A DNA stretch of 64,000 nt from an uncultured Pelagibacteraceae bacterium (GTDB taxonomy: Bacteria; Pseudomonadota; Alphaproteobacteria; Pelagibacterales; Pelagibacteraceae), in contig CACOQN010000001.1 of the NCBI GenBank assembly GCA_902629285.1, positions 1 to 64,000 of the forward strand, given 5' to 3'. Numbering within the stretch: position 1 is the first letter of the stretch; the number at the start of each line of letters is the position of its first letter. The translations under genes and the position numbers were made by a program. Below, piece after piece: positions 1 to 64,000 of the stretch. The notes under the pieces were generated by a model, which was not told where the DNA came from, did no database searches, and saw only the letters and a program-made list of their open reading frames with translations.

Positions 1-2558
1 ACATATTTAATTTCAACTGTTACATCATCTGAGGGTTTAACGCCCTTCTCTATATCCATGACACTAATTAGTTCAGATCCAATTAATTTGAGATTTTTTC
101 TGTTAACATCATTAATAAATTGCAAAGGTAAAATTCCCATTCCAATTAAGTTAGATCTGTGAATTCTCTCAAAACTCTCAGCTATAACTGCCTTAATTCC
201 TAATAACTTTGTCCCTTTAGCTGCCCAATCTCTAGATGATCCAGTTCCATATTCTTTACCTCCGATCACAACTAAATCTGTTCCTCGTTTTTTATATTCG
301 ACTACGGCATCATAAATCGGAATAACTTTTTCTTCTGGATATAATTTTGTAAAACCACCTTCTGTACCTGCCGCCATTTCATTTCTTATTCTTATATTTG
401 CAAAAGTTCCTCTCATCATAACTTCATGATTGCCTCTTCTTGAACCATAAGAGTTGTAATCCTTTGGTAAAATTTGGTGTTCCATAAAATATTCACCAGT
501 TGGACTATCTTTTTGAATACTACCTGCTGGTGATATATGATCAGTAGTAACCATATCACCTAAAATTAATAATGGTCTTGCATCTTTAATTTCTTTAAAT
601 CCCTCTGGTTCATCAGGTAAAGAATCAAAGAAAGGAGGTTTTTTTACATACGTAGAACCTTCATCCCAATTATAAATACTACTTTTGTCAGTTTTAATTT
701 TTTGCCATTGAGTTGGGCCTTCAGAAACATTTGAATATCTCTGTATAAACATTTCTGCATTAAGCGAATGTTTTAAAGTATCTTCTATCTCTTTATTTGA
801 GGGCCAAATATCTTTTAAAAATATATCTTTACCATCTTTATCTTTTCCTAATGCATCTCTATATAAATCAACTTCCATATGTCCAGCTATTGCATATGCT
901 ACTACTAGTGGCGGTGATGCTAGATAGTTTGCCTTAATGTGCGGTGAAATTCTTCCCTCAAAATTTCTATTACCTGATAAAACTGAAACTGCATAAATAT
1001 TTTCTTTTTGAATAGCTTCCACAATATTTTCTGGTAAAGGCCCTGAGTTTCCAATACACGTTGTACATCCATAACCAACTAAATTAAATCCTAATTGATC
1101 TAAATAAGTATTTAACCCAGCTTTTTCTAAGTAATCAGTTACTACTTGAGAGCCAGGAGCCAAAGAAGTTTTTACCCAAGGCTTTACTTGCAACCCTTTT
1201 TCAATTGCTTTTTTTGCAAGAAGTCCTGCACCAATTAATACGTTTGGGTTGGAGGTATTTGTACAAGAGGTAATTGCTGCAATCAATATTGATCCATCCT
1301 TGATATTAAAATCTGTGTCAGTTACTTTTGAAACTGATTTTTCATTTTTATTTGTGGCTTCGTACATAACTTTTTTGAATGAATTAGGGGCATCAGTCAA
1401 AAGAACTTTATCTTGTGGTCTTTTGGGACCTGAAATAGTTGGAACCACAGTAGACATATCTAAAGATATAATGTCGGTAAATTCTATATCATTACTTGCC
1501 CACAATCCTTGTTCTTTAGCGTAGTTTTCAACAATATTTACTGTGTGTTGATCTCTTCCTGAAAATTTCAAATACTTTAATGTTTCTTCATCTATAGGAA
1601 AAAAACCACATGTTGCTCCATATTCTGGTGCCATATTTGCAATGGTTGCTCTATCCGCAAGAGTTAAATTTTTTAAACCTTCTCCATAAAACTCAACAAA
1701 CTTACCAACTACTCCTTTGTCTCTTAACATTTTAACTACAGTTAAAACTAGATCAGTTGCAGTTGTTCCCTCTGGCATTTTATTTTTCATCTCAAAGCCA
1801 ATAACCTCAGGTATTAACATTGATATTGGCTGACCTAACATTCCTGCTTCAGCCTCTATTCCACCAACACCCCATCCTAAAACTGATAAACCATTTACCA
1901 TTGTCGTATGACTGTCTGTTCCAACTAAAGTATCTGGAAAAAGATATTTATCTCCTTTAAACTGTTCTGACCAAACAACTTTAGATAAATACTCTAAATT
2001 AACTTGATGACAAATTCCTGTACCAGGTGGGACTATTCTAAAATTATTAAAAGCTTGTTGTCCCCATTTTAAAAACGAATATCTCTCCCCATTTCTTTTA
2101 AATTCTATATCTACATTTTTTTCAAAAGAATCTGGTTCAGCAGATTGATCAACTTGAACAGAGTGGTCAATTACAAGATCTACAGCTGATAATGGATTAA
2201 TAGTATTTGGATCCTTATTTTTTTCTTTCACAGCCTCTCTCATTGCTGCAAGGTCTGCAACAGCAGGAATTCCTGTATAATCTTGAAGTAAAACTCTTGC
2301 AGGTCGATAAGCAATCTCTGTTTTGGATTTTTTTGTTTTAAGCCAATTTTTAATAGCTTCAATTTGAGTTTTAGTAACACTTAAATCATCCTCATACCTA
2401 AGTAAATTTTCAAGCAAAACTTTTAAAGATTTAGGTAATTTCTGTATACCTTCTAAACCATTTTTTTCAGCTTCAACTAAAGAGAAAAATTTATAATGCT
2501 TATTGTTTATAGAAATATTTTTAAGTGAATTGTAAGAATTTTTATTTCCTGGGGTCAT
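1..2558 (-). CDS. acnA: aconitate hydratase (aconitase A), 3'-truncated by window edge
   Basis: Interconverts citrate and isocitrate in the TCA cycle with a [4Fe-4S] cluster. The frame is open from an ATG at 2558 to the left edge, about 852 codons. The AcnA family is about 890 residues, so roughly 40 C-terminal residues lie outside. Visible motifs are SCTNTSNP (first cluster cysteine) and GYGCTTCIGNSGPL near 1035-1080 (the other two cluster cysteines), plus the C-terminal swivel-domain serine region GTGSSRDWAAKG. The start lies 1 nt past the stop of the LysE gene (TAATATG), so it is probably translationally coupled and last in a csaA-lysE-acnA operon. It is truncated only by the window, not broken. 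Confidence 0.96.
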   Translation of the reverse strand, partial: MTPGNKNSYNSLKNISINNKHYKFFSLVEAEKNGLEGIQKLPKSLKVLLENLLRYEDDLSVTKTQIEAIKNWLKTKKSKTEIAYRPARVLLQDYTGIPAVADLAAMREAVKEKNKDPNTINPLSAVDLVIDHSVQVDQSAEPDSFEKNVDIEFKRNGERYSFLKWGQQAFNNFRIVPPGTGICHQVNLEYLSKVVWSEQFKGDKYLFPDTLVGTDSHTTMVNGLSVLGWGVGGIEAEAGMLGQPISMLIPEVIGFEMKNKMPEGTTATDLVLTVVKMLRDKGVVGKFVEFYGEGLKNLTLADRATIANMAPEYGATCGFFPIDEETLKYLKFSGRDQHTVNIVENYAKEQGLWASNDIEFTDIISLDMSTVVPTISGPKRPQDKVLLTDAPNSFKKVMYEATNKNEKSVSKVTDTDFNIKDGSILIAAITSCTNTSNPNVLIGAGLLAKKAIEKGLQVKPWVKTSLAPGSQVVTDYLEKAGLNTYLDQLGFNLVGYGCTTCIGNSGPLPENIVEAIQKENIYAVSVLSGNRNFEGRISPHIKANYLASPPLVVAYAIAGHMEVDLYRDALGKDKDGKDIFLKDIWPSNKEIEDTLKHSLNAEMFIQRYSNVSEGPTQWQKIKTDKSSIYNWDEGSTYVKKPPFFDSLPDEPEGFKEIKDARPLLILGDMVTTDHISPAGSIQKDSPTGEYFMEHQILPKDYNSYGSRRGNHEVMMRGTFANIRIRNEMAAGTEGGFTKLYPEEKVIPIYDAVVEYKKRGTDLVVIGGKEYGTGSSRDWAAKGTKLLGIKAVIAESFERIHRSNLIGMGILPLQFINDVNRKNLKLIGSELISVMDIEKGVKPSDDVTVEIKY

Positions 2559-2559
2559 A

Positions 2560-3153
2560 TTATAAATAAAATGTTACTATGCTTAACAAAAGCAGCAGTG
2601 ACATAGCATAATTAAAATAATTAATAAATTTCTGATTTGTCGCGAATTTCCTTAAAAATTTACCTAAAAAGGTCCATAGAGTGATGCTAGTTACTGAAAC
2701 TAGTAAAGCCAATATAATAATTTGAGTCGTATAATTTACAAAATTCTCCCCTGGGTTAATATATGTAGAAACAACAATTATTGAAGCAATCACTGCCTTA
2801 GGGTTTAGAAATTGAAAAATAAATGTCTCAATAAATCTGACTGGATTTTTATTTTTATTTTCATGATTTTGTGAGTTTGAAAATGATATTTTGTAGGCTA
2901 AATAAATTAAAAATAATGTACCTAAGTATTTTAATATTTCTTGAATTAATGGATAAAGTTTAAATATATTAATTAATCCTAAAGCTAAACATAATAAAAG
3001 AAAAGGGAAACCTAAAGTGACACCCATAATATGAGGCATAGTTTTTTTTATTCCGAAATTAAATCCTGAATAAAATGCTACGAAATTATTTGGACCTGGA
3101 GTAAAGGCAGCTACAATTCCAAATAATGTTATCGATATGATTTCTGGGTGCAT
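2560..3153 (-). CDS. LysE/RhtB-family amino-acid exporter
   Basis: A 197-residue hydrophobic protein with about six membrane segments. It carries the LysE/RhtB N-terminal signature TPGPNN (about residues 18-23) and then a conserved FG-K segment. The family exports amino acids or derivatives such as lysine, homoserine and threonine; the substrate here cannot be read from sequence. It lies between a CsaA-like gene (2 nt away) and aconitase (1 nt away), so it should be co-transcribed with both. A second, divergent LysE-type gene lies at 63249-63863. Confidence 0.88.
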   Translation of the reverse strand: MHPEIISITLFGIVAAFTPGPNNFVAFYSGFNFGIKKTMPHIMGVTLGFPFLLLCLALGLINIFKLYPLIQEILKYLGTLFLIYLAYKISFSNSQNHENKNKNPVRFIETFIFQFLNPKAVIASIIVVSTYINPGENFVNYTTQIIILALLVSVTSITLWTFLGKFLRKFATNQKFINYFNYAMSLLLLLSIVTFYL

Positions 3154-3155
3154 TT

Positions 3156-3497
3156 TTATGCTATAGGCAACCCATCCTCTGATTTTTGTGATGGGTGAAC
3201 CAATATTACTTTTCCTTCCTTGTCAATTGACCCAAGAATAAGTACTTGAGAAACCACACCAGCTATATTTTTTTCTGGAAAATTACAAACACCTATTACT
3301 TGTTTTCCTTTAAGATTTTCTTCATTATAATAATGTGTAATTTGGGCAGAAGATTGTCTAATTCCAATTTCTTTTCCAAAATCTACTTCAATAACTAAAG
3401 AGGGTTTTCTTGCTTTTTCATTTTTTTTTACAGAAATTACTGTACCAACTCTAATATCGATTTTATCAAAAATATCGTAGGTAATTTGTTCTTTCAT
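3156..3497 (-). CDS. csaA: CsaA-like tRNA-binding-domain protein
   Basis: A 113-residue stand-alone tRNA-binding (OB-fold) domain, the usual CsaA length. Typical features are DIRVGTV near residue 15, the SAQIT segment in the middle and the GSIDKEGKVILVHP-type C-terminus. CsaA proteins are dimeric and have been described as secretion-related chaperones; related domains occur on methionyl- and phenylalanyl-tRNA synthetases. It is first of a three-gene unit with the LysE exporter and aconitase, and is divergent from the ArgE-like gene with only 27 nt between the starts. The family call is firm; the cellular role is not. Confidence 0.85.
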   Translation of the reverse strand: MKEQITYDIFDKIDIRVGTVISVKKNEKARKPSLVIEVDFGKEIGIRQSSAQITHYYNEENLKGKQVIGVCNFPEKNIAGVVSQVLILGSIDKEGKVILVHPSQKSEDGLPIA

Positions 3498-3524
3498 ATA
3501 TTTAATATATAATGGAAGAAAATT

Positions 3525-4715
3525 ATGAGTACAGAAAATAATTCAAATCTTTTATTCAAAACCTCAATTAAAATATTAACTGACCTAATTAGTTTTAAGA
3601 CAATTTCAGGCCAAGATAATAATTCTTTAATTGATTATTGTGATAAAATTTTAATAGGTTTAGGTGCTACATCTTTTAGGACATTTGATGATGATAAAAA
3701 AAGAGTAAATTTATTTGCGACCATTAAAGCAAAAAACTCTAGTAACAAAAAACCAATAATCTTATCAGGACATACGGATGTAGTTCCAGTGTCAAATGGA
3801 TGGTCTACAGATCCATTTGAAGCAACAATTATTAATAATAAACTTTATGGGAGAGGATCTTGTGATATGAAAGGTTTCATTGCTTGTGCTTTAGCATTTG
3901 CTCCTATTTTTTCAAAATCAAATCTTGATAGAGATATTCATTTTTCGTTCACATTTGACGAGGAGACTGCCTGCCAAGGTGCGCCTATACTTATTGAGGA
4001 GTTAAAAAGACGAAATATCAAAGAGGGAATTTGTATTGTTGGCGAACCAACAAATATGAAAATTATTGATGCTCATAAAGGTTGTTATGAGTACACTACT
4101 TATTTTAAAGGTTTAGCTGGTCATAGTTCAGCGCCTCACAAAGGTGTGAGTGCAGTTGAGTATGCATCAAGATATGTAAGTAAATTGATTGAGTTGAGAG
4201 AAAAACTTAAGGAAAGATCACCGAAAGATTCAATATTTGATCCTCCTCATTCTACTTTATCAATTGGAGGTATATTTGGTGGAATAGCTCATAATGTAAT
4301 TGCAGATAAATGTCATGTTAATTGGGAGACAAGACCAGTAGTGAAAGAAGATGCAGTTTTTCTAAACAAAGAGTTAGATAAATATGCAAATGAAGTTTTG
4401 TTACCAGAAATGAAAAAAATTTTTCCAAATTCCTCAATTGAAAAAAAAATAATTGGAGAGATAGTTGGTTTTGATAGAGATGAGAAATCAGATGCATGTG
4501 AGTTAATATCTAGCTTGACTGGAGATAATTCACGGCAAGTAGTTTCGTTTGGAACTGAAGCAGGTTTATTTCAAGAAATTGGAATTAGCACTGTTGTGTG
4601 TGGTCCTGGATCAATTGAACAAGCTCACAAAATTGACGAATTTATAGTCTTAGATGAACTTAAAAAATGTCTAAAACTACTCGAAGGTATAAAAACAAAA
4701 TCTATTCTGAATTAA
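3525..4715 (+). CDS. argE: acetylornithine deacetylase (ArgE/M20 family)
   Basis: A 396-residue M20 zinc amidohydrolase. Zinc ligands and catalytic residues are visible: GHTDVVP (H83, D85), GRGSCDMKG (D114), DEE (E146/E147), the GEPT motif, and a late histidine in EQAHKIDEF. The family includes acetylornithine deacetylase, succinyl-diaminopimelate desuccinylase and other N-acyl amino-acid deacylases. ArgE is the closest pattern, through GHTDVVPVxxxxW and the EQAHxxDE C-terminus. It is a single-gene unit on this strand, divergent from csaA and closed by a terminator. In SAR11-type genomes such a protein could serve catabolic deacylation rather than arginine synthesis. Confidence 0.85.
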   Translation: MSTENNSNLLFKTSIKILTDLISFKTISGQDNNSLIDYCDKILIGLGATSFRTFDDDKKRVNLFATIKAKNSSNKKPIILSGHTDVVPVSNGWSTDPFEATIINNKLYGRGSCDMKGFIACALAFAPIFSKSNLDRDIHFSFTFDEETACQGAPILIEELKRRNIKEGICIVGEPTNMKIIDAHKGCYEYTTYFKGLAGHSSAPHKGVSAVEYASRYVSKLIELREKLKERSPKDSIFDPPHSTLSIGGIFGGIAHNVIADKCHVNWETRPVVKEDAVFLNKELDKYANEVLLPEMKKIFPNSSIEKKIIGEIVGFDRDEKSDACELISSLTGDNSRQVVSFGTEAGLFQEIGISTVVCGPGSIEQAHKIDEFIVLDELKKCLKLLEGIKTKSILN

Positions 4716-4755
4716 AAAAAAAGCCCATCACATTAATGTAATGGGCTTTTTTATA
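4714..4755. terminator. bidirectional intrinsic terminator between argE and the NCS1 permease
   Basis: A near-perfect inverted repeat at 4723-4746 (GCCCAT...ATGGGC arms continuing into ACATT/AATGT with one mismatch) is flanked by an A-tract on the left and a T-tract on the right. It therefore works as an intrinsic terminator for both convergent genes, argE (+) and the permease (-). Confidence 0.88.
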
Positions 4756-4777
4756 ACTAACTTAAAGATTTAAAATG

Positions 4778-6226
4778 TTATCTTTTAGATATAGCTAAAT
4801 GAACAACAGCACCCAATGATGCTCCTATTATCCAAGCATATCCTCCTCCGCCACCTAAATTGGCGAAAAAATCACCTAAACCTAAAACTAGAATATTTGG
4901 CCAAACCGTTCCAACTGCAATATATCCTGATAGGATCCATGCTAAAATTGCTTTACGATTAAAACCACTATTATAATGATATTTTGCACTTGCACTATCA
5001 TCAAATAAAGCATCAACATCTAATTTTTCTTTTTTGATAATGTAGTAGTCTACAATCATAATACCAAAGACAGGAGCTAAAATGGCTCCAAGTGTATTTA
5101 CAAATGGAAATAATCCCATTTGTGTAATAACAGCGACCCACATACCACCAATTACAAAACCAAAACCAGCTGTAATTAATCCACCAATTCTAAAATTGAT
5201 TTTGCTAGGTATTAAATTAGCTAAGTCATATGCTGGGGGTATAAAGTTTGCAACCATATTAATACCAACAGTTGCAGCAAAAAAAGCAAATGCAGCAATT
5301 ATTGTTAATCCTAAGTTATCAACTTTAGCAACCATATCTGTAGGACTTGCAACATATTCACCAAAAATTGCGATTGTACCACCAGTAATCATTAAAGTAA
5401 TAAAAGAGAATAAAACTACATTTCCAACTAATCCCCATAGATTACCTTTTTTCATTTCATCTTCATTTTTTACAAATCGTGCAAAATCACCAAAATTAAT
5501 AACTACTGCAGCAAAATACCCAACCATGATTGAAAATACTGCTAAGAAAGCTCCAAAAGATCCGAGACCTTCAAAACCACCAGATCTTTCACCTCCAGAA
5601 AATATAGTTCCAACTTCAGAGAATAATCCTCCACCTGCTTTAGCCCATATAACTATCATTAACAATATCATTACAGCGTAAACTGCAGGACCTGCAAAGT
5701 TCAAGAAGCGTTTAACAAGATCTACACCTTGCCAAAATAAATAAACTTGGAATGCTGATACAAATATAAATGAAACCCACATTACACCTGTCATCCCAAG
5801 AAACATAACTTCACCTTCCATACCTGTAATTCCAGTAATTAAAAGTGCTACAGCAGTTGATGCTGCATAGGTTTGAGCTCCATACCAAAACATTGCAACA
5901 AGGCCTCTGGCCATTGCTGGAAAATTTGCTCCAAACACACCCATGCTGACACGAGCAAATACTGGATAAGGAATTCCATGTTTTACACTTGGTTTTCCTG
6001 ATAAGTTTACAAGCCACATTATAAAAAATCCTGCAAGAATAAGTGCTGCAAATACAGCCCAACCATTCAATCCTGACGCTAAAAACAATGATGCAGCTAA
6101 TGTATAACCAAATAAACTTTGAACATCATTTGCCCACACGTTAAAGATTTCAAACCAGCCCCAATTCTTTTTATTAGCTGGAGTCGGCGCTAAGTCAGAA
6201 TTATAGAGCTTCGACGATCTACTCAT
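4778..6226 (-). CDS. NCS1-family permease (nucleobase/allantoin/hydantoin type)
   Basis: A 482-residue protein with about 12 membrane segments. The N-terminus has the NCS1 pattern WGWFEIFNVWANDVQS, followed by VKHGIPYPVFARVSMGVFGANFPA, which marks the nucleobase:cation symporter-1 family (Mhp1, PucI, CodB). Known substrates are cytosine, purines, allantoin and hydantoins. Here it is last in an operon with a guanidinobutyrase-like ureohydrolase and an aldehyde dehydrogenase, so a guanidino compound or its precursor is a reasonable guess. The 158-nt spacer upstream ends in a strong ribosome site (AAGGAGAT, 6232-6239) well placed before the ATG. A terminator follows. Confidence 0.85.
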   Translation of the reverse strand: MSRSSKLYNSDLAPTPANKKNWGWFEIFNVWANDVQSLFGYTLAASLFLASGLNGWAVFAALILAGFFIMWLVNLSGKPSVKHGIPYPVFARVSMGVFGANFPAMARGLVAMFWYGAQTYAASTAVALLITGITGMEGEVMFLGMTGVMWVSFIFVSAFQVYLFWQGVDLVKRFLNFAGPAVYAVMILLMIVIWAKAGGGLFSEVGTIFSGGERSGGFEGLGSFGAFLAVFSIMVGYFAAVVINFGDFARFVKNEDEMKKGNLWGLVGNVVLFSFITLMITGGTIAIFGEYVASPTDMVAKVDNLGLTIIAAFAFFAATVGINMVANFIPPAYDLANLIPSKINFRIGGLITAGFGFVIGGMWVAVITQMGLFPFVNTLGAILAPVFGIMIVDYYIIKKEKLDVDALFDDSASAKYHYNSGFNRKAILAWILSGYIAVGTVWPNILVLGLGDFFANLGGGGGYAWIIGASLGAVVHLAISKR

Positions 6227-6384
6227 TTTGATCTCCTTTTTGTTATGGTTTAAAAAAATATAAACCTGTTATCTAATCTAGAATTTGGACAGTATTACTT
6301 TAAAATGTAGTGTAAATAAAATTAAAAGGATAAAACCTAAAATGAACGTAATAAAATTATTCTTTGATAATTTAGTAATTTAAA

Positions 6385-7821
6385 CTAATTACTCCATCCA
6401 CCAACCGCTTTTACTTCTAAAAACTCTTCTAGACCATGCTCACCAGCTTCGCGTCCTATTCCAGAGTGTTTGAATCCACCAAATGGTGCATCAACTGCAA
6501 TTCCTGCTCCATTAACATCCACCATTCCAGATCTTAACTTTCTAGCTACTCTATGAACTTTATTAGAATCTTGAGTTTGAATATAGTTTGTTAATCCATA
6601 AGTAGTATCATTGGCAATTTTAATAGCATCTTCTTCAGTTTCAAAAGGTATTACAGATAAAACAGGTCCAAAAATTTCTGTCCTTGCAACCTCCATATTG
6701 TTGTTAACATCTGCAAATACTGTTGGTTTAACAAAGTAACCCTTATCAAAACCTTCAGGTTTGCCAATACCTCCAGCAACCAATTTTGCACCCTCATCAA
6801 TACCTTTTTGTATTAATTTTTGAATTTTATTAAATTGGGTTTCAGAAATAACAGGTCCAATATGTTCACCTTCTTTTTTTGGATCACCTACCTCAAAACT
6901 TTCTGTATATTTTTTTAATCTCTCAATCGCTTCATTATACATTGACTTTTCAACCAACATTCTTGTCGGTGCATTACACGATTGTCCTGAATTTCTAAAA
7001 CATCTCAAAGCGCCTCTTTCAATGGCTTCAGGATCTGCGTCTTTAAAAATTATGTTTGCTCCTTTTCCACCTAACTCAAGACTTACCCTTTTAAAATCTT
7101 TAGCAGCGTTTTGAGAGATTAAAGCCCCAGCTCTTGTTGACCCTGTAAAAGAAATCATGTTGATATCTGGATGACTTGTCAATGCATCACCAGTTGTTGC
7201 TCCATCACCATTAACTAAATTAAATACTCCCTTTGGAAATTTTACTTCATCAATAATTTCAGCAAGTATCATAGATGATAAAGGTGCTAACTCTGATGGT
7301 TTTAAAACCATTGTACAACCTGCAGCAATTGCTGGCATAACTTTTAAACAAACTTGATTCATTGGCCAATTCCAAGGGGTAATTAATGCACAAACTCCTT
7401 TTGGTTCATAAATTAGCCTTTGGTTAGGAGCATGATCCCCTAATGGTTTTTCAAATTCAAAATTTTTTAAATATCTGATAAATGATTTAATATGGCTTGC
7501 TCCTGTCCCAGCCTGCAATTTCGATGCAAAGTCTTTTGGAGCGCCCATTTCAAGAGTTATAGCCTCTGCAATATCTGCCCATCTTTTTTTATAATTTTCA
7601 TATAATTTTTCTAGTAATCCAATTCTCTCATCTTTGGAAGAAAAAGCCCAGGACTCATAAGCGTCCTTTGCTGCATTAACAGCAAGATCAATATCAGCTT
7701 TATTTCCTAATGTAATTACTGCACAATTTTCTTCAGTGGCAGGATCAATTACTTTAATTTCTTCAGAGCTATTTGGTTTAATCCATTCTCCATTAATATA
7801 AAAATTCTTTTTATCTAGCAT
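6385..7821 (-). CDS. NAD(P)-dependent aldehyde dehydrogenase
   Basis: A 478-residue ALDH-superfamily enzyme. It has TPWNWPMNQ (cofactor/active-site Asn region), FTGSTRAG, the glutamate motif LELGGKGANI and the catalytic cysteine in NSGQSCNAPTRM, ending in the usual EVKAV segment. It is a close paralogue of the gene at 20844-22274, with the same MLDKxxFYINGxW start and the same NSGQSCxAPTRM motif. It sits 20 nt after a guanidinobutyrase-like ureohydrolase. One fitting role is oxidation of 4-guanidinobutyraldehyde (from agmatine or arginine) to 4-guanidinobutyrate, the substrate of its neighbour. The true aldehyde is unproven. Confidence 0.88.
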   Translation of the reverse strand: MLDKKNFYINGEWIKPNSSEEIKVIDPATEENCAVITLGNKADIDLAVNAAKDAYESWAFSSKDERIGLLEKLYENYKKRWADIAEAITLEMGAPKDFASKLQAGTGASHIKSFIRYLKNFEFEKPLGDHAPNQRLIYEPKGVCALITPWNWPMNQVCLKVMPAIAAGCTMVLKPSELAPLSSMILAEIIDEVKFPKGVFNLVNGDGATTGDALTSHPDINMISFTGSTRAGALISQNAAKDFKRVSLELGGKGANIIFKDADPEAIERGALRCFRNSGQSCNAPTRMLVEKSMYNEAIERLKKYTESFEVGDPKKEGEHIGPVISETQFNKIQKLIQKGIDEGAKLVAGGIGKPEGFDKGYFVKPTVFADVNNNMEVARTEIFGPVLSVIPFETEEDAIKIANDTTYGLTNYIQTQDSNKVHRVARKLRSGMVDVNGAGIAVDAPFGGFKHSGIGREAGEHGLEEFLEVKAVGGWSN

Positions 7822-7841
7822 TTTATAAAGTTATCCTTTCT

Positions 7842-8801
7842 TTATGTTTTTGCAAATAAATTTGTTAATTCATAAACAATAGTTGCTGCTGCTAAAGAGG
7901 TTACCTCGGCATGATCGTATGCAGGTGAAACTTCAACTACATCTGCAGAAACTAAATTTAAACCAGATAAACCTCTTAAAACATTTACCATTTCTCTAGA
8001 AGTCATACCTGCAATTTCTGGTGTACCAGTGCCTGGAGCAAATGCAGGATCTAGAACATCTATATCTATTGATAGATATAATGGATTGTCTCCAACTCTT
8101 TTTCTAATTCTTTCTGCTATTTTATCAGTTCCCTCTGTTTGAAATTCATCACAATGAATTATTTTAAAACCAAAACTTTCATCATTTTTTATGTCATCTC
8201 TACTATAAAGTGGACCTCGAATTCCAACATGCATAGAAGCATTATCTAAAAACAAGCCTTCTTCTCGAGCTCTTCTAAATGGAGTTCCGTGAGTATAAGG
8301 AGCACCAAAATATGTATCCCAAGTATCTAGGTGAGCATCAAAATGAACTAAAGATACTGGGCCATTATTTTTTTTATTGATTGCTCTTAATAAAGGTACT
8401 GCAATAGTATGATCTCCTCCTAAGCTAATAATTCCTCCAACTCTCTTTAGTAAATCTGTTGCACCCACCTCTATTTGTTTAATTGCCTCATCAATACTAA
8501 ACGGGTTGCAAGCAATATCGCCAGCATCAGCAACTTGCTGAATTTGAAATGGTTCAACATCATAATTCGGATGATAATTAGTTCTTAAATGCCTGGATGC
8601 TTGTCTTATACTTTGAGGACCAAATCGTGCGCCAGGTCTATAACTTGTACCGGAATCAAAAGGAATTCCAACAATTGCAACGTCACAACTTTCTACATCT
8701 CTTAGTTCAGGAAGTCTTGCGAAAGTACTCGGGCCAGCAAATCTTGGAACTTTAGTTCCGCTAACTGGTTGAATTGGATTTTTGTTTCTTTCTTTTTTCA
8801 T
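7842..8801 (-). CDS. ureohydrolase (agmatinase family, guanidinobutyrase-like)
   Basis: A 319-residue arginase/agmatinase-family enzyme that cleaves urea from a guanidino compound. The binuclear manganese ligands are complete: GGDH (H131), DAHLD (D155, H157, D159) and SIDIDVLDP (D246, D248). The loop DTYFGAPYTHGTPFRRA (160-176) resembles 4-guanidinobutyrase/3-guanidinopropionase (GbuA/GpuA) more than arginase. It is the first gene of a minus-strand operon with an aldehyde dehydrogenase and an NCS1 permease. Expected products are urea plus GABA or another amino acid. No urease is seen in the window. The exact substrate is an inference. Confidence 0.88.
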   Translation of the reverse strand: MKKERNKNPIQPVSGTKVPRFAGPSTFARLPELRDVESCDVAIVGIPFDSGTSYRPGARFGPQSIRQASRHLRTNYHPNYDVEPFQIQQVADAGDIACNPFSIDEAIKQIEVGATDLLKRVGGIISLGGDHTIAVPLLRAINKKNNGPVSLVHFDAHLDTWDTYFGAPYTHGTPFRRAREEGLFLDNASMHVGIRGPLYSRDDIKNDESFGFKIIHCDEFQTEGTDKIAERIRKRVGDNPLYLSIDIDVLDPAFAPGTGTPEIAGMTSREMVNVLRGLSGLNLVSADVVEVSPAYDHAEVTSLAAATIVYELTNLFAKT

Positions 8802-8815
8802 TTTTTAATAATCTA

Positions 8816-8829
8816 AGATAATATTATCT
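8816..8829. promoter_or_regulatory. 14-bp perfect palindrome in divergent promoter region
   Basis: AGATAATATTATCT reads the same on both strands. It sits in the 53-nt gap between the divergent ureohydrolase and metallopeptidase genes, a position expected for an operator or overlapping -10 elements. AT-rich palindromes arise easily by chance in this genome, so the call is weak. Confidence 0.3.
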
Positions 8830-8854
8830 CATCTAATTCGTCTATAATAATTTA

Positions 8855-9583
8855 ATGAAAATTTTATTTTTATTTATTCTTATTTTTCATATTTCGCATG
8901 TAAATGCTGATGAAATTTATAATCTGATAAAAATTCCAAATTTAGAAATTTATAAATTAAAAAACAATAATAATATTCGTTATTTGAGTGCCAAAGGTAA
9001 TTTTAAAATTGGTGTAAATAAGAACATTTCTTGCGATAAGGTTAATATAAATAATTTAAATTCAAAATTTCCTTTAATTGAAAAAAATCTTAATCGATAT
9101 AATTCTAATTTTCTTAATAAGATAAAATTAAAATATATTGTATTTTGTGAAAATTTATTCATCTCTGAAATTAACACTGGGGGAATACCTGATAATAAAA
9201 ACAGGACATTAATTTTAGATATTAATTTTAATAAAAAATATTTTGAAAGAATGATTCATCATGAAATTTTTCATATGATTCAAAACACTCACATTCAATA
9301 TTTTGATGAGAATAAATTTTCTTCTTTTAATCTAACATCATTTAATTATGCTGGATGTTCAACTTGTTCTGATAGATTAAATTTAGATCTATATGAAAAC
9401 ACTAATGGTTTTTTAACAGAATATTCTAAATCTATCCCATCTGAAGATATGGCAGAAATTTTTTCTTTTTTAATGACTGATAAGGGAACAATTGAAGATA
9501 AAATTAATAGTGACAAAATTCTTAATAACAAGGTGAATTTTATAAAATTAAACTTAGCTAAAATAGATAAAAATATTTTATGA
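8855..9583 (+). CDS. secreted putative zinc metallopeptidase (HExxH)
   Basis: A 242-residue protein with a signal peptide at about 1-18 (hydrophobic core then VNA|DE). The zinc motif HEIFH lies at 136-140. Further on is the pattern GFLTEY...SEDMAE (185-201), where E197 or E201 could be the third zinc ligand, as in gluzincin-like putative metallopeptidases with a late EDxAE motif. The body is rich in Asn/Lys/Ile and I do not recognise a named family. Its stop overlaps the next start (ATGA, 9580-9583), a membrane-anchored prolyl isomerase, which suggests joint work in the periplasm. An active peptidase is plausible but not demonstrated. Confidence 0.72.
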   Translation: MKILFLFILIFHISHVNADEIYNLIKIPNLEIYKLKNNNNIRYLSAKGNFKIGVNKNISCDKVNINNLNSKFPLIEKNLNRYNSNFLNKIKLKYIVFCENLFISEINTGGIPDNKNRTLILDINFNKKYFERMIHHEIFHMIQNTHIQYFDENKFSSFNLTSFNYAGCSTCSDRLNLDLYENTNGFLTEYSKSIPSEDMAEIFSFLMTDKGTIEDKINSDKILNNKVNFIKLNLAKIDKNIL

Positions 9584-10230
9584 TCAAAACTATTAAAGCC
9601 TCAAAATCAGAAAAAATTTTATTTATATTTTTAATTTGTCTTTCGATTTTTGCTTTTACATCTTTTTTTTTATTAAAAAAAAAATGTCTATTTGTAGAAA
9701 AAAATAATTTAAGTAAACTTAATTTTAATAAGCCAAGCAATATTGCGGTAATGAATGTTGAGTGTGGAAATGTAATAATTCAACTTTATCCAGATATTTC
9801 ACCTAAAGCGGTGGAAAGATTTAAAATTTTAATTGAACAAAAAATGTACGATGGTTCTGCTTTTTATAAAGTTTCAGAAAATACTTTTGTACAAGCTGGA
9901 GATATTGAGTATGGAAATATAAATAATTTAGATTATTCCAAAATTGGTAGCGGAAAGTCTGGACTGGGATTGTTAAAATCAGAACTTAACAAAGATTTTA
10001 AATTTACAAAGGGAAGTGTTGGTTTTGCTAGAGAAACAGAATTTGATACAGAAGATAGTGAATTCTTTATTACATTAAAAGAAATTCCAATTTATCAAGG
10101 TGAATATACTCCAATTGGCAAAGTAGTTTATGGTTTAGATATATTAAGTAAAATTAAAACAGGTAATAAAGCAATTTATGTTTTAAGACCTGATTATATT
10201 AAAACCTTTAGAATGTTTAATTCTAATTAA
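9580..10230 (+). CDS. membrane-anchored cyclophilin-type peptidyl-prolyl isomerase
   Basis: A 216-residue protein with a short cytoplasmic N-terminus, one membrane segment (about 14-34) and a periplasmic cyclophilin domain from about 55. Cyclophilin features are GNVIIQLYPDISPKAVERF, FYKV in place of the usual FHRV, the GSGKSG loop and SEFFITL, GKVVYGLDI. The catalytic-arginine position of FHRV is changed to K-V, so activity may be low. It overlaps the metallopeptidase gene by 4 nt and runs 8 nt into the convergent FadN-like gene. Expected to assist folding of exported proteins. Confidence 0.85.
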   Translation: MIKTIKASKSEKILFIFLICLSIFAFTSFFLLKKKCLFVEKNNLSKLNFNKPSNIAVMNVECGNVIIQLYPDISPKAVERFKILIEQKMYDGSAFYKVSENTFVQAGDIEYGNINNLDYSKIGSGKSGLGLLKSELNKDFKFTKGSVGFARETEFDTEDSEFFITLKEIPIYQGEYTPIGKVVYGLDILSKIKTGNKAIYVLRPDYIKTFRMFNSN

Positions 10231-12445
10231 CTAAAGGTTTACCTGTCGATAATGTATGTTTAATTCTTTCTTGAGTTTGTTTTGTTTCTATTAATCTCAT
10301 AAAAGAATCTAGTTCTAGTTTATACAGATCATCCTCTGACAATACTTTTTCAATAGTAGTGTCTCCACCACTTAAAACGTTTGCAAGCTCAGTTCCAACA
10401 TGCATCCCATGATCTAAGATTACTTTTTCGTTGTATAATTTCTCTAAAACCTTAATCATTTTATCTTTCAACGGCTTTCCAGAAAGCTTAAATTTACACT
10501 CTTCTGGAGGAACAAAATCAGTGTTTTGATTAATTAAATTTTTTGCTTCCTCAAAAAGGCTATTTCTGTTCATTATTTTTTTATCTTCTGGTCTTAAATA
10601 CTTTAATGGCTCAGCTTCGATTGGAGATGTGGCTGTTTTAGCATAACCAATGATATCAAAAACTTTTAGTGGCGCATAATCTGGATCTGATTTTGCCTCA
10701 TCTGTTTGTGACCATCTCCATAACATTTCTTTACACCCACCGCCTGCTGGAACTAAACCAACAATAGTTTCAACTAATCCAATAACTAAATTTGTATGTG
10801 AAGCAACAAAATTACTTTGAACCAAAACTTCAAATCCTCCTCCAAGAGTAAGTCCAGATGGAGCTGATACAACTGGATATTTTGAGTATTTTAATGTTTT
10901 ACAGGTATCTTGAAAATATTTTATAAATTTTTCAATCGATTTAAAATCATTTTTGTCAGCAAAATTCATAGTATAACTTAAATTCACACCCGCTGAAAAT
11001 TGCATACTTTCATTAATTACAATTAAAGGTTTGTCAGTTGCTTTTTTTAGTGCATCCATTGAGTCATAATCTAATGCGCAAGCCTTAGTCGTAAACTCAA
11101 CAATGTTAAAATCTTTAAATCGATAAATTTCAGCAGAATTATTTTTATCTAGTTTAATTGCTGAATGTCTTACTTTTCCTAAAGTTTGTATATTTGTATA
11201 TAGTTGTCTTTCGCCATAAAAATTTTCATCTTTTGTTTTGGATAAATTTTCTAAAAATTTATTATTTTCAAATCCATCAATTCTTTCAAAGAAATTTTTA
11301 ACTCCTATCGATCTCAACATTTCAAAAGGACCCATTGCCCAATTAAAACCAAGTCTCATAGCTTCATCAATATCATTGAACTTATCAGTAATTCCTGGAA
11401 CAAGTGAAGATGCATATTTAATTATTTTTGAAATTACAATCCAAGCATATTCACCAAACTTATCTTTTCGATTTATTAAATTATTTATGTCGACAGTTTC
11501 AATTCCTAAATCAATTTTTTTTGTTGCCGAATACTCTCCTGTTTCTAAATTTATCGCTTCTAAAACTTTTTGATCTCCACTTTTATTCATTCTATAAAAG
11601 CCGCCTTTTCCTTTACGCCCTATATAACCTGTCTCAATTAATTTTTTGACTAATGGAATTTCTTTTGCAACAATTTGAAATTCATCTTTTTCTGAAAGTT
11701 CTTTGATAAAGCTTTTTAATACATCGGCCATTAAGTCAATTCCAATTAGATCGTATAATCCAAATACTCCTGTTTTGGGTATTCCCATTGGTCTACCAAA
11801 AACTGCATCAGCTTCTTCTATTGAAAGTTTCATTTTGAATGCTTCTGTCATAGCAACTTGCATTGCAAAAACACCAATTCTATTACCTAGAAAACCTGGG
11901 GTATCGTTGCAAACTATTGCTCCCTTACCAAGCTCTACTTCACAAAATTTCTTTAAAGAATTGATTTTATTTAAATCGTTATTTTCGTTTTTAACAATTT
12001 CTAGCAATCCCATGTATCTAACTGGATTAAAAAAGTGAGTGATACAAAAGTCTTTTTTTTCTTCATCATTTAATTTTTCTGATAGAACTTTAATTGGAAT
12101 TGATGATGTATTTGATGAAACTATTGCACCTTTTTTTCTATTCTTAAATATCTTCTCATAAATATTGTGTTTAATATCAATTCTTTCTACTACTGCCTCT
12201 ACGATCCAATCTGCATCTTTTACTACGTCAAAATTTTCATCAATATTCCCAACATTTATATTATTAATTTTACTTTTATCTATTAGCAAAGGAGGTCTAG
12301 ATTTATGAATTCTTTCTCTAGCTTTTTCGCTAATTTCAGTTGTCAAATCTAGAAGAGTAACTGGTACATCCGCATTACATAAATGGGCTGCTATTCCACT
12401 TCCCATTGTTCCAGAACCAATAACTACAACTTTTTTAATTTCCAT
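10223..12445 (-). CDS. 3-hydroxyacyl-CoA dehydrogenase / enoyl-CoA hydratase fusion (FadN-like)
   Basis: A 740-residue bifunctional beta-oxidation enzyme. The N-terminal half is an NAD-binding 3-hydroxyacyl-CoA dehydrogenase (VVVIGSGTMGSGIAAHL at 7-23, then a THFFNPVRYM catalytic-histidine motif). The C-terminal half is a crotonase domain (VSAPSGLTLGGGFEV and GLVETIVGLVPAGGG). This order, dehydrogenase first, is that of FadN/YusL-type proteins and the reverse of FadB/FadJ. It is last in the transcription direction of the block running from 18954 down. No acyl-CoA dehydrogenase or thiolase is adjacent. Both crotonase glutamates appear to be present. Confidence 0.9.
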   Translation of the reverse strand: MEIKKVVVIGSGTMGSGIAAHLCNADVPVTLLDLTTEISEKARERIHKSRPPLLIDKSKINNINVGNIDENFDVVKDADWIVEAVVERIDIKHNIYEKIFKNRKKGAIVSSNTSSIPIKVLSEKLNDEEKKDFCITHFFNPVRYMGLLEIVKNENNDLNKINSLKKFCEVELGKGAIVCNDTPGFLGNRIGVFAMQVAMTEAFKMKLSIEEADAVFGRPMGIPKTGVFGLYDLIGIDLMADVLKSFIKELSEKDEFQIVAKEIPLVKKLIETGYIGRKGKGGFYRMNKSGDQKVLEAINLETGEYSATKKIDLGIETVDINNLINRKDKFGEYAWIVISKIIKYASSLVPGITDKFNDIDEAMRLGFNWAMGPFEMLRSIGVKNFFERIDGFENNKFLENLSKTKDENFYGERQLYTNIQTLGKVRHSAIKLDKNNSAEIYRFKDFNIVEFTTKACALDYDSMDALKKATDKPLIVINESMQFSAGVNLSYTMNFADKNDFKSIEKFIKYFQDTCKTLKYSKYPVVSAPSGLTLGGGFEVLVQSNFVASHTNLVIGLVETIVGLVPAGGGCKEMLWRWSQTDEAKSDPDYAPLKVFDIIGYAKTATSPIEAEPLKYLRPEDKKIMNRNSLFEEAKNLINQNTDFVPPEECKFKLSGKPLKDKMIKVLEKLYNEKVILDHGMHVGTELANVLSGGDTTIEKVLSEDDLYKLELDSFMRLIETKQTQERIKHTLSTGKPLVN

Positions 12446-12481
12446 AAAACCTTCTATATATGAATAAATTATTTGGGTAAA

Positions 12482-13336
12482 TTATCTATTTATTCCTCTT
12501 AATCTCTCAGATCTTCTTCTCAATAATTCAGCTGATACAAGTATTAAGGTTGATAAGAGAATTAAACAGGTAGCAACCGCAAGAATTGTAGGGCTCAATT
12601 GTTCCCTCAAACCTGTCCACATTTGTATTGGAATAGTCGTATTTTCTAAACCTGCCAGAAATAGCACCACCACAACTTCATCAAAAGATGTTACAAAAGC
12701 AAATAATCCTCCAGAAATTACTCCAGGTAAAATTAGAGGAAGAGTTATTTTCATAAATGTATTTACTGGGTTACTTCCTAAACTTGCAGCAGCTCTTGTT
12801 ACACTATGATCAAAACCTGAAAGTGTGGCTGTTACAGTAATTACAACAAATGGTGTTCCTAAAATTATATGTGCTAATACTATTCCTGTATGTGTTGCAG
12901 CTAAACCAGCTTTTGCCATAAAAAAGAAAATAGCAACACCTGATATAATTAATGGAACAATCATTGGAGATATTAAAGTTGCCATAATCAAACCTTTATA
13001 AGGCATGTGTCTGCTACTGAGACCTAGTGCAGCTAAAGTACCTAAAATAATTGATCCAATTGTAGCAAAAATTGCAATTATAAAACTATTTTTTGCAGCT
13101 AATCCCCAAGGATTTTTAGTTCCATAAACCATATCTTTATACCATCTCAAAGAAAATGCATCAGGATCAAGATTTTTCATTCCTTCTGAAAAAACTAAAA
13201 ATTCTTCAGCGTTAAATGATAATGGAAATATTACAAAAAGTGGTGCAATTAAAAAGAAAAAAACAAAAGTACAAATAGCAATATAAATATAATGCCAAAT
13301 TCTATATCTAGTTTCTGTATAACTTGGTAGCGCCAT
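12482..13336 (-). CDS. ABC transporter inner-membrane permease (PotC-like)
   Basis: A 284-residue permease with six membrane segments and the EAA coupling loop (RAAASLGSNPVNTFMKITLPLI, about 180-201) that contacts the ATPase. It belongs to the spermidine/putrescine/Fe3+ class of binding-protein-dependent permeases. It starts 1 nt after the PotB-like gene, with binding protein and ATPase further upstream in the same direction, completing a PotABCD-type importer. The neighbouring DoeA/EutA-like enzymes suggest the cargo may not be a polyamine. Confidence 0.9.
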   Translation of the reverse strand: MALPSYTETRYRIWHYIYIAICTFVFFFLIAPLFVIFPLSFNAEEFLVFSEGMKNLDPDAFSLRWYKDMVYGTKNPWGLAAKNSFIIAIFATIGSIILGTLAALGLSSRHMPYKGLIMATLISPMIVPLIISGVAIFFFMAKAGLAATHTGIVLAHIILGTPFVVITVTATLSGFDHSVTRAAASLGSNPVNTFMKITLPLILPGVISGGLFAFVTSFDEVVVVLFLAGLENTTIPIQMWTGLREQLSPTILAVATCLILLSTLILVSAELLRRRSERLRGINR

Positions 13337-13337
13337 A

Positions 13338-14603
13338 TTATCCTAATTTAATATTATCAACTCCAACTAATTTATTATAAATCCAATAAATAACTAAAAC
13401 TCCAGTCAACAACATTAATCCCATAGCTGATGCAAAACTCCAATCTAGAGTAGTCTTCATATGAAACGCAATTTGATTACTTATTAATGTTCCTGAGGCA
13501 CCTCCAACTAATGCTGGTGTTATGTAATATCCAATTGCTAAAATGAAAACTAATAAACATCCAGCACCAATACCTGGTATTGTTAAAGGAAAGTAAACTT
13601 TCCAAAAAGCCACGAAAGGTGTTCCCCCTAAAGATTTACCAGCTCTCATTAAGCTTGGTGATATGGTTTTCATAACGCTATAGAGTGGAAGAACCATAAA
13701 TGGCAATAATATCTGTGTCATTGCAACATAAGTTCCTACTTTATTATACATCATCTCTGGTCTATTATCGTCAGCAACTAAACCAATCATTACAAAGAAG
13801 TCGTTTACTATTCCCTGCTGCTGCAACAAAATCATCCAACTAGCTGTCCTAACAAGTAAAGAAGTCCAGAAAGGAAGTAATACACAGATCATCAATAAGT
13901 TGCTGTATTTCATTGGGAGTGTTGCCAACAAATGAGCTATTGGATATCCCATAAAGAAGCAAAAAAGTGTTACAAAAAATGCAATTTCTAACGTTCTAAG
14001 CCATAAAATTCTGTGAATTCTTCTATCTTCATCTACTTGAGCAATACTTCCATCTGCAGCTAAATACATATCCACCCCCTTTAGATATTTTGCAGCTGTA
14101 TAGGGAGGTGCAGTTCTTTTAATTGCTTGCCAAAATTCTACATTTCTCCATCTTTTATGAATTTTATTGATTTGCTCTTTTAAACTTGCGCTTTCATCAA
14201 TTTTTTTTCTTTTTATCTGTCTAAAAAGTTTTTTAGTAATCGTATTAAAACCATTTTTTTCTTTATTTAATCTTTGTCCTAATTTTCCATGCTGTTGATT
14301 TTCAACAAGTAATTTATAATCTTCGTAAAATGCTCGATATACTTCCTCTGAAGGTAATTCTTCTAAATTTTCCCATTTCTCCATAGCTTTAAATGTTTTT
14401 GGAAGCATATTTGTTACCATTCTGTCATCTACACTTCTCATAAACATTTCACCAATTGGAAAAATATAAGTAATTATAAGAAATAATAGTAATGGAGCTA
14501 CTAGAAGAAACGCTCTAATTTTGTTTTTTTTTTCTGCTTTTTTTAAACTGACCTCTAAGGGTATTCCGTCAGTTGTTAATATTTGTTTTGTTTCAGAGCT
14601 CAT
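13338..14603 (-). CDS. ABC transporter permease (PotB-like) with large insertion
   Basis: A 421-residue permease, well over the usual size of about 285. After a first membrane segment (about 30-52) there is a charged insertion of some 130 residues (about 58-190, Lys/Glu-rich), then the other membrane segments and the EAA loop (GKSLGGTPFVAFWKVYFPL). The insertion should lie on the periplasmic side after TM1. The ATG is preceded directly by the U-tract of the potD terminator, and no Shine-Dalgarno sequence is visible. It is coupled to the PotC-like gene. Confidence 0.88.
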   Translation of the reverse strand: MSSETKQILTTDGIPLEVSLKKAEKKNKIRAFLLVAPLLLFLIITYIFPIGEMFMRSVDDRMVTNMLPKTFKAMEKWENLEELPSEEVYRAFYEDYKLLVENQQHGKLGQRLNKEKNGFNTITKKLFRQIKRKKIDESASLKEQINKIHKRWRNVEFWQAIKRTAPPYTAAKYLKGVDMYLAADGSIAQVDEDRRIHRILWLRTLEIAFFVTLFCFFMGYPIAHLLATLPMKYSNLLMICVLLPFWTSLLVRTASWMILLQQQGIVNDFFVMIGLVADDNRPEMMYNKVGTYVAMTQILLPFMVLPLYSVMKTISPSLMRAGKSLGGTPFVAFWKVYFPLTIPGIGAGCLLVFILAIGYYITPALVGGASGTLISNQIAFHMKTTLDWSFASAMGLMLLTGVLVIYWIYNKLVGVDNIKLG

Positions 14604-14636
14604 AAAAAAATAGGGCGGTTAAATATAACCGCCCTA
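14604..14636 (-). terminator. intrinsic terminator/attenuator between binding protein and permease genes
   Basis: A perfect 10-bp stem (TAGGGCGGTT / AACCGCCCTA, 14611-14636, 6-nt loop) is followed on the minus strand by seven U residues that end exactly at the PotB start codon (14603). It should end most transcripts after the binding-protein gene and let only a fraction read into the permeases. Confidence 0.88.
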
Positions 14637-14671
14637 AATATATTATATAAATTCAGTGTTTAAAACTGAAA

Positions 14672-15790
14672 TTATAGACCTGCTTTCATTGCTTCCCACT
14701 TCTCACTGATCTCAGTATTGTTATCAGCCCAGAAGAAAGGGTCTACTAAGAAATAGTTCTTAGTGTTTGCAGGAGCTGTTGGCATTTGCGGCATCATTTC
14801 TGTTTTGCCATCTTTGTACCAAGGCTCACCAGCAGTAATTACATTAAGAGATGATTTTCTGTATGGAGCATATGCAATGTACTTTGCGCTACCAGCTAAC
14901 ATTTCTGTGTTAGTCATCATAGCTAAAGCTTTTTTAGCATTTGCTTCATCTGGTCCACCTTTAACAAGAACGAAATATTCATAGTCAAGACCTTGTCCAT
15001 CCCATACTTGTTTGATTGGAGCATTTTCACCTACTTCTGCATTAAAGAATCTTCCATTCCAACCAGTTGCCATTACAACTTCACCAGCAACTAATAATTC
15101 AGGCGGTTGAGCACCTGCAGACCAGAATACACATCCACCATTAGGATCTTGGCAAAGAGCTTTAATTTTATTCATTGCTCTATCGATTCCACCGTCTTCT
15201 AAAAGTTTTCTGTAAACTCTTGAACCACCATCACCTAACTTAACTCCGTCAGCTGCTAAAGCGATTTCTAAGTTCGTTAGAGCACTTTTATAAATAGCTC
15301 TTTTTCCTGGGAATTTTTTAGTGTTAAAGAAATCTTTAATTGATTTTGGCTCTTTACCACCAAATGCTCTTGTATCAAAAGCATAGTTCCAAGAGTATAA
15401 GATATTACCTACAGCACATTCACTTGGCATTGGTGCAAAGAAATCTTCACTTGCTTTAGTTCCATCTGGTGCTGCTGGGAAGTCTTTGTCAAAATCAAAT
15501 TTAACAAATAAACCTTCATCACACCCGTTAATAGTATCGAATGCAAATACGTCTATGATATCCCAAGTTATAGCACCCGCTTCTTTTTGTGCTTTAATTT
15601 CTGATAAACCACCAGAATAATCAACCCAGTTGATATCTATTCCTAGTTTTTTAGCAGTTGGATCACCATACCCTAGCTTTTGAGACTCTGTATAAGCTCC
15701 ACCCCATGATGCCACTGTAACAGCAAAGGCTGAAGATGTAAGAGATACAACAAAAGAAAGAGCTAGTAATAATTTACTTATTTTTCTCAT
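14672..15790 (-). CDS. periplasmic substrate-binding protein (PotD/PotF-like)
   Basis: A 372-residue class-D binding protein with a signal peptide (cleavage near AFA|VTV, residue 23). It has the polyamine-type opening VASWGGAYTESQK and a WSAGAQPPELLVAGEV hinge region. The family binds spermidine, putrescine and other cationic or zwitterionic amines. The start is set by a good ribosome site (GGAGG) 5-6 nt upstream. The gene is bracketed by its own 117-nt leader region and a strong terminator, so it is expected to be the most abundant product of this cluster. Confidence 0.92.
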   Translation of the reverse strand: MRKISKLLLALSFVVSLTSSAFAVTVASWGGAYTESQKLGYGDPTAKKLGIDINWVDYSGGLSEIKAQKEAGAITWDIIDVFAFDTINGCDEGLFVKFDFDKDFPAAPDGTKASEDFFAPMPSECAVGNILYSWNYAFDTRAFGGKEPKSIKDFFNTKKFPGKRAIYKSALTNLEIALAADGVKLGDGGSRVYRKLLEDGGIDRAMNKIKALCQDPNGGCVFWSAGAQPPELLVAGEVVMATGWNGRFFNAEVGENAPIKQVWDGQGLDYEYFVLVKGGPDEANAKKALAMMTNTEMLAGSAKYIAYAPYRKSSLNVITAGEPWYKDGKTEMMPQMPTAPANTKNYFLVDPFFWADNNTEISEKWEAMKAGL

Positions 15791-15866
15791 TATTCCTCCG
15801 TTTAAACGTTGATATAAATTAATTTATATAAGTAAAAGTACAACAAATAGCTAAAGTGAAGTCAAC

Positions 15867-15884
15867 AGCTGATTTTGTCGTTGA
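15867..15884. other. 18-nt motif shared with the leader of the orphan livK gene
   Basis: AGCTGATTTTGTCGTTGA in the potA-potD gap matches 17 of 18 positions of the sequence at 48257-48274, upstream of another binding-protein gene. The two copies are in opposite orientation relative to their genes. It may be a regulatory site or chance. Confidence 0.25.
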
Positions 15885-15907
15885 TACGCTTAAGTTTTAA
15901 TTAAAAA

Positions 15908-16993
15908 TTATTTAGCGTCGAGTGCTCTTGCATCAGTGCTATTCCAACCAATATTTATATCTTGGCTAACTTTAAGCTCTAAATTAGATGTGCTGTTAGG
16001 TACTTTAAGAATAAATTCTGAACTACCTAAAAGATTAAGTCTTACTCTAGTATGATCGCCATGATAAATTACTTCCTCAATCTTTCCAGTAAACATATTA
16101 TCCATTTTATCAGCTGGATTTATTAATGCTCTTTCAGGTCTCAATGATACGGTTGTCTTTTCTCCTTTTGACTTAACTGTTATTGGGTTGGCTAGGATCT
16201 CTGAGTTTGCTAATTTAACTTTACATTTATCTTTATCGATATCCACAACTTCACCATTGAAAGTATTATTCTCACCTATGAACTCAGCGACAAAGGAGTT
16301 TACTGGCTTCTCATATAATTCTGCAGGATTTGAAAGCTGTTGAACTTTTCCATCATTAAATACGGCAATTCGGTTTGACATAGTTAATGCCTCACTTTGA
16401 TCATGAGTCACGTATACAACTGTTACACCGATGCTTTCGTGAATATGTTTAATTTCATATTGCATGCTCTCTCTTAAATTTTTATCTAGTGCTCCAAGGG
16501 GTTCATCCATTAAAACAACTGCAGGGTCAAATACTAGTGCTCTCGCAACTGCAACCCTTTGTTGCTGACCACCTGATAGCTGAGCTGGCATTCTGGTTTC
16601 AAAACCGTTAAGCGAAACCATCGATAATGCTTTATCAACTTTTTTATCTATTTCATCTTTTTCAACTTTTCTTACTCTTAATGGAAAAGCTAAGTTTTCA
16701 TAAACTGTCATATGTGGAAATAATGCATAATTTTGAAAAACCATACCAATGCCTCTCTTATGTGGAGGAATGTTAGAAATTATATTTCCATCTAATAGTA
16801 TTTCACCGTGAGTTGGCGTTTCAAAGCCAGCTAACATCATCAAACAAGTTGTTTTACCTGAACCAGACGGACCAAGCATTGTTATGAATTCGCCTTCTGC
16901 AATATCTAACTGTAAATCTTTAACAACAAGAACTTTGCCATCATAACTTTTGTCAACTTTATCAAACTTAACAAATTCCGGATTTTTACCCAT
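15908..16993 (-). CDS. ABC transporter ATP-binding protein (PotA-like)
   Basis: A 361-residue ATPase. It has Walker A GPSGSGKTT (about 42-50), Q-loop FQNYALFPH, signature LSGGQQQRVAVARAL, Walker B VVLMDEPLGALD and switch histidine VTHDQ. A C-terminal TOBE domain (about 280-350) is typical of the spermidine/putrescine and maltose classes. It powers the importer encoded immediately downstream (PotD, B, C). It starts 45 nt after the DoeA-like gene in the same direction, so enzymes and transporter probably share transcripts. Confidence 0.93.
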   Translation of the reverse strand: MGKNPEFVKFDKVDKSYDGKVLVVKDLQLDIAEGEFITMLGPSGSGKTTCLMMLAGFETPTHGEILLDGNIISNIPPHKRGIGMVFQNYALFPHMTVYENLAFPLRVRKVEKDEIDKKVDKALSMVSLNGFETRMPAQLSGGQQQRVAVARALVFDPAVVLMDEPLGALDKNLRESMQYEIKHIHESIGVTVVYVTHDQSEALTMSNRIAVFNDGKVQQLSNPAELYEKPVNSFVAEFIGENNTFNGEVVDIDKDKCKVKLANSEILANPITVKSKGEKTTVSLRPERALINPADKMDNMFTGKIEEVIYHGDHTRVRLNLLGSSEFILKVPNSTSNLELKVSQDINIGWNSTDARALDAK

Positions 16994-17038
16994 AAAGATG
17001 AATATAAAACATTTGTATAGATATAATTCAATAGTTAA

Positions 17039-18208
17039 TTAACTCTTTATATGAAGCTCTTTTGGAAAATTACAGAATAATTCTGATCCCTTCTCAGTAA
17101 CTCTTATTGCCTCAGATGCTTCAACACCCCAATCACCGAACTGCATCACTGCTATCATATGAAAACAAACATTGGGCTCAAGTACTGTCATATCTCCCTT
17201 ATAAATATTAAGAGTATGTTCACCCCAATCAGGAGGATAACCAATTCCTATCGAGTAACCTGTTCTAGATTTTTTTTCTATTCCGTATTTATCTAATATT
17301 TTCCAAAAAGCTTGGGCAACATCATTTGCTGTATTCCCAGGTTTAATTTGACTTATGCCCGAATTTAAAGCCTCAATTGTTTTGTTCATTGTATCAATCT
17401 TTAATTGATTGGGTTTTCCTAACAAAACCGTTCTCGCCATTGGAGCATGATATCTCTTATAAACCCCAGATAATTCAATAATTGTAGCCTCACCTTCTAC
17501 GAATTTATCTTGGGTCGCTGTTAAATGTGAAGCCGAAGTGCCTTTCCCTGTTGGAAGTAAAGTTGCAATACTAGAATATTCACCTCCAAATTCTTCTGTT
17601 CCATAGAATAAAGTTTTTTGAATTTCACCTACTGCATCGCACTGTCTTACTCCTGGTTTAATAACCTCCATTGCAGTTTTCATTCCTTTTTCAGAAATTT
17701 TTGCAGCAGATTTCATGAAACCTATTTCAGCATCTGATTTTACTAACCTTGCCCAATTAACTAGACGATCGCAATCTTTGATTTTCGCGTTAGGTAATCC
17801 CTGCTTTATTTTTTCATAACAATATGCGGTAAAGTAATGCGCATCCATTTCTAAGCCAATGCATAACTTGTCCCATTTTCTTTCTTTTATAATCTCTACC
17901 AAATTATCATAAGGATGTTTTGGCCATGTATGGATATAATTTTCGTCATAAACTAAAATATTCTCATCCTTTAAATAAGTTTTAATATATGCACCACCTG
18001 CATCTTGTGCCCTAACAAAACATAATGGTTCTTCCTCATTTACATGAACAATTGCACATTGAGCATAATAAAATGACCAAGCATCATAACCTGTCAGGTA
18101 ATTCATGTTGTTAGTATCATGTGAGATTAAAAGTTCGATGCCCTTTTTTTGCATCATTTTTTTTACTTTTTTTAATCTTTGCTGATATTCTGCTTTGGTA
18201 AATAACAT
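17039..18208 (-). CDS. ectoine hydrolase-like M24-family protein (DoeA/EutD-like)
   Basis: A 389-residue pita-bread-fold protein of the M24/creatinase superfamily. The N-terminal NYLTGYDAWSFYYAQ and RAQDAGGA segments resemble ectoine hydrolase DoeA (EutD). The usual metal-ligand aspartates are replaced (ELSGVYKRYHAPMART), as in the metal-independent creatinase/DoeA branch. DoeA opens the ectoine ring to N-acetyl-diaminobutyrate. The start shares its A with the stop of the EutA-like gene (TAATG), and EutA is a known partner in ectoine utilisation. The EutB/EutC, DoeB and DoeC/D partners are not in the window, so another cyclic or amide substrate remains possible. Confidence 0.75.
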   Translation of the reverse strand: MLFTKAEYQQRLKKVKKMMQKKGIELLISHDTNNMNYLTGYDAWSFYYAQCAIVHVNEEEPLCFVRAQDAGGAYIKTYLKDENILVYDENYIHTWPKHPYDNLVEIIKERKWDKLCIGLEMDAHYFTAYCYEKIKQGLPNAKIKDCDRLVNWARLVKSDAEIGFMKSAAKISEKGMKTAMEVIKPGVRQCDAVGEIQKTLFYGTEEFGGEYSSIATLLPTGKGTSASHLTATQDKFVEGEATIIELSGVYKRYHAPMARTVLLGKPNQLKIDTMNKTIEALNSGISQIKPGNTANDVAQAFWKILDKYGIEKKSRTGYSIGIGYPPDWGEHTLNIYKGDMTVLEPNVCFHMIAVMQFGDWGVEASEAIRVTEKGSELFCNFPKELHIKS

Positions 18209-18954
18209 TAATTTACTTTGAATAATTTTCCAAAACCTTCAACAGATTTATTTTTTTTAATTTTAACTAATGTATCCCAAATTAATGCCTGATTACTTGA
18301 TAGGACAACTGTATTTAACTTTTTTTCTAACTTATCTATAATTTCTAAAACTGGTAAAGCTGTACAAGATACAAACAATGCATCAGCTCCATTTAAATCT
18401 ATATTAGATAAAACTTCATACAAATAATTTTGATCTACTTTTCCAATATCGTAATCATCTTGAATATCAAAATATAAATTTGATGTAACCTCAAAACCTT
18501 CACTGCTAAAATAATCAAGAACATCATCATTTAATTTTTTGCTATATGGAGTAAATATTGAAACCTTTTTAATATTCATTTTTTTTAAAGCTTTTATAGC
18601 TGCAGTGCTTGGGGTTGAAACATCTGCCAAAGGTTTTGCATTTTTAACTCTTTTTTCAATTGATTTATGTCCTGCTGCTATAGTTCCTGAGGTACATCCA
18701 TAAACAACACAATCTAAATCTTGATTAGGTAAAATATCTTTTGCAACTTCTGTTACTTTGTCAGACATTTTAATAAGATTTTCTTTCGTTAGTGGGTTGT
18801 AACACTCAATTCTATTAACAAAAAAATCTATTTTTTTATCTTTAATCACATTTATAAAATCTTTCTCGATTGTAAAATCGCTAGCAAGAGCAATTAAACC
18901 AACTCTAGGATTAGATTTACCAATAAATTTAGGATCTATTTTTGTTGAATTCAT
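18208..18954 (-). CDS. Asp/Glu racemase-superfamily protein (EutA / maleate isomerase-like)
   Basis: A 248-residue member of the Asp/Glu/hydantoin racemase superfamily, in the arylmalonate decarboxylase / maleate cis-trans isomerase branch. Two catalytic-type cysteines are visible, in VYGCTSGTIAAG (first lobe) and VSCTALP (second lobe). EutA of the ectoine operon belongs to this branch. It is first of a minus-strand block, fused by TAATG to the DoeA-like gene and followed by an ABC importer, which supports a joint catabolic task. The reaction (racemisation, isomerisation or decarboxylation) cannot be told from sequence. Confidence 0.75.
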   Translation of the reverse strand: MNSTKIDPKFIGKSNPRVGLIALASDFTIEKDFINVIKDKKIDFFVNRIECYNPLTKENLIKMSDKVTEVAKDILPNQDLDCVVYGCTSGTIAAGHKSIEKRVKNAKPLADVSTPSTAAIKALKKMNIKKVSIFTPYSKKLNDDVLDYFSSEGFEVTSNLYFDIQDDYDIGKVDQNYLYEVLSNIDLNGADALFVSCTALPVLEIIDKLEKKLNTVVLSSNQALIWDTLVKIKKNKSVEGFGKLFKVN

Positions 18955-19011
18955 ATTTTAAAAGGTGAATATATCACAAGTTCTTTAATAATCATTAATA
19001 TAAAGATAGGC

Positions 19012-19884
19012 ATGAATATAAAAGATACTTTCATTGCATCCTTAGTGCCTATTTTTTTAGGCTTCGGTTTTGTAATTGCAAAACCTGCTTTTGAATCTTT
19101 CCCCCCTATACTTTTAATGGGTATAAGATTTACATTTGCTGCATCAATATTAATTTGGTGGTTTCCAATACCAAAAGGATATTTAAAAAGAATATTTGCT
19201 GCATCATTAGTGGCTAATACGTTGCAATATAGTATTACATATACTGGTTTAGATTTAATTGATGCATCTTCAGCGGTTCTTTTGGTTCAAATGGAAGTTC
19301 CGTTTGGAGTTATTTTTGCTTACTTCATGCTTAAAGAAAAACCAACTATTAGAGCTTTGATAGGAATAGCCATCGCATTTGTTGGTGTTTATATTTTAAC
19401 TGGATCTCCTAACTTAGATGGGAAGTTTATTGGAATTGGACTTACAATTTTAGGGTCTGCTATATGGGCTCTTGGACAAGTTATGGTTAAACCTTTAAGC
19501 AAGGAGATAAATCCTTTGGCTCTAGTTGCTTGGTTAGCATTTTTCTCTGGGCCAATTTTAATAATGCTTTCATCAATAATTGATGGAAATACAATTAATT
19601 ATATTACAGATGCCAAGATTGATCACTGGATCATTGCAATCTATATTGGTTTCATCATGCAACCAATTACTTATGGTTGTTTCTATTATGTTTTAAAAAA
19701 CAACCCGCTTTATAAAGTGCTTCCTATCGTTACCATGGGTATACCCCCAACAGGATTATTGGCTGCAATTTTTCTTTTAGGTGAAAAACCAACACAAGAA
19801 TTATTTATAGGTGGTGCAATAATAATAGTAGGTGTGATTTTAATTGTATTTACAAAAAATAAAAAAGAAGAGGAAATAAAATGA
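19012..19884 (+). CDS. EamA/DMT-superfamily transporter
   Basis: A 290-residue protein with ten predicted membrane segments in two EamA repeats. The typical EamA repeat ends are seen in each half (VPFGVIFAYFMLKEKPT; MGIPPTGLLAAIFLLGEKPT). The family exports or imports metabolites such as amino acids; the substrate here is unknown. It overlaps the next gene by 4 nt (ATGA) and heads a four-gene plus-strand unit with a beta-hydroxyacid dehydrogenase, an aldehyde dehydrogenase and a phosphodiesterase. Confidence 0.88.
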   Translation: MNIKDTFIASLVPIFLGFGFVIAKPAFESFPPILLMGIRFTFAASILIWWFPIPKGYLKRIFAASLVANTLQYSITYTGLDLIDASSAVLLVQMEVPFGVIFAYFMLKEKPTIRALIGIAIAFVGVYILTGSPNLDGKFIGIGLTILGSAIWALGQVMVKPLSKEINPLALVAWLAFFSGPILIMLSSIIDGNTINYITDAKIDHWIIAIYIGFIMQPITYGCFYYVLKNNPLYKVLPIVTMGIPPTGLLAAIFLLGEKPTQELFIGGAIIIVGVILIVFTKNKKEEEIK

Positions 19885-20822
19885 AAATAGGTTTTATTGG
19901 TTTAGGAAATGTAGGCGGTAAACTAGCTGGAAGTTTAATAAGAAATAATTTTGATGTTACTGTTAAAGAAATAGATGAAAGTTTAACAAATGAATTTAAA
20001 AAGCTAGGTGCTAAAGTTGCAAAGTCTCCTAAAGAATTGGCAGAACAAACTAATCTAATTATTACTTCACTTCCTTCACCTGAAGTTTCCGCGGAGGTTA
20101 TGGAAAGTGAAGATGGAATTCTAAATGGTTTATCAGAAAATAAAATTTGGTTAGAGATGAGCACAACGGATGAAGATGAAGTTAAAAGACTTGGAAATAA
20201 GGTGATATCAAAAAAAGCTATCCCGCTAGATGGGCCTGTTAGTGGAGGATGTCATAGAGCAGCCACAGGTAATATTGCTATATTTGTGGGAGGGGATAGA
20301 AAAGCTTTTGAAAAAATATTACCTGCCTTAACAGTAATGGGTAGAAAAGTTTTACATACTGGGGAGTTAGGTAGTGCGTCAGTTCTTAAAGTTATAACAA
20401 ACTATTTGGCATCAGTTCATTTGGTAGCATTAGGTGAAGCATGGACTGTTGCAAAAAAATCAAATTTAGATCTAGCTAAAACATTTAAAGGTATAGAAGT
20501 TTCATCTGGAAATTCGTTTGTTCATGAAACAGAAAGTCAGGTTATTTTAAATGGTTCTTATAATATTAATTTTACAATGGATCTTGTTTTGAAAGATACT
20601 AGTTTATTCGATAATCTGGCTAAGAAATTAAATACTCCTTTGGAAATTTCTCCAAAGATAGTTGAGATATTTAAAGATGGACAAAAAAAATATGGTTCTA
20701 GAGCATGGTCATCAATGATTGTAAAAAGAATGGAAGATTTAAATAAAATTGATTTTAGAGCCAAAGGTTTTCCTGATAAGCTTGTAGATGATGAACCAGA
20801 AGAAAAAGGCTATGAAATTTAA
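19881..20822 (+). CDS. beta-hydroxyacid dehydrogenase (3-hydroxyisobutyrate dehydrogenase family)
   Basis: A 313-residue NAD(P)-dependent beta-hydroxyacid dehydrogenase. It has the dinucleotide fold IGFIGLGNVGGKLA at the N-terminus, the substrate motif DGPVSGGCHRAATG (about 117-130) and the catalytic lysine region GSASVLKVITNYLAS (about 172-186). The family covers 3-hydroxyisobutyrate, tartronate semialdehyde and related acids. It is translationally coupled to an EamA transporter and followed by an aldehyde dehydrogenase, so a hydroxyacid/semialdehyde pair is likely. The precise substrate is unknown. Confidence 0.87.
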   Translation: MKIGFIGLGNVGGKLAGSLIRNNFDVTVKEIDESLTNEFKKLGAKVAKSPKELAEQTNLIITSLPSPEVSAEVMESEDGILNGLSENKIWLEMSTTDEDEVKRLGNKVISKKAIPLDGPVSGGCHRAATGNIAIFVGGDRKAFEKILPALTVMGRKVLHTGELGSASVLKVITNYLASVHLVALGEAWTVAKKSNLDLAKTFKGIEVSSGNSFVHETESQVILNGSYNINFTMDLVLKDTSLFDNLAKKLNTPLEISPKIVEIFKDGQKKYGSRAWSSMIVKRMEDLNKIDFRAKGFPDKLVDDEPEEKGYEI

Positions 20823-20843
20823 TCAATATGTTAAGATTAAAAA

Positions 20844-22274
20844 ATGTTAGATAAAAGAAAATTTTACATAAATGGTAGATGGGTTGACCCAATCGAAAAA
20901 AACGATTTTGAGGTAATCAATCCTTGTAATGAAGATCCTTTTGCAATTATTTCATTAGGCTCTAAAGAAGATACTAATAACGCTGTAAAAGCGTCAAAAA
21001 AAGCATTTGAAACCTGGAAAGAAACTAGCAAAGAAGAAAGGTTAGATTTGCTAAAAAAACTATTAACAGTTTACAAAAAAAGATTTGGAGAAATGGCAGA
21101 GGCTATTTCACTAGAAATGGGAGCACCAATAGATTGGGCAACAGATGTTCAAACTGGATCAGGACAAGCACATTTAGAAGATTTTATTTTAAGATTGAAA
21201 GAATTTAACTTCGATGAACACTTTGATCAAAAATCTAATAATCACATTTGTTATGAACCAATTGGAGTATGTGGATTAATTACTCCATGGAACTGGCCAA
21301 TAAACCAAATAGCTCTTAAAGTCGTCCCCGCATTTGCAACTGGGTGTACGATGATACTTAAACCATCTGAAATAGCTCCTATCTCTGGAATGTTATTTGC
21401 TGAAATGATTGATGAAGTTGGATTTCCTGATGGTGTATTTAATCTAGTAAATGGTGATGGCGCAGGTGTTGGAACACAAATATCAAGTCATCCTGATATT
21501 GATATGGTTTCTTTTACAGGATCAACTCGTGCTGGAAGACTTATTTCAAAAAATGCAGCAGAAACAATTAAAAGAGTTTGTTTAGAGCTTGGAGGAAAAG
21601 GTGGAAATATAGTTTTTTCAGATAGTTACAAAAATGCTGTTCGAGATGGCATAAGAAATGTAATGAGTAACTCTGGTCAATCTTGTGATGCTCCTACAAG
21701 AATGCTAGTTGAAAAATCTATTTATAAAAGAGCTGTTGAAGAAGCAGTTGATGAAGCAAATAAAATAAATGTAGATCAAGCCTCAAAGAAAGGTGATCAC
21801 ATAGGACCTGTAATATCTAAAATTCAATATGATAAGATAATCAATTTAATTGAAAGCGGAATTTCTGAAGGTGCAACATTAGCAGCCGGTGGTCCAGAGT
21901 TACCTAACGGATTAAATAAAGGTTATTTTATAAAACCAACGATTTTTACAAATGTTACAAACGACATGAGAATAGCAAAAGAAGAAATCTTTGGTCCTGT
22001 CCTTTCTATTATTCCGTTTGAAACTGAAGATGAAGCAGTAAATATTGTTAATGATACTTCTTATGGTTTGGGGAATTATTTACAGACAGAAGATAGAGAA
22101 AAAGCACATAGAGTTGCTAAAAAATTACGCTCAGGGTGTGTTTACATTAATGGTAATTCAGCTGATGCTGGAACCCCTTTTGGAGGTTACAGACAATCAG
22201 GAAATGGTAGAGAAGGTGGAGTTTGGGGTCTTGATGAGTATCTAGAAGTTAAAACTGTTACCGGATGGAAATAA
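20844..22274 (+). CDS. NAD(P)-dependent aldehyde dehydrogenase
   Basis: A 476-residue ALDH with TPWNWPINQ, FTGSTRAG, LELGGKGGNI and the catalytic cysteine in NSGQSCDAPTRM. It is the closest relative in this window of the gene at 6385-7821. It lies 21 nt after a beta-hydroxyacid dehydrogenase and may oxidise the semialdehyde that enzyme makes. A 66-codon frame inside it is only a shadow. Confidence 0.88.
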   Translation: MLDKRKFYINGRWVDPIEKNDFEVINPCNEDPFAIISLGSKEDTNNAVKASKKAFETWKETSKEERLDLLKKLLTVYKKRFGEMAEAISLEMGAPIDWATDVQTGSGQAHLEDFILRLKEFNFDEHFDQKSNNHICYEPIGVCGLITPWNWPINQIALKVVPAFATGCTMILKPSEIAPISGMLFAEMIDEVGFPDGVFNLVNGDGAGVGTQISSHPDIDMVSFTGSTRAGRLISKNAAETIKRVCLELGGKGGNIVFSDSYKNAVRDGIRNVMSNSGQSCDAPTRMLVEKSIYKRAVEEAVDEANKINVDQASKKGDHIGPVISKIQYDKIINLIESGISEGATLAAGGPELPNGLNKGYFIKPTIFTNVTNDMRIAKEEIFGPVLSIIPFETEDEAVNIVNDTSYGLGNYLQTEDREKAHRVAKKLRSGCVYINGNSADAGTPFGGYRQSGNGREGGVWGLDEYLEVKTVTGWK

Positions 22275-22280
22275 AAATTT

Positions 22281-22922
22281 ATGCATTTAATCCATCGTGG
22301 GATTGTAAGCAAAAAATATAAAGAAAACCTTTTAAATTCATTTAAACAATCATTTAAAAAAGGATTTGGAATAGAAACTGATATACACGCAACTAAAGAT
22401 CATAAATTTATCTGTTATCATGACTTTACTTTAAAAAGAATTTTTAAAAAAAAAGAGAGTATTAAAAATCTAAATTATCAAAAAATAAAAGAAATCAGTG
22501 TTAAGTATCAAAAGCCAATACCTCTGCTCCAAGATTTGCTTAAGATATCAAAAAATAAATTCTTTTTATTTATTGAGATTAAACCTAAATTTTCAACAAA
22601 ATTGCTTAAAAAACTGATTAAAGAAACATCTAAATATTCAAAATGTGTATTTATCTCCTTTAAACATCAAAATATTTATAACCTTTTAAAATTAAATAAA
22701 AAAACAAAAGTAGGTTTATCTTTTTCACCACCTACAACCATAAAATCAATTGTAAGGAAATCAAAAATAAAAGATGTTGATTGCTTAATTCTTGATAAAT
22801 CTTACATAAAAAACAAAAAAATTCAGGGCTTAAAAATTAAAAAATATTTTTATACAATTAAAAACAAAACCGAATTCATAAAATATAATAAAAAAAATAA
22901 CTTAATATTTGAAAATTTATAA
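22281..22922 (+). CDS. glycerophosphodiester phosphodiesterase-family protein
   Basis: A 213-residue TIM-barrel GDPD domain without a signal peptide, so probably cytoplasmic like UgpQ. Catalytic elements are HRG (residues 5-7), the metal-binding IETDIH (about 35-40), the HD pair in CYHDFTLKR and a later IEIKP. It is short for the family (about 240) and very lysine-rich. Possible substrates are glycerophosphocholine-type diesters, which would release choline or glycerol phosphate and would fit the methylated-amine genes next door. It is last in its unit and overlaps the convergent oxygenase gene by 6 nt. Confidence 0.83.
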   Translation: MHLIHRGIVSKKYKENLLNSFKQSFKKGFGIETDIHATKDHKFICYHDFTLKRIFKKKESIKNLNYQKIKEISVKYQKPIPLLQDLLKISKNKFFLFIEIKPKFSTKLLKKLIKETSKYSKCVFISFKHQNIYNLLKLNKKTKVGLSFSPPTTIKSIVRKSKIKDVDCLILDKSYIKNKKIQGLKIKKYFYTIKNKTEFIKYNKKNNLIFENL

Positions 22923-24041
22923 TTTCTGTTTAAGATAATTTAATCTTCCAATTATTTCATCTCTATCCATATAATAACCTTGGAGATGTCTATTACCTGA
23001 ATTAGGATCAAACTCAGTTCTGCCATGAAGCAGTCTTCTATTATTAAATGAAAAAATATCTCCTGGTTCTAACCTAAAATTAATTTGGAATTTGGAGTCA
23101 TGTAAAAGATTTCCAAAACGATGGTGTGCTTTATAAACAGAGTCCATTATGTCTGGATGACAATCCAATGCATCTAAAGTTGCAATACTGTATCTAACAT
23201 CATTATAGTCCCCATCTTTAGTTAGTGATATAGCTGTACCATGGACGCTTCTTATTGCTTCTTGTGTATAATCTTTATCTCTAAATTTTAATGGTGTGTT
23301 TACTAAAATATCAAAAATATCTTTTTCATTTTTCCTCAAAAAATCAGCAACCGCAAAAGCATCAACAGCTGAGGAATCTCCTCCTTTTGCTGAATTTACT
23401 AAACAATGTAAGAATTGATAGCCTGGAGGATTTTCAAACCACGGTAAATCCATATGATTATTTAATGCATGAGCTGTATAAGCAGAATTATTCGGTTTAG
23501 GAATATTTATTACCTCAAAAGGGGTTTTAAAAAATGTTTCACGGGTATGACTTATACGATTTAAAACATTTAATGCAGAATTTTTTTCAATTGGTGAATT
23601 TTTTACAATTGCAATACCAGTATGGTGCAAAAGTTCTAACCATTTAATTAATCCAGATTCGGAATTTATTATTTCATCATGATCAATTTGAATAGATTTT
23701 AAATCTTTTTCTAAAGAGTTGTCCCAAAGCTTGTATGGTGAAATATATTTGCGTTTATGTTTTAAAGTATAACAATTTTCTCGTAACCATTTAGGGTCAT
23801 AATAACTTTTATGATCTCCCTCGCTCCATTCAATTTCCAATTTTCCATCTGAACTCATTGAATATGTCTTGGGATTAATACTTTGAGACACTTTTAAAAT
23901 ATTAAACATTCTGTGTCTCGAATCTTTATCGTGCGCAGATGGACAATTATCTCTTAGCCAAAGATAGTTAAATTTACTCTCTTCACCATCATTCCATACA
24001 ATTTTTAGATATGTAGAATTTTTTTCTAATTTCGAAATCAT
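22917..24041 (-). CDS. gamma-butyrobetaine hydroxylase-like Fe(II)/2-oxoglutarate dioxygenase
   Basis: A 374-residue two-domain oxygenase with an N-terminal DUF971-type domain (about 1-100) and a TauD-like catalytic domain. Iron ligands are H196 and D198 (NNHMDLPW) and H339 (RLLHGR); R351 probably binds 2-oxoglutarate. The family hydroxylates gamma-butyrobetaine to L-carnitine, but TmpA, which hydroxylates trimethylaminoethylphosphonate, has the same architecture. The N-terminal zinc motif is altered: only one cysteine remains in LRDNCPSAHD. It is divergent from a betaine-type binding protein, and carnitine-degrading genes lie close by. Both substrates remain open. Confidence 0.83.
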   Translation of the reverse strand: MISKLEKNSTYLKIVWNDGEESKFNYLWLRDNCPSAHDKDSRHRMFNILKVSQSINPKTYSMSSDGKLEIEWSEGDHKSYYDPKWLRENCYTLKHKRKYISPYKLWDNSLEKDLKSIQIDHDEIINSESGLIKWLELLHHTGIAIVKNSPIEKNSALNVLNRISHTRETFFKTPFEVINIPKPNNSAYTAHALNNHMDLPWFENPPGYQFLHCLVNSAKGGDSSAVDAFAVADFLRKNEKDIFDILVNTPLKFRDKDYTQEAIRSVHGTAISLTKDGDYNDVRYSIATLDALDCHPDIMDSVYKAHHRFGNLLHDSKFQINFRLEPGDIFSFNNRRLLHGRTEFDPNSGNRHLQGYYMDRDEIIGRLNYLKQKL

Positions 24042-24061
24042 TGTCAGTATTAATATTTATA

Positions 24062-24089
24062 TAATTGAGTATTCAAATCAACTCAATTA
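24062..24089. promoter_or_regulatory. 9-bp inverted repeat, candidate operator
   Basis: Perfect arms TAATTGAGT (24062-24070) and ACTCAATTA (24081-24089) are separated by 10 nt, in the 137-nt gap between the divergent dioxygenase and proX genes. The arm spacing of about two helical turns centre to centre is typical of a dimeric regulator site. No regulator is encoded nearby. Confidence 0.45.
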
Positions 24090-24178
24090 ATGGTTGTATT
24101 TTAAATTCAAAGCTTGTTTTTTATCTTTATTCATTATTAAATCTTCTTATTAAAACTTAACCTTAAGGAGATAATTTA

Positions 24179-25195
24179 ATGAAGTTTTTAAAAAGATTAA
24201 CTATCTCGATTTTCCTTTTATCATCTTTGGTTGTGTCCAATGCAAACGCAGGTGACTGTAAGGCTAGATTGGGAGATTTTGACTGGAGTAGTGCTAATAT
24301 TCATACAGCTATTACTACTTTTATTCTTGAAAAAGGATACGGTTGTGAAGTTTCTGTAACTAAAGGAAGTACAACTCCGATTATGGCTGCTCATTATGAC
24401 GGTCAATTAGATGTTATTACTGAAGTTTGGTACGACAACATCATTGGTAATTACAAACCTCACGAAGAAGCAGGTACGATTATCCATATGGGAACAAACA
24501 CACCAGACTCTCAGCAAGCATTCTATGTTGATAAAGCTACTGCTGATAAATACAATTTAAAATCAGTTGAAGATATGAAAGATCCAAAAATAGCTGCGTT
24601 ATTTAAAGATCCAGAAGATCCTTCAAAAGGTAGAATGACAAGCTGTATATCTGGTTGGACATGCTACACTGTTAACTTGGTTAAACAAAAAGAGTATGGT
24701 TTAGATAAATACTACACAAACTTTGATCCAGGTTCAGGAGGTGCATTGGATGCTGCAATAGCAGGTGCATTTGCTAAGAAAAAACCAATCTTTACTTATT
24801 ACTGGGCACCAACTGGTTTAATGGGTAAAGTTGATCTTGTAAGATTAAAGGAGCCTAAATTTGATCAAGCATGCTGGGATGCAATGTCTGCAGTTGTAGA
24901 AGACATTAAAGCAAATGGTCCAGATGCTTATAAACCTTCTTGCGCAAGTGAGTACAGAGATATGGCATTAACTAAATCTGTTCTTGCTACTTGGGCAAAA
25001 GCTCATCCAAAAGAAAACGAGTTTATTGGGAAATATACTATTCCAACAGCTACAGTTAACAAAATGTTAGCATTCTATGAAGATGAGTCAGGTGGTGATA
25101 TGGAAGCTACTGCAATAGAGTTCTTAAAATCAGAAACTATGTGGAAAGACTGGGTACCAGCTGATGTTGCTAAAAAAGTTTCAGCAGCATTATAA
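24179..25195 (+). CDS. proX: periplasmic quaternary-amine binding protein (ProX/OpuAC-like)
   Basis: A 338-residue binding protein with a signal peptide (SNANA|GD, about 24). It belongs to the OpuAC/ProX class, with tryptophans in motifs such as DFDWSSANIH, ITEVWYDN and SGWTCY that could form the aromatic cage for a trimethylammonium group. Known ligands are glycine betaine, choline and carnitine. The start is set by a strong ribosome site (AAGGAGAT). A terminator follows, and proW and proV lie beyond it. The context favours carnitine or gamma-butyrobetaine as cargo. Confidence 0.92.
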   Translation: MKFLKRLTISIFLLSSLVVSNANAGDCKARLGDFDWSSANIHTAITTFILEKGYGCEVSVTKGSTTPIMAAHYDGQLDVITEVWYDNIIGNYKPHEEAGTIIHMGTNTPDSQQAFYVDKATADKYNLKSVEDMKDPKIAALFKDPEDPSKGRMTSCISGWTCYTVNLVKQKEYGLDKYYTNFDPGSGGALDAAIAGAFAKKKPIFTYYWAPTGLMGKVDLVRLKEPKFDQACWDAMSAVVEDIKANGPDAYKPSCASEYRDMALTKSVLATWAKAHPKENEFIGKYTIPTATVNKMLAFYEDESGGDMEATAIEFLKSETMWKDWVPADVAKKVSAAL

Positions 25196-25217
25196 TCACT
25201 AAGAAAAATTTATTGAT

Positions 25218-25243
25218 AGAGCCCCTTTATGGGGCTCTTTCTT
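25218..25243 (+). terminator. intrinsic terminator between proX and proW
   Basis: A perfect 8-bp GC-rich stem (AGAGCCCC / GGGGCTCT, 5-nt loop TTTAT) is followed by TTTCTTT. It sits inside the proXWV unit, so it should lower transporter expression relative to the binding protein. Confidence 0.88.
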
Positions 25244-25259
25244 TAAATAAAGTAAAACT

Positions 25260-26291
25260 ATGGAAGCATTAAAGAAAAATAAAAAAATATTTTTTAATAT
25301 TGGTTTGTTAGCTATTTTTGTTTGGTTGTTAATAACTAGTTACAGTCAATCAAAAAGGAAACCTGACAATATAGGAGAATTATTAAATGATTTTTCATGG
25401 TTAGGAGGTAAATGGCCTAAGTGGTTAGACCTACCATTAATGAATTGGATAAATTCTGGTTTTAAAACACTTAACGAAAAATATGGATATATATTTGAGG
25501 CTATAAATAATGTTCTTCTTTATATGCTAATGCTTGTAAAAAACTTTTTAATTCAAGCTCCATGGCCATTAGTAATACTTGGTGTTATAGTATTAACGTA
25601 CTTTGCAAGTGGAAGAAAAATAGGAACAACAGTATTCGTTGGTTTTTGTACATTTTTTATAGGTTTCCTTCATCCAATATTTTGGCAAAAAGCAATTGAG
25701 ACAACTGCAATAATGTTAATTGGAATATTTCTTTGTGTAGTTGCCGGTATTCCATTAGGTATTGCAATGGCAAGAAGTGCGAGAACTAGAAATGTTATTC
25801 TGCCAGTTTTAGACTTGATGCAAACTATTCCAAGTTTTTGTTATTTGATTCCAGGTATTATGTTATTTGGATTAGGAGCTGTTCCTGCAATTATAGCTAC
25901 ATTTATTTACGCAGTTCCACCTTTAGTTAGGCTTACAGATTTAGGAATAAGATTGGTTGATACTGAAGTTATTGAGGCTGCAGATGCATTTGGCGCAAGT
26001 AAAAAACAAAAACTATGGGGTGTGCAAATGCCTTTAGCTTTGCCTAATATAATGCAGGGAATTAACCAATGCACAATGATGGCATTAGCTATGGTTGTTA
26101 TTGCATCAATGATAGGTACTAGAGGTTTGGGAGATGAAGTGTTACTTGGTCTCCAACAATTAAATGTTGGAAGAGCTGCTGAAGCAGGAATTGCTATTGT
26201 ACTTTTGGCAATAGTGCTTGATAGAATTACGCAATCTTACGGAGAAACTCTCCAAGAGAGAACTGCACCAAATACAAAGAAAGGTAAATAA
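25260..26291 (+). CDS. proW: quaternary-amine ABC transporter permease (ProW-like)
   Basis: A 343-residue permease. A non-conserved N-terminal part with an extra membrane segment (about 12-28) precedes the core of about six segments. The EAA loop is ADAFGASKKQKLWGVQMPLALP (about 242-263), and MARSARTRNVILPVLDLMQTIPS is typical of ProW. It moves betaine-like solutes with ProX and ProV. Its last base is shared with the first base of proV (TAATG). It lies directly behind the proX terminator. Confidence 0.92.
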   Translation: MEALKKNKKIFFNIGLLAIFVWLLITSYSQSKRKPDNIGELLNDFSWLGGKWPKWLDLPLMNWINSGFKTLNEKYGYIFEAINNVLLYMLMLVKNFLIQAPWPLVILGVIVLTYFASGRKIGTTVFVGFCTFFIGFLHPIFWQKAIETTAIMLIGIFLCVVAGIPLGIAMARSARTRNVILPVLDLMQTIPSFCYLIPGIMLFGLGAVPAIIATFIYAVPPLVRLTDLGIRLVDTEVIEAADAFGASKKQKLWGVQMPLALPNIMQGINQCTMMALAMVVIASMIGTRGLGDEVLLGLQQLNVGRAAEAGIAIVLLAIVLDRITQSYGETLQERTAPNTKKGK

Positions 26292-27316
26292 TGTCAAAAA
26301 TTGAAATTAATAATGTTTACAAAATTTTTGGTAATAATCCTCAATCAGTTATGCCAATGGTAAAAGAAGGGGCAAATAAAGAGGAGGTATTAGAACAAAC
26401 AGGTCATACAGTTGGTCTAGATAATGTTTCATTAAAAATAGAGGAAGGTGAGACCTTTGTCTGTATGGGTTTATCTGGATCTGGGAAGTCAACATTAATT
26501 CGACATTTAAATAGACTAATCGATCCTACTGACGGAGAAATTATAGTAGAAGGTACAAATGTTATGTCTTTTAATAAAGAACAATTAATTGATTTTAGAA
26601 GACACAAGATGAGTATGGTTTTTCAAAGGTTTGGTTTATTTCCACACAAAACAGTGATCCAAAATGTTGGATATGGATTGGAAATGCAAGGCAAACAGCT
26701 GGAAGAAATAAATAAAACAGCTATGGAAAAAATTGAAGCCGTAGGTCTAAGTGGTTTTGAAAATCAATTTCCAAATCAATTATCAGGTGGTATGCAACAA
26801 CGAGTTGGTCTTGCTAGAGCTTTAGCTACTGATAGTGATATAATGTTAATGGATGAGGCTTTTAGTGCTTTAGATCCACTAATAAGAAGTGATATGCAAA
26901 AACAATTACTTGATCTTCAATCAGAATTAAAAAAAACAATAGTATTTATTACTCATGACTTAGATGAATCATTAAGACTTGGAGACCATATTGGCATATT
27001 GAATGCTGGAAAACTAGTTCAAGTTGGAACTCCGGTTGATATCATTATGAACCCTGCAGATGATTATGTTAGAGCATTTGTGAAAGATGTTAATAGAGCA
27101 AAAGTAATTAAAGCAAAAATAATTATGAAAAGTACTAACGACTCAGATGATATTGATAAAACAAATTTAATTAAAGTAAATGAGGATCAATTTATTGAAG
27201 AATTTTTACCACAAATTGTATGTTCGAATTCTAATTGTGAAGTAGTTGACAAAAGTGGAAATGTAAAAGGTTATATATCTAATAAAGAATTACAGACATC
27301 ACTAACAAAATCATAA
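26291..27316 (+). CDS. proV: quaternary-amine ABC transporter ATPase (ProV-like)
   Basis: A 341-residue ATPase with a ProV-type N-terminal extension before Walker A (GLSGSGKST, about 63-71), Q-loop FQRFGLFPH, signature LSGGMQQRVGLARAL and Walker B IMLMDEAFSALD. Canonical ProV has about 400 residues with tandem CBS domains. Here the C-terminus (about 275-341) is shorter and looks like one degenerate CBS unit, so osmotic gating may be reduced. That fits a catabolic rather than osmoprotective importer. Confidence 0.92.
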   Translation: MSKIEINNVYKIFGNNPQSVMPMVKEGANKEEVLEQTGHTVGLDNVSLKIEEGETFVCMGLSGSGKSTLIRHLNRLIDPTDGEIIVEGTNVMSFNKEQLIDFRRHKMSMVFQRFGLFPHKTVIQNVGYGLEMQGKQLEEINKTAMEKIEAVGLSGFENQFPNQLSGGMQQRVGLARALATDSDIMLMDEAFSALDPLIRSDMQKQLLDLQSELKKTIVFITHDLDESLRLGDHIGILNAGKLVQVGTPVDIIMNPADDYVRAFVKDVNRAKVIKAKIIMKSTNDSDDIDKTNLIKVNEDQFIEEFLPQIVCSNSNCEVVDKSGNVKGYISNKELQTSLTKS

Positions 27317-27319
27317 TTA

Positions 27320-28108
27320 ATGATTAATCAATCATTAAAGAATAAAAAAATTATTATTTCTGCTGGTGCATCTGGTATTGGATTAGCTACAGCTAAGGTC
27401 TGTCTTTCACGTGGCGCATATGTATATCTTTGTGACATCGATAATAAATCTTTAAATAAATTAGATAAACATTCTCTTAAAAATAAAAGACTTTTTACAT
27501 TTGATTGTGATGCAGCAGACGAAAGTCAAGTATCAGATTTGTTTAAGAAAATACTTAAGAAAACAAAAAAAATTGATGCTTTGATAAATAATGTTGGAAT
27601 TGCTGGACCGACTGGATCACTTGAAAAATTAAATTCTAAAGATTGGGAAAAAACTATTCAAGTAGATGTTAATAGTCATTTTTATTTTACCAAAAGAGCT
27701 ATACCTTTAATTAAAAAATCAAGAAACGGATCAATAATTAATATTTCATCAACAGCAGGTATACTTGGTTTTCCTTTAAGATCACCTTATGCAGCAAGTA
27801 AATGGGCAATAATTGGCGTTACCAAAACTTTAGCAATGGAACTTGGAAAATTTAATATTAGAGTTAATGCAGTTTGCCCTGGTTCAATAAAAGGTGAGAG
27901 AATGAAAAGAGTAATAAGAGATAAAGCAAAATTTACAAAAGTTTCCTCTAAAACAGTTGAAAAAGAATTTATTTCAATGAGTTCTATGAAAAAGTGGATT
28001 CTAGAGGAAGATATAGGAAAAATGTGTGCTTTTTTAATATCAGATGACTCAAGCAAAGTGTCGGGGCAAGTAATCTCTGTAGATGGGCATACAGAGAGAA
28101 ACGATTAA
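27320..28108 (+). CDS. short-chain dehydrogenase/reductase
   Basis: A 262-residue classical SDR. It has the cofactor motif ASGIGLA, NNVGIAG, the catalytic serine (NISSTAG) and the Tyr-Lys pair YAASK, ending in SGQVISVDGHTE. The first glycine of the usual TGxxxGIG is a serine (SAGASGIG). It follows proV by 3 nt and so belongs to the importer operon. It probably oxidises or reduces an alcohol/ketone in the same catabolic route. It overlaps the convergent GFA-family gene by 4 nt. Confidence 0.88.
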   Translation: MINQSLKNKKIIISAGASGIGLATAKVCLSRGAYVYLCDIDNKSLNKLDKHSLKNKRLFTFDCDAADESQVSDLFKKILKKTKKIDALINNVGIAGPTGSLEKLNSKDWEKTIQVDVNSHFYFTKRAIPLIKKSRNGSIINISSTAGILGFPLRSPYAASKWAIIGVTKTLAMELGKFNIRVNAVCPGSIKGERMKRVIRDKAKFTKVSSKTVEKEFISMSSMKKWILEEDIGKMCAFLISDDSSKVSGQVISVDGHTERND

Positions 28109-28503
28109 TTTGAAAATCTTTTATATTTTGGAAGTTTATCAGTTATTTTATAAAAATCTGATTTAGAACTGACAAATATATTTCGCATTGTTTTAAGACC
28201 TGTTTTTCCGTTAAACATACCTGCTGCTATCGAAATATTATCTGAATTTTTAAATTTAAAAAAAATACTAGCCCCACATTTATTACAAAAACCTCTTCTT
28301 GCGTGAATAGATGATTTAAACCATTTAAGTGTTTTTTTATTTATAAATTTAATATCCTTATCTTTAACATTAGAGTAGGCACCATATGATCCATGAGTTT
28401 TTCTACACTGAATACAATGACAATTTGAAACGTTTCTGTGTATACCACTAGTTTTAAACTTTACTCCTTCACATAAACAACTAGCTATCAAAGTTCTCTT
28501 CAT
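28105..28503 (-). CDS. GFA/CENP-V-family zinc protein
   Basis: A 132-residue protein of the glutathione-dependent formaldehyde-activating (GFA/CENP-V) family. Zinc ligands are visible in SNCHCIQCRKTHG (CxCxxC) and in CNKCGAS, with an early cysteine at ASCLCEG. The formaldehyde role of the family is disputed. It is, however, in one operon with a Rieske oxygenase of the type that can N-demethylate methylated amines and release formaldehyde, so a detoxifying role is worth considering. It is last of the minus-strand operon that starts at 35214. Confidence 0.82.
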   Translation of the reverse strand: MKRTLIASCLCEGVKFKTSGIHRNVSNCHCIQCRKTHGSYGAYSNVKDKDIKFINKKTLKWFKSSIHARRGFCNKCGASIFFKFKNSDNISIAAGMFNGKTGLKTMRNIFVSSKSDFYKITDKLPKYKRFSN

Positions 28504-29447
28504 TATCTTCTAATTTTATTTTCGTATTTTTTTCTTAACTTTTGAAGATCAACTAAATACTGATCTCTTATATTTGATATCATTGCGACCGATTTACCTT
28601 TGGCTTGTTTTGCTGTCCCTGAAATAAGTCTAGATGATAGTTTTTTTGATAATTTTGGAGCTTTTAATTTTGTCCAAGGTAATTTTAAAGCAGGTCCAAA
28701 TTGTTCAAGCATATGTTTCATCCCAGTTTTTCCACCTGCTAAATGAAAAGTTAAAAATGTACCCATTAAGGACCATCTTAGTCCTGGACCATCCTCAATC
28801 GCTCTGTCTAGTTCCTCAGTAGTTGCATATCCTTCGTTAATAATATGTAGCCCTTCTCTCCATAAAGCTTCTTGTAACCTATCAGATAAATATCCAGGTA
28901 ACTCATTTTTTACCATAATTGGATTCATGGAAATCGATTTATAAAACTTTTTAGCTTCTTTTAAAAATTTATTTTTTGTTTTTTTACCTGGCACAATTTC
29001 AACAGCAGGTAATAAATAGACAGGATTAAATGGATGTCCAATCATTGTTCTTTCAGGATTTTTACATTTAGAATAAATTCTTGAAGGTAACAGGCCTGAA
29101 GAACTTGATGAAATAATTGCATTGGGTTTAGCATATTTTCCAATTAAGCTCATTAATTTAGTTTTTAAAGCATAATTTTCACTAGCACATTCTTGAACAA
29201 AATCTGCATTTCTTAGAGTTTCTTCAATTGTAGTAAAAAATTTAAAATTTTTAAGATTAATTGATTTTTTATTAAAAAGTTTTTTTACATATGGCCAAGT
29301 TCTTCTAATTTCTGAAATTAAATTTTTTTTTAATTTAAGATCTTTGTCGTAAGCATAAACAATTTTATTATGAACCAAACATCTGATAATCCAACCTGTG
29401 CCAATTACACCAGTGCCTACTACTGCTACTTTATGAATTCTTGTCAT
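28503..29447 (-). CDS. L-carnitine 3-dehydrogenase
   Basis: A 314-residue member of the 3-hydroxyacyl-CoA dehydrogenase fold. It has NAD motif VGTGVIGTGW (10-19), the catalytic histidine H138 in GHPFNPVYLLPAVE, and DGPGLRWSLMGTF (219-231) with LEQFGPALKLPW, characteristic of L-carnitine dehydrogenase. It oxidises carnitine to 3-dehydrocarnitine. In some bacteria the enzyme is fused to a betainyl-CoA thioesterase; here it is single-domain and a separate thioesterase lies at 35979-36446. A BKACE gene for the next step is in the same operon. TAATG-type overlap with the GFA gene. Confidence 0.88.
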   Translation of the reverse strand: MTRIHKVAVVGTGVIGTGWIIRCLVHNKIVYAYDKDLKLKKNLISEIRRTWPYVKKLFNKKSINLKNFKFFTTIEETLRNADFVQECASENYALKTKLMSLIGKYAKPNAIISSSSSGLLPSRIYSKCKNPERTMIGHPFNPVYLLPAVEIVPGKKTKNKFLKEAKKFYKSISMNPIMVKNELPGYLSDRLQEALWREGLHIINEGYATTEELDRAIEDGPGLRWSLMGTFLTFHLAGGKTGMKHMLEQFGPALKLPWTKLKAPKLSKKLSSRLISGTAKQAKGKSVAMISNIRDQYLVDLQKLRKKYENKIRR

Positions 29448-29448
29448 T

Positions 29449-30459
29449 TCAATTTAAAAGTTCTTTAATATTTTTATCAAGTTTTTTTTCAAAATTTTTA
29501 TCATTTCCAGGATTTGCTGCACAATGACCAAAAGATGAATCTACCGGTCTTAAAGAAGAATTAGGAATAAATTTTTCTTCATATTTATTATCTTCAGTTC
29601 TAAAATAAAGATCTTGATTGCAAGGCATCAAAATTGTTTTTGCTTTAATTGATTTAAGTGCTTTAGTATAATTATTTTTATAAATTGGTCCTTTGCTTAT
29701 ATCGTTAAGTTGCCAAGTTTTAAGCTTTGAAAGTAAATTATTTGCATCCCAATTTCTAGCATGATCATTTTCCCAATCCTTTAATAATTCTTCAGAATTT
29801 TTGTAACCAAGTTTTTTATATAATTTTTCTCTATAAAATTTTTGAGAAAAAGCCCAACCAGCATAAACTCGTCCAAACGCTCTTAAACCTTTAACCGGTT
29901 GTTTTTTATAGTTACCTTTATTCCAATTTTTATCAGCAGTAAGCGCGGCTTTAACTCCTTCTAAAAACACATGGTTATGAATTGATGTTTTTGACGAAGC
30001 ACAAAAAGGCAGAATTGCTTTGACCATATTTGGATATTGTGCTGCCCATTGATAAGACTGACAACCAGCCATTGACCAACCTGTTACTAGTGCTATTTTT
30101 TTTATTTTTAATTTCTCTGTAATAAGTTTGTGTTGACAGTAAATATTATCCCATAATGTTATGGTTGGAAATTTTGCTCCAAATTGTTTTTTTATAGAAT
30201 TATTTGGTGATGAAGAAAAACCATTTCCAAACATATTAATTGATACGATAAAGTATTTATTTGGATTTATAGCTCTATTTTTCCCGATAAATCCCTCGTT
30301 TCTTATGTGGCTTCCTGTGTAAAAGGTTGGAAGAACAATTACATTAGAGCTACTTTTATTTAATTTACCATAAGTTTTATATGCTAGTTCTGCAGAATTT
30401 AAAATTTTACCTGATAAAAGCTTAACGTTTCCTAATTTAAACGTCTCATAACTAGCCAT
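29449..30459 (-). CDS. MetX-like alpha/beta-hydrolase (homoserine O-acetyltransferase family)
   Basis: A 336-residue alpha/beta-hydrolase of the homoserine acetyltransferase superfamily. The nucleophile elbow is GWSMAG (Ser about 129), the acid lies in CNQDLYF and the histidine in FGHCAANPGND. The early NVIVLPTFYTGSH differs from true MetX. Several family members are hydrolases rather than transferases. Its place in a catabolic operon between carnitine dehydrogenase (1 nt) and a glutamine-synthetase-like ligase (3 nt) argues against methionine synthesis and for ester or amide hydrolysis. The substrate is unknown. Confidence 0.8.
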   Translation of the reverse strand: MASYETFKLGNVKLLSGKILNSAELAYKTYGKLNKSSSNVIVLPTFYTGSHIRNEGFIGKNRAINPNKYFIVSINMFGNGFSSSPNNSIKKQFGAKFPTITLWDNIYCQHKLITEKLKIKKIALVTGWSMAGCQSYQWAAQYPNMVKAILPFCASSKTSIHNHVFLEGVKAALTADKNWNKGNYKKQPVKGLRAFGRVYAGWAFSQKFYREKLYKKLGYKNSEELLKDWENDHARNWDANNLLSKLKTWQLNDISKGPIYKNNYTKALKSIKAKTILMPCNQDLYFRTEDNKYEEKFIPNSSLRPVDSSFGHCAANPGNDKNFEKKLDKNIKELLN

Positions 30460-30462
30460 GGA

Positions 30463-31884
30463 TCAATAGAGTCTTAGGTACTCTTTTACTTCCCAATCAG
30501 TAACTGCTTGATGGTATCTTTCCCACTCATCATTTTTATAAGCAAGCAAAGATTTTTTCATGACTGATCCTATTACTTCTTCAGATAATTCATCTTTTTT
30601 CAGCGCTTCTATAGCCATTAGTAAATTTCTTGGAAGTCTTTTAATTCCAAGTTTTTTAAACTCACTATCAGTCATATCATAAAGATCTTGATCAGTTGGT
30701 TTACCTGGGTGAATTTTATTTTTAATACCTTCTACAGCTGCTGAAAGTGTCATTGAAAAAGCTAAATATACATTCATTGTCATATCTGCAGCTCTATTTT
30801 CAATGCAATATCTATTTTGTGGTAATCTAAACTGAGCTGATCTGTTATTGTGTCCATATGTGATATTTGTTGGCGCCCAAGTAACTGTACCCCCTTCAAA
30901 TCCACCAACTCTTGGTACCAATCCATTATATGAATTTACAGTTGAACATGTGATTGAAGTTAGAGCTTCTGCGTGTTTCATAAGCCCACCTACGGCAAAC
31001 AAAGACTCTTTAGACCATTTATTTCCACCATCAAAAATATTTTTCCCATTTTTATCAACCATTGAAAAATTTATATGGGCTCCTGATCTCCAATCACCAA
31101 TTGTTGGTTTTGGCATAAATGTGATAAACATATTATGTTTTTTTGCGACCTCTTTAAGAAGAATACGAAGAAAAACTAATCTGTCAGCCATTTCTAAAAG
31201 ATTCGTATAATGGAAATCTAATTCAAATTGAGAATATGCACCTTCAGCAACTACATCGTGTAGTTTCCAGCCTAATCCGTTAAGAATATCTATTAATTCT
31301 TTTAAAAAATGCATTGAGTCGAATGAATGCTCAACATCATAACCGAAAGCTTGACGTCTCGGTCTAATTCCTTTTATAGGATCAGTATCAATAGCTTTTA
31401 TAGGTTGACCATTTTCATCATACTTCATTGCAATAAATTCAGGTTCCACACCAGCCATACCTTTGTATCCAGAATCTTGAGCTTTTTGCATGTTGCGTTT
31501 TAAAGCCTGTCTTGGACAAACATTATAGGGTTTATCTTCCCAAAAAAGGTCTGCAAAAATAATTGCTGTAGATGTATCCCATGGACAAATATAAACAGAA
31601 TCTAAATCTGGTAACATTACCTGATCAGAGTCTGCTGGTGTTAATTCTGGAACAAAAGAAATAGAATGAACAGCAAATTGAGGACCTTTTCCTAAACATA
31701 ATGGTTCAAAATCGGACATAGGAACAGGTTTTGATTTTGGGATACCATGGAGATCAATCCAACTTGATAAAACGTATTTTACACCAGCATTTTTTAATTT
31801 TTTATGAACTGCAGGTATTTTTTTTCTATTACGATCAACTGCATCTTTGAAATTTTCATAATAGATTTTTTCGTTTTTATTCAA
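30463..31884 (-). CDS. glutamine synthetase-family gamma-glutamyl ligase (GlnT/GMAS-like)
   Basis: A 473-residue GS-fold ligase with metal/glutamate motifs GVEPEF, EGAYSQFELDF, SGAHINFS and RLPQNRYCIENRAAD. The WIDLHGIPKSK N-terminal segment is that of type III/GlnT and gamma-glutamylmethylamide synthetase-like proteins rather than GlnA. It could glutamylate an amine, such as methylamine or another product of the neighbouring oxygenases, or ammonia. Translation starts at UUG, fixed by a full AGGAGG site eight nucleotides upstream. Its neighbours are a cupin and a MetX-like hydrolase. Confidence 0.85.
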   Translation of the reverse strand: MNKNEKIYYENFKDAVDRNRKKIPAVHKKLKNAGVKYVLSSWIDLHGIPKSKPVPMSDFEPLCLGKGPQFAVHSISFVPELTPADSDQVMLPDLDSVYICPWDTSTAIIFADLFWEDKPYNVCPRQALKRNMQKAQDSGYKGMAGVEPEFIAMKYDENGQPIKAIDTDPIKGIRPRRQAFGYDVEHSFDSMHFLKELIDILNGLGWKLHDVVAEGAYSQFELDFHYTNLLEMADRLVFLRILLKEVAKKHNMFITFMPKPTIGDWRSGAHINFSMVDKNGKNIFDGGNKWSKESLFAVGGLMKHAEALTSITCSTVNSYNGLVPRVGGFEGGTVTWAPTNITYGHNNRSAQFRLPQNRYCIENRAADMTMNVYLAFSMTLSAAVEGIKNKIHPGKPTDQDLYDMTDSEFKKLGIKRLPRNLLMAIEALKKDELSEEVIGSVMKKSLLAYKNDEWERYHQAVTDWEVKEYLRLY

Positions 31885-31901
31885 GTTGATTTCCTCCTAA
31901 T

Positions 31902-32300
31902 TTACGGTTGTGGCATGTCCTCAGGATCAATTCCAGGCACAAAAGTAATGCCAGCTTTTTGTTTCCAGTCATGAGGATATGCCGCATAAAATATTACACA
32001 TTTTTCATCACACTCATATGCTATGTGATTATCTTTAGGAATATAAAGTACATCCCCAGGGTTGCAGACATATGATTGCCCATCACATGTCAATCTAAAA
32101 GTTCCTTCCATACAGTAAATAATTTCATCACAAGTCAAATCCCATGGCACGGATACTTTGTTTAAAAAATTTAACCCTCCACACATCGTATTACTTACTT
32201 TACTAGTGACAAATGGTTTAATATAACTTTTGCCTGGTTCTAGAGTATGAAGTCTATGTTCTATATCTTTAAATTTATACAGCTGAGGCTTATTTGACAT
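31902..32300 (-). CDS. small cupin protein (EutQ-like beta-barrel)
   Basis: A 132-residue single cupin domain from the ATG at 32300, chosen because AAAGGAA lies 6-7 nt upstream. A UUG five codons earlier is less likely. It has a cupin core around CDEIIYCMEGTF and the PGDVLYIPKDNHIAYE second motif. It resembles EutQ-type or sugar-isomerase-like cupins and may bind a metal, although few histidines are conserved. It lies between glyoxalase and glutamine-synthetase-like genes in a catabolic operon. No function is assigned. Confidence 0.78.
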   Translation of the reverse strand: MSNKPQLYKFKDIEHRLHTLEPGKSYIKPFVTSKVSNTMCGGLNFLNKVSVPWDLTCDEIIYCMEGTFRLTCDGQSYVCNPGDVLYIPKDNHIAYECDEKCVIFYAAYPHDWKQKAGITFVPGIDPEDMPQP

Positions 32301-32316
32301 TCTAATTCCTTTCAAT

Positions 32317-32736
32317 TTATATTTTTAGTGGTTCATTTAATTCAACTTTGTAGCCATCAGGATCTTCACAAAATGCTATTACTCTTGTTCCATGTTTCAT
32401 TGGACCTGGTTTACGAGTTATATTAACACCAAGTTTTTCAAGATCTTCACAAGCTTTATAAACATCTGGAGTTTCTATACAGACATGGCCCCATCCGTTT
32501 CCTTTGTCATAATCTTCCTTTTGATCCCAATTATGAGTAAGCTCTAAACAAGGAGACTCGGTTTCTAAACCATATCCAATAAAAGCATTTGTAAATTTTC
32601 CTTCTGGATAATCTGTTTTTCTTAAAACTTTCATACCTAGTGTTTTGCAGTAAAAATTAAAAGATGCTTCCAGATCTTTAACTCTTATCATTGTATGGGC
32701 TAATCGATATCCCTCTAGATTAATCTCTTTAGACAT
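32317..32736 (-). CDS. gloA: glyoxalase I (lactoylglutathione lyase)
   Basis: A 139-residue vicinal-oxygen-chelate protein with all four metal ligands expected of GloA: H14, E65, H84 and E132. It also has MIRVKDLEASFNFYCKTLGMKVLRK and CEDPDGYKVEL. It converts the methylglyoxal-glutathione hemithioacetal to lactoylglutathione. It overlaps the Rieske oxygenase gene by 8 nt. In this operon it may detoxify methylglyoxal or act on a related 2-oxoaldehyde thiol adduct. Confidence 0.88.
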   Translation of the reverse strand: MSKEINLEGYRLAHTMIRVKDLEASFNFYCKTLGMKVLRKTDYPEGKFTNAFIGYGLETESPCLELTHNWDQKEDYDKGNGWGHVCIETPDVYKACEDLEKLGVNITRKPGPMKHGTRVIAFCEDPDGYKVELNEPLKI

Positions 32737-33865
32737 TTTTTTTCCTTTTTATTGATTTAGAAGACTTCATTGTAGCATCTACTATTAATTTTTGAAATGC
32801 TTGAACACCTTTTTCCCAAACTGGAGACAATAGACCACCTTCATGAGATGCTGGAGAATGTCTGCCTTCTTGAAGTCTTTCGCACATTTCGTGATCTTCT
32901 TTATGAACACTCCACCATATATTTTTAACCATTTTAATTTCTTCCTCGCTCATATCTTTACCGTCTGTAGTGTAAATTATCCTTTTTTGAGATGTCAAAC
33001 CTGGGCTAATAGGCACATTAAGATAAACACCAATTTGATTTGGATAGTAAGAGCCAATAATAAAATTTGGGAATAGCGATAAATATCTGGATGTTACAGA
33101 TAAGGCTGTACTATTTTTGGTATCTTCTTCAGCTACATCTACTCCACTACCATAACAAACACCATCTACAACTGTGTAATGATCTTTAAGTGGTTGGTTG
33201 GTAGTAGTTTTATGAACGAATTGTACGTGATAAGGTTCAATAAAATTTTCAATTAAAAATTTCCAATTAGTATTTATGTTTCCAAAATCTAATGTTGCCG
33301 CATATCTTAATTTAGTAAAATCGATATCATTAAACTTTGAAATAAGTGGTTTTGCATATTGCTCAAATTTTTTTGCTTTGCCATTAAAATTAATAAAAAT
33401 CCAATCGTGCCAAATGTGAATCTTTATTGGTTTTAAACCGTGATCAATATAATTAAATCCTTGTGGTTTGTGTTGATTTGTACCACCAACATGAGGCGCT
33501 GCCTTTAAGTTTCCATCAAGATCATAACTCCAAGCGTGATAAGGACAACTTATGATTTTACCTACATTTTTTTTTTCATCGATAAGCTTTAGGCATCTAT
33601 GACTACAAACATTATGGAAGGCTTTTATTTCATTATTATTGTTTTTTAATAAAAGTATCGGTTTATTTGCTATAAATAGTGGAATTACATCTCCAGAATT
33701 TTTTAGTTCATGAGCAAAACCCACAAATAACCAGTCATTAGATAAAACTGTTTCACATTCTTTTTTCCAAAAATTTTCATCAATATAAGATTTTGCTGGT
33801 AAACCAAATATGGTGTTAGCATTTTTTGATTTTTTGATTTTTACTAAATTTTTTCCTTTAGACAT
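32729..33865 (-). CDS. Rieske-type oxygenase alpha subunit (quaternary-amine/aromatic class)
   Basis: A 378-residue ring-hydroxylating-dioxygenase-type alpha subunit. The Rieske [2Fe-2S] motif is C87-x-H89-x17-C107-x2-H110. The mononuclear iron site lies in NWKFLIENFIEPYHVQFVH (H213, H218). Relatives include carnitine oxygenase CntA, glycine-betaine demethylase GbcA and stachydrine demethylase. With carnitine dehydrogenase and a GFA protein in the same operon, N-demethylation or C-N cleavage of a methylated amine is a good guess. No reductase partner is encoded in the window. A 153-nt spacer upstream may hold its own promoter. Confidence 0.87.
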   Translation of the reverse strand: MSKGKNLVKIKKSKNANTIFGLPAKSYIDENFWKKECETVLSNDWLFVGFAHELKNSGDVIPLFIANKPILLLKNNNNEIKAFHNVCSHRCLKLIDEKKNVGKIISCPYHAWSYDLDGNLKAAPHVGGTNQHKPQGFNYIDHGLKPIKIHIWHDWIFINFNGKAKKFEQYAKPLISKFNDIDFTKLRYAATLDFGNINTNWKFLIENFIEPYHVQFVHKTTTNQPLKDHYTVVDGVCYGSGVDVAEEDTKNSTALSVTSRYLSLFPNFIIGSYYPNQIGVYLNVPISPGLTSQKRIIYTTDGKDMSEEEIKMVKNIWWSVHKEDHEMCERLQEGRHSPASHEGGLLSPVWEKGVQAFQKLIVDATMKSSKSIKRKKNV

Positions 33866-33938
33866 AAGCTAGTAGAAAGTTATTAATTATATTGAAAACC
33901 CTATTTTAGAATATGAGGATTTACAATAAAATATTTTG

Positions 33939-33950
33939 CTATTGCAATAG
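33939..33950. promoter_or_regulatory. 12-bp palindrome upstream of the Rieske sub-operon
   Basis: CTATTGCAATAG is perfectly palindromic and lies in the 153-nt gap between the ABM-like gene and the Rieske oxygenase gene. On the minus strand TTGCAA could also be part of a -35 element, so a regulator bound here could control an internal promoter. Confidence 0.35.
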
Positions 33951-34018
33951 GCCACGAGCAAATGTATCAAAATGTGAATAATCAGAGAAAATTTTGAAGT
34001 TAAAAACCTGAAAAGTAA

Positions 34019-34327
34019 TTATATAATATCGATTGGGTTAAGAACTTTTACCTCTATAGGTTTATTTAAAAGATCATTAATTTTAGATCTATAATCTTTA
34101 TAATGCTCTGTATTTCTATGAAAATCTAACGCTTCAGTATCTTTATAAATTTCAAATAAATGAAAAGATTCAATTTTTTTTTCTGAATTTTTTTCCTCAT
34201 AAAAATTATAAAGTTCATTACCCTCTTCTAATCTCGTTGGTTTTGTCATAGATAATAAAATTTCTCGAACATCATTAACTTTATCTTCCTTGGGATAAAA
34301 ACTTGCTATAACAGTTATCTTTGACAT
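34019..34327 (-). CDS. ABM-family antibiotic-biosynthesis-monooxygenase-like protein
   Basis: A 102-residue ferredoxin-like-fold domain (ABM family). It starts KITVIASFYPKEDK, has a central EEGNELYNFYEE and ends in HFRNTEHYKDY-like residues. Such proteins are small cofactor-free monooxygenases, quinone-modifying enzymes or heme oxygenases. It is TAATG-coupled to the BKACE gene and stands before the Rieske oxygenase. Its role in the pathway is not clear. Confidence 0.78.
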   Translation of the reverse strand: MSKITVIASFYPKEDKVNDVREILLSMTKPTRLEEGNELYNFYEEKNSEKKIESFHLFEIYKDTEALDFHRNTEHYKDYRSKINDLLNKPIEVKVLNPIDII

Positions 34328-35214
34328 TAATAATGTTTTACTAATTTTAGTTTTTCTCTTGTCTCAGCTGGTGTCATTGGTGAATATCCAAGTTCATCTA
34401 TTATTCTTATAGCTTTTTCAACTAATTGAGCATTAGTTGCCAACTTACCTTTTGATAGATACAGATTATCTTCTAATCCAACTCTTGGATTTCCTCCCAT
34501 AAGAACAGTTTGCGCAACAAATGGCATTTCATTTCTTGAAATTGCAAATCCTGACCATACACCTTCCTTGGGCATAATATCTTTCATTGCTTGCATAGCT
34601 GATATTGTTGCAGGGGCTCCCCATGGAATTCCTAAACACATTTGAAAAAGAGGTGGATCACTTAGTAGTCCCTCTTTATAAATCTGCGAACCAAACCACA
34701 TATTACCCAAATCAAACGCCTCTATTTCTGGTTTCACTTTAATTTCTTGCAACTTTTTTGCAGCTTTTCTTAAATCATTTGGAGTATTAACTGTAATAAC
34801 TGAGCTATCACCAAAATTTAGTGTACCTGCATCTAATGTACAAATTTCGGGAAGAAATTGTTCTGCATTTGCAATTCTTTCCATTACATTTGCCATATCA
34901 GTCATCGGACCAAATTCTAAAGGATTTTTTCCTTGTCCAATATCAAGGTCTCCCCCCATGCCAGTTGTTAAGTTCAAAATTACATCTGTGTCACTTGATC
35001 TGATTCTATCAATAACCTCTTTATATAATTCCAATCTTCTACTTGGAGTTCCATCATCCTCTCTAACATGAATATGAGCGATTGCAGCTCCAGCTTTTGC
35101 AGCCTCTATTGAGGCTTTGGCAATTTGTTCTGGTGTTTTTGGTAAATCGGGATGCTTGCTAGCAGTGTCACCTGATCCAGTTACTGCACACGATATAAAA
35201 ACTTTATTGCTCAT
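34327..35214 (-). CDS. beta-keto acid cleavage enzyme (BKACE), probably 3-dehydrocarnitine-specific
   Basis: A 295-residue TIM-barrel enzyme of the BKACE (DUF849) family. Zinc ligands are H47 and H49 in AHIHVRE, with the EIEAFD (163-168) and NPRVGLEDNLYL segments of the family. BKACEs condense a beta-keto acid with acetyl-CoA to give acetoacetate and a new acyl-CoA. With 3-dehydrocarnitine the product is betainyl-CoA. The same operon carries L-carnitine dehydrogenase and the divergent unit carries a matching thioesterase, which strongly supports that substrate. It is first gene of the minus-strand operon, 35 nt from the divergent aldolase-like gene. Confidence 0.88.
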   Translation of the reverse strand: MSNKVFISCAVTGSGDTASKHPDLPKTPEQIAKASIEAAKAGAAIAHIHVREDDGTPSRRLELYKEVIDRIRSSDTDVILNLTTGMGGDLDIGQGKNPLEFGPMTDMANVMERIANAEQFLPEICTLDAGTLNFGDSSVITVNTPNDLRKAAKKLQEIKVKPEIEAFDLGNMWFGSQIYKEGLLSDPPLFQMCLGIPWGAPATISAMQAMKDIMPKEGVWSGFAISRNEMPFVAQTVLMGGNPRVGLEDNLYLSKGKLATNAQLVEKAIRIIDELGYSPMTPAETREKLKLVKHY

Positions 35215-35249
35215 AAATTGTAAATTAAATATAGTTTAATTTAACAAAA

Positions 35250-35978
35250 ATGGAAATAACCGAATTACAAAAAGATTTAGCTGCTACTTTTAGATGGACT
35301 GCAAGACTAAATATGCACGAGGGTGTTGCAAACCATTTTAGTGCGTGCCTTCCAGGCTCATCAACCGATTTCTACGTAAATAAAGCTGGCATACATTTTA
35401 GTCAAATTAAAGCTAGTGATTTAATTTTAGTGACTAAAGAAAATATTAATGAACTAAAGAATAAGCCTAATTTAATTGATCCTACGGCAATTAGTATTCA
35501 TGGTGCAATACATCAAAAAATTCCACATGCAAAATGTATTTTTCATTGTCATTCAAAGTATGCAACAGCATTATCAACATTAAAAGATCCAATAATGAAA
35601 CCTATAGATCAAAATACTATGATATTTTATAATAGAGTCTCAGTTTATAATGAATTTGGAGGATTAGGATTTGAGGATGAGGCTATGAAGATGGCTAGTG
35701 CTTTAGGAAACAAACAACATATGTTGCTTGCTAACCATGGAATTATTACAACAGGACAGACCGTTGCAGAAGGTTTTAATTATTTATATTATTTTGAAAA
35801 AGCAGCAGAAACTTATTTAACTGCTTTATCCTCAAATCAGGAATTGAATGTAGTTAGGGAAGATGTCGCTGAAAAAACAGCTGAAGAAACTGCAAACTAT
35901 CCAATTGATTTAGCAAAATTACATCTTGATCAAATAAAGTTAATTTTAGATAAAGAAGAACCAGATTATAAAAATTAA
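35250..35978 (+). CDS. class II aldolase/adducin-family protein
   Basis: A 242-residue class II aldolase/adducin-head domain. The zinc-binding HCHSKYATAL (HxH) and the later ANHG histidine are present, as is the N-terminal GVANHFSACLP segment. Members cleave sugar phosphates or act as epimerases, decarboxylases or lyases on small hydroxy acids. It heads a tight plus-strand operon (thioesterase, TauD-like, HD oxygenase, GMC flavoenzyme). Its position suggests action on a hydroxylated product of the pathway, but no substrate can be named. Confidence 0.83.
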   Translation: MEITELQKDLAATFRWTARLNMHEGVANHFSACLPGSSTDFYVNKAGIHFSQIKASDLILVTKENINELKNKPNLIDPTAISIHGAIHQKIPHAKCIFHCHSKYATALSTLKDPIMKPIDQNTMIFYNRVSVYNEFGGLGFEDEAMKMASALGNKQHMLLANHGIITTGQTVAEGFNYLYYFEKAAETYLTALSSNQELNVVREDVAEKTAEETANYPIDLAKLHLDQIKLILDKEEPDYKN

Positions 35979-36446
35979 ATGTCAATACATATAGCAAATC
36001 AAATTATCAAAAAAGAGTGGACAGACTATAATAACCATATGAACATGGCTTACTATGTTCTTATTTTCGATCAAGTTTGGGAAATAATGTTACAAAAATT
36101 TAAGATGGGTGAGGACTCAGCAAAAACTAACAAAATGAGCACCATGGTTGTTGAAACACACACAACTTATAATAATGAGGTAAAGGAGGGTGAAGAGGTA
36201 GAAATTAATCTTACCTTTTTTGATCATGACAAAAAAAGATTACACTTCAAAATGGAAATGCTTGAAAAAACTACAAAAAAGTTATCAGCAACATTAGAAA
36301 TGTTATCTTTGTATATTGATTTAAATAAGAGAAAAGTGGCTGAATTTGAAGAAGACAAAGTTAAGTTAATGGATGATTTTATTAAATTAAACAAATCAAA
36401 TTTTAAGGATAATGATCTTGTAATAACTGGAAAGTTGAAAAAATAA
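35979..36446 (+). CDS. hot-dog thioesterase, probable betainyl-CoA thioesterase
   Basis: A 155-residue 4-hydroxybenzoyl-CoA-thioesterase-type hot-dog fold with the catalytic motif WTDYNNHMNMAYY (D16). It resembles the thioesterase part that in some bacteria is fused to L-carnitine dehydrogenase and hydrolyses betainyl-CoA to glycine betaine and CoA. That enzyme's other steps (dehydrogenase 28503-29447, BKACE 34327-35214) are both encoded within 8 kb, so this assignment is well supported by context. It abuts its upstream neighbour (0 nt) and shares one base with the next start (TAATG). Confidence 0.82.
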   Translation: MSIHIANQIIKKEWTDYNNHMNMAYYVLIFDQVWEIMLQKFKMGEDSAKTNKMSTMVVETHTTYNNEVKEGEEVEINLTFFDHDKKRLHFKMEMLEKTTKKLSATLEMLSLYIDLNKRKVAEFEEDKVKLMDDFIKLNKSNFKDNDLVITGKLKK

Positions 36447-37279
36447 TGGAAATTAAGTTGCTTTCAGGTGCATTAGGAGCTGAAATTAAAGGTATAGATT
36501 TAACCGATGTTTCAGATTTAAATTTTAAGAAAATAAATGATCTTCTTTTAGAACATAAAGTTATTTTTTTTAGAGACCAACCTATTACAAAAGAACAACA
36601 AATTGCACTTGCTGAAAAGTTTGGACCTTTAGAAACTCATGCTTATGTAAAAGGATTAAATGATTATCCTGAAATTGTCAGAATAATAAAAGGTAAAGAA
36701 GAAAAAAACCAATGGGGTGAGAATTGGCATAGTGACGTTAGTTATAACGCAAAACCAACAAAAGCAGTAATATTAAAATCTTTAAAAATCCCTCCTGTTG
36801 GTGGTGATACTTGTTTTTCCAATATGGAGTTAGCTTGGGAAACACTGGATGACAAAATTAAAGAGAAAATAAAAGATAGAAAAGCAATTCATAGCTCACT
36901 TGGTGCAGAATTTTTCATAGATAACTATAAGTATATGGAAGGAAATGAAAAAAGAAATTATGACTCTTATTCTAACGAACATCCAATTGTTAGAACACAT
37001 CCAGAAACAGGCAAAAAAATTTTGTTTGTTAATTGGACATATACCAAACAAATTATTGGATTAGAAAAAGAGGAAAGTGATCAAATATTAAAAGAAATAT
37101 TTGAGCATCAAGCTAGATTGGATCTTACATGTAGGTTTAGCTGGACAGAAAATACTGTAGCAATCTGGGATAATAGAAGTGTTATTCATTATGCAATAGC
37201 TGATTTTTTTCCAGGTAGAGGTTTAGGATATGAAAGAATTATGGATAGGATTGCAATTGAAGGAGATAGACCTCAATAG
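36446..37279 (+). CDS. TauD/TfdA-type Fe(II)/2-oxoglutarate dioxygenase
   Basis: A 277-residue single-domain TauD-family oxygenase. Iron ligands are H95 and D97 (NWHSDVSY) and H248 (NRSVIHYA); R264 binds 2-oxoglutarate. FFRDQPITKEQQ is a family signature. It hydroxylates a small substrate, often next to a sulfonate, phosphonate or amine group. It stands 5 nt before a PhnZ-type HD oxygenase. PhnY (PhyH family) or TmpA (BBOX family) normally supply hydroxylated phosphonates to such partners, so this TauD may be a third, independent solution to that step. Confidence 0.85.
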   Translation: MEIKLLSGALGAEIKGIDLTDVSDLNFKKINDLLLEHKVIFFRDQPITKEQQIALAEKFGPLETHAYVKGLNDYPEIVRIIKGKEEKNQWGENWHSDVSYNAKPTKAVILKSLKIPPVGGDTCFSNMELAWETLDDKIKEKIKDRKAIHSSLGAEFFIDNYKYMEGNEKRNYDSYSNEHPIVRTHPETGKKILFVNWTYTKQIIGLEKEESDQILKEIFEHQARLDLTCRFSWTENTVAIWDNRSVIHYAIADFFPGRGLGYERIMDRIAIEGDRPQ

Positions 37280-37284
37280 TCATC

Positions 37285-37821
37285 ATGCAAGTAGTTGAAA
37301 AAATAATATCAAATTTTACAAACAACCAATCACTCTATATTGGCGAAAATGTAACTATGTCTCAACACATGATACAAGCCGCAATGTTAGCTGAAAAAGC
37401 TAAATGTAAAAAAGAGGTCGTATGCTCATGTTTATTACATGATTATGGGCATTTCATTATTGAAAACCCTGATGGTTTAGTAGAGTCAAATTTAGATGGC
37501 GAGCATGAAAGTGTAGGTTATGAATATTTAAAAATTTTTTTTAAAGAAGAGATTGTAGAACCAATAAAATATCATGTTCTTGCTAAGCGTTATTTAGCTA
37601 AAAATAAAAATTATTATAATAAACTTTCTCAGGCTTCTAAGGTAAGTCTTAATTTGCAAGGTGGGGTTTTAAATGATGATGAATGTGATGAATTTGAGAG
37701 AAAGAAATATTTCAAATCATCAATTCTTGTGAGAAAATTTGATGAGGCAGCAAAAAGGACGGACATCAAAATGAAGTCTATTCATCAATATAAAAAATTA
37801 CTAACATCAAGCCTTATATGA
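37285..37821 (+). CDS. PhnZ/TmpB-type HD-domain mixed-valent diiron oxygenase
   Basis: A 178-residue HD-domain protein with every residue I would look for in PhnZ-type C-P-cleaving oxygenases. These are Y18-xx-E21 (lid residues), H28, H52-D53, H74 and H97 as metal ligands, K101 in HVLAKRYL (phosphonate contact), SxxSLxxQGG, and R150/D153. PhnZ cleaves 1-hydroxy-2-aminoethylphosphonate; TmpB converts hydroxylated trimethylaminoethylphosphonate to glycine betaine and phosphate. The operon holds a TauD-like oxygenase 5 nt upstream and a choline-dehydrogenase-like flavoenzyme (4-nt overlap). Which phosphonate, if any, is used is unknown. No phosphonate importer is in the window. Confidence 0.8.
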   Translation: MQVVEKIISNFTNNQSLYIGENVTMSQHMIQAAMLAEKAKCKKEVVCSCLLHDYGHFIIENPDGLVESNLDGEHESVGYEYLKIFFKEEIVEPIKYHVLAKRYLAKNKNYYNKLSQASKVSLNLQGGVLNDDECDEFERKKYFKSSILVRKFDEAAKRTDIKMKSIHQYKKLLTSSLI

Positions 37822-39398
37822 AGTTTGATTATTTAATAATTGGCGCTGGTTCAGCTGGCTGTGTGCTTGCAAATCGATTGACCGAAAATGGCAAAAACAC
37901 TGTAGCAATATTTGAAGCTGGTAAACCTAGCGATATTTGGAAAGTAAACATGCCTCTTGCAATTTTATACACAATGCATGATCCCAAATATAATTATAAA
38001 TATTATTCAGAACCAGAACCCTATTTGAACAACAGAAAATTATTTTGCCCAAGAGGAAAAATGATTGGTGGGTGCTCTGCTCACAATGGAATGGTTTTTG
38101 TAAGAGGAAATCCAAACGATTATCAAAGATGGGCATCTTTTGGACTAACAGATTGGTCATATGAAAAGGTATTGCCTTTTTTTAAAAAAATAGAAACTTG
38201 GTCTGAAGGAGAGAATGAATATAGAGGTGGAAACGGTATATTGCCAGTTAATCAATCTAAAAATAAAAATCCTCTATTTAAAGCATTTATCGACTCAGCT
38301 GGGGAAGCTGGTTATAAAATAAACAATGATATGAATGGCAAGGAACAAGAAGGCTTTGGTATGTATGATGTAACTATCCATAATGGAGAAAGAGCTAGTG
38401 TTTCAAAGTATTATTTAAATCCAGCAAAAAAAAGAAAAAATTTAAATATTTTTACCGACTCATTTGTTGAAAAAATTATTTTTGATGGAAAAAAGGCAAT
38501 AGGTATTGAAGTAAAAATAAAAAATAAAGTTGAAAAAATTTATGCAAATAAAGAAGTTATACTAAGTGGTGGTGCAATTAATTCGCCTCAACTATTAATG
38601 TTATCAGGAGTTGGACCTAGTCAACATTTGAAAGATAAAGGAATTGATGTTGTTCATAATCTTGAAGGTGTTGGTAAAAATTTACAGGATCATTTAGAAA
38701 CCTATGTTCAACAAGAGTGTAAAACATCTGACACTCTGTATTCTTATATCAATAAATTGAATATGTTAAGGATTGGTATTCAGTGGTTTTTGTCAAAAAC
38801 AGGACCATGCTCAACTTCATTTTTAGAGGCTGGTGGATTTTGTAAATCATCACCTGAAAGAGAATATCCTAACATTCAATTTCATTTTTTTCCTGCATTT
38901 GTAATTGATCATGGATTAGTAGATCCTGACCGACATGGATATCAATTACACGCTAGTCCAAACCATCCAAAGAGCAGAGGTCATATAACCTTAAATAGTT
39001 CAAATCCATACGAATATCCTAAGATACAATTTAATTATTTAGAACATGAGGATGATTTAAAACAAACTATTGAATGTATTCATGTGGCAAGAAAAATTTT
39101 AGGACAAAATTCTTTAAAACCATATGCAGGAAAAGAGATTGGACCTGGAGAACATGCTGACACTAATGAAGTATTTGAGGAATATATTCGATCTAAAGCT
39201 GAAACTGCATATCATCCATCTTGTACACTGAAAATGGGAGAAGATAATATGGCTGTTGTCGATCAAAAATTGAAAGTGCATGGTTTAGAAAATTTGAGGG
39301 TTGTTGATGCATCTGTAATGCCTGAAATTACAAGTGGAAACTTAAATGCTCCAACTTTAATGATAGCCGAAAAAGCTGCTAGCGAAATATTAGGTTAA
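37818..39398 (+). CDS. GMC-family flavin oxidoreductase (choline dehydrogenase-like)
   Basis: A 526-residue FAD enzyme. It has the N-terminal ADP-binding motif IIGAGSAGCVLANRL (6-20), GGCSAHNGMVFVRG, the second GMC signature GAINSPQLLMLSGVGP and the catalytic His in YHPSCTLKMG. BetA-type enzymes oxidise choline to betaine aldehyde; others oxidise varied alcohols. Its place in a quaternary-amine island fits choline or a choline-like alcohol, but many SAR11 GMC proteins act on other alcohols. Coupled by ATGA to the HD oxygenase gene and last in the operon. Confidence 0.87.
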   Translation: MKFDYLIIGAGSAGCVLANRLTENGKNTVAIFEAGKPSDIWKVNMPLAILYTMHDPKYNYKYYSEPEPYLNNRKLFCPRGKMIGGCSAHNGMVFVRGNPNDYQRWASFGLTDWSYEKVLPFFKKIETWSEGENEYRGGNGILPVNQSKNKNPLFKAFIDSAGEAGYKINNDMNGKEQEGFGMYDVTIHNGERASVSKYYLNPAKKRKNLNIFTDSFVEKIIFDGKKAIGIEVKIKNKVEKIYANKEVILSGGAINSPQLLMLSGVGPSQHLKDKGIDVVHNLEGVGKNLQDHLETYVQQECKTSDTLYSYINKLNMLRIGIQWFLSKTGPCSTSFLEAGGFCKSSPEREYPNIQFHFFPAFVIDHGLVDPDRHGYQLHASPNHPKSRGHITLNSSNPYEYPKIQFNYLEHEDDLKQTIECIHVARKILGQNSLKPYAGKEIGPGEHADTNEVFEEYIRSKAETAYHPSCTLKMGEDNMAVVDQKLKVHGLENLRVVDASVMPEITSGNLNAPTLMIAEKAASEILG

Positions 39399-39540
39399 TT
39401 ATTATAAATTAAAAATAAAATTAACCCAAAAACTGAAAAAACAACCAAAATTATCTATTAGATTTGTTCATCTTATCAATATTTTTTTCACTCTAATTTA
39501 ATAAATTTAAAAACATATTCTTTTTTGATATAGATCATCA

Positions 39541-40491
39541 ATGAGTACACAAAATAATAATCCTAAAGGAATAGCTTACATATTAATTTCCATGATGGTT
39601 TTTTCTGTGCAGGACGGAATTATGAAGCATATTTATAATTTTGTTTCACTTTATGAAGTTTACTTAATAAGAACAGTAGTAAGTTTTGCGCTTATTTTAT
39701 TATTTTTAATAATAACAAAAAAACCAATAGTTTTTAAAAGCCAATATCCTCTTTTAACTTTTACCCGTGTAATACTTTTCTTCTTTGGTTTTAGTTCTTT
39801 TTATGTTTCTTTGACTGTGTTACCGCTTGGGACTGCTACAGCTTTATTTTTTGTTACTCCATTTTTAATTACAATATTTGCTCATTTTTTTTTAAAAGAA
39901 GAAATAGGATTAAGAAGATGGTCTGCTGTGGTTGTGGGATTTATTGGTGTTTATGTAACATTAAATCCTGATTTCAGTAATTTTAACTATTTAAGTTTAT
40001 TACCTATTTTATGTGCGTTTTGTTATTCATTATCTATGATAATTATAAAAAAAACATCTGATAAGGATAGCGTTTATACCCAAACTTTTACATTTTATAT
40101 TGGTGCAATTATTCTAAGTATAATTTTCTATTTTGTTATTGGTGACGGTCAATACAACACTTTAAATCATCCAGCTTCTCAATTTATATTTAGAGAATGG
40201 TTTGTAAATTTTAATTCCAATATCCTATTAATGACTGCAACTGGTGTGACTGCTGCTCTTGCTTTCTTTTTTTTATTTACAGCTTACAGCATAGCTTCAC
40301 CTTCCGTAGTTTCACCTTTTGAATATTCAATATTATTTTGGTCCCCACTAGTAGGATGGCTATATTTCGATGAAATACCCTCGTCAAACACAGTATTTGG
40401 AATTTTAATAATTGTATCAAGTGGTATTTATATTTTTATGCGTGAAAAAGCACAAAATCAATCAATTGCTACAGAAAAACCTCTAAGATAA
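39541..40491 (+). CDS. EamA/DMT-superfamily transporter (tandem copy 1)
   Basis: A 316-residue, ten-segment EamA protein. Its C-terminal SPSVVSPFEYSILFW and the GIYIFMREKAQNQ tail are mirrored in the next gene, so the two arose by tandem duplication. The family moves small metabolites, often by export. It is first gene after a 142-nt AT-rich spacer, so a promoter is expected just upstream. Its stop directly abuts the next start (TAAATG). Confidence 0.87.
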   Translation: MSTQNNNPKGIAYILISMMVFSVQDGIMKHIYNFVSLYEVYLIRTVVSFALILLFLIITKKPIVFKSQYPLLTFTRVILFFFGFSSFYVSLTVLPLGTATALFFVTPFLITIFAHFFLKEEIGLRRWSAVVVGFIGVYVTLNPDFSNFNYLSLLPILCAFCYSLSMIIIKKTSDKDSVYTQTFTFYIGAIILSIIFYFVIGDGQYNTLNHPASQFIFREWFVNFNSNILLMTATGVTAALAFFFLFTAYSIASPSVVSPFEYSILFWSPLVGWLYFDEIPSSNTVFGILIIVSSGIYIFMREKAQNQSIATEKPLR

Positions 40492-41445
40492 ATGACGAGA
40501 GATAATAATTCAAAAGGTATTTTTTTAATTATTATTGCGATGACTTTATTTGCAATGCAAGACTCTTTAATTAAATATATTTTTGAAAAATCCTCTCTTT
40601 ATGAGATTTTTTTTGGAAGATATTTTGTTGCAGCTGTTTTGCTTTTTAGTTATATAAAATTTAGAAAACAAAAAGTTTCATTAAAAACTTATTATCCTAT
40701 TTTAACAATTGTTAGAGTAGTTCTTCACTTTTTAGCATTTTCAGCTTTCTTTATTTCTCTTACTTATATGCCCTTAGCAACAGCAAATGCCCTATTCTTC
40801 TCTTGTCCTTTTTTTGTATCTATTTTCGCTAAATTTTTTTTGAAAGAATTTATTGGAATAAGAAGATGGTCAGCAATTGTATTTGGTTTTGTGGGAGTTT
40901 TTATTGTACTTGATCCAAATTTTTCTGATTTTGAATATAAAAGTTTGCTTCCGGTATTATGTGCATTTTTTTATGCTGCATCCATGACAATAACAAAATA
41001 TACATCTGACAAAGACGATGTAAATACTCAACTATTTTATTTTTACTTAATAGCACTAATTTTATGTGGTCTTATATATTTGTTTATGGGGGATGGACAA
41101 TTGAATAACCCAGACTTTGATCCAACTACGCAGTTTATTTTTAGAGAGTGGTTTTCAAACATTGAATATACATGGAAATTTATCTTATTTTTTGGTTTTG
41201 TCGCCTCGATAGCTTTTCTCTGTATATTTTCAGCTTACATTGTCGCTTCACCTTCCGTAGTTTCTCTATTTGAATATTCATTGATTATTATGTCAATGAT
41301 ACCTGGATATTTTTTATTTAATGAAATTCCATCAGGTAGAACATTTTTTGGAGTTGCTTGTATAATAGCTGCTGGAATTTATATTTACTTTAGAGAAAAG
41401 GCTAGAGATCAATACATTGCAACAGAAACTCCCGTAAGAAGATGA
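40492..41445 (+). CDS. EamA/DMT-superfamily transporter (tandem copy 2)
   Basis: A 317-residue paralogue of the preceding gene, with the same IRRWSAIVFGFVGVFIVLDPNF and SPSVVSLFEYS segments. Two adjacent, clearly diverged copies may form a heterodimer or serve two related solutes. It overlaps the next gene, an IPNS-like oxygenase, by 4 nt (ATGA). Confidence 0.87.
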   Translation: MTRDNNSKGIFLIIIAMTLFAMQDSLIKYIFEKSSLYEIFFGRYFVAAVLLFSYIKFRKQKVSLKTYYPILTIVRVVLHFLAFSAFFISLTYMPLATANALFFSCPFFVSIFAKFFLKEFIGIRRWSAIVFGFVGVFIVLDPNFSDFEYKSLLPVLCAFFYAASMTITKYTSDKDDVNTQLFYFYLIALILCGLIYLFMGDGQLNNPDFDPTTQFIFREWFSNIEYTWKFILFFGFVASIAFLCIFSAYIVASPSVVSLFEYSLIIMSMIPGYFLFNEIPSGRTFFGVACIIAAGIYIYFREKARDQYIATETPVRR

Positions 41446-42413
41446 TAAAAAGCTATATACCCACAATTGATATATCCTCACTAATTGAAAATAATTTTGA
41501 AACCCAAAGTGCATTTAAAACAATTAAAAAAATTGAAAAAGCTTGTGTTAACATAGGATTTTTTCAAATTACAGGTCATGGAATTAATTTAAAAGAAATT
41601 TACAGAACCTGTGAGATTGGAAATAAATTCTTTAATTTGTCAGATAATAATAAAAGAAAATTATCACCTAAAAAGTGGAATAAGAAAAATAAAAATTTCT
41701 ACAGGGGATATTTTCCTAATGATGTAAATGGAAAAGAAGGTTTGGACATAGGTGATTTAAAAGTAACAAAAAAATATTCTTCAGATCTACAAAATCAATA
41801 TATAGAGTATCTTAATTTAGATAAATGTTTTAATAAAAAATCAATTAAGATTTTAAATAAATATTTTGATAATATTTACAGAATAAGTGAAACTTTATTT
41901 AAAAGTATAATCAAACTTAATAAAAAAAATCCAAATATTTCAAAAAAAGCTTTTTCAAGATTAAAAACATTAAGCACATTGAGGTTTAATTATTATCCCA
42001 ATCAGACTAAGCCAGTAGAAATATCAAAACAAGATGGGGTTGCTCTTGGATGTGAAACCCATGTAGACAGCGGAGTATTTACAGTTCTCTATCAGGATAA
42101 AAAAGGTGGATTGCAAGTTCAAAATAGAAAAAATAAAAAATGGTATGATGTTCCATTTAATAAAAAAGCTTTGGTCGTAAATACTGGTAGAGCTCTAGAA
42201 TTTTTAAGCAAAGGCAAATTTAAAGCAACTAATCACAGAGTTTTGTGGAATAAAAGCAAGAGACTTTCTGTTCCTTTTTTCTTTGAGCCTTCCTACGATT
42301 TCAAAATGAATAAATCATTTTTAAATGAAGGTAAATTTAAAAATAATGGTGAAATTTATGAGAAATTTCTTAACAAATCATTAAAGAAATTTATTGAATA
42401 TCAACGTGAGTAA
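41442..42413 (+). CDS. isopenicillin-N-synthase-like Fe(II)/2-oxoglutarate oxygenase
   Basis: A 323-residue oxygenase with an N-terminal DIOX_N-like domain (PTIDISSLIE...GFFQITGHGI) and a 2OG-Fe(II) core. Iron ligands lie in CETHVDSGVFT (HxD) and ATNHRVL (His); RLSVPFFFEP supplies the RxS 2-oxoglutarate contact. Bacterial relatives hydroxylate or desaturate amino acids and other small acids, or make ethylene. It is very lysine-rich. It is coupled to the EamA tandem and separated from the next cassette by about 100 nt. Substrate unknown. Confidence 0.84.
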   Translation: MIKSYIPTIDISSLIENNFETQSAFKTIKKIEKACVNIGFFQITGHGINLKEIYRTCEIGNKFFNLSDNNKRKLSPKKWNKKNKNFYRGYFPNDVNGKEGLDIGDLKVTKKYSSDLQNQYIEYLNLDKCFNKKSIKILNKYFDNIYRISETLFKSIIKLNKKNPNISKKAFSRLKTLSTLRFNYYPNQTKPVEISKQDGVALGCETHVDSGVFTVLYQDKKGGLQVQNRKNKKWYDVPFNKKALVVNTGRALEFLSKGKFKATNHRVLWNKSKRLSVPFFFEPSYDFKMNKSFLNEGKFKNNGEIYEKFLNKSLKKFIEYQRE

Positions 42414-42515
42414 CTATAAGGTTTAGTTATAAAGCGATACATAACTCGTCGTTAAATTCATAGATTTACGAAAGTGGGATCGGTCGTCTTTAAATTAACT
42501 TTTAAAGGAGGCTTT

Positions 42516-43685
42516 ATGAAATTTGGTTATTTTTGTAATACCACAAACTGGACGCACAAACCTTATCATCAACTATTAGATGAAACTAAAGAAATCACAG
42601 AATATTGTGATCAAAACAAATGGAATTCTATTTGGTTTACAGAACATCACTTCAATCATGAGGGAATGGAGTCTTGTACAAATCCATTAATGATGGGTGC
42701 AGATGCTGCTGCTAGAACAAAAAATATTCGAATTGGTCAAGCAGCAAATGTAATAACTTTTCATAATCCTATTAGACTTGCGGAAGATATTGCCACGTTA
42801 GACCAACTTTCTAAAGGAAGAGTTGAGGTAGGAGTTGCTAGAGGTGTTTATGGAAGAGAAGCAATAAATTTAAACAAAGAAGCAGATTTAAAAGACCAGG
42901 CAAAAAATTTTAGATTATTTGCAGAAACATTAGAGGTGTTAAAAAAATCTTGGACAGAAAAATTCTTTAAACATGAAGGAGAGTTTTATACTTATCCTTC
43001 GCCAAATTATGTTTGGCAACATGATATGAGCCCGCCAAGTGAAGAATTTATGAATATGGAAGATAGTACAATGAAAAAAATAAGTGTATTACCTAAGCCA
43101 TATCAAGATCCTCACCCACCAATTCATCAAGTTGTAGATGGAATTAGGTCAATAGAATGGGCTGCTGAACAAAATATAAATGTAATTATGTGGATACCAA
43201 CTGTCAAAGCTTTAAAGGCAAGATTTGAAGCCTATAAAAATAAAAGATCAGAGGTTACAAAAAAAAATGTTCCTCTTGGAGAAGGGGTATCTCTTGTAAG
43301 AGATATGTTTGTTGCTGACACGATGGAAGAAGCAAAAGAAAAAGCTGGTGAACATATGGTAAATTATATGAGATGGGTTTGTCATTGGAGAGGTTTAGGA
43401 AATCATATGGATCCAGGTGAAGAATTACCTGAAACAAAGGGTAAATTAGATTTATTAAATTATGAATTTTTACATAAAAGAAATATGTTATTTGGAACCC
43501 CAGAGTATGTGATAGACAAAATTCATGAATTAAAATCTGAACTTAATTTACAAAATTTACAAGTTTGGTCTAATTTTCCAGGTGTGAAACATAAAGACTG
43601 TATGAAAAGTATAAAACTTTTCACTGAAAAAGTTATGCCTCACTTTAAGGATGATTTTGATACTGAAGTAAAAAAAGTTTCGTGA
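42516..43685 (+). CDS. luciferase-like flavin monooxygenase
   Basis: A 389-residue bacterial-luciferase-family (LLM) protein. It opens with MKFGYFCNTTNW, then WFTEHHFNHEG and ATLDQLSKGRVEVGVARGV, typical of FMNH2-dependent monooxygenases. The ATG at 42516 is chosen because a full AAAGGAGG lies 5 nt upstream; a GTG 14 codons earlier has no such site. It is first of a coupled cassette (ThDP enzyme, AA_synth, hydrolase, aldehyde dehydrogenase, LivK). Such enzymes cleave C-S, C-N or ring bonds; the substrate here is unknown. A reductase partner is not seen. Confidence 0.87.
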   Translation: MKFGYFCNTTNWTHKPYHQLLDETKEITEYCDQNKWNSIWFTEHHFNHEGMESCTNPLMMGADAAARTKNIRIGQAANVITFHNPIRLAEDIATLDQLSKGRVEVGVARGVYGREAINLNKEADLKDQAKNFRLFAETLEVLKKSWTEKFFKHEGEFYTYPSPNYVWQHDMSPPSEEFMNMEDSTMKKISVLPKPYQDPHPPIHQVVDGIRSIEWAAEQNINVIMWIPTVKALKARFEAYKNKRSEVTKKNVPLGEGVSLVRDMFVADTMEEAKEKAGEHMVNYMRWVCHWRGLGNHMDPGEELPETKGKLDLLNYEFLHKRNMLFGTPEYVIDKIHELKSELNLQNLQVWSNFPGVKHKDCMKSIKLFTEKVMPHFKDDFDTEVKKVS

Positions 43686-45385
43686 AAACAAAACGAAAAA
43701 GAATTAGCGGAGGTCATGCCGCTGTTCAATCATTAAAAAAAGAGAGAGTAAGACATGTTTTTGGTCTTATTGGTTCAGCAACAATGGAAATGTTTGATGC
43801 TCTTTATAATGAAAAGAGTATAAAATTTATTGGAGTAAGAGATGAACGAACAGGTACTCATATGGCTGACGGGTATGCAAGAGCTTCAAATAAACATGGT
43901 GTAATGATTGCAGGTCAGAACGGACCAGGTGCTACAAATTTAGTTACAGGAGTTGCTCAAGCAAATGCAGCTTTTTCGCCAGTGGTCGCAATTGCAGGCT
44001 CCTATTCAACAAAAGATAAAATGGAGGATGCATTTCAGGGTTTAGATCAACAGTCTTTATTTTCACCAATTACAAAAAAAACGTGGACTATAAAAAATTC
44101 AAAAAATATTCCAAATCTCATGAGTGATGCATTTAAGCTATCTATGAAACCTAGGAGAGGACCTGTTTGTATAAATTTACCAAGAAATATATTAGCTGAG
44201 TCAAACTCTTATAATATAAATACTAAAAAACCATCATTCACAAATGAGAATAAACAAAAAGGTAATAAAGATAATATCAAAAAAGCTGCGAAATTAATTG
44301 AAGCTTCAAAATGTTCAGTAATTATTGTTGGTGCAGGAATTAAATATAATTCTAAATACAAAGACGTACTAAAATTAGCTGAACTATGCAACATGCCTAT
44401 TGTTACAGCAGCAGGGCATGGAGATGCAATTCCATTTGGACATAAATTAAATGCAGGACAAATGGGTCCTAGGGGAAATCCTGTTGCCTCAAGATTAGTT
44501 AAGAATGCAGACATTATTTTAGCAATTGGAACACGTTTAGGATTTAACTCAACTTTTTATTCTTATGAAAACATAAATAAAAAAGCAAAAATCATACAAA
44601 TAGAACTTGAAAAAAAAATGCTCGGAAAATATTTTCCTGCAACCATTAAAATTCATGCTGATGCTGCTACTGCAACTAAACAACTTTATGATCAAATTAA
44701 AAAAGATAAGATTAAACTAAATATAAAAAATTGGACAAACTTATATTTAAAAGAAAGAAACGAGTATTTACAAAAAAGAGATAAAGAAAATTTAGGCTCA
44801 AATTTTCCTATACAGCCCAAAGGTCTATTTAAACAATTAAGAAAAGTGCTGCCAAAAAACTCTGCAATTACATTAGATGCTGGAACATTATGCTTGCAAG
44901 CAACTGATGCTCTAGAGTATTACGATCCTCCCTCTTTATTTACTCCATTAGATTTTGGCCTTGTTGGTTTTTCATTTGCATGCGGTCTTGGAGTGAAAGT
45001 TGCAAAACCAAAAAAAACAGTTGTAAGTTTAATGGGTGATGGAGGTTTTGGAATGACAATATCAGAATTAAGCACTGCTGTTGAATATGGAATTAATACA
45101 ACAACTATTGTGATGAATAATCAAAGCTGGGGAGCAGAAAAAGCTTACCAAAAAGATTTTTTTGGTAAAAGATATTTAGGTGCAGATATTACTAGTCCAT
45201 CTTTTGATAAGGTTGCAGAACTCTATGGTGCAAAGGGATTTAAAGTTAAAAAAATTTCTGAGATTAATGAAGCTGTACAAGCTGCTATTAAATCAAATAA
45301 GCCATCAGTGATAGATGTTGATGTAGATCCAAAAGCATTATACAGTTTTAGAAGAGATAGTTTCGCACATAGAGTAAAAAAATGA
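43682..45385 (+). CDS. thiamine-diphosphate-dependent enzyme (acetolactate synthase-like)
   Basis: A 567-residue ThDP enzyme with three domains. The catalytic glutamate lies in VRDERTGTHMADGYAR (about 54-69). The ThDP/Mg motif is GDGGFGMTISELSTAVEYGINTT followed by NN. The IGSATMEMFDAL start is also reminiscent of sulfoacetaldehyde acetyltransferase, so acetolactate synthase is only a fold-level label. It starts at GTG overlapping the upstream stop (GTGA) and is followed by a 4-nt overlap with an AA_synth gene. It probably acts on a 2-oxo acid or aldehyde within this cassette. Confidence 0.85.
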   Translation: MKTKRKRISGGHAAVQSLKKERVRHVFGLIGSATMEMFDALYNEKSIKFIGVRDERTGTHMADGYARASNKHGVMIAGQNGPGATNLVTGVAQANAAFSPVVAIAGSYSTKDKMEDAFQGLDQQSLFSPITKKTWTIKNSKNIPNLMSDAFKLSMKPRRGPVCINLPRNILAESNSYNINTKKPSFTNENKQKGNKDNIKKAAKLIEASKCSVIIVGAGIKYNSKYKDVLKLAELCNMPIVTAAGHGDAIPFGHKLNAGQMGPRGNPVASRLVKNADIILAIGTRLGFNSTFYSYENINKKAKIIQIELEKKMLGKYFPATIKIHADAATATKQLYDQIKKDKIKLNIKNWTNLYLKERNEYLQKRDKENLGSNFPIQPKGLFKQLRKVLPKNSAITLDAGTLCLQATDALEYYDPPSLFTPLDFGLVGFSFACGLGVKVAKPKKTVVSLMGDGGFGMTISELSTAVEYGINTTTIVMNNQSWGAEKAYQKDFFGKRYLGADITSPSFDKVAELYGAKGFKVKKISEINEAVQAAIKSNKPSVIDVDVDPKALYSFRRDSFAHRVKK

Positions 45386-45969
45386 AATTAGAATTAAGAA
45401 AATTTACCAAATTCGTAGACAAAACTTTTATTGAAGGTGGTAAAGAAGCGAAAGAACCGGTTTTAATGGTATCAGTAGCAGCAGTGTTTAAAAATCCATG
45501 GCATGGTCAGGGTTTCGTTGAAGATCTTAGACCAACTATTTTAGATCTTGCGCCAAAGCTAGGTGATTTACTTGTTCCAGAATTGATAAAAGAAATAGGA
45601 TCACCTGAAAAAATATTAGCTTATGGTAAAGCAGGCATAGTTGGATTGAAAGGTGAAATAGAGCATGCTTCAGCTTTTATTCATACTTTAAGGTTTGGAA
45701 ATAAATTTAGAGATGCGGTAGGTGGAACTTCCTATTTAAGTTTTACAAATACTAGGGGACCTGCTGGATCAAAGATTGCGATTCCCATGATGCATAAAAC
45801 AGATTCTGGATTGAGACCATATTACCTAACTCATGAATTTACTATTCATGATGCACCCTTCGATGATGAGGTAGTTATTGCAATTGGTGGGGCTTCAAGT
45901 GGTAGAGCACATGCAAGAACTGGTGACAGATATCAAGATATGAAAGAAATGGGTATTGAGCCAAAATAA
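45382..45969 (+). CDS. amino-acid-synthesis (AA_synth, DUF1185)-family protein
   Basis: A 195-residue protein that looks like the AA_synth (DUF1185) family. Features are VAAVFKNPWHGQGFVEDL, YGKAGIVGLKGEIEHASAFIH and a C-terminal AIGGASSGRAHARTGDRYQD. The biochemical activity of the family is not well established despite the name. It recurs with luciferase-like monooxygenases in marine bacteria as I recall, but I cannot check that here. Overlaps the ThDP gene by 4 nt (ATGA). Confidence 0.8.
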   Translation: MKLELRKFTKFVDKTFIEGGKEAKEPVLMVSVAAVFKNPWHGQGFVEDLRPTILDLAPKLGDLLVPELIKEIGSPEKILAYGKAGIVGLKGEIEHASAFIHTLRFGNKFRDAVGGTSYLSFTNTRGPAGSKIAIPMMHKTDSGLRPYYLTHEFTIHDAPFDDEVVIAIGGASSGRAHARTGDRYQDMKEMGIEPK

Positions 45970-45975
45970 TTCTTG

Positions 45976-46758
45976 ATGACGACGGGAACTACTGCTTCAG
46001 GAACTTATTACTTATACAGTAAAAAGGATCAAGATGTGCCCATAGTATTTGTGCATGGCGTAGGTCTTACACATGAAATTTGGCATCCTCAATTAGAATT
46101 TTTTAATTATCACTCAACTCTTGCTTACGACATTTTGGGTCACGGAAAGTCTTTATTAGAAAAAGAGGAAATAACTTTTGACGATTTTTCTGAACAACTA
46201 ATTGAGTTGATGGATCATCTTAATATTAAAAAAATACATCTTATTGGTTTCTCTATAGGATCTTTAATTGCACGTAATTTTGCAATAACACAAAATGAAC
46301 GTTTAAGTTCATTAACTCTTTTATGTTCTGTTTATAAAAGAACTGCAGAACAACAAAAAATTGTTAATCAAAGATTTGAGCAAGCAAAAAAGGAATTAAA
46401 GCTTTCAAAGCAAGCTTTAAAAAGGTGGTTTACTGACAAATATCTAGAAAATAATCCAGAAATATATGAAAAAATTAGTTCAATTTTGTCTGCTAATAAT
46501 ATGAAAAATTTTTTAAAGGTTTACGAGCTATTCGTTAATCATAAAAATGATGAAGATTTTAATAAAATTAAAGCTAATACACTGGTTATGACAGGTGAAT
46601 ACGACATTGGCTCAACTGTAAAAATGTCTCAAGAATTGAATGCTTTAATCTATAAAAGTCAGTTAAAGATCATAAAAGATGGAAAACATCTTTGTGGTAT
46701 TGAGTGTGCTGATGATGTAAATTTAACAATCAAAAATTTTATTGGATCAGATGAGTAA
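45976..46758 (+). CDS. alpha/beta-hydrolase
   Basis: A 260-residue alpha/beta-hydrolase. The oxyanion segment is VHGVGLTHEIW, the nucleophile elbow GFSIGS (Ser about 95) and the acid TGEYDIGS. The last histidine is in DGKHLCGIE, where the usual GH is KH. ATG at 45976 is preferred over the in-frame TTG one codon before. It resembles 3-oxoadipate enol-lactonase and RutD-type hydrolases. Within this cassette it probably opens a lactone or cleaves an amide or ester made by the monooxygenase. Overlaps the next gene by 8 nt. Confidence 0.83.
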   Translation: MTTGTTASGTYYLYSKKDQDVPIVFVHGVGLTHEIWHPQLEFFNYHSTLAYDILGHGKSLLEKEEITFDDFSEQLIELMDHLNIKKIHLIGFSIGSLIARNFAITQNERLSSLTLLCSVYKRTAEQQKIVNQRFEQAKKELKLSKQALKRWFTDKYLENNPEIYEKISSILSANNMKNFLKVYELFVNHKNDEDFNKIKANTLVMTGEYDIGSTVKMSQELNALIYKSQLKIIKDGKHLCGIECADDVNLTIKNFIGSDE

Positions 46759-48232
46759 ACTTAAACAATATAAAATGTTTATTAATGGTGAGTGGGTTGA
46801 CTCTGAAAGTAAAAAAACATTTGAAACTCTAAATCCAGAACATAATGAACCATGGGCAGTTGTTCCAGAAGCAAGTACTAAAGATGTTGATAATGCAGTT
46901 AAGGCTGCACAAAAAGCTTTTGAAGGTGAATGGCCAAAGTTGCTTCCTAAAGAAAGAGCTAAATTTTTAAGAGCTATTGGAAATCAATTAAGAGAGAATG
47001 CAGAGATGCTTGGTGAAATAGAAACTATTGATACCGGAAAACTTTTTAGGGAAACAAAAAAACAAGCTATTTATATTGCAGAATATTATGACTATTATGC
47101 AGGTTTGGCAGATAAAGTTGAAGGAACTGTTCTTCCAATTGACAAACCAAACATTCAAGCAATAACAACCAGGATTCCTATTGGAGTAGTAGCAGCAATT
47201 ATTCCTTGGAATTCTCAAATGTTTTTAACAGCAACTAAATTGGCTCCTGCACTCGCAATGGGAAACACAGTTGTCATTAAATCCTCAGAGCTTGCTCCAG
47301 CGGTATTGTTTGAGTTTGCAAAATTAATTGAAAAAACTGGTATTCCGAAAGGTGTGGTAAATGTAATTACAGGATTTGGAGATCCTTGTGGTAAAAGCTT
47401 AACTACTCACAACTTGGTTGAAAAAGTTGCTTTCACTGGTGGTCCTGAAACAGCGAGGCATATAATTAGAAACTCAGCAGAAAATTTATCAGAGGTAAGT
47501 TTAGAGCTTGGTGGAAAAAGTCCAGTTGCAGTCTTTGATGATGCGGAGCAAGAAAATGCAATAAATGGTATTACAGCTGGAATATTTGGAGCAAGTGGAC
47601 AAAGTTGTATAGCGGGTTCAAGACTTTATTTACAAAAGGGAATTTACGACGAATTTTTGGATAAACTTTCAAAACGTGCATCAAAAATAAAAATTGGAGC
47701 ACCAATGGATCCTGAAACTGAGATGGGGCCTTTAAGTAATTTTAAACAATTAGAAGTAATCGAAAAAAATATAAAAGATACAATCAACCAAGGTGGAAAA
47801 ATTAAATGTGGAGGTGAAAGACATTCTTTTTCAAATAAAGGTTATTACTTCCCCCCAACAATTATAGAATGTGATAATCATAATTTGCCTGTAGCAGAAA
47901 ATGAATTGTTTGGACCTGTATTATCAGTAATGAAATTTGATACAGAAGAAGAAGTAATTTCAAAAATGAATGATAATCAATATGGTTTATCATCTGGGGT
48001 ATATACAAGTAATTTGTCTAGAGGGATGAGAGTCTCTAAAGCAATTAGGGCAGGTATCACTTTTGTAAATACTTATAGACTTATATCTCCATCGGCACCT
48101 TTTGGAGGAATTAAAGATAGTGGATACGGCAAAGAGGCTGGGATCGACTCAATTAAAGACTATACAAGAGTTAAAACTACTTGGTTTTATACCTCAGACG
48201 AGCCATCTCTAGACCCCTTCTCAATCAGATAA
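46751..48232 (+). CDS. NAD(P)-dependent aldehyde dehydrogenase (betaine-aldehyde-type)
   Basis: A 493-residue ALDH of the betaine/aminoaldehyde dehydrogenase-like branch. It has IIPWNSQMF, FTGGPETARH, the glutamate in LELGGKSPV and the catalytic cysteine in GASGQSCIAGSRL. ATG at 46751 is taken as start; the in-frame TTG at 46742 is three codons earlier. It is clearly different from the paralogous pair at 6385 and 20844. It ends the enzyme cassette begun by the luciferase-like gene, probably oxidising its aldehyde product. The livK-type gene follows after 105 nt. Confidence 0.88.
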   Translation: MSKLKQYKMFINGEWVDSESKKTFETLNPEHNEPWAVVPEASTKDVDNAVKAAQKAFEGEWPKLLPKERAKFLRAIGNQLRENAEMLGEIETIDTGKLFRETKKQAIYIAEYYDYYAGLADKVEGTVLPIDKPNIQAITTRIPIGVVAAIIPWNSQMFLTATKLAPALAMGNTVVIKSSELAPAVLFEFAKLIEKTGIPKGVVNVITGFGDPCGKSLTTHNLVEKVAFTGGPETARHIIRNSAENLSEVSLELGGKSPVAVFDDAEQENAINGITAGIFGASGQSCIAGSRLYLQKGIYDEFLDKLSKRASKIKIGAPMDPETEMGPLSNFKQLEVIEKNIKDTINQGGKIKCGGERHSFSNKGYYFPPTIIECDNHNLPVAENELFGPVLSVMKFDTEEEVISKMNDNQYGLSSGVYTSNLSRGMRVSKAIRAGITFVNTYRLISPSAPFGGIKDSGYGKEAGIDSIKDYTRVKTTWFYTSDEPSLDPFSIR

Positions 48233-48256
48233 TTTTTTCAAATAAGCAGTTAAATG

Positions 48257-48274
48257 AGCTAATTTTGTCGTTGA
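48257..48274. other. 18-nt motif shared with the potD leader
   Basis: AGCTAATTTTGTCGTTGA differs at one position from 15867-15884. It lies about 65 nt before a binding-protein start. TTGTCG could serve as a -35 element, with a -10 such as CATACT about 18 nt on. Confidence 0.25.
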
Positions 48275-48337
48275 ATATTCAATTTATTCATACTTAAATT
48301 ACGTTTTTATAAATTGTTAACAATATAGAGGAAGATA

Positions 48338-49528
48338 ATGAGAAAACTATTTATTGCTGCATTTATGTTTGTTTCAGCTTTTACAACAAACTCTTTTGCA
48401 GACGGACATGGTATCAAAATGGGAATCATTTTAGGATTTACAGGTCCTATTGAATCTCTTACTCCAGCAATGGCTGACTCAGCAGAGCTTGCATTTAAAG
48501 AAGCTTCTGACTCAGGTTCATTACTAGGTGGAAAGTATATTAAAGCAGAGCGAGCTGATTCAACTTGTGTTGACTCTGCAGCAGCAACAACAGCAGCTGA
48601 AGGTTTAATTGCTGGTGGTGTTGTAGCAATTATGGGAGCGGACTGCTCTGGTGTAACTGGTGCAATTGCAACAAATGCAGCAGTTCCAAATGGTGTAGTT
48701 ATGATTTCACCATCTGCTACTTCTCCAGGATTAACTACTTTAGATGATAATGGGTATTTTTTTAGAACAGCTCCATCAGATGCTAGAGGTGGTCAAGTAT
48801 TAGCTGATATTACTAAAGATAGAAAAGTAAAAACTATTGCAGTAACACACACTAATAATGACTATGGTAAAGGTTTAGCAGATGTTTACGTTGCTGGTGT
48901 TAAAGCTCATGGAATTAAAGTTACAGCAGTAACAGCTCATGAAGAAGGTAAAGCTGACTATGGAGCTGAGGTTGCAACACTTGCTGCAGCAGGTGGTGAT
49001 GCTTTAGCTGTTTTAGGTTACTTAGATCAAGCAGGTGGAATGATTATTCAAGGGTCGTTGGACGCTGGTTCATTTGACACTTTCGTTTTATCGGATGGTA
49101 TGATTGGTGACTCTTTAACAGATAGATTTGGTAAAGATCTTAACAAATCATTTGGATCTCTTCCAGGATCGACTGGTAAAGGCGCAGGTAAATTTGCAGA
49201 AGTTGCAAAAGCTGCGGGTATTGATTCTTCAGGACCATACACTGGTGAGTCATATGATGCTGCTGCACTAATTACTTTAGCTATGCAAGCTGGAGGTAAA
49301 GCAGACAGAGCGACTGTACAAGCAAATGTAATGGCTGTTGCTAATGCACCAGGAACAAAAATCTATCCAGGTGAACTTAAAAAAGGTCTTGATTTATTAG
49401 CTAAAGGTAAGCAAATAAATTATGAAGGCGCGACTGCTGTAGAATTTACAGACGTTGGTGAAGCTTTTGGTTCTTTCTTAGAAAAAGAAATCAAAGGTGG
49501 AAAATTTAAGACTAAAAAACAAAGATAG
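48338..49528 (+). CDS. periplasmic binding protein, Leu/Ile/Val (LivK) family, orphan
   Basis: A 396-residue type I periplasmic binding protein with a signal peptide (NSFA|DGHG, about residue 21). The core has GIILGFTGPIESLTPAMADS and GADCSGVTGAIA of the LivJ/LivK class, including the serine/threonine ligand loops used for amino acids. It has no permease on its own strand and ends in a terminator. The SBP-lacking LivGFHM set encoded convergently at 51578-55450 is the obvious partner. RBS AGAGGAAG lies upstream. Cargo is probably the compound degraded by the preceding enzymes. Confidence 0.9.
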   Translation: MRKLFIAAFMFVSAFTTNSFADGHGIKMGIILGFTGPIESLTPAMADSAELAFKEASDSGSLLGGKYIKAERADSTCVDSAAATTAAEGLIAGGVVAIMGADCSGVTGAIATNAAVPNGVVMISPSATSPGLTTLDDNGYFFRTAPSDARGGQVLADITKDRKVKTIAVTHTNNDYGKGLADVYVAGVKAHGIKVTAVTAHEEGKADYGAEVATLAAAGGDALAVLGYLDQAGGMIIQGSLDAGSFDTFVLSDGMIGDSLTDRFGKDLNKSFGSLPGSTGKGAGKFAEVAKAAGIDSSGPYTGESYDAAALITLAMQAGGKADRATVQANVMAVANAPGTKIYPGELKKGLDLLAKGKQINYEGATAVEFTDVGEAFGSFLEKEIKGGKFKTKKQR

Positions 49529-49540
49529 TTAAATTAAAAA

Positions 49541-49570
49541 AAACCCCAGTAAAATTTTTACTGGGGTTTT
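49541..49570. terminator. bidirectional intrinsic terminator after livK
   Basis: Arms AAACCCCAGTAAAA and TTTTACTGGGGTTT form a stem with U-tracts in both directions. It closes the plus-strand livK unit and also the long minus-strand run that ends with the TauE-like gene. Confidence 0.88.
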
Positions 49571-50331
49571 TATATCGCATTAAAAACTCTTAAAATTCCA
49601 AAAACTGAGATAAATATTAAAAAATAAAATACAACTTTTCTATAAAGCGCTTCCTTACTTTTTACAAAAAACTTATTACCAATAAAAACTCCTATTGGAA
49701 GCATGATAATTAATGGAGCTGTCCTATAAATTGTAATCATATCTACAATTTCTGCAAAATAACTTAAAACAAATGCATATACATCTGTAACAAAAAATAA
49801 TGCTGCTAATGATCCCCTAATCACACTAGGTTGAATACTGGTAACTAACAAAAACAATGCAACTGGCATTCCTCCTAAAGTAGTTAAACCATTAAGAGTT
49901 CCTGATAAAATACCAACTGAAATTTTAGTTTCATTATTATTAATTTTAATATTTTCATAACCTTTCATTAGTAATATTGAGAAAAATATAATTATAACAC
50001 AGACTGATAAATGAGTGATATCTGCTGATAAGTACTTAAGTAAAAATAAGCCTATTGGTGACCCAATCGCCATACCTATCAATATTATCGAAACAAATCT
50101 CCAATCAATTTTGTTCCAAACATAAGGTGCCATAAAAATACTTATAAGAACTTCAAGTATTAAAATAATTGGAACAATTTCTATTGCTGGAATTATAAAA
50201 GAAAATCCTGAAATACATGTTGCTGAAAATCCAAAACCATTAAAACCACGTATAATTGAGGCAATAAGTACTGTGGAAAGAATTAAAATAAATTCCACTA
50301 GAGTTAAATCAAGATAACTTAACCAATTCAT
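49570..50331 (-). CDS. TauE/SafE-family membrane permease
   Basis: A 253-residue protein with about eight membrane segments in two repeats (IRGFNGFGFSATCISG and the second LSGTLNGLTTLGGMPVALFLL). This is the TauE/SafE (sulfite/anion exporter) fold. Family members are linked with export of sulfite or organic anions from sulfonate breakdown. It shares its first base with the stop of the MFS gene (TAATG) and is last of the long minus-strand run. The substrate is not evident. Confidence 0.84.
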   Translation of the reverse strand: MNWLSYLDLTLVEFILILSTVLIASIIRGFNGFGFSATCISGFSFIIPAIEIVPIILILEVLISIFMAPYVWNKIDWRFVSIILIGMAIGSPIGLFLLKYLSADITHLSVCVIIIFFSILLMKGYENIKINNNETKISVGILSGTLNGLTTLGGMPVALFLLVTSIQPSVIRGSLAALFFVTDVYAFVLSYFAEIVDMITIYRTAPLIIMLPIGVFIGNKFFVKSKEALYRKVVFYFLIFISVFGILRVFNAI

Positions 50332-51500
50332 TATATGTCTTTTTTATTATCAGCTCTAATAATTGAAAATAAAATTAAAATTAAAAATGGAATACACATT
50401 AAATTAATAACTTTCCAACTAGTAATTGAAACTAATATTCCTGCAGAAAGACTTCCAATTGCAGTTGCAGAAAATACAACTAAATCGTTAAATCCTTGTG
50501 CCTTAAATTTCTCGTGCTCTTGATATGTTGTAACTAACAAGCTAGTTCCTGAAATATAAAGAAAATTCCATCCAATACCTAACAAGATGAGTGATATTAA
50601 ATAATTAATAAAATTAGGTTCAAAGAAGCTCATATTAATTGTTAATAAATAAAAAAAAGTTCCTGCATACATTATCTTTGAGGGACCATATTTATTTATT
50701 AAGCTCCCTGTAATTAAAGATGGTAAAAACATTCCAAGAACATGAAATTGAATTACGATTCCAACTTTATCGACACTAATGTTATGCATAAAATGCATAC
50801 TAATTGGTGTTGCTGTCATTAAAAATGCCATCACCACATAACCAAATGTTGCAGAAAACATAGCTTGAAGAAATTTTGGATCTAGAAAAAATTCTTTATA
50901 ACTTCTTACTTCTTTATTAAAGTTAATTTCATCACTTTGAATATTAGTATTTTTATAAAAACTTAATATAAGAGCTGGCATAATTGTGAAGCAAGCTAAA
51001 GCAAGATAAGATCCTACGTAAATATGATCACTTACGAGATTTTTTGTAAAATTAGCAAGACTTATTCCTATAAATGCAGAAACTATTCCTGCTAATAAAA
51101 GCATGGAAACGGCTTTTGGAGCTTTTTGTTTTTCAACACTTTCTGCTGCTGCAAATCTATACTGATGAATGAAGGCCATACCTGTTCCAAGAAAAAAACA
51201 TGATAAAGAAAAAATTAGAAAGTTATTATTTAGAATTGCATATGCTGCCAATATACATGCAAGTGAACTACCAATTGATGCTAAAACAAAACCAAGTCGT
51301 CTTCCTATTGCTGACATTACTTTTGCTGCAAATATAGTTGAAATAGCTATTCCAACTACATAGACTGAAGGTGGAAAGGTTGCTAATGCTTTGATTGGAG
51401 AAATTTCACTTCCAATTATACCACTTAAAAAAACGGTTACATTCGCTGCAGTGAAACCAAATATTTGGCTTAAAATAAGTAACCAAAGATTTCTATTCAT
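50331..51500 (-). CDS. MFS transporter
   Basis: A 389-residue, twelve-segment major-facilitator protein. The loop-2/3 motif is SAIGRRLGFVLAS and there is a matching INKYGPSKIMYAG in the second half. The family exports or imports small solutes. It is coupled on both sides by TAATG, to a 23-codon membrane mini-gene upstream and the TauE-like gene downstream. No specific subfamily is recognised. Confidence 0.85.
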   Translation of the reverse strand: MNRNLWLLILSQIFGFTAANVTVFLSGIIGSEISPIKALATFPPSVYVVGIAISTIFAAKVMSAIGRRLGFVLASIGSSLACILAAYAILNNNFLIFSLSCFFLGTGMAFIHQYRFAAAESVEKQKAPKAVSMLLLAGIVSAFIGISLANFTKNLVSDHIYVGSYLALACFTIMPALILSFYKNTNIQSDEINFNKEVRSYKEFFLDPKFLQAMFSATFGYVVMAFLMTATPISMHFMHNISVDKVGIVIQFHVLGMFLPSLITGSLINKYGPSKIMYAGTFFYLLTINMSFFEPNFINYLISLILLGIGWNFLYISGTSLLVTTYQEHEKFKAQGFNDLVVFSATAIGSLSAGILVSITSWKVINLMCIPFLILILFSIIRADNKKDI

Positions 51501-51571
51501 TAAAAAAATAAATACTTATCAGCCATATACATGGCCCAAGCTATTGCAGCACCTAATATAATATATTTCAT
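51500..51571 (-). CDS. 23-residue single-pass membrane microprotein (candidate)
   Basis: The only gap of note between LivM and the MFS gene is filled by a 23-codon frame. It starts with ATG 6 nt after the LivM stop, runs through a hydrophobic helix (YIILGAAIAWAMYMA) to a charged DK pair, and ends in a TAA that overlaps the MFS start (TAATG). The exact fit between neighbours, coupling at its 3' end and one membrane helix suggest a real small protein, possibly a partner of the MFS or LivM protein. It could also be a coupling leader with no function of its own. Confidence 0.5.
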   Translation of the reverse strand: MKYIILGAAIAWAMYMADKYLFF

Positions 51572-51577
51572 ATAAGA

Positions 51578-52948
51578 TTATTTTATTTCTATTTTTTCAG
51601 GAAGTATACCTTTTGGTCTATATCTCATAATTGTAAGTAATCCTATGCCAATAACTAGGAACCTAAAATATGGAGCACTTTCAATTAAATGAACTCTTAC
51701 TGAATTTGTTTCGGGTAAATGAGACGTGAATAGATTTATTAAAAATAAAGCCATAGGTGCAGCTTCAACCCATAAAAACCAAACCACAAAACCTCCTAGG
51801 ATTGCACCAAAGTTATTACCTGTACCACCAACAATTACCATCACCCAAATTACAAATGTGTACCTCATTGGTCTATAACTGCCTGGTGTAAATAAACCAT
51901 CGTTTGTTACCATCATGGCTCCGGCAATACCAACAATTGCTGAACCTAAAATAAAAATGAATAAATGTTCTTTGACTATATTTTTACCCATTGCACTTGC
52001 AGCCTCTTCATTGTCTCTTATTGCCCTCATTTTTCTCCCCCAAGGCGAATAAAGAGCTTTTTGAGTTACAATCAATAAAACTATGACTACAGATAAAAAT
52101 AATCCTGTGAAACAAAGCTTCACATAAATAGATGAGGCATCAATAACAAGTTGACTAAGAGCATCTTGTCTTTCTGTAATTGAATTAATCAAACTTAGTT
52201 TTTTTGTATGAAATTTTTCAACCAAATTGATAAACCATTGTGAGGTTTGAAGATCTATCTCGTAAGGAGCTGGTCTTTTTAGACCAATTACATTTTTAAC
52301 ACCTCTTGCTAACCATTCTTCATGTTTTATTATTGACACCACTATTTCGGCAATCAATAGTGTTGCGATTGCTAAATAATCTGCTCTTAGACCTAATGCT
52401 ATTTTTCCAACAATGAAAGCCAAACCACCGGCTAAAAATGCTCCACCAATCCAAGAAAACAAAACTGGCAATCCCATTCCTCCAAGAAATCCTGTTTTGG
52501 CAGGATCAACGGCTTCTATTGCTTCTATGCCTGGAGTTGCGGTTAATCTTAAAAGTAAAATCCCACCAATTATTATAAATGCAATTCCATAAGTTCTGTA
52601 TTTTGATTTATCAAAGTATTTTAATAAATAACGAATTAAAACCACCATCGCTACAATTATCCAGAAACAAATAAGAATATTTAGTCCACCAGCTTGCCAT
52701 GCTTGCTGAACTGGATCTACAGAAACCAAGACAACTGCTAAACCACCTAAAGCAGTGTAGCCCATTATTCCAAAATTTATTAATCCAGCATAACCCCATT
52801 GTATATTAGCCCCAATTGTCATAACTGCTGAAATTAAACAATAATTAAGTATTGTTAGAGCAATTGACCAAGATTGAAATATTCCTACTAAAATTATCAA
52901 TATTAACATTATTGAGTAAGCAGCAATTATATTTGAATACTTTCTCAT
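51578..52948 (-). CDS. livM: branched-chain amino-acid-type ABC permease (LivM), set 1
   Basis: A 456-residue LivM-class permease, longer than the usual 320-420. It has extra segments before and between the core helices. The core is seen in GYAGLINFGIMGYTALGG and the cytoplasmic loop WGRKMRAIRDNEEAASAMGKN. It imports branched-chain amino acids or related amides and acids. It overlaps livH by 4 nt (ATGA). The neighbouring set lacks a binding-protein gene. Confidence 0.9.
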   Translation of the reverse strand: MRKYSNIIAAYSIMLILIILVGIFQSWSIALTILNYCLISAVMTIGANIQWGYAGLINFGIMGYTALGGLAVVLVSVDPVQQAWQAGGLNILICFWIIVAMVVLIRYLLKYFDKSKYRTYGIAFIIIGGILLLRLTATPGIEAIEAVDPAKTGFLGGMGLPVLFSWIGGAFLAGGLAFIVGKIALGLRADYLAIATLLIAEIVVSIIKHEEWLARGVKNVIGLKRPAPYEIDLQTSQWFINLVEKFHTKKLSLINSITERQDALSQLVIDASSIYVKLCFTGLFLSVVIVLLIVTQKALYSPWGRKMRAIRDNEEAASAMGKNIVKEHLFIFILGSAIVGIAGAMMVTNDGLFTPGSYRPMRYTFVIWVMVIVGGTGNNFGAILGGFVVWFLWVEAAPMALFLINLFTSHLPETNSVRVHLIESAPYFRFLVIGIGLLTIMRYRPKGILPEKIEIK

Positions 52949-53955
52949 ATTGTTTTTCCTTTAAATATACCCGAAGGTCTTATCAGTAAAACAATTACTA
53001 ATATTGAAAATGAGACTGCAAATTTATAATCTGTTGATAGTAATTGCATAAGCGAATCTGGTTCCATGTTTTCAGGCACCAAATATGCAATAAATCTTTT
53101 ATAAGCATATGTTATAAGTATTTCTGCAAAAGCTATGACATAACCACCAAGAAAAGCTCCAAAAGGATTTCCAATTCCTCCTACTATGGCAGCAGCAAAT
53201 ATAGGTAACATATTGTTAAAATAAACAAATGGACGGTAACTTTTATCCAAACCGTATAAAATACCACCAACAGTTGCTAAAATTCCAGCAATTACCCAAG
53301 TTATAAGTACAACTCTTTTTGGATCTATTCCTGAAAGTAAAGCTAAGTCCTCATTATCTGAGTAAGCTCGCATACTGGTACCAGTTTTTGTTTTGTTAAG
53401 AAACCAAAACATTATTGAAACTATAATTAAAGTTACAACGATTGTAATTGCTTGTGTTGATTTAAGTGTTAGACCTTCATTTAAACCAGTCATTTCTTTA
53501 AATTCTGTTGCTTTTAAAATAAATTTTTCCCCATCTAAAAATCTTCTATCAGATGGACCTATTATAATTCTTATAATTGCTTGGGTAACAAACATTACAC
53601 CAACACTTACCATTGCAAATTGGACTGGTGGACTTTTTTTTATCCTATAATAGCTAAAAACAAATTTATCAATTAACAGCATATATAAAATCATCATTAT
53701 TATAGCAAAAGGGATTGTCAAAAGTGCTGTAGGTAAAAAACCAAGACCTAAACCAATTGATTGAAAATAATAAGTTAATAAAACTGCAAACATAGTTCCA
53801 AATGACATCATGTCTCCAGTAGCAAAATTTGCAAATCTCAGAACTGCATAAATTAGTGTTACAAAAATTGCACCTAACGCTAACTGGGAACCATAAGCTA
53901 AAGCTGGTATTAATGTAAAATTTGTTAAAACAACTATTGCATTTATAAAATCCAT
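52945..53955 (-). CDS. livH: branched-chain amino-acid-type ABC permease (LivH), set 1
   Basis: A 336-residue LivH-class permease. LRFANFATGDMMSFGTM is near the N-terminus, TGTSMRAYSDNEDLALLSGI forms the EAA-like loop and GGIGNPFGAFLGGYVIAFAE follows. Partner of LivM (4-nt overlap) and the ATPases LivF/LivG upstream (TAATG). It belongs to a transporter without its own adjacent binding protein; the orphan binding protein at 48338-49528 is a candidate. Confidence 0.9.
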   Translation of the reverse strand: MDFINAIVVLTNFTLIPALAYGSQLALGAIFVTLIYAVLRFANFATGDMMSFGTMFAVLLTYYFQSIGLGLGFLPTALLTIPFAIIMMILYMLLIDKFVFSYYRIKKSPPVQFAMVSVGVMFVTQAIIRIIIGPSDRRFLDGEKFILKATEFKEMTGLNEGLTLKSTQAITIVVTLIIVSIMFWFLNKTKTGTSMRAYSDNEDLALLSGIDPKRVVLITWVIAGILATVGGILYGLDKSYRPFVYFNNMLPIFAAAIVGGIGNPFGAFLGGYVIAFAEILITYAYKRFIAYLVPENMEPDSLMQLLSTDYKFAVSFSILVIVLLIRPSGIFKGKTI

Positions 53956-54662
53956 TATCCTCCTAAAAATGAACGTCTTACTTCTGGATCATTGAGTAAT
54001 TCGTCACCCGATCCTTCAAATTTATTTTGTCCAGTAACTAATACATATCCTCGATCTGAAATACTTAGAGCTTGTTTGGCATTTTGTTCTACCATAATTA
54101 TTGCAACATTTGTCTTTTTAACCTTGATAATATGTTCAAATAATTCATCCATAACAATTGGGGAAACACCAGCAGTTGGTTCATCTAACATTAAAACAGA
54201 CGGTTCACTCATTAATGCTCTTCCAAGAGCCACTTGTTGCCTTTGACCACCTGACAGTTGTCCAACTATTTGTGATTTTTTTTCACTTAATATCGGAAAT
54301 AAATTATATATATTTTCAATCATTTTATCTAAGCCCTCTTCTCTTAAAAAGCCTCCAATTTCTAAATTTTCTTTAACTGTAAGCTCTGCAAATACATTTT
54401 TTGTTTGAGGTACAAATGAAATACCTTGTTTAACTCTGTCTTGTGGTGAAATTTTAGAAATATCCTTTCCATCAAGAGTTACACTTCCAGACTTTAAATT
54501 TAAAAGTCCTAACATTGCTTTCATTGCTGTTGATTTTCCCGCACCATTTGGACCTAAAATTGCAACGATCTCTCCTCTATTTGCACTAATACTACATGAG
54601 CTAATAATATCAGGTCCATCTCCATAACCAGCTGTCATTTGTGTTCCCTCAAAAAAAGCCAT
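53955..54662 (-). CDS. livF: ABC ATPase LivF, set 1
   Basis: A 235-residue ATPase with Walker A GPNGAGKST, signature LSGGQRQQVALGRAL, Walker B VLMLDEPTAG and VEQNAKQAL (switch region typical of LivF). It ends in the LivF tail PEVRRSFLGG. TAATG junctions with livG before and livH after. Confidence 0.92.
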   Translation of the reverse strand: MAFFEGTQMTAGYGDGPDIISSCSISANRGEIVAILGPNGAGKSTAMKAMLGLLNLKSGSVTLDGKDISKISPQDRVKQGISFVPQTKNVFAELTVKENLEIGGFLREEGLDKMIENIYNLFPILSEKKSQIVGQLSGGQRQQVALGRALMSEPSVLMLDEPTAGVSPIVMDELFEHIIKVKKTNVAIIMVEQNAKQALSISDRGYVLVTGQNKFEGSGDELLNDPEVRRSFLGG

Positions 54663-55450
54663 TATACTTTATCTCCTGTAACATTAGATCTACCTAAATA
54701 ACTTTCTATAACTTTTTCATTTTTTTTAACTTCGTCTGAGGTTCCTTCAAATAAAACTGATCCTTCAGCCATAACAATAACAGGATCACACATTCTACTT
54801 ATAAAATCCATGTCATGTTCAATCATACAAAAAGTATAGTTCTTTTCTTTATTTAATTTTAAAATAGCTGTTCCTAAATCTTTAAGTAGTGTTCTGTTAA
54901 CTCCTGCTCCTACTTCATCTAACAGCACAAGTTTTGCATCAACCATCATTGTTCTACCAAGTTCTAATAATTTTTTTTGACCTCCAGATAGGTTTCCAGC
55001 CCTTTCGTTAGCTAGATGTTTAAGATTTAAAAATTCAACAACCTCGTATGCTTTAAGTCTAATTTGCTCTTCCTCTTTTTTTACTACGCTTGGTTTAATA
55101 AAAGCATTTAATAAATTTTCACCAGTTTGATTAGCTGGGACCATCATTAAATTTTCTAATACCGACAAATTTGAGAACTCATGAGCTATTTGAAAAGTCC
55201 TTAATAATCCTTTTCCAAATAATTCATGAGCCGGAATATCTGTAATATTTTCTTCGTTAAAAATTACATCTCCTGATGAAGACTTTAAATTTCCAGCTAT
55301 TAAATTAAACAAAGTTGTTTTTCCAGATCCATTTGGACCTATAATCCCTGTAATGGTGCCCCTCTTAACTTTTAATGAACAGTCTGAAACTGCAGCTAAC
55401 CCCCCAAAATATTTTGATAATTCATTAATTTCTAAAATGTTATCTGACAT
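54662..55450 (-). CDS. livG: ABC ATPase LivG, set 1
   Basis: A 262-residue ATPase with Walker A GPNGSGKTT, signature LSGGQKKLLELGRTM and Walker B LVLLDEVGAGV. Here the usual proline after DE is a valine. IEHDMDFI and a C-terminal VIESYLG are LivG features. It follows the ProC-like gene by 5 nt, linking the transporter to amino-acid or imine metabolism. Confidence 0.92.
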   Translation of the reverse strand: MSDNILEINELSKYFGGLAAVSDCSLKVKRGTITGIIGPNGSGKTTLFNLIAGNLKSSSGDVIFNEENITDIPAHELFGKGLLRTFQIAHEFSNLSVLENLMMVPANQTGENLLNAFIKPSVVKKEEEQIRLKAYEVVEFLNLKHLANERAGNLSGGQKKLLELGRTMMVDAKLVLLDEVGAGVNRTLLKDLGTAILKLNKEKNYTFCMIEHDMDFISRMCDPVIVMAEGSVLFEGTSDEVKKNEKVIESYLGRSNVTGDKV

Positions 55451-55455
55451 TTAAA

Positions 55456-56223
55456 TTATTTACTTAATCGTTTATGAATACTGTTTAATGTTTTTTCAAT
55501 TGAATTGTAAAATTTAGCTTTTGTGAGCTCTTTTACTCCTTGTTCATTTAGTCCTCTTGGTGTTTGAGACTCTTTTACCAAATGTTTTAAATTTAATTTT
55601 GAATTGACTACAGCATCCTCAGATAAAGCTAAAAATAAAGAGGTTATATATTTTTGAGCATTATTTCTTTTTACTCCACGTTTGACTAACCAATCTGTCA
55701 TAACTCTTAATAACTCATAAAAAGGAGCCATCATACCTGAAGTAGACCAAAAATTTATAGAGGATTTTTCGTTTTTGATTTCAACTGTTGTTCCAAGATG
55801 ATTGAAAAATTCTTTTACCTTTTTATTTGGAGGACAAATAGGAACTGGGCCTTTTTTTAGCGATATTGGAGGTAATGGAATAGCTCTCACAATCTGAGCT
55901 TTAACTTTAATATCCCTTTTTAATTGAGCCAAAGTTATAGTAGAGATAAAACTAATAATAGTTTGATTAGATTTGAATTTTAGATTTTTTATGATTTTTT
56001 CACCAACACTTGGGGTTACTGATAGAAAAACCCAATTACAGTTATCTACAATTTGCTGATTATTTTTAGTTATAGTTACTTTTTTAAATTTTTTATTAAG
56101 TTTTTGAGCTATTTTTTTATTTCTTGGAGAAACTAAAATCTTATTAAATTTAATTTTAGATTTACATATTCCAGTTATTACAGAAGATGCTATTTTTCCA
56201 GTACCAATAAATCCTAATTTCAT
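55456..56223 (-). CDS. pyrroline-5-carboxylate reductase-like protein (ProC family)
   Basis: A 255-residue ProC-family reductase. The NADP fold starts GFIGTGKIASSVI, then VRAIPLPP and the C-terminal dimer domain ending in TPRGLNEQ (canonical TPGGT/PGG varied). ProC makes proline from pyrroline-5-carboxylate; relatives reduce other cyclic imines. It stands between GlaH and LivG in a catabolic/transport operon, so a housekeeping proline-synthesis role is not assured. Confidence 0.82.
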   Translation of the reverse strand: MKLGFIGTGKIASSVITGICKSKIKFNKILVSPRNKKIAQKLNKKFKKVTITKNNQQIVDNCNWVFLSVTPSVGEKIIKNLKFKSNQTIISFISTITLAQLKRDIKVKAQIVRAIPLPPISLKKGPVPICPPNKKVKEFFNHLGTTVEIKNEKSSINFWSTSGMMAPFYELLRVMTDWLVKRGVKRNNAQKYITSLFLALSEDAVVNSKLNLKHLVKESQTPRGLNEQGVKELTKAKFYNSIEKTLNSIHKRLSK

Positions 56224-56255
56224 AAATTTGGTTACTTTATATTGATATTATTTAA

Positions 56256-57167
56256 TTAATTAACAAAAAAAGAACCTCTAATTCTTAATAATTCTCTACT
56301 TAATTCAGTATTTTCTTTAAAAGGTTTTCTTCCGTGAAGCCAAAAATAATTGTTAGCAATTACAGAATAACCAACAGGTAATTTGGTAACAATTTTATTT
56401 TTACTCTCCTCTAAACCATCTGATAATCTCTGTAAAAAATTACCTTGCTCCATATTTTGCGGTTCAGGAAATTGGTCGATGTAAGATATGGTTGGCCTTC
56501 CTTCTTCATCACTTGAAAAAACTGGATGCTCAACTTTATAATCAATATTTTTACTTTTAGGCGATCCCCATACAAAATTCTGCTTTCCCACTGGATCTTC
56601 ATATAAATCATCACAGTGCTCCCAATCGTCAAGATGCAGCATAGCTGTTTCTCCACCTTCAACATTTTGCTCGTCAATTTTTGTCATAATTAACCAGTCA
56701 GTAACGTCTTTAACATATGTTCCATCTGTATGAAGATCCATATTTCTATAAGCCTTTCTTAAATAAGAGTCGCTACTGTCCTCATGTTTTACCTGAAACC
56801 TTGCATAATATTTTCCTGTCATGGCATCATGATTAGGAACACCAATTAAGTGGGCAATTGCAGTTGAAAGTTTTACTAAAAAAGTATCATTAATCTTCGA
56901 AGTTATATTTTTAGGCCCAATCATGAAACATCCAGTTGATCTATCTCTTATAATTGAATTCATCAATTCACTTAATTTATTATTTGTTAAATCATCTAAG
57001 CTTTTTGCTATAGTAAATCTTGTGAACGGTCTTAGCTCCAATGCGGTTAAATCGAATTTGTTAAAAGGAAAGATTAATTTATCAATAATCTCATTTTCTA
57101 AACTTATTTTGATAATTCTATCTGATTTATCGTGTTTAGCTATTTCTATTCCTTTAATATTTTGCAT
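56256..57167 (-). CDS. glaH: glutarate 2-hydroxylase (GlaH/CsiD), Fe(II)/2-oxoglutarate oxygenase
   Basis: A 303-residue CsiD-family oxygenase that hydroxylates glutarate to L-2-hydroxyglutarate in lysine/glutarate breakdown. Family-specific blocks are AHLIGVPNHDAMTGKYYARF, SYLRKAY, MDLHTDGTYV with iron ligands H146 and D148, and FWLHGRKPF with H278. Similarity to E. coli CsiD is recognisable along the whole length. The usual partner LhgO (2-hydroxyglutarate oxidase) is not in the window. Co-directional with AzlCD upstream (40 nt) and ProC-like downstream (32 nt). Confidence 0.9.
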   Translation of the reverse strand: MQNIKGIEIAKHDKSDRIIKISLENEIIDKLIFPFNKFDLTALELRPFTRFTIAKSLDDLTNNKLSELMNSIIRDRSTGCFMIGPKNITSKINDTFLVKLSTAIAHLIGVPNHDAMTGKYYARFQVKHEDSSDSYLRKAYRNMDLHTDGTYVKDVTDWLIMTKIDEQNVEGGETAMLHLDDWEHCDDLYEDPVGKQNFVWGSPKSKNIDYKVEHPVFSSDEEGRPTISYIDQFPEPQNMEQGNFLQRLSDGLEESKNKIVTKLPVGYSVIANNYFWLHGRKPFKENTELSRELLRIRGSFFVN

Positions 57168-57207
57168 TCTAAATTTTATTTTAACTTATTCTATAAATCA
57201 ATTTTAA

Positions 57208-57531
57208 TTAAATGTAATTATTTATAACTGCCATACAAATAGCTGAGAAAATAGTTGGATAGACAAAATTTTTCTTTGAAATAAAAAATATAAAAACAGA
57301 TAATAAAACTACTGATAACCTGCTTGAATAGCTTGCGTCCATCAAAATACCAGCAGGAAAAATTATGGTTCTTGCAATTAATGCTGCCAAAGTCGCATAA
57401 GCTAAACAATTAAACCATTTAAACAATTTAGATGTTTCCTTTATACCTTGAGATGTAACAGCACCTAAAAATCTTGATAAGAAAGTTGCTAAAGATGTGA
57501 CTAAAATTGCATAAACAATATTAGCTGACAT
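57208..57531 (-). CDS. azlD: AzlD-family small membrane subunit
   Basis: A 107-residue protein with about four membrane segments, the AzlD partner of AzlC in branched-chain amino-acid export. NCLAYATLAALIARTIIFPAG is typical. It overlaps azlC by 11 nt. Confidence 0.88.
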   Translation of the reverse strand: MSANIVYAILVTSLATFLSRFLGAVTSQGIKETSKLFKWFNCLAYATLAALIARTIIFPAGILMDASYSSRLSVVLLSVFIFFISKKNFVYPTIFSAICMAVINNYI

Positions 57532-58225
57532 TATATTCTCCTAATAAATAAGCGACGGTCCCGCCTATAATGCCTGCTAATAAAATTGACCATTCAGGCG
57601 ATAACAAATAAATAATTGGACCTAAAATTAAACCTAGTACAACTGACAAAGTAATCTGAACAGTTTTTGCAGCTCCAACCATCATACACAGAAAGTAAAC
57701 TGGATTAAGAATTGCTAAACCCATCATCATATCTTTGTTCAAATATTCAGAGAAAGAAAATCCAATAAATGTACCGATTACAGAAACGCTGACAGTGGCA
57801 CTTCCTATTCCAATCCAATAATCAATCCTGTACTCTTTTGGTATTTTTTTATAATTACTTTTCATTATTAACCATGCAGAAACTGCAATAAAGTGACAAG
57901 AGAAGTAATATTTCCACTTAGGTTGACTTTTATGCATCATTAAAGGAAACAACGATACAGCCATAGGGTATAGTCGAGCATTTACAAACCAAACAGCTAA
58001 AAAAATATTTAACAGAGAAGCACCTATCAACATAGACTCAGCCATAACTAAAGAGCCAGGTAAAGCATATGTTAAAACTGTAGAAAAAATACTTTCTTGA
58101 ATATTAAAACCTAGATTTTTAAAAAGTGCTCCAATTGCAACAAAACAACAGGTAAGAGCAATTGCTGGACTATCATAAGTAAGGATAGACCTGTATCCTT
58201 GAAAATAATATTTTTTGCTGATCAT
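57521..58225 (-). CDS. azlC: AzlC-family branched-chain amino-acid exporter subunit
   Basis: A 234-residue AzlC protein. AIGALFKNLGFNIQESIFSTVLTYA and the family block SLLNIFLAVWFVNARLYPMAVSL are present. AzlCD exports branched-chain amino acids or analogues such as azaleucine. Its ATG shares a base with the stop of the LivF gene (TAATG). An exporter coupled to an importer may balance counter-solutes. Confidence 0.88.
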   Translation of the reverse strand: MISKKYYFQGYRSILTYDSPAIALTCCFVAIGALFKNLGFNIQESIFSTVLTYALPGSLVMAESMLIGASLLNIFLAVWFVNARLYPMAVSLFPLMMHKSQPKWKYYFSCHFIAVSAWLIMKSNYKKIPKEYRIDYWIGIGSATVSVSVIGTFIGFSFSEYLNKDMMMGLAILNPVYFLCMMVGAAKTVQITLSVVLGLILGPIIYLLSPEWSILLAGIIGGTVAYLLGEYNVS

Positions 58226-59010
58226 TAACCACCAAGGAAAAGTCTACCAACATCAGGGTTTTTAAGTAAATCGTCACCTTTTCCAGCAATTGCAGTTTGA
58301 CCAGATACTAGAACGTATCCAATGTCAGCAAACTCTAAACCTTTTTTTGCATTTTGCTCAACAAGTATTATAGTTTTTTTTTCATTTTCTTGGAGATCTC
58401 TTAATATTTCAAAAACCATTTCAATATATCTTGGTTCAAGTCCTATTGAAGGCTCATCAACTAAAAGTATCGAAGGCTTCATTACTAGGGCTCTTGATAT
58501 TTCTAATAGTCTTCTTTCTCCACCTGATAAAACTTTTGCAGGTTGGTTTCTTCTATTTCTTAACCTTTCATATTTTTCAAAAATTCTTTCAGCCTCTTCA
58601 AATGACTCATCCGTTTTTTCTTTTATATATCCTCCCATTAATAAGTTTTCCTCTACCGTCATATCTGGAAAAACTGAATTATCCTGCAATATATAAGCTA
58701 TACCTACAGACTTTAATTTTTCAGCAGGTGTAAGATTTGTAATTTCTTTTCCTTCAAGTTCAATTTGACCAGAAAAAATATTTGTAAAACCATATATTGA
58801 GTGAAGAATTGTAGACTTACCAGCGCCATTTGGACCAATCAAACATAATGATTGTGCTTTATTTACAAATAAATCAAAATTATGCAGAATTTCCATTTTA
58901 CCATAACCTGCATTTAAATTTTTAATTGTTAAATGAATTTCATTAGGAGATAACTTTTTTAAATCATCAGCAGTTGGAGCCTTGCCTAAAACTTCATATT
59001 GGTTTGCCAT
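58225..59010 (-). CDS. livF: ABC ATPase LivF, set 2
   Basis: A 261-residue ATPase with a short extension before the core. Walker A is GPNGAGKST, the signature LSGGERRLLEISRAL and Walker B ILLVDEPSIGLEP. VEQNAKKGLEFAD and the tail PDVGRLFLGG identify LivF. TAATG coupling to LivG upstream and AzlC downstream. Confidence 0.92.
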   Translation of the reverse strand: MANQYEVLGKAPTADDLKKLSPNEIHLTIKNLNAGYGKMEILHNFDLFVNKAQSLCLIGPNGAGKSTILHSIYGFTNIFSGQIELEGKEITNLTPAEKLKSVGIAYILQDNSVFPDMTVEENLLMGGYIKEKTDESFEEAERIFEKYERLRNRRNQPAKVLSGGERRLLEISRALVMKPSILLVDEPSIGLEPRYIEMVFEILRDLQENEKKTIILVEQNAKKGLEFADIGYVLVSGQTAIAGKGDDLLKNPDVGRLFLGG

Positions 59011-59750
59011 TATTGTGCCCCCAAATATGCATCTATAACACGCTTATCATTTTTAATTTCCTCAGGTGTACCATTAGCTAACATTTTTCCATGAGCTAAA
59101 CAGAATATATTTTCTGCAAGCTGCATGATAACTCTCATATTGTGTTCTATTACCAAAAGAGTGATTCCAAAATCTTTATTTACTTTTATTAATCTATCGA
59201 TAATTCCATTAATTAGGGTTGGATTTATTCCTGCAGTAGGCTCATCTAACAAAAGCATTTCAGGTTCATTCATCAAAGCCATTGCTAATTCTAATAACTT
59301 TTGTTGGCCAAAAGAAAGGTCACCTGCTCTAAGTTTTCTTTTTTGATATAATCCAACAAAGTTTAATAAATTTTCAGCTTTTTCTGTTAATTCTTGTGGA
59401 ATTTTTGAGAAAATCTTCATTAAGTTTGCGTCACTACCTTTGTGGCTTATAAGCATATTTTCAATGCAATTTAATTTTCCATAAATTCTAGTTTGCTGAA
59501 ATGTTCTTAATAGACCTAATTTTGCAATAACAGGCACTGGTAATTCTGAAACTTCCTTACCATTAAATTTAATAGACCCTTGATCGATTGGATAAGTTCC
59601 TACAATGGAATTAAATAAAGTTGTTTTACCAGATCCATTTGGGCCAATTAAACCAACTATCTTACCTTTTTCAACATTCATAGAAATATCGACATTAGCT
59701 TTAACACCACCAAATGATTTACTTACATTATTAACTTCTAAAATACTCAT
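59010..59750 (-). CDS. livG: ABC ATPase LivG, set 2
   Basis: A 246-residue ATPase with Walker A GPNGSGKTT, signature LSFGQQKLLELAMAL (F for G at position three, common in LivG) and Walker B MLLLDEPTAGI. IEHNMRVIMQLA and the tail VIDAYLGAQ follow. It overlaps livM by 4 nt. Confidence 0.92.
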   Translation of the reverse strand: MSILEVNNVSKSFGGVKANVDISMNVEKGKIVGLIGPNGSGKTTLFNSIVGTYPIDQGSIKFNGKEVSELPVPVIAKLGLLRTFQQTRIYGKLNCIENMLISHKGSDANLMKIFSKIPQELTEKAENLLNFVGLYQKRKLRAGDLSFGQQKLLELAMALMNEPEMLLLDEPTAGINPTLINGIIDRLIKVNKDFGITLLVIEHNMRVIMQLAENIFCLAHGKMLANGTPEEIKNDKRVIDAYLGAQ

Positions 59751-60799
59751 TTAAGTTCTACCTGTGCCTTACGATCTTTTTCATCGACTACCTCGCCGAA
59801 CCGCTCTGGATATTTTTCCCTCAACCATCCCATAATTCCTTCTGGGAAATAAATTACAATTACAACAATCAATACTCCTAAAGCAACGTACTGCCATCCT
59901 AAAAAGAAAGTCCAAAAACCTTCTTTAAAAATATGAAATATAGTTGCTCCAATAATTGGACCCCAAAGTGTACCTTTACCACCCAATATTGCCATTAGCA
60001 CCATGAAGACTCCCATCTCTCTACCATCAAATGCAACATCGGTAGAGTCAATGTATCCAACTAATCCCCCCATAATTCCACCAGCTAATCCACAGAAGAA
60101 AGCTGAGATCATCCAACCAATAATTTTATATTTCATTGTTTCAATTCCCATAGCTTCGGCTTTATCTTCATTATCTCTAATAGCATTAAGTATTAATTTA
60201 AATCTCGTAGAATATATTGAACGAACTGCAATAAATGTCAGAATTAAAGTAAAGAAACTTAAGAAATAAAAAAACTCTCCTCTTGCTTCTAAACTTCCAA
60301 CATCTGGAAATGGAGGTGTTGTGAAACCTTGGCCAGCACCTATAATTTCTATTCCACCAGAAATTTCACCTGCAGCCACTCCTAAACCCAATGTACAGAT
60401 AGCAAAGTAATGTCCTCTTAGACCTAAAATTGAATATCCAATTAAACCAGCAACAATTGTTGGGACTATAGCTGCAACAAGTAACCCGGCAGCCATTCCT
60501 TGAAAAAACTGAGTAGGGGTATGTACAAATGTTTTCTCACCTCCACTCTCTGTCCATTCTGCCAACGGGAAGAACATTCCAACTTGAACTGATGCGCAAA
60601 GATACATACCAAGACCATAAAACAAAATATTTCCAAATGAATTATAACCCATCTCTCCACCTTGGATATTCCACGTAGTCGCAAGAACTATCAACACACA
60701 TAGTATTGATAACTGAACTTTAAAAGCTGGAAAAAGGAATGGCGCTGCTAAACCGAAAATTAAAATACCAGAGTATAAAATTAAATTATTCTTGTTCAT
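59747..60799 (-). CDS. livM: branched-chain amino-acid-type ABC permease (LivM), set 2
   Basis: A 350-residue LivM permease. GLRGHYFAICTLGLGVAAGE and the EAA-like ILNAIRDNEDKAEAMGIETMKYK are typical, and there is a charged C-terminal tail. It is coupled to livG and overlaps the small 60-codon gene upstream by 14 nt. It belongs with LivH and LivK at 60965-63161. Confidence 0.92.
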   Translation of the reverse strand: MNKNNLILYSGILIFGLAAPFLFPAFKVQLSILCVLIVLATTWNIQGGEMGYNSFGNILFYGLGMYLCASVQVGMFFPLAEWTESGGEKTFVHTPTQFFQGMAAGLLVAAIVPTIVAGLIGYSILGLRGHYFAICTLGLGVAAGEISGGIEIIGAGQGFTTPPFPDVGSLEARGEFFYFLSFFTLILTFIAVRSIYSTRFKLILNAIRDNEDKAEAMGIETMKYKIIGWMISAFFCGLAGGIMGGLVGYIDSTDVAFDGREMGVFMVLMAILGGKGTLWGPIIGATIFHIFKEGFWTFFLGWQYVALGVLIVVIVIYFPEGIMGWLREKYPERFGEVVDEKDRKAQVELK

Positions 60800-60968
60800 A
60801 TAAGCTGTTTATTTTATCTCTAAATTTTTGGTCAACTGTAAAGTAATGTCCATTTTCTTCATGAATACTTGATCCATTTAAATGATATTCATCTAAATGT
60901 TTTTTAAACTTTTTGATATCGACTTTAATTATATTTCCAGTATCATCTGTAATTTGAACTTTTTTCAC
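60786..60968 (-). CDS. 60-residue hypothetical protein wedged between livH and livM
   Basis: A 60-residue soluble, charged protein with no membrane segment. A strand-like start (KKVQITDDTGNIIKVDI) is followed by a short helical part with HLDEYHLNG and a C-terminal KFRDKINSLYEQE. The start overlaps the livH stop by 4 nt and the end overlaps the livM start by 14 nt, so it is translated in series with the transporter. It may be an accessory or regulatory subunit. No family is recognised. Confidence 0.7.
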   Translation of the reverse strand: MKKVQITDDTGNIIKVDIKKFKKHLDEYHLNGSSIHEENGHYFTVDQKFRDKINSLYEQE

Positions 60969-61858
60969 TTTAGGTACTCTCTTTTTCTTGAAAGTTTAAA
61001 TCTTCTGTAAACTAAAATTAATACCAATAGTAAAAATACTGAGCCAATTCTAAATTCTGTTCCTAGAATATAGTCTGCAAATTCCTCAAATACACCTAAT
61101 CCCATACCTGACATTGCAACTCCTGGTAAATTTCCAAGACCCGCAACAATAACAATCATAAATGATCGAATTGTATATGGTAATCCCATATAAGGGTGAA
61201 TTGTAAATGTTATAGAAATTAATGCTCCAGCAACACCACAAAGTGCAGCGTTTATACCAAATGTTGCAGCGTAAACTTTTTCTGTATCAACGCCTAAAAT
61301 TTTAGCAGCTCTTGCATTTTGAGCTGTAGCTCTAATAGCGCGGCCAAGCTTAGATTTTTTCATGTAAATTACTAAACAAGCAGCAAATAAAATACTTATG
61401 AATGCTGAAAATATTTTTGAATTAGGTAAAACAACGTTGCTGTCAAATAACATAGTTGTTCCATACCCAGAGTTTGCAAGCACAACGTCCGCTCCAAATG
61501 CAAAGTTCATTAATTGCATGAACAAAATACTTATTCCGAAAGTCGCTAAGATTGAGATAAATAAATCTCTATCCACTACTTTATTTATTACAAGTTTGTA
61601 AATTGCTATACCTACAAAATACATTATTACTGGTGCAACAATTACACCCCATGCTGGATGAATACCGTAAAGATACATAAAATATGCTATGTATCCTCCC
61701 AAAATAACAAGATCTCCTTGTGCAATATTAATTATATTCATCACACCCCATTGAAGTGCCATTCCGTAAGCAATTAATGCAAATAAAACCCCTAAAAGAA
61801 TTCCATCCAAACAAGCTTGAACTGTTATCATTGGATATTGAAATACAAGAAAATCCAT
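60965..61858 (-). CDS. livH: branched-chain amino-acid-type ABC permease (LivH), set 2
   Basis: A 297-residue LivH permease. QWGVMNIINIAQGDLVILGGYIA, the loop LGRAIRATAQNARAAKILGVD and GLGNLPGVAMSGMGLGVFEE are diagnostic. It starts downstream of the strong livK terminator and is followed by a coupled 60-codon gene and livM. Confidence 0.92.
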   Translation of the reverse strand: MDFLVFQYPMITVQACLDGILLGVLFALIAYGMALQWGVMNIINIAQGDLVILGGYIAYFMYLYGIHPAWGVIVAPVIMYFVGIAIYKLVINKVVDRDLFISILATFGISILFMQLMNFAFGADVVLANSGYGTTMLFDSNVVLPNSKIFSAFISILFAACLVIYMKKSKLGRAIRATAQNARAAKILGVDTEKVYAATFGINAALCGVAGALISITFTIHPYMGLPYTIRSFMIVIVAGLGNLPGVAMSGMGLGVFEEFADYILGTEFRIGSVFLLLVLILVYRRFKLSRKREYLK

Positions 61859-61881
61859 AAAAGTTTTTTTTGGGTTATATA

Positions 61882-61912
61882 AAAAAAAGCCCCCTATGAC
61901 TAGGGGGCTTTG
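61882..61912 (-). terminator. intrinsic terminator between livK and livH
   Basis: An 11-bp perfect stem (AAAGCCCCCTA / TAGGGGGCTTT, 4-nt loop) begins 10 nt after the livK stop, and a run of eight U residues follows on the minus strand. It should end most livK transcripts before the permease genes. Confidence 0.92.
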
Positions 61913-61922
61913 TTATTTTATT

Positions 61923-63161
61923 TTATCTTTCAGACCACTTAGGAATTGGGTGAATTAACTTAGCTGATGCCCATTTTAATGGAGCAACAACTTTGTTTTC
62001 ACAACTTCCTGAAGCATCACACATTACTTGGAAAAGTACCATAGGTTTGTCAACATTTTGACCACCAGGTGCAAATTTAATATTTCCATAGAATGTTTGC
62101 ATATTAGTAGCTGCAAGAGCATCTCTTACTTTCTTTTGATCAAAAGAATTTGCTCTTTCAAATGCATCTTTGAATACCAATAAAGCAGCTGAAGACTCAG
62201 CAGATTGATATGGTGGGTCATATCCAAATTCTTTTTGGAAGTCAGCCGCGTATGTCATACCATCTTTAAAGAAATCATCTTTATAAGTAAGTGACTTATG
62301 CCATTGAGAAGCACATAATGCATACTGCGAATTTTTACCATGCTGTTTAGATAGCTTAGCAGCATCACAGTGTGTCATAGCCAACATAGGAACATCAACT
62401 TTCATTTCAGCAATTTGTCTGATCGCAGTTAACGCACCTTTTGTGTGACCTGATACAACAAGTACATCTGGTTTCATTTGTTTTACTTTAACCAAAGTAG
62501 CAGCCATATCATTTAGCTCTTTAGGTAATTTATCGTCAATTATGATTTTAGAACCAGTTCTTTCTGCAGCATCTAAAATACCTAATCTAACGTCCTGTGA
62601 GAATGCATCTTGTTCAAACGCTTGTGCAATTCTTACTGGTTTTCCACCATTTAACTCAACCGCTGTTTCAATAGCAACATCAAGATATAAGTTAGCTGGA
62701 GCTAAAACTGCAAATAGATATTTGTAACCTTTCGTAAACAAAGATCTAGATGCACCATTTGCTTCAACCATTGGAACACCGTATTTTTCAGTTACTGGAG
62801 CAATAGCTTTTGTTAAACCAGAACTGTAAGGGCCAAGCATGAACTCAACACCATCTTGTGATATTAGTCTTTCTGCAAGCTGTGCAGCTCTCTTAGGGTT
62901 CGACTCATCATCATAATAAATAATGTCAAACTTATAAGTTTTTCCACCAACTTTAACACCACCCATGCTGTTAATTCTATCAACAGCCATGTTATAACCG
63001 TTTTGAGTATGAACACCATTAGATGAGTATTTACCAGTTAGAGAAATTGCAGCACCTAAAATAATTTTATCGCCTACAACTTTTGCAAAAGATGCAACAG
63101 AAGTTGAGAATAAAATTACTAATGCAGAGACAAAACTTAAAATTATTTTATTTAATCTCAT
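61923..63161 (-). CDS. livK: periplasmic binding protein, Leu/Ile/Val or amide (LivK) family
   Basis: A 412-residue type I binding protein with a signal peptide (VASFA|KVV, about residue 26). It has LGAAISLTGKYSSNGVHTQNGYN and LGPYSSGLTKAIAPVTEKYGVP. It resembles amide- and branched-chain amino-acid-binding proteins. A cysteine pair near the C-terminus (MCDASGSCE) could form a disulfide. RBS AGAGGAAA precedes the ATG. It is first of the long minus-strand run and is followed at once by a strong terminator. Confidence 0.92.
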   Translation of the reverse strand: MRLNKIILSFVSALVILFSTSVASFAKVVGDKIILGAAISLTGKYSSNGVHTQNGYNMAVDRINSMGGVKVGGKTYKFDIIYYDDESNPKRAAQLAERLISQDGVEFMLGPYSSGLTKAIAPVTEKYGVPMVEANGASRSLFTKGYKYLFAVLAPANLYLDVAIETAVELNGGKPVRIAQAFEQDAFSQDVRLGILDAAERTGSKIIIDDKLPKELNDMAATLVKVKQMKPDVLVVSGHTKGALTAIRQIAEMKVDVPMLAMTHCDAAKLSKQHGKNSQYALCASQWHKSLTYKDDFFKDGMTYAADFQKEFGYDPPYQSAESSAALLVFKDAFERANSFDQKKVRDALAATNMQTFYGNIKFAPGGQNVDKPMVLFQVMCDASGSCENKVVAPLKWASAKLIHPIPKWSER

Positions 63162-63248
63162 TTTATTTCCTCTTAAATTAATTAATTAATAGGCAATTAA
63201 ATAAAGAAAAAGTATTTTATGCAAGTGGCAATAAAGACCTCTAGATGA

Positions 63249-63863
63249 TTAATATTGTTGAGTAATAACGATTATAACGGCAATTATTACTAAAACACTC
63301 GCAGAAATTGTATTAATTGTTTTAGGATTTGCTTTTATCCATCTAATTAGTTTTTGTGCAAGCAACGCATAACCAATTAAAGATATGAAGTCTAAAACTA
63401 TATAAGTTGAAATTAAAATAAGGAATTGAGCTAAATAATTTTCGTTAAAGTCAATAAATTGAGGAAATATAAAAGGAAAAAACATCCAAGCTTTTGGACT
63501 TGTTCCTGCAACTAAAAAACCATCTTTATAAAAAGACAAATTACTTTTTTTTATTTCACTTTTGTCAGTAATATTTTTTGGCCGTGATTTATAAATATCG
63601 TAAGCAAGATATAACAAATAAATTATTCCTACCCATTTAAAAATGTTTAATATTGTTGAGCTTTCAGCAAAGAAAGATCCAATTACAAAAATTACTAAAG
63701 TGGCTTGAATTAAATTTGCTGTAACATCTCCAAATGCAGACCACACGCATTTTCCAACTCCATAATTCATAGAATATGAAATAATCACAATTCTTGGAGT
63801 TCCAGGTGTAATAAATAAAAAAATTATGATCTGTAGATATAGAATAAAATCTAGGGGGAGCAT
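63249..63863 (-). CDS. LysE/RhtB-family amino-acid exporter (second copy)
   Basis: A 204-residue, about six-segment LysE-family protein. The signature is TPGTPR instead of TPGPNN, and the GDVTANLIQATLVIFVIGSFF segment is typical of the family. Export of amino acids or analogues is expected. The ATG stands directly behind the U-tract of a strong hairpin with no visible Shine-Dalgarno sequence, so expression may be controlled by that leader. Separated from livK by 87 nt. Confidence 0.85.
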   Translation of the reverse strand: MLPLDFILYLQIIIFLFITPGTPRIVIISYSMNYGVGKCVWSAFGDVTANLIQATLVIFVIGSFFAESSTILNIFKWVGIIYLLYLAYDIYKSRPKNITDKSEIKKSNLSFYKDGFLVAGTSPKAWMFFPFIFPQFIDFNENYLAQFLILISTYIVLDFISLIGYALLAQKLIRWIKANPKTINTISASVLVIIAVIIVITQQY

Positions 63864-63918
63864 AAAAAAAGATAGTCCTTAAAAACCGGGAGCTAAAGAT
63901 GGCTAAGAAGGACTATCT
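63864..63918 (-). promoter_or_regulatory. leader hairpin with terminator-like U-tract ending at the LysE start codon
   Basis: Perfect 11-bp arms AGATAGTCCTT (63870-63880) and AAGGACTATCT (63908-63918) enclose a 27-nt loop that itself holds a GC patch and a small AGC/GCT hairpin. On the minus strand the stem ends in a run of U residues that touches the ATG at 63863. It may be a small riboswitch or attenuator, or the terminator of a short upstream RNA. Confidence 0.6.
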
Positions 63919-63980
63919 AAGACATAATATCAGAGGTTAAAAAAAATGCATTAAATTTTTTTTTCAAATATAAAGGATTT

Positions 63981-64000
63981 ATGAAAAAAAAAGGTCACAG
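63981..64000 (+). CDS. possible start of a plus-strand gene cut by the window edge
   Basis: An ATG at 63981 preceded by AAAGGA (5 nt spacing) opens a frame beginning M-K-K-K-G-H that runs off the end. Only six codons are visible, so this is a guess based on the ribosome site. Confidence 0.25.

Follow-up and report, generated by a model that had tools for sequence, protein, structure and literature searches.

RF01814 'rhtB' of Pelagibacter as a predicted antisense RNA to the translation start of a small Lys/Arg-rich peptide

Pelagibacter cells are among the most numerous in the ocean and have few transcription factors. Hfq-dependent trans-encoded sRNAs are antisense to the Shine-Dalgarno sequence and AUG of a distant mRNA, while the loop-contact antisense RNAs of plasmids offer a closer likeness for an RNA that presents a long loop on a stem as its seed. 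In Chlamydia, the stem-loop sRNA IhtA uses its loop 1 to occlude the AUG of the hctA mRNA, which encodes a small, basic protein of histone-like kind (Grieshaber et al. 2015; PMC4355289). As portrayed in the parts of that report on which we draw, IhtA is experimentally supported, has three predicted stem-loops and makes a functional contact of 6–7 nt without touching the Shine-Dalgarno sequence.

The closest described RNA is a motif from Pelagibacter itself. In the passages of Meyer et al. (2009; PMC2704228) that deal with it, the 'rhtB' motif (Rfam RF01814) appears with three others as a further potential motif; it is a bulged hairpin whose loop is conserved and which shows signs of covariation. 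Some 1250 metagenomic examples are reported there, mostly beside rhtB and also before proC, livM or livK, and about half of them carry a U tract. These passages describe the motif without a function, propose neither a target nor a mechanism for it, and leave open whether it is a regulatory or a termination signal. A literature search on the names of the motif yielded no paper besides this one.

The window analysed here is a stretch of 64,000 nucleotides from an uncultured Pelagibacteraceae bacterium, and the element lies close to its right-hand end. The features referred to below are the following.

63864–63918, minus strand: predicted stand-alone sRNA, RF01814 'rhtB' (81.2 bits), about 55 nt if the U tract is its end
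63908–63918, minus strand: 5' arm of the hairpin (perfect inverted repeat and stem covariation)
63870–63880, minus strand: 3' arm of the hairpin (perfect inverted repeat and stem covariation)
63888–63907, minus strand: loop segment CUUAGCCAUCUUUAGCUCCC, antisense to the ribosome-binding site and AUG of a tiny ORF
63898, minus strand: covarying loop position, C in this genome, pairing as C:G or U:A with the target
63864–63870, minus strand: run of 7 U after the hairpin, a possible intrinsic terminator
63924–63932, minus strand: extended −10 element TGATATTAT, with a start predicted at 63917–63918 from sequence conservation only
63946–63951, no strand assigned: palindrome ATGCAT, a possible shared −35 or operator site
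63249–63863, minus strand: LysE/RhtB-type exporter gene (PF01810), directly downstream of the RNA and not its constant partner
63981–64000, continuing to genome position 64277, plus strand: start of a divergent DUF2805 (TIGR03643) gene, ATG at 63981

The physical description given in the initial annotation holds: the two perfect 11-bp arms enclose a 27-nt loop and end in a U tract (63870–63864), a likely −10 sequence, TATTAT, is found at 63929–63924 of the minus strand, and LysE starts at 63863. A cmscan search assigns the minus strand to RF01814 with 81.2 bits, above the gathering score of 55 (E 7.9e-17), while the plus strand reaches 18.5 bits only. The element and the published motif are the same, belonging to one family, and the HTCC1062 locus in the published description likewise lies between rhtB and a divergent hypothetical protein (PMC2704228). 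The hairpin is therefore a known RNA of Pelagibacter that had been left unexplained; relative to the description in those passages, what is added here is its strand, its promoter element, its independence from LysE and a target in trans.

The predicted fold is stable on either strand (−18.3 kcal/mol on the minus strand, z −3.2, with 0 of 200 shuffles as good; −18.1 kcal/mol on the plus strand, z −3.4), so that fold energy by itself cannot assign the hairpin to a strand. The substitutions in the stem point to one. Across 258 loci, the nine outer pairs occur in eight arm combinations with no non-canonical cell; double-sided changes convert T-A to C-G and T-A to A-T, and every one-sided change yields G.U when read on the rhtB-sense strand, A.C being absent. 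Among 220 distinct loci, G.U is found in 27, A.C in none and double-sided changes in ten. Since these G.U pairs would read A.C on the opposite strand, the pattern of substitution identifies the functional molecule as an RNA of the window's minus strand, the rhtB-sense strand. Compensatory changes among relatives, whose absence would have refuted the initial annotation, are present in both double-sided and G.U form.

Loci were gathered by family search, by an exact-pattern scan that required the exact loop stretch and gave at least 120 matches, and by genomic place. Two were dropped from the locus counts: L093, a chance pattern match in a ribosomal-protein locus, and L183, the G317 hairpin described below. 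L059 was also left out of the 258-locus stem analysis and of the promoter and U-tract counts; this contig is binned as Cytophagales, carries Pelagibacter-like genes together with the RNA and is probably mis-binned. Removal of 39 duplicates left the 220 distinct loci, 212 of them with at least 300 nt downstream. In the family search, run with stricter filters, RF01814 was matched in 229 of 397 Pelagibacterales genomes, of which 228 belong to the window's genus. The remaining genome, G317 of genus g5, gave a sub-threshold match (34.7 bits, L183:1501–1563) that was rejected as a different hairpin lacking the loop; this hairpin can trigger RF01814 family searches. Among viral contigs the exact loop pattern had no match, giving no sign of a viral carrier.

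Elsewhere in the genome, a tiny, Lys/Arg-rich ORF has a Shine-Dalgarno sequence and AUG (GGGAGCUAAAGAUG) to which the near-invariant loop is complementary. A search of eight genomes, complete or nearly so, placed the loop complement GGGAGCTAAA at the start of this ORF in every one, as well as in the RNA gene itself. The other GGGAGCTAAA matches were discarded as targets, as they sit inside or opposite long reading frames or, in one case, in no clear frame; further matches to GGGAGCTAAA or GRGAGCTAAANATG, namely L302, L322 and four inside or opposite long frames, are likewise not the target. In the window's own genome the site lies on the minus strand of another contig (G000 contig C3:35968–35977), where the ORF reads MPKKRKKAAKKTKKKAKKKAKKAKKRRRR (L283:1410–1499). 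The target peptide has 20–35 residues; taken together with its counterparts in three related genera, the ORF encodes 20–50 residues. It is present in the genomes of the genus that were read and was confirmed by reading in 81 genomes (35, 16 and 30 in three sets). Its ORF lies between an acyl-CoA synthetase-like gene, identified by reading, and a CarD-like gene with the Pfam domains CarD_C and CarD_TRCF_RID. By eye, L283 also shows a TTGACA box, a hairpin on the 5' side and another, terminator-like one around the ORF; the hairpin of the 5' UTR (CGAATCA / TGATTCG) precedes the target ribosome site, and its 3' half, GATTCG, recurs in most leaders of the first two sets read. The ORF has no match in Pfam or NCBIfam, and a literature search for a lysine-rich SAR11 peptide gave none evident by title among the matches listed. 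Judged from its composition, the peptide may be histone-like.

The predicted duplex between RNA and target reaches −38.8 kcal/mol for the whole RNA, its own folding ignored, and −32.5 kcal/mol for the loop alone. Against the background of 2906 window segments (mean −10.75, sd 3.9), the best value besides that of the RNA gene's complement is −26.0. The pairing in the window's genome includes one C.C mismatch in codon 2, which is shared by other genomes whose peptide starts MPK, and G324, like loops of the 'TAAG' form, has mismatches in the pairing with codons 2–4.

A natural exchange at one loop position bears directly on this pairing. The list of loop variants includes ten genomes with U in place of C there, and the target pattern WGRGAGCTAAANATG was sought in these ten and in 22 others. 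The target was found in 28 of the 32, each encoding a Lys/Arg-rich ORF; another four matches in this set do not represent the target. The facing target base is A in all nine U genomes that have a target, whereas it is G in every C genome with an exact target match (93/93; 7 + 19 + 67). The last of these groups comes from 80 searched genomes out of 101 further C candidates: 67 of the 80 have the exact target, all with G, and the ORF is encoded in each of the 30 loci that were read. Of the genomes searched, the exact target is present in 23 of 23 with a reported completeness of at least 95%. It was missed in 13 of the 80 and in four of the 32, and seven of the 13 misses fall among the 39 genomes with completeness of 90% or more and contamination of 5% or less. 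Because the searches used exact patterns, diverged ribosome sites would be missed, and such a pattern cannot separate assembly gaps from diverged sites among the misses.

In a protein tree built from 35 members of the genus and two outgroups (G200, G351, G287 and G252 being left off for lack of data), the U state needs three changes, yet a single U clade is not rejected (p-AU 0.106), so that the U state represents one to three events. With an idealised leader, a loop C facing a target A loses 6.4 kcal/mol while U facing G carries little penalty, so that the exchange could pass through a G.U intermediate. The loop thus shows conserved, covarying complementarity to the mRNA of another locus, and the predicted pairing is supported by covariation at one position in one to three events.

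In 16 of 20 genomes of the genus that lack an RNA match, the target is present and carries G. We read these as cases of assembly gaps at the RNA locus, though some may be true losses. As far as exact search can show, the target ribosome site appears to be uniform in the RNA-bearing genus; it is absent, as an exact site, from 20 genomes of other genera. In g2 (two genomes), g3 and g4 a Lys-rich ORF with other ribosome sites lies beside the CarD-like gene, and none was seen in the stretch examined in four f2 genomes and G317. The four g2–g4 genomes gave no RF01814 match and have no such RNA upstream of DUF2805. Of 20 places matching the ribosome-site pattern in g2–g4 and G317, none resembles the element in a crude arm scan, three of them showing arms of 8–9 pairs with G.U allowed. 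The g2–g4 searches covered the DUF2805 upstream region and the ribosome-site pattern matches, and diverged copies may lie elsewhere. As the outgroup genera have the ORF and no such RNA was found in them, the peptide seems to be older than the RNA.

These observations lead us to propose, with considerable confidence, that the element is a stand-alone, trans-acting antisense sRNA that blocks translation of the histone-like peptide without Hfq. Transcription would start from the extended −10 promoter at the 5' base of the hairpin, as suggested by sequence conservation, and release an RNA of roughly 55 nt consisting essentially of one 9–11 bp stem that presents the 27-nt loop. Within it, some 20 nt would then pair, with at most a few mismatches, to a single distant mRNA, from its Shine-Dalgarno sequence across the spacer and AUG into the first codons, covering the ribosome-binding site, stopping initiation and possibly exposing the mRNA to decay. 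Hfq was found in none of eight genomes by a search whose control was positive in five of 14 known genomes; given this, pairing would probably rely on the exposed loop and the long complementarity. The RNA resembles the Hfq-dependent sRNAs in being trans-encoded and antisense to a Shine-Dalgarno sequence and AUG, but differs from them in that no Hfq gene was found in 8/8 genomes and in having a long, stem-presented loop as its seed.

The nearest proven functional counterpart known to us is IhtA, a loop of which covers the start codon on the message of a small basic protein (PMC4355289). In our system the loop is complementary to the AUG and the peptide is Lys/Arg-rich, while DNA binding and repression are predicted. 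The RNA differs from IhtA in having one stem-loop and a contact of about 20 nt that includes the Shine-Dalgarno sequence; its pairing is predicted here from sequence, whereas IhtA has experimental support (PMC4355289). The likeness would be one of function, and no homology is claimed or expected.

A wider and more tentative proposal, to which we would give rather less than even chances, is that Pelagibacter controls the compaction of its chromosome through an antisense RNA that works without Hfq and is dedicated to a protamine-like peptide, that this RNA arose in the genus by inverted duplication of the peptide's translation start, and that the arrangement is convergent with IhtA/HctA of Chlamydia. 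Were the peptide to pack DNA, the nucleoid state of a streamlined free-living bacterium would be under RNA control, in parallel with Chlamydia. RF01814, without a known function since 2009, now has a testable candidate target, and the RNA and tiny ORF would form, judging by our literature searches, one of few sRNA-target pairs proposed for SAR11. The overlooked lysine-rich peptide would be of a kind that trypsin-based proteomics tends to miss.

The genes around the RNA bear on whether it also acts in cis. Its steadiest neighbour is the divergent DUF2805 gene, present in 207 of 213 loci with enough sequence; LysE is next to the RNA in 169 of 212 and was not found in 43. Where LysE is present, its start lies an estimated 4–14 nt past the hairpin. 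In loci without LysE the next gene is ProC-like, outer-membrane-like, LivK-like, AzlC-like or other, several of these being assigned by sequence reading and not by family search, and in five distinct loci (L022, L032, L192, L203 and L226) a convergent SDR-like gene follows. In L092 and L199 the RNA lies directly before a glutaredoxin gene, and DUF2805 was not found nearby.

A promoter element upstream of the hairpin is kept in most loci, whether or not LysE is present. In 80 distinct sequences sharing one DUF2805 spacing, the pattern TG n TATwwT occupies −15 to −7, and a second spacing group (16 sequences) has a like element two bases farther out. The position of this extended −10 places the predicted transcription start at the first bases of the hairpin. 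TGnTAwwwT is present in 157 of 178 LysE loci, 30 of 40 others and four of five convergent loci, compared with 83 of 5220 random windows; by sequence, 34 of 45 loci without LysE retain a predicted promoter of the RNA's own. A U run (at least six U in the first 8 nt after the hairpin) is seen in 101 of 223 loci: 88/178 with LysE, 12/40 others and 1/5 convergent.

The alternative that survives best is a dual element, in which the trans-acting sRNA also serves as the 5' leader of lysE in LysE-bearing lineages and couples exporter and peptide levels. The tight spacing between hairpin and LysE, which leaves little room for a separate lysE promoter before the ATG, is consistent with it, and AAGGA in the 3' arm could act as a Shine-Dalgarno sequence. 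Given that LysE is dispensable to the RNA, that no sequence signal of selection on lysE regulation was found and that the spacing from AAGGA to the start varies, we regard such a dual role as somewhat unlikely, while the RNA may still influence LysE where the gene lies some 4–14 nt downstream.

The trans-acting RNA accounts for these loci better than a purely cis-acting riboswitch or attenuator of the kind suggested in the initial annotation, in which the hairpin would sense the cargo of LysE and terminate transcription or hide the lysE start. The short distance to LysE where it is present, its place as next gene in 169/212 loci and the U run in part of the loci led in that direction. The RNA, its loop and its promoter element nevertheless persist where LysE is gone (43/212) and where a convergent gene follows. 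In G317, of another genus, a LysE with 54% identity over 204 residues is encoded divergently from DUF2805; 25 nt separate the two starts and no such hairpin is present, so that a fixed upstream position on the same strand is wanting. A conserved terminator platform is wanting too, the U run being present in just 88/178 LysE loci and 13/45 others. The near-invariant loop is matched with covariation by the ribosome site of a distant gene, and a trans target accounts for its conservation. Of the structured leader proposed before LysE, the structured minus-strand RNA with a promoter-like site at its 5' end stands and its dedication to LysE does not. The distribution of neighbours argues that the RNA is not a dedicated LysE riboswitch, which is now a very improbable reading, and RF01814 seems to have taken its name from a gene other than its partner.

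Still less probable is that the hairpin is solely an intrinsic terminator or a DNA inverted repeat bound by a protein, both of which are noted in the parts of Meyer et al. (2009; PMC2704228) that discuss the motif. The perfect inverted repeat and the U run in part of the loci would suit either. The annotation had raised the terminator of a minus-strand gene beyond 64000; the next gene, DUF2805, lies on the plus strand, which leaves no minus-strand gene immediately upstream to be terminated. A DNA site would, moreover, be hard to reconcile with one-sided changes that are all G.U on one strand and never A.C, or with a loop that is asymmetric and near-invariant. A dif-like or other DNA site was set aside given this clear strand signal. 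Least credible of all is a small plus-strand ORF or leader peptide (GGGAG-ATG, reading MAKKDYL), for although the window has a good Shine-Dalgarno sequence and ATG there, the frame shifts after the third codon in the element's second common form, the peptide end varies freely and the G.U signal points to the minus strand; an RNA antisense to a ribosome site must itself show such a likeness on its complementary strand.

A viral carrier was also considered and rejected. The target's ribosome-binding-site pattern matched six viral contigs, none before an ORF of the target kind: four matches precede other phage-like genes, three of them capsid-like by reading, and two precede an 11-codon ORF (MPKIWSRGRKK). 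As none stands before such an ORF, these matches are taken as a chance resemblance among strong ribosome sites. In the viral contigs L407, L409 and L411 the string GGGAGCTAAAGATGGCTAA precedes a phage gene in a capsid-like setting.

Between the RNA and DUF2805, a hand count puts the palindrome ATGCAT 16–17 bp away from each of the two divergent −10-like elements, where it might serve as a shared −35 or operator site. Its bases are 97–98% conserved in the largest spacing group (80 sequences) and mostly about 75% conserved in another (16 sequences).
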